The notes under the pieces are model-generated. The model worked only from the letters and a program-made list of their open reading frames with translations, was not told the DNA's origin and did not search any database. A stretch of DNA of 10,000 bases from Anaerolinea sp. (GTDB lineage Bacteria; Chloroflexota; Anaerolineae; Anaerolineales; Anaerolineaceae), in the NCBI GenBank assembly GCA_020216845.1, contig JAIWNK010000092.1:1-10000 (forward strand). The letters run 5' to 3'. Each line of letters opens with the position of its first letter. Positions within the stretch are counted from its first letter, which is position 1. The position numbers were made by a program, and so were the translations under genes. Below, piece by piece: positions 1 through 10,000 of this stretch.

Positions 1-212
1 CCGGCTGCGCCAAAAATTGCCGGTCGTTCGCCCAACAAGGCCAGGTTATATGCGATATTTGGTGCTGTGCCACCGCGTTGCCTCGTCATCGAATCAACCA
101 AAAACGATAGGCTAATGCTTTCCAGCTTCTCGGTCAGAATATGCTCGCGAAAATATCCCGGAAACGTCATCAAATAATCAAAAGCGATTGAACCAGCACA
201 AACGATTGTCAT
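1..212 (-). CDS. PfkB-family carbohydrate/nucleoside kinase, N-terminal part (runs off left edge)
   Basis: Reading the minus strand from an ATG at 212 gives 70 complete codons that stay open to the edge, so the rest of the gene lies outside the window. The protein begins MTIVCAGSIAFDYL, the first beta strand of the ribokinase fold, and near residues 50-70 carries QRGGTAPNIAYNLALLG, the N-terminal PfkB signature in which the Gly-Gly and Asn help bind the sugar. Family members phosphorylate sugars or nucleosides with ATP in the cytoplasm. The ATG lies 32 bases after the mtnA stop and has only a weak ribosome site (GGCAGG), so the two genes are probably co-transcribed. That link suggests a role in nucleoside or methylthioadenosine salvage, for example an adenosine kinase. 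The substrate cannot be read from this fragment, and the C-terminal catalytic Asp motif is not in view. Confidence 0.88.
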   Translation of the reverse strand, partial: MTIVCAGSIAFDYLMTFPGYFREHILTEKLESISLSFLVDSMTRQRGGTAPNIAYNLALLGERPAIFGAA

Positions 213-244
213 AAAACCTGCCACAAGAAAAAGTTAATCAGGGC

Positions 245-1291
245 TTAGCCTGCCTCAAACACACGTCGCAAATTTTCCACAAACGGCGGGTACACAACAC
301 CACGCTCAGTCACCAACGCCGTCAACAACTCGTGCGGGGTCACATCAAACGCCGGATTGCGCGCCGCGCTCCCCGGCGGCGTCACCACATCCCCATTTAA
401 TTGAAGACCGAGTACCTCCTGCGGGTCGCGCTCCTCAATTGGGATCAAATCGCCATCTGGCAAGCTCATATCAATCGTCGAAGTTGGCATGACCGAATAC
501 ACCGGCACATCATTGGCGCGCGCTGCCAAAGCCAACATATAGCTACCAACCTTATTTGCCACATCGCCATTTGCCGCCACACGGTCGGCGCCAAAAAACA
601 CCTTTTGCACCTCACCGCGCCGCAAGAAATAGCCCGCCGCGCCATCCACAATCAACGCATGTGGAATGCCATACTGTGCCAATTCCCAAGCTGTCAGCCG
701 CGCCCCCTGCAAACGTGGCCGGGTCTCATCCACCAAAACAAACAAGCGCTTACCCTGCTCGTGCGCCAATCGAATGGCCCCCAACGCTGTACCCCAATCC
801 ACCGCCGCCAACGCCCCCGTATTGCAATGATGCAAGATCGTATCCCCATCCCGGATCAACATCGCACCATGTTCAGCCATGCGCCGATTGATCAGCACGT
901 CCTCTTCTGCCATCCGCTGCGCCTCAGCCAGCAAGCGCAGCTGCAATTTTTCCACCGTCGGCAATGGCATCTCAGCTACGCGCATCATCCGCTGCACTGC
1001 CCAGGCCAGGTTAACCGCTGTTGGACGCGCCGCCAAAAGACTTTCTGCCCCTCGCCGAACATCCGCCAACAGATCTAGCACATCCGTCGCCGATGAGCGC
1101 AACGCAGCCAAAGCCACACCAAAGGCCGCCGCCACACCAATCGCTGGCGCGCCGCGCACCGCCATATTGACAATTGCTTCAGACACCTCATCCACCCGCC
1201 GGCATAGCAAAAATTCCAGCCGAACTGGCAACAAGCGCTGATCAATCAGCCGTAAAGCTTGCTGGGGTTCATCCCATTCGAGGGTGCGCAT
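245..1291 (-). CDS. mtnA: S-methyl-5-thioribose-1-phosphate isomerase
   Basis: MtnA converts 5-methylthioribose-1-phosphate to methylthioribulose-1-phosphate in the cytoplasmic methionine salvage pathway. The 348-residue product matches the usual family length. It opens with MRTLEWDE, typical of the family, has the RGAPAIG motif at residues 47-53, the HCNTGALA loop with the catalytic cysteine at 156, and GADRVAANGD with the catalytic aspartate at 236. An in-frame TTG 33 bases upstream would extend it, but the ATG at 1291 has an upstream GAGAAAG ribosome site, fits the family N-terminus, and the TTG lies at the predicted transcription start, so ATG is chosen. A PfkB kinase follows in the same direction. 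The MtnA fold is shared with ribose-1,5-bisphosphate isomerase and the eIF2B subunits. The N-terminus and active-site loops favour MtnA, but with a PfkB kinase next door the ribose-bisphosphate alternative deserves mention. Confidence 0.93.
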   Translation of the reverse strand: MRTLEWDEPQQALRLIDQRLLPVRLEFLLCRRVDEVSEAIVNMAVRGAPAIGVAAAFGVALAALRSSATDVLDLLADVRRGAESLLAARPTAVNLAWAVQRMMRVAEMPLPTVEKLQLRLLAEAQRMAEEDVLINRRMAEHGAMLIRDGDTILHHCNTGALAAVDWGTALGAIRLAHEQGKRLFVLVDETRPRLQGARLTAWELAQYGIPHALIVDGAAGYFLRRGEVQKVFFGADRVAANGDVANKVGSYMLALAARANDVPVYSVMPTSTIDMSLPDGDLIPIEERDPQEVLGLQLNGDVVTPPGSAARNPAFDVTPHELLTALVTERGVVYPPFVENLRRVFEAG

Positions 1292-1327
1292 CCATTCTTT
1301 CTCACACAGTGGGTTCAAAACCAAACA

Positions 1328-1356
1328 AGTTTAACATGCAAACCGCAGATTGTCAA
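1328..1356 (-). promoter_or_regulatory. Sigma70-type promoter of mtnA
   Basis: On the minus strand, TTGACA (1356-1351) is followed after 17 bases by TAAACT (1333-1328). A TG one base upstream of the -10 makes it an extended -10. Transcription would start near 1321, giving a leader of about 30 bases that carries the ribosome site. The promoter sits in the 78-base gap after the antiporter gene, so mtnA and the kinase can be expressed separately from it. Confidence 0.75.
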
Positions 1357-1369
1357 ACCCAACACACCA

Positions 1370-2347
1370 TCATGGCGCTATTCCTCTTGTGTACAACAGC
1401 CACATTCCCGCAAAATATAAAATGAATAACAGAGCAGCATCAATCTCCATAAAGTGCAACCGCCGCCGAAACTGTGCCACGTTGCCAATCAGCCCCAACC
1501 CCGTCATCAACAACCCCAACATTCCAACCAACAAAAACGATGGGCTAATCGCCGCCAAAAACCGGCCATCCGTGTAAAAGAAATCGGTCAACCCGATTGC
1601 AAACATATTGAAAAGATTGCTGCCAAACAAGTTGCCAATTGCCATATCATTGGCACCAATCCGAATTGCAGCCAGGGTCGTCACCAATTCTGGCAAGGAG
1701 GTAACAGCCGCAACCAGGGTTGAGCCGACAAATGTCGTTCCCAAACCAGTAATTTCAGCAATTTGATTGCTGCTATCCACCATCACCGGCGTAACAAAGA
1801 TTAACAGCGTTGCCGCGATACCAAACCCTACCAGGCCTTCCCACAAAGGCGGCGTTCCCTCGGCAATCTCTGTTGTTTCTTCTGCTTTGCCCCCCGACTG
1901 CAAAAGCCACACCGACAAAAAGTAAAAACCGATTATTAGCAAACTATCCACCCCCACCCAGCCAATTTGGAGATCCAAATTGGCCAACATGAAAAACACC
2001 ACCATGCCGATCAAAAAGATTGCCAAACTGCCGGAAAGAGCATGTTTCAGGGCCGCTTTGCGCAAAACGCGCTGATTACGATGGAGCACATCCATCAACG
2101 CCAGCAACAGCATATTAAACGCGTTGCTGCCCATCAAGTTACCTGCCGCCAGGTTAGGGGCGCTCAACCGCAACGCGCTGATGGAGGTCAGCACCTCAGG
2201 CAATGAGGTCGCCCCCGCCAAAAGCAAAACACCCACAAACATACCACCAAGTCGCGTCCGCTCAGCAATGACATCACCATAAGCGGCCAACTTATTGGCC
2301 GCGAACACAATCAATGCAGCACTCACCACAAAAACAATCCAGACCAT
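1370..2347 (-). CDS. Calcium/sodium antiporter (CaCA family, YrbG-like)
   Basis: This 325-residue integral membrane protein is built of two inverted homologous halves, as in bacterial cation/calcium exchangers. The first alpha repeat reads GATSLPE at residues 45-51 followed by NLMGSNAFN at 70-78. The second reads TSLPEL around 216-221 followed by NLFGSNLFN at 239-247. The two repeat glutamates (about 51 and 220) are the ion-binding residues of the family. About ten hydrophobic segments are visible, with a charged loop near residues 151-170 between the halves. The expected activity is exchange of Ca2+ for Na+ or H+ across the cytoplasmic membrane; ion specificity cannot be read. A longer in-frame start exists upstream, but the ATG at 2347 has a GAGAGGGG ribosome site, starts the first helix as the family does, and lies 4 bases after the preceding gene's stop. 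The unit is translationally tight with the PII-like gene. Confidence 0.88.
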   Translation of the reverse strand: MVWIVFVVSAALIVFAANKLAAYGDVIAERTRLGGMFVGVLLLAGATSLPEVLTSISALRLSAPNLAAGNLMGSNAFNMLLLALMDVLHRNQRVLRKAALKHALSGSLAIFLIGMVVFFMLANLDLQIGWVGVDSLLIIGFYFLSVWLLQSGGKAEETTEIAEGTPPLWEGLVGFGIAATLLIFVTPVMVDSSNQIAEITGLGTTFVGSTLVAAVTSLPELVTTLAAIRIGANDMAIGNLFGSNLFNMFAIGLTDFFYTDGRFLAAISPSFLLVGMLGLLMTGLGLIGNVAQFRRRLHFMEIDAALLFILYFAGMWLLYTRGIAP

Positions 2348-2351
2348 TGGC

Positions 2352-2693
2352 TCACCCCTCTCGCTTGTCAGCCAGGGGGACCCCCTTAACCAATGCCAAC
2401 GGCCAGGCAGCAAACACCCCCGTATTGGGCTCATTTAAATCACCAAACAGTGCTTCTGCAGCCCGCAAACATGCAGTTGCCTGCTGCTCATCAGCGACAA
2501 TAGCAAACAACGTTTGGTTAGCAGCTTCTTCAGAGGATGAGCTATAGAAAAAGCGCATTGGCACCCGTCCCAATCGCCGATGAATGCCTGTGCTATCCAA
2601 AATCGTTGCACCCCGCACCCCAGCAGCCTCCCATGCCTTGAGCAAGTCATCCAAGCGATCAGTATCATCCAACACAAACATCACCATGAACAT
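2352..2693 (-). CDS. Small PII-like (nitrogen-regulatory-protein-fold) protein
   Basis: The 113-residue soluble protein has the alternating strand-helix-strand pattern of the PII/CutA-like ferredoxin fold. It shows a first strand MFMVMFVLDD, then a helix, GVRGATILDSTG at about residues 25-36 (the strand leading to the T-loop), a Ser-rich segment, a second helix, and EPNTGVFAAWPL at 88-99, resembling the C-terminal strand and loop of PII proteins. PII-like proteins are trimeric regulators that often bind nucleotides and control membrane transporters. The antiporter gene begins 4 bases downstream, so regulation of that transporter is a reasonable inference. The ATG at 2693 has an AAGGAG ribosome site 8 bases upstream; a TTG 24 bases earlier is less likely. 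The assignment rests on fold-like pattern and recalled family resemblance, so ligand and partner are unproven. Confidence 0.65.
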   Translation of the reverse strand: MFMVMFVLDDTDRLDDLLKAWEAAGVRGATILDSTGIHRRLGRVPMRFFYSSSSEEAANQTLFAIVADEQQATACLRAAEALFGDLNEPNTGVFAAWPLALVKGVPLADKREG

Positions 2694-2728
2694 CGTTCTC
2701 TCTCCTTCTCCGCACAATCTGACATAAA

Positions 2729-2758
2729 ATTATCTCTCTTTTCAGCCAATAACATCAA
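2729..2758 (-). promoter_or_regulatory. Sigma70-type promoter of the PII-like/antiporter unit
   Basis: On the minus strand, TTGATG (2758-2753) and GATAAT (2734-2729) are 18 bases apart. The predicted transcription start near 2722 leaves a leader of about 29 bases with a strong AAGGAG site. It lies in the 149-base gap between the opine dehydrogenase stop and this gene, the only sizeable gap upstream of the unit. Confidence 0.6.
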
Positions 2759-2791
2759 CTCTGCACAGCAAATATCCTTCCCTGCGCAAAG
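2759..2791. repeat. Imperfect inverted repeat just upstream of the PII-like gene promoter
   Basis: Arms CTCTGCACAG (2759-2768) and CTGCGCAAAG (2782-2791) can form a 10-pair stem with two G-U pairs in the minus-strand transcript, around a 13-base loop. It abuts the -35 element of the PII-like gene promoter and lies 50 bases after the opine dehydrogenase stop. No T-run follows, so it is not a standard intrinsic terminator. It could be an operator or an RNA-processing stem, or chance. Confidence 0.3.
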
Positions 2792-2842
2792 CACCTTTGA
2801 GAAAAGGCAAAAATATCCCCTGATACAATCATTTTTTGACGA

Positions 2843-3949
2843 TTAAGTCGCCATAATTCCTTCCGTCACATAGGTTGTCAACTCCGTCACGCTTAATTTA
2901 TCCAACCCAAGGCGATCAACCGTGCGTCCACGCCGCCAGTAATCCGTACGATGGACGATGCACGCCAGGCGAATAATCGAATCCATCCCGCGCACCGAAA
3001 CACCATAATGTTGCCCCAAGGATGCAATTGGCACCAGGCTCATCGGCACATCCTCAAAAATATAACGATGATTCAGTGTAGGCGGCGCCTTGATCCCATA
3101 ATACCCGGGCTGATTGTGAATTGCCTCGTGCAAATTTTCCCCATCCGTATCATAGGCCATCTTCAACCATTCCAGCGCCGTGCGCGCCCGAATCCCTAAA
3201 GAGGCCGCAACCGTTACCCTCTCGCGATCCAAAACCTCCAACACCCGCGCCACCGATGGCGTTACCCCATCAATGTAGAATTGATAATCTCCATGCGTTG
3301 CCTCAATCCAACCCGCATTCAGCAGCGTCAACGCCGGATGAAAAATAGCGCCCATATTGTTCAACCCTGTTTGCAACACATTCCCGCCATCAATGAACTG
3401 TGGATACGCCTCACGAATACGATCCAGCACCAAACGCGTGCGCGTCGCAGGCAAAGCCGCCAACGGCACTGCCTCCTTAATACGAAAAATGCGCGCCTGT
3501 GCCGGCCCATCCGAGCGCGAAGCATAAATGAATGTTTCTGCCTCAGCCACCGTAACATCCGCCGTGCACCCGTTCTCGCGCAGCACCTTAACAAACTCCA
3601 ATGTTCCACACGTCCGTCCAGGGTGCAGCACAATCACCTGTCCATCCCGTAAATGGGGAGCTGCCGCCTTGGCAATATCCGCATGAGCCGAAGAAGGCAC
3701 GACCACCATAATCATCTCCGCCTTCTCCAAAGCCTCCGCCATGTTTGAGGTTACACATTCCAACCGCCCGAAACCACGCGGGCCATACTCACCGCCATCT
3801 AATTCAATGCCCCCCAATTCTTTAATCGCCGCAACTCGTTCTGGTGTACGATTATAGAGCGTCGTTGGAAACTCCATCAAAGCCAGATGTGCAGCCATGG
3901 CTTTGCCACCATGCCCAGCACCAATAACAGTATAGGGCGTTTTTTTCAT
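2843..3949 (-). CDS. NAD(P)-dependent octopine/opine dehydrogenase family protein
   Basis: The 368-residue protein has an N-terminal Rossmann domain opening TVIGAGHGGKAMAAH (dinucleotide-binding GxGxxG-type loop at about residues 10-15) and a C-terminal helical domain. NNMGAIFHPALTLLNAG around residues 197-213 contains His204, which fits the conserved catalytic histidine of octopine and opine dehydrogenases. NHRYIFEDVPMSLVP at 293-307 holds the acidic pair, with Asp300 a candidate partner for that histidine. Family members reversibly condense an amino acid with a 2-oxo acid using NAD(P)H, or oxidise the resulting secondary amine; the substrate here is unknown. The ATG at 3949 has a GGAG site 8 bases upstream. 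It follows the cobalamin-domain gene by 27 bases with no evident promoter between, so the two are probably one operon, which suggests a shared amino-acid-type substrate. Confidence 0.87.
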   Translation of the reverse strand: MKKTPYTVIGAGHGGKAMAAHLALMEFPTTLYNRTPERVAAIKELGGIELDGGEYGPRGFGRLECVTSNMAEALEKAEMIMVVVPSSAHADIAKAAAPHLRDGQVIVLHPGRTCGTLEFVKVLRENGCTADVTVAEAETFIYASRSDGPAQARIFRIKEAVPLAALPATRTRLVLDRIREAYPQFIDGGNVLQTGLNNMGAIFHPALTLLNAGWIEATHGDYQFYIDGVTPSVARVLEVLDRERVTVAASLGIRARTALEWLKMAYDTDGENLHEAIHNQPGYYGIKAPPTLNHRYIFEDVPMSLVPIASLGQHYGVSVRGMDSIIRLACIVHRTDYWRRGRTVDRLGLDKLSVTELTTYVTEGIMAT

Positions 3950-3976
3950 TGTTTATTCTCCATTCATTGCCAAAAA

Positions 3977-5602
3977 TCAAAGAAGAGCCAGCAGTCGTTC
4001 TGCCTCGCGCAATGGCTGCCCTGCTTCATCTACCGCCACACAAGCCCCCTCGACAATCCGCGTGCGCATTTGCCCGCGCCCAAAACGATTGTTACGCAGC
4101 TGCGGCGCATCCAAAATTCCACTCGTCACCGCCGCTGCAAGCACACCAGCATCCGCCCATGGATCAGCTACGTGTGCACCTAGTCGTCGAATAGCTTCAA
4201 GCGTCTCTTGCGCCTCTTGCACCAAATATGCACGACGCCTGCTTATCGCTGGGTCTGCCGTCATATCTGGAGCGCCACGCAAAGCGTTATCAATCACCCG
4301 ACGAGCCAAACCACAAGCCTCTATGACATCTTCCGCCGTTGCAGCATGGTGTGCCTCCGTATGCCCCACCACATGAACAATATGCGGATGCAACGCCATT
4401 TGCACATAAATGCTGGCTGCCAAATGCGCCCGCGCCGCAGCCAGATCAAGCGGATAGCTCAACAACCCCGTGCGCACTTGCCGCCAAACACGAAAAGTTG
4501 GCCCTTGCAACGGCTCAACCAAATCCAACAGCGCCAACATCTTTGCCAGGTCCATCGCGTCCGAAAGCCCCGGTGGGCTGTTAAACATCAGCTGCGCAAT
4601 GTAATCCTTCACACCAAACGCACGCGCATTGTAGGCCGCCAAAAAACCTGACACAACAAAGACCACATCCGATGCATCGCGCATGCCCCAATGGTGTGGC
4701 TCATTCAGCTCAACCGGCATTTCCCTTTGCCCATACCAGGCCATCACTTGTTGATGCTCGCGAATCGAACCCTCCAAATCCCATGGTCCGCGCCCATCCA
4801 TTTGATTGAACCAAAACAACGGAATGGCACACCAGGCGTTACGAATCGTGCGCACATACATCTCCGCCAGACGAATAAAATCATCCGTCCCAGAATATGT
4901 GCGCATCAATGGGTAATTCCCCCGACGGCTTGCCTGATACAAAGCCCGATAGTCTTCCTCCGTGCGCACCGGCACCCCTCCAGCACCCTTTCGGCGCGGG
5001 TCCTGCCGCTCCGGATGATAAAAGTTCTCTTGCGCATCCTGATCAATCCCCAGTGAAATCACATCTAACGCCCCTGCCTCGGCAATTTTCTCCACCCCGC
5101 GCAGGCTGTCTTCCATCGTTGGCAGCCCAAAGTGATGCCGCAGCAAAGGATACGGCGACTTCCAGCGGATCCGCTCAATTGTGTTTTGCGGGAAATCAAC
5201 CTCCGTCATTTGCACTGCCGTTTGGCCCTTTAGGTAAGCCAACACCATCTCTGGCGTTTCGCTCCCATCAAAGATGCGCTCAAAAAAGCCGCCCAAACGA
5301 GCTGCGCGCTCAGCCATTGGCGGCGTCCCTGCAAAGGCAAAGCGCACACCCGCTGACCGCAGATCATCCGCTGCTTCTGCAAACTCCCCCAGCAAGCGTT
5401 CCCCCGTCTCTGGCGTTAGCCGATAAGAAACCCCAACCAAGTCTGCCCCCTCTTGTCGAGCGGCTTGCAACATTTCTTGAATTGAGACTGCCGGCCCTAA
5501 AAACACCGTCCGCCAACCAGCTGCCTCAGCCAATCGCAAGAAATTACTGACTCCAGCCACATGCACACACTCCCCCAAGGCCCCAGCGACAACTGTTTTC
5601 AT
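3977..5602 (-). CDS. N-terminal cobalamin-binding domain fused to a mutase-like catalytic region, function unknown
   Basis: The 541-residue protein starts with a flavodoxin-like cobalamin-binding domain (about residues 1-130). CVHVAG at 12-17 aligns with the DxHxxG motif and gives a candidate cobalt-ligating histidine at 14. SYRL at 59-62 stands in the SxL position and FAGTPP near 90-95 where Gly-Gly is usual. The Asp of DxHxxG is replaced by Cys. The following 300-400 residues look like an alpha/beta barrel of the aminomutase or glutamate-mutase-E kind, with GGVPVRTEEDY, RTYSGTDD, NQMDGRGPWDLEG, NEPHHWGMRD and a histidine-rich GHTEAHH near 413-419. I do not recognise a characterised enzyme; a B12-dependent mutase or methyl-transfer protein acting on an amino acid is inference. 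The ATG at 5602 directly follows AAAGGAGGT; a GTG 15 bases earlier is less likely. The next gene encodes an opine dehydrogenase family protein and probably works with it. Confidence 0.75.
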   Translation of the reverse strand: MKTVVAGALGECVHVAGVSNFLRLAEAAGWRTVFLGPAVSIQEMLQAARQEGADLVGVSYRLTPETGERLLGEFAEAADDLRSAGVRFAFAGTPPMAERAARLGGFFERIFDGSETPEMVLAYLKGQTAVQMTEVDFPQNTIERIRWKSPYPLLRHHFGLPTMEDSLRGVEKIAEAGALDVISLGIDQDAQENFYHPERQDPRRKGAGGVPVRTEEDYRALYQASRRGNYPLMRTYSGTDDFIRLAEMYVRTIRNAWCAIPLFWFNQMDGRGPWDLEGSIREHQQVMAWYGQREMPVELNEPHHWGMRDASDVVFVVSGFLAAYNARAFGVKDYIAQLMFNSPPGLSDAMDLAKMLALLDLVEPLQGPTFRVWRQVRTGLLSYPLDLAAARAHLAASIYVQMALHPHIVHVVGHTEAHHAATAEDVIEACGLARRVIDNALRGAPDMTADPAISRRRAYLVQEAQETLEAIRRLGAHVADPWADAGVLAAAVTSGILDAPQLRNNRFGRGQMRTRIVEGACVAVDEAGQPLREAERLLALL

Positions 5603-5637
5603 CAAACCTCCTTTCACATCGAGGTGTACAATTTAAG

Positions 5638-5666
5638 ATTATAGAAGGTTTATCACCCTCAGTCAA
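5638..5666 (-). promoter_or_regulatory. Near-consensus sigma70 promoter of the cobalamin-protein/opine dehydrogenase operon
   Basis: On the minus strand, TTGACT (5666-5661) is separated by exactly 17 bases from a perfect TATAAT (5643-5638). The -35 lies across the last two codons of the large regulator gene and the first base of its stop. Transcription would start near 5631, giving a leader of about 29 bases with a strong AAAGGAGG site. Confidence 0.85.
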
Positions 5667-8600
5667 GCATTTCAAGTTTTTGGTCGTTGTCCACAACTTG
5701 TTGAAGCGCCTGATTGGCAAGGGCCTCAAAGGTCTGCTGTTGAAGCAAAGCAATACGCTCAGCCGACAGCCGCCCCGCACAGCCGCTTAACACCGCTGCT
5801 GCCTTGTCGCGCGTTTGCTGATCCCCCCCCTCAAAATTCATTGCAAAAGTCAGCCAGGCCAATGCCTGCTCTTCTTCCTTTTGGCCGACAAAAGTCTCCG
5901 CTAACCCCACCAAAACATCTATCCCAACCAGGAGCATACCAGCCTGCAAAGCGATCTGCAAAGCTTCAGCATACGTCCGCCTTGCAGCGTTCACCTTCGC
6001 TTGCATCAGCAACAAGCCTGCCAGGCTATTCAAGACAGATAGCCGCAGTTCATTGGAACGCAGTTCATCGGCAAGCACCAAAGCCTCCTGATAATGTTGC
6101 TCAGCCAACTGCACCTGTCCCAAAACTTTTTCAACGTCTCCCAAATGTTTCAAAGTGCTAACAACCCCCCAACGAAACCCAATTTCGCGACAAATGCTCA
6201 GGCATTCCTGCCGCAAAGCCAAGGCATGTTCAAAATCGCCCAACAAGTAAGCCACATTCCCACGATTATGCAAACTGCGCGCAATCCCAGCACGGTCACC
6301 CAGTTGGCAATACAACCTCTGACTTTCTTCCAGGTATTGCATTGTCTCGGTATGACGTGCTGCCCTCCCCGCCAAAATAGCCAAATTGCCCAAATTCTTG
6401 GCTATTCCCCAGCGATCCCCCAAAGAACGATACATGGTCAGACTTTCTTGATAATATCGTTCGGCCTCATCATACTGCCCTAACGAAAGCCCCACATGTC
6501 CTTGCAACAACAACGCCATTGCTTCCACATCCACACGCCCGCTCTCCCTGCTCAGATGCAATGCCTTATCCAACGCGTCCTGTGTTGCCTTGTAATCCTG
6601 CAAATCTAACAATGCCCGTCCACGCACCATCCAGGCATATCCGAGTCGTCCCCCTTGTAGCATCGGCAATGCTTGCTCTATGAGCGCAAGAGCCTTCGCA
6701 TAATTCCCCAACTGCACCTCAAACACAGCCTGATAGCTCAACGCAACCGGAAACAACTTTGCGAACGCGTCTTTACTTGCCGCTGCCAAATCCGCAAAAA
6801 TACGCTGACCTTCCACATACCAACTGCGCATTTCCAAAAAAAGAGCCAACCCGTCCACAGCCCGTTCAAGCGCACCCTCGTCTTGGTTTTCTATCGCCCA
6901 TCGCCATGCAGCACGCACATTTTCCATCTCAACCGCAATCGAATCCAACACCAGCAATTGTTGATCACGCAACAGCAATGAATATTGTTCTCCCAGCCAA
7001 GACAAGTAAAACAACGCGTGATGGTGTGTTGCCTGCTCAAGTTTTTCAGGCTCCTCAACCAACTTCTCGTTTGCAAATTGCCGCACAAGGTTATGCAAAT
7101 CCCATCTTCCATCGCCCGCGAACTGCACCAAGCCCCACTCCATCAAAGCTTGCAAATCTTGCTCCGTTGCTTCCGCCAACTGAACAGCTGCCAATTTTGT
7201 AAAACCGCCCTGGAAAACAGACAGCGCTTGCAACACCGCACGCAGATAAGGGGGTAGCAACCTCCACGAATGTTCAAACACAGCTCGCAAACTCCGATGT
7301 CGCGTCAGCGCATCGCGTTGACTCGCACTGACAAAGCCCAAATCCGCCTGCACCTGCTGAAAAATCTGTGCACAACTCAAGGAACGTGTCCAGCCTGCTG
7401 TCAGCTCAATTGCCAGGGGCGAGCCCTGCAACAACTTGCACACCTGCGCAACCACCTCGCGTTCGGCTTTCACATCCACCCCCACACGCCCGGCCACCTG
7501 TTCAAATAACGCAATTGCCTCCTCTGCCCCATCGCCCACATCCAAGCCCTCAACCCCCAAAACAATCTCTGAGCGCAATTTTAGGGGTGCGCGTGACGTA
7601 ACAAGCAACTTCACCCCCGGCGCCTGCTGCAAGATCTGCCCAATCAACACCATCGCCTCATTTTGCGCCTGCTCATCAGCTGGCAACAAATGCTCATAAT
7701 TGTCCAACACAATTAGCATCTCTTTACCACTCAAGAAATTGAGCATCTGCGGCACAAAATCGCCTGTGCCAAAGAAGCGATAGCCAATTACCTCGGCCAA
7801 CACACTTGCAAGCAAACGGCTCTCCGCCACATCCGTCAACCCCACAAAATAAACCCCATCCGCAAACAAACCAACTTGCATTCGCAAAACTTCCAACGCC
7901 AAGCGCGTCTTTCCAATTCCACCCACACCCAAAAGCACCAACAACCGACAATTAGGATCCGCCATCAACGTCGAGAGCTCATCCAAGATCTTGCTTCGGC
8001 CAACAAATGCCAAGTCAGAATCTGGCAAATGTGGCTGCGGCACAACAGCAATTGCCGGTTGCACCGCATCACCACGACAAATGGCCTGATACAATCCCTG
8101 GAGCTCTTCCATTGGTTGAACGCCCATTTCGCGCCAAAGATAGCGACTCACGGCCCGATATTGCGCCAGGGCTGCTGAATTTTGCCCTTCAATCGCCAGC
8201 AAACGAATTAACAAAGCATGAGCGTGCTCATCCCAGGGTGCAATCCGCACCAATCTTTCCGCCAATTGCCGAGCCTGACCAAATTGCCCTCGACGCTGAT
8301 AATAATCCGCCAAAAGCGTCAAAGCCTCTATGGCTTTTCGCTCGAATCGCTCGCGCTCAATCAGCAACCACTCCTCAAACAAATCACTCCCAGACAAAGA
8401 AATTCCGCTTAGCAGCGTACCTTCATACGCATCCACCACATGGATCAAAGCACGCACGTCCAAACGCTGACGGCCCAAAGATTCTCGCCGCGTTGCATAC
8501 AAAGCTTTGTCTAAGTTTCTTTCAAAGCAGACTGCATCCGTCTCAATTGGGGCTTGCAGATTAAGTTGCACCTCTTCGCGCGTGATCTGAAGAAATGAGC

Positions 8601-8844
8601 TTTCCTCTGTTTCCCCCAATGCCTTACGCAATCCGGATAACGTCTGCCGCAAACTATGTGAGGCTTTTTCTTCCGACTGATCGCTCCATAGCAAAGCAGC
8701 CAAGCGAGCACGCGGCTGAGGTGTTGCCCCCTCTAAAGCCAAATAAGCCAACAACGCCTTAGACTTATCTGCATCCAGGCTAACAACCTTGCCATCCAAT
8801 AGTAGGCGAAAGCCACCCAACAAAAAAAGCTGCAATCTTTTCAT
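5659..8844 (-). CDS. AfsR-like SARP/BTAD transcriptional regulator with NB-ARC ATPase and TPR domains
   Basis: This 1061-residue cytoplasmic regulator has the AfsR domain order. Residues 1-97 form an OmpR/SARP-type winged helix (LQLFLLGGFRLLLDG, then ALLAYLAL and SLRQTLSGLRKALGE). Residues about 102-257 form the bacterial transcriptional activation domain (BTAD). Residues about 278-560 form an NB-ARC (STAND) ATPase with Walker A GVGGIGKT at 306-313, Walker B LIVLDN with Asp381, LLVTSR at 413-418 and GSPLAIEL at 474-481. Residues about 700-1000 carry tetratricopeptide repeats. In this family the ATPase and TPR parts act as a signal-gated switch and the winged helix binds direct heptamer repeats to activate transcription. 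A longer in-frame start is possible, but ATG 8844 begins the domain correctly, has no ribosome site, and lies 6 bases after a TATAAT, suggesting a leaderless message. A likely operator lies in its divergent upstream region. Confidence 0.93.
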   Translation of the reverse strand: MKRLQLFLLGGFRLLLDGKVVSLDADKSKALLAYLALEGATPQPRARLAALLWSDQSEEKASHSLRQTLSGLRKALGETEESSFLQITREEVQLNLQAPIETDAVCFERNLDKALYATRRESLGRQRLDVRALIHVVDAYEGTLLSGISLSGSDLFEEWLLIERERFERKAIEALTLLADYYQRRGQFGQARQLAERLVRIAPWDEHAHALLIRLLAIEGQNSAALAQYRAVSRYLWREMGVQPMEELQGLYQAICRGDAVQPAIAVVPQPHLPDSDLAFVGRSKILDELSTLMADPNCRLLVLLGVGGIGKTRLALEVLRMQVGLFADGVYFVGLTDVAESRLLASVLAEVIGYRFFGTGDFVPQMLNFLSGKEMLIVLDNYEHLLPADEQAQNEAMVLIGQILQQAPGVKLLVTSRAPLKLRSEIVLGVEGLDVGDGAEEAIALFEQVAGRVGVDVKAEREVVAQVCKLLQGSPLAIELTAGWTRSLSCAQIFQQVQADLGFVSASQRDALTRHRSLRAVFEHSWRLLPPYLRAVLQALSVFQGGFTKLAAVQLAEATEQDLQALMEWGLVQFAGDGRWDLHNLVRQFANEKLVEEPEKLEQATHHHALFYLSWLGEQYSLLLRDQQLLVLDSIAVEMENVRAAWRWAIENQDEGALERAVDGLALFLEMRSWYVEGQRIFADLAAASKDAFAKLFPVALSYQAVFEVQLGNYAKALALIEQALPMLQGGRLGYAWMVRGRALLDLQDYKATQDALDKALHLSRESGRVDVEAMALLLQGHVGLSLGQYDEAERYYQESLTMYRSLGDRWGIAKNLGNLAILAGRAARHTETMQYLEESQRLYCQLGDRAGIARSLHNRGNVAYLLGDFEHALALRQECLSICREIGFRWGVVSTLKHLGDVEKVLGQVQLAEQHYQEALVLADELRSNELRLSVLNSLAGLLLMQAKVNAARRTYAEALQIALQAGMLLVGIDVLVGLAETFVGQKEEEQALAWLTFAMNFEGGDQQTRDKAAAVLSGCAGRLSAERIALLQQQTFEALANQALQQVVDNDQKLEMLD

Positions 8845-8850
8845 TAAACT

Positions 8851-8879
8851 ATTATACAGAAAAGCATTGTTTTTTGACG
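8851..8879 (-). promoter_or_regulatory. Promoter of the regulator gene, predicted leaderless
   Basis: A perfect TATAAT on the minus strand (8856-8851) ends 6 bases before the ATG at 8844, which would put the first transcribed base on the A of ATG. The -35 position at 17-base spacing (8879-8874, CGTCAA read on the minus strand) is poor. It coincides with the first TTTGACG heptamer of the opposite strand, so a protein bound there could control the regulator's own expression. Confidence 0.6.
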
Positions 8880-8890
8880 TTCCTTTGACG
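8873..8890 (+). promoter_or_regulatory. SARP-type operator: two TTTGACG direct repeats 11 bp apart
   Basis: Perfect heptamers TTTGACG at 8873-8879 and 8884-8890 are separated by 4 bases, an 11-bp period, and the second ends exactly 8 bases before the TATAAT at 8899. SARP regulators of Streptomyces are known to bind heptamer direct repeats with this period whose last copy ends 8 bases upstream of the -10. The divergent gene encodes a SARP-domain protein, so it is the obvious candidate ligand. Confidence 0.78.
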
Positions 8891-8898
8891 CCATTTCT

Positions 8899-8904
8899 TA
8901 TAAT
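8899..8904 (+). promoter_or_regulatory. -10 element of the small-protein gene, predicted leaderless and activator-dependent
   Basis: A perfect TATAAT lies 6 bases before the ATG at 8911, placing the transcription start on the start codon. The nearest -35-like hexamer, TTGACG at 8874-8879, is 19 bases away, a poor spacing that fits a promoter needing an activator bound to the overlapping repeats. Confidence 0.72.
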
Positions 8905-8910
8905 GGAACT

Positions 8911-9111
8911 ATGAAACCACCTTATCACGCATTTATGCTACGCATTTGGCCAACGGACGAACAGCACTCCCAATGGCGTGCCTCTCTTGAAGATCCGCAC
9001 ACCCACCACATTCAAAACTTCAACACACTTGAGGATTTGTGCACTTACTTACAGCAAAAGCGCTTTCAAGAAAAGTCGCCACAAAAACCATTCAATCGCC
9101 AAGTCCCTTGA
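8911..9111 (+). CDS. 66-residue protein of unknown function, probable target of the AfsR-like regulator
   Basis: This is a soluble 66-residue protein with no signal peptide or membrane segment. The core MLRIWP, then WRASLEDPHTHH, then FNTLEDLCTYLQQK resembles small proteins I recall as frequent neighbours of BTAD or LuxR regulators in Chloroflexota, which share a WRASLE motif followed by a Phe-x-x-Leu-Glu helix. The pattern suggests a short beta hairpin followed by an amphipathic helix. No function is known to me. It is divergent from the regulator across 66 bases, and its promoter has a SARP-type operator. The ATG has no Shine-Dalgarno and directly follows the -10 at leaderless spacing. In position and size it parallels afsS (63 residues) of Streptomyces, but the repeated motif of AfsS is not visible, so it is an analogue at most. 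Confidence 0.8.
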   Translation: MKPPYHAFMLRIWPTDEQHSQWRASLEDPHTHHIQNFNTLEDLCTYLQQKRFQEKSPQKPFNRQVP

Positions 9112-9136
9112 CACTCATCTGCATTCGCCTCATAAT
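9108..9136 (+). promoter_or_regulatory. Consensus -35 promoter for the glycosidase-like gene, overlapping a stop codon and predicted leaderless
   Basis: A perfect TTGACA (9108-9113) and CATAAT (9131-9136) are 17 bases apart. The TGA stop of the 66-residue gene (9109-9111) lies inside the -35 hexamer. The -10 ends 6 bases before the ATG at 9143 and no Shine-Dalgarno is present, so the mRNA should start on the ATG. Confidence 0.82.
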
Positions 9137-9142
9137 TAACGC

Positions 9143-10000
9143 ATGACCAGCAGAATCATCCGCTTACTGCTTTTCCTTGCCGCATTGCTATCGCTGGCAT
9201 TTTTTCTCCCCACCCTAAGTCACACCCCCCCACAGCAACTGAACATCAGCGCTGCCCAGCCAGCACGCGAACTACCTGCCCCAACAGTCGTCCCCTTTGC
9301 CCAAACCCTTTCGGCAGCCAATGGCTGGAAAGCCCTTGCCCCCGGCATTGAATATCGTGAATGGATTCTGCCCGACCCTAACCGGGTATATGTCGCTCGG
9401 TTTGATCGCTTCTCTCCTGCCAACACCTTCATTGATAGCATTCTTAACAACGGCGCACTTCGGCGCGAATTTCAAACCATTCGCCAAAGCGCTGCATTGT
9501 ATGAAGAAGCCATCAATGCCTGGCCGCTGCCCGAAAGCCCATCCGGAAACCGCACCCAGGTAGTCGTTGCCATCAATGGCTCTTTTGTGCAAAAGGATGG
9601 TTTGCCAGAAAATGGCCAAATTCAAGGCGGATGGTTGATCAAACCCTATCAAACTGCCTGGCTCGGCGGCAGCGGCAGCGGTTTCGTTTGGGGCCTAAAC
9701 CGACAAGCCTTCATTGGCCTCTGCACAGATGCGCAGCCGCGCGAGCAGGTGATTGAATTTCCGGGCCTTGGTCTCAGCTTTCCACTCACACACATCAATT
9801 CCCCTACGCCTGGCGAAGCCGATGTTGCCCTCTACACCGCTCAATATGAAACCCGTACGCCAGCCGGCAGTCGCAGTGAAGTGCTTGTCTCACTCGATGC
9901 CCCCCTTGCACCCAACCCACGCGGCTACGTCATTGGCACCGTCACAGACGTTCACCCTTATCGCAGCGGCACCGTCATCCCTTTTGACCAAATTGTGCTT
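9143..10000 (+). CDS. Phosphodiester glycosidase (NAGPA)-like exported protein, partial (runs off right edge)
   Basis: From the ATG at 9143 the frame stays open for 286 codons to the edge. Residues 4-25 are a basic then hydrophobic stretch (RIIRLLLFLAALLSLAFFLP), a signal peptide or signal anchor, so the rest is extracytoplasmic. After a Pro- and Ala-rich linker, the segment from about residue 60 (WKALAPGIEYREW, then RVYVARFD at 81-88) and VVVAINGSF at 140-148 followed by GGSGSGFVWGLNRQAFIG at 175-192 match the style of the phosphodiester glycosidase family named after the enzyme that uncovers mannose-6-phosphate. Bacterial members probably cleave phosphodiester-linked sugars of the envelope; the substrate is unknown. 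It begins 31 bases after the small gene with its own promoter. The C-terminal part of the domain is not in view. Confidence 0.75.
   Translation, partial: MTSRIIRLLLFLAALLSLAFFLPTLSHTPPQQLNISAAQPARELPAPTVVPFAQTLSAANGWKALAPGIEYREWILPDPNRVYVARFDRFSPANTFIDSILNNGALRREFQTIRQSAALYEEAINAWPLPESPSGNRTQVVVAINGSFVQKDGLPENGQIQGGWLIKPYQTAWLGGSGSGFVWGLNRQAFIGLCTDAQPREQVIEFPGLGLSFPLTHINSPTPGEADVALYTAQYETRTPAGSRSEVLVSLDAPLAPNPRGYVIGTVTDVHPYRSGTVIPFDQIVL

Follow-up and report, generated by a model that had tools for sequence, protein, structure and literature searches.

The window analysed here, a stretch of 10,000 nucleotides of Anaerolinea sp., carries two divergent genes separated by 66 bp. On the reverse strand lies the gene of a large regulator of 1061 amino acids (5659..8844), on the forward strand a small gene encoding 66 amino acids (8911..9111). 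The ORF of the regulator was listed from 5659 to 8928 with a GTG start; the ATG at 8844 was adopted instead. Beyond the regulator an ORF of 546 amino acids with a B12-binding domain was found on the same strand (3977-5617). Control of antibiotic biosynthesis is a role of SARPs in Streptomyces that lies outside their fold or mechanism, and no biosynthetic cluster was seen in the ORF list of the window.

The initial annotation described the divergent neighbour of the small gene as a SARP-domain protein, and both Pfam and the alignment to AfsR bore this out. Residues 103-255 matched BTAD with 69.8 bits (cut-off 22.1), followed by matches to NB-ARC (33.2 bits, cut-off 23.5) and TPR_12 (91 bits), while Trans_reg_C with 19.7 bits stayed under its cut-off of 26.2. 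Residues 5-593 aligned to Streptomyces AfsR (8k60, 8jke), and the SARP part of AfsR (8hvr) matched residues 5-259 with a phmmer E-value of 2.6e-5. The regulator thus has the make-up of a SARP, in which BTAD comes after an OmpR-type winged helix at the N-terminus, and its NB-ARC/NOD and TPR parts are those of the large AfsR type. The recognition helix is predicted at residues 61-76 (ASHSLRQTLSGLRKAL, 8617..8664, reverse strand), based on the AfsR alignment, the contacts given in the passages of PMC10936776 used here and the co-variation described below.

Direct reading of the intergenic region confirmed the annotated arrangement TTTGACG-N4-TTTGACG-N8-TATAAT facing the small gene. The heptamer TTTGACG is present twice on the forward strand (8873-8879 and 8884-8890) with TTCC in between, which gives a period of 11 bp. 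The second copy is followed by CCATTTCT (8 nt), the -10 element TATAAT (8899..8904, forward strand), GGAACT (6 nt) and the ATG at 8911. Taken as 8-mers, the copies form the upstream direct repeat DRup (TTTTGACG, 8872..8879, forward strand) and the downstream direct repeat DRdown (CTTTGACG, 8883..8890, forward strand), predicted to span -39 to -32 and -28 to -21, respectively. The putative operator overlaps the -35 region at a set distance from the -10 element, counted from a predicted start site. The pattern TTTGACG-N4-TTTGACG matched once in the window and in none of 200 shuffles. A search of the genome for the same box, as suggested in the initial annotation, gave two exact matches in the 1.83-Mb assembly and none for the reversed control. 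Allowing up to two mismatches, 28 matches (13 forward, 15 reverse) were found in this genome compared to 29 for the reversed control. Only the exact copies therefore stand out, and no broad regulon is claimed.

A second TATAAT (8851..8856, reverse strand), the -10 element of the regulator gene, is located 6 nt before the ATG of the regulator. As the same distance is found at the small gene, both genes look leaderless. Upstream of the regulator gene an exact TATAAT on its strand was present in 69 of 133 relatives, compared to 8 for the reversed word. The gene that follows the small gene carries a promoter-like site of another kind, TTGACA-17-CATAAT (9108-9136), which contrasts with the putative SARP promoter; here, too, the ATG lies 6 nt past the -10 element, so that the leaderless geometry is seen again (9108-9143).

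Conservation of the repeat in related loci

In total, 193 loci were gathered from relatives, named genome contigs, 400 genomes sampled from the order and 100 further stretches. A match to the small gene was present in 190 of them, 170 were distinct, and in 133 of these 170 the DNA-binding domain of a divergent regulator lay no more than 1 kb away, as detected by a profile built from these regulators. Among 31 loci (before deduplication) with at least 1 kb upstream and no divergent match, such a domain was found in other orientations in none either.

The test for repeats assumed no particular word and recorded the best 8-nt self-match of each upstream region at every lag. At lag 11 a direct repeat (7/8) was found in 106 of the 133 upstream regions of divergent pairs, 50 of which matched in all eight positions; the remaining 27 had no such repeat. 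All other lags from 4 to 45 gave 1-15 regions at 7/8 with the exception of lag 22 (24 regions), as triple repeats would give. Shuffled upstream regions, with dinucleotides preserved where possible and plain shuffling otherwise, yielded a mean of 7.0 and a maximum of 13 at lag 11 (50 rounds). Among native segments of 176 nt that lie away from the promoter in these loci, 32 of 665 had the repeat. The first, smaller sample had given 28 of 34, and 15 of 29 regions for which no divergent regulator was recorded still carried a lag-11 repeat. Heptameric direct repeats at 11-bp period are thus found in the window as well as in its relatives. The comparison of orthologous intergenic regions proposed in the initial annotation therefore turned out in favour of its SARP-operator interpretation (106 of 133 at lag 11, 1-24 of 133 at other lags), which is supported at the level of sequence.

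Since the operator score rewards the repeat and the -10 element jointly, the position of the latter was tested apart, using the repeat alone as anchor. Measured from the centre of the lower repeat in the 106 loci, -10-like hexamers were enriched at downstream offsets of 11-15 nt (offset 12 in 28 of 104). A second, smaller peak was located 11 nt (one repeat) further; the best-matching pair is there taken as the upper pair of a triple. The type TGACG-N6-TGACG was present in 29 of the 170 small-gene loci, and its best -10 element within 6-12 nt was found at 9 nt in 23 loci and at 11-12 nt in five; the window was the only locus with 8 nt. The annotated distance of 8 nt is thus correct for the window, while as a rule 9 nt is the usual value. 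Counting back from a -10 element starting at -12, the usual 8-mers are placed at -40..-33 and -29..-22. In-frame starts 4-9 nt past the -10 element were present at 24 of 74 strong operators, a raw count without shuffled baseline.

Operator words and the recognition helix

The repeat word differs between regulator/small-gene pairs, even inside one genome. A best-scoring operator was available for 168 regions. Of these, 132 had such a divergent regulator; the score was at least 13 in 112 of the latter, and in 110 the helix was also free of gaps. These 110 pairs were used for the residue-sharing comparison, and 83 of them (80% clustering) for the mutual-information and relatedness-corrected tests.

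Helix and word groups were read by eye, and in several groups the low-scoring rows depart from the pattern. Words of the type TTTTGACG accompany xHxLRQ helices including that of the window, (A)TAAACGA accompanies AKNNLRQ, TCACG xTNLRQ, TCCTTACG xSNLRQ and TCTAAGCG LRT. Furthermore, TCTGAACG often occurs with LRV, TCTGAAGG with LSV and TTGAAACG with LRL. CCACG or GCACG is found with LRY and LRF where the operator is clear, and GATA or AGAG-like ends with LSQ.

A CG common to both repeats was present in 73 of 94 pairs with R66 compared to 2 of 16 pairs without it (Fisher 9.6e-7). This held at 65% clustering (35/45 vs 2/11, 4.4e-4); at 55% clustering, with 18 representatives, the association was not significant (10/13 vs 2/5; p 0.27 and 0.099). 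The highest mutual information was found for q67 with bases 4 and 5 (z 5.7 and 5.2) and for q63 with base 5; q71 with base 3 was lower (z 3.4). However, q54, which corresponds to no AfsR contact, reached z 5.1 with base 4 in this raw test, and the relatedness-corrected test was therefore given more weight. Once identity in the remainder of the domain was corrected for, q66, q63 and q67 led the partial correlations. Six of the ten top positions were AfsR DNA contacts, although the contact R94 (q73) had the last rank of all and R92 (q71) fell outside the top 16.

Partners less than 65% identical that share residues 63, 66 and 67 had 4.87 of 8 operator bases in common, compared to 3.87 for those sharing none or one (n=77), and the nearest partner by non-helix identity had 4.42 of 8; the Wilcoxon values for this comparison treat related loci as independent. 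The co-variation of helix and operator is partly phylogenetic. When two operators of one genome were compared, in 20 genomes chosen by hand, five or fewer of the 8 bases were shared in 21 of 29 cases. As an example, genome G041 carries TTTTGACG, TGGTCAGA and CTAAACGA beside three different helices.

The initial annotation suggested that TTTGACG might define the recognition sequence of this regulator branch. The co-variation with the helix supports this for the branch, but TTTGACG is one of many such words and not that of the whole group. Because the word changes with the DNA-reading helix, the operator letters of such switches would be partly predictable from the regulator protein.

Lipoprotein-like genes as a likely further target

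The pattern TTTGACG-N4-TTTGACG-N8..10-TANNNT was searched in 61 genomes with no protein in the query. Seven matches were found and none with the reversed control. Three were located at small genes (the window, G006 and G041), and four before genes which appear lipoprotein-like by eye (signal peptide and cysteine). These four were on contig C46 of the window's own genome (G000) and in G036, G022 and G058. The match on C46 is the second exact box of the own genome and has TATGCT as its -10-like hexamer. It adjoins a terminator-like stem, but the -10 pattern and the homologous lipoproteins speak for keeping it.

Three of the four lipoprotein-like proteins are homologous: those of G000 and G022 share 47% identity over 480 amino acids, and that of G036 shares 32-36% over about 210 amino acids. 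Box and -10 element thus precede homologous lipoprotein-like genes in three genera, including that of the window. Two of the three proteins (L220, L221 and L223 from G036, G000 and G022, respectively) had a regulator-propeller match. In G036 the box lies between two lipoprotein-like homologues that are arranged in tandem.

Homologues of the G000 protein were present in 25 of the 61 genomes (E ≤ 1e-5), some matching its later part only. At E-values below 1e-16 there were 15 matches, 13 of which were examined: nine were located behind an 11-bp repeat, five with their own and four via the small gene, and four had no box. A lipoprotein-like gene directly 3' of the small gene and on the same strand was found in G004 (twice), G006 and G042, the repeat word of G042 being TCTGAAGG and not TTGACG. 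G013 and G024 carry their own TTGACG-type repeat before a lipoprotein-like gene. This order of small gene and lipoprotein-like gene is that of loci L014, L015, L018 and L025; in the window the small gene is not followed by a lipoprotein-like gene.

Taken as sequence evidence, these data make it likely that at least one lipoprotein-like gene is a further target. The regulator of the window is the sole BTAD match above the family cut-off in the 75.7%-complete assembly (a second match, on C33, is below it), which leaves one obvious reader for both boxes.

A predicted AfsR-type circuit and its alternatives

SARP operators are known from antibiotic clusters of Streptomyces, where afsS is a small-protein gene adjacent to afsR, as the small gene here is to the regulator gene. 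The SARP literature drawn on here comprises passages of PMC10936776, PMC5930380 and PMC10972967. According to those of PMC10936776, the afs box in the afsS promoter of Streptomyces coelicolor consists of two 11-bp direct repeats which replace a good -35 element. AfsR contacts the first 8 bp of each repeat, with DRup starting at -40, DRdown at -29 and the box ending at -19; T88 contacts base 5 of the repeat and R92 base 3, and ATP relieves an inhibition by the NOD and TPR parts.

The regulator of the window shares with AfsR, as described in these passages, the winged helix-BTAD-NOD-TPR architecture and the two 11-bp direct repeats in the place of the -35 element. If the -10 element starts at -12, relatives with 9-nt spacing match the 8-bp contact positions and the window is off by 1 nt; DRdown accordingly lies within 1 nt of its place in the afs box (PMC10936776). 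In a gapless alignment five of twelve DNA contacts of AfsR are identical (W74, R87, S91, R94 and K95 correspond to W53, R66, S70, R73 and K74) and seven differ (S46, Q48, P79, S80, Q81, T88 and R92 are replaced by A25, K27, E58, E59, K60, Q67 and G71). Unlike the AfsR system, with its box printed as CGTT(T/C)ATCGNN, the window has TTTGACG as operator word, an unnamed target family, a divergent gene order and its place in the Chloroflexota.

In the passages of PMC5930380, PimR and the SARP-LAL regulators resemble the window in heptamers with 4-bp spacers and a single target gene, and for the scn, pte and fil counterparts the operator is stated to lie between the regulator and target genes. PimR differs in its heptamer CGGCAAG, its three repeats, the lack of overlap with a -35 box and a PAS-LuxR regulator as target.

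The doubled TTTGACG is very probably the operator of the adjacent AfsR-type SARP, as predicted from sequence. As the best explanation of the whole locus we propose, with high confidence, a compact SARP circuit which activates the small protein and the lipoprotein by AfsR-like sigma adaptation. On the model of AfsR (PMC10936776), two SARP protomers would sit next to each other, each on one of the 11-bp repeats, and take the place of the -35 element. The bound SARP would dock region 4 of sigma, and RNA polymerase would start from TATAAT at or near 8911, giving a leaderless mRNA for the 66-aa protein. The second exact box on C46 would serve the lipoprotein-like gene in the same genome. The NB-ARC and TPR parts would gate the activity via ATP and a signal, as the ATP-dependent relief of NOD/TPR inhibition may by analogy apply to this regulator. 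Among relatives the operator word shifts with helix residues 63, 66 and 67, so that each pair would largely form its own circuit.

Four other readings were weighed. It appears quite unlikely that the SARP, bound to the box, acts chiefly as a repressor or chiefly on its own gene. The predicted -35 zone of the regulator gene (~8875-8880, reverse strand) overlaps DRup; a SARP bound there could therefore also lower the expression of the regulator, which would be compatible with activation of the small gene. However, it is the distance to the -10 element on the side of the small gene that is nearly constant, whereas the distance on the regulator side ranges in relatives from about 66 to several hundred nt, so that self-repression via DRup cannot be general. 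Moreover, the second box of this genome has no BTAD gene nearby.

We regard an ordinary sigma-70 promoter, with the upper TTGACG as -35 element and the second copy incidental, as very improbable. TTGACG matches TTGACA in five of six positions and TATAAT is perfect; promoters of this kind probably exist in this genome, as the TTGACA-17-CATAAT site of the next gene suggests. On the other hand, the spacers between the two copies and TATAAT are 19 nt (upper) and 8 nt (lower), both outside the range of 16-18 nt, and the site is absent from the list of the promoter scan. In many relatives the words are not -35-like at all (TCCTGATA, TCTAAGCG, TATCACG, TGGTCAGA), yet period and distance are kept. A perfect -10 element without a well-spaced -35 element fits an activator-dependent promoter.

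PHO boxes, too, consist of direct repeats with a period of 11 bp, and their reader is an OmpR-type winged helix, a fold shared by PhoP and the SARP. A PhoB/PhoP-type response regulator of the OmpR family could thus read the box in place of the adjacent SARP, and according to the literature passages used here the sequences bound by PhoP and by AfsR overlap in Streptomyces. Nevertheless, this reading has very little probability in our view, because the operators vary within a genome and follow the helix of the neighbouring BTAD protein, a variety that a single global PhoB would hardly be able to recognise. No linked response regulator is known.

In a single short intergenic region an exact pair of two short words could be luck, and no excess of degenerate copies is present in the genome; since the word is found again, with its period and place, both in relatives whose helix is the same and before homologous lipoprotein-like genes, the judgement of the initial annotation that chance is unlikely holds, and a chance repeat can practically be dismissed.

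Among the matches listed for open-licence full text, no report of SARP operators in Chloroflexota was found, and SARP together with Chloroflexi occurred only in an unrelated environmental survey. What emerges is a putative AfsR-type circuit of this phylum whose target is a small protein of an unnamed family and whose operator words follow the helix. In a broader proposal, to which we give an even chance, Chloroflexota would possess many self-contained AfsR-type circuits of fixed 11-bp architecture, each made up of a regulator, a divergent small beta-beta-beta-alpha protein and, in some genomes, a lipoprotein, with the word set largely by helix residues 63, 66 and 67 and the small protein acting as feedback partner of the NB-ARC/TPR part in an envelope-linked response. 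The role as feedback partner is a first guess from the linkage to the regulator and the small size. If true, a natural and readable SARP specificity code with several distinct operators per genome would be at hand. The set of about 110 natural regulator-operator pairs relating helix residues to bases makes SARP recognition testable and the operators of unstudied SARPs partly predictable. The large family of small proteins, as yet unnamed, also becomes accessible to study for the first time, in a phylum whose members are difficult to cultivate.

The small protein itself had no match in Pfam, NCBIfam or PHROG and only weak matches among PDB sequence profiles (best E 0.078). The AlphaFold2 model predicts three strands and a helix in the order beta-beta-beta-alpha (mean pLDDT 80.1, pTM 0.60). 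No function was assigned from known folds, since a fold search of the PDB with the model gave no match at E ≤ 0.001 (best E 0.51). The family consensus is YxSFLLRxW...WRASLEDPxT...FxxLExLxxFL. A profile of 28 relatives matched 2231 proteins, with no Pfam domains among the 120 listed, and 110 of the 400 sampled genomes of the order carried a family member (E ≤ 1e-6). The named loci include Longilinea sp., Ornatilinea apprima and many records of Anaerolineales or Chloroflexi, and the placement in Chloroflexota, given as probable in the initial annotation, is correct. On a contig labelled Candidatus Latescibacterota (L051) the small gene, a divergent regulator and a three-unit 11-bp repeat were found together, which points either to a mislabelled bin or to a transfer between phyla. 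Among six family members that were read, P0001, P0002 and P0010 consist of two full tandem copies of the domain, and P0045 carries a second copy that looks partial.
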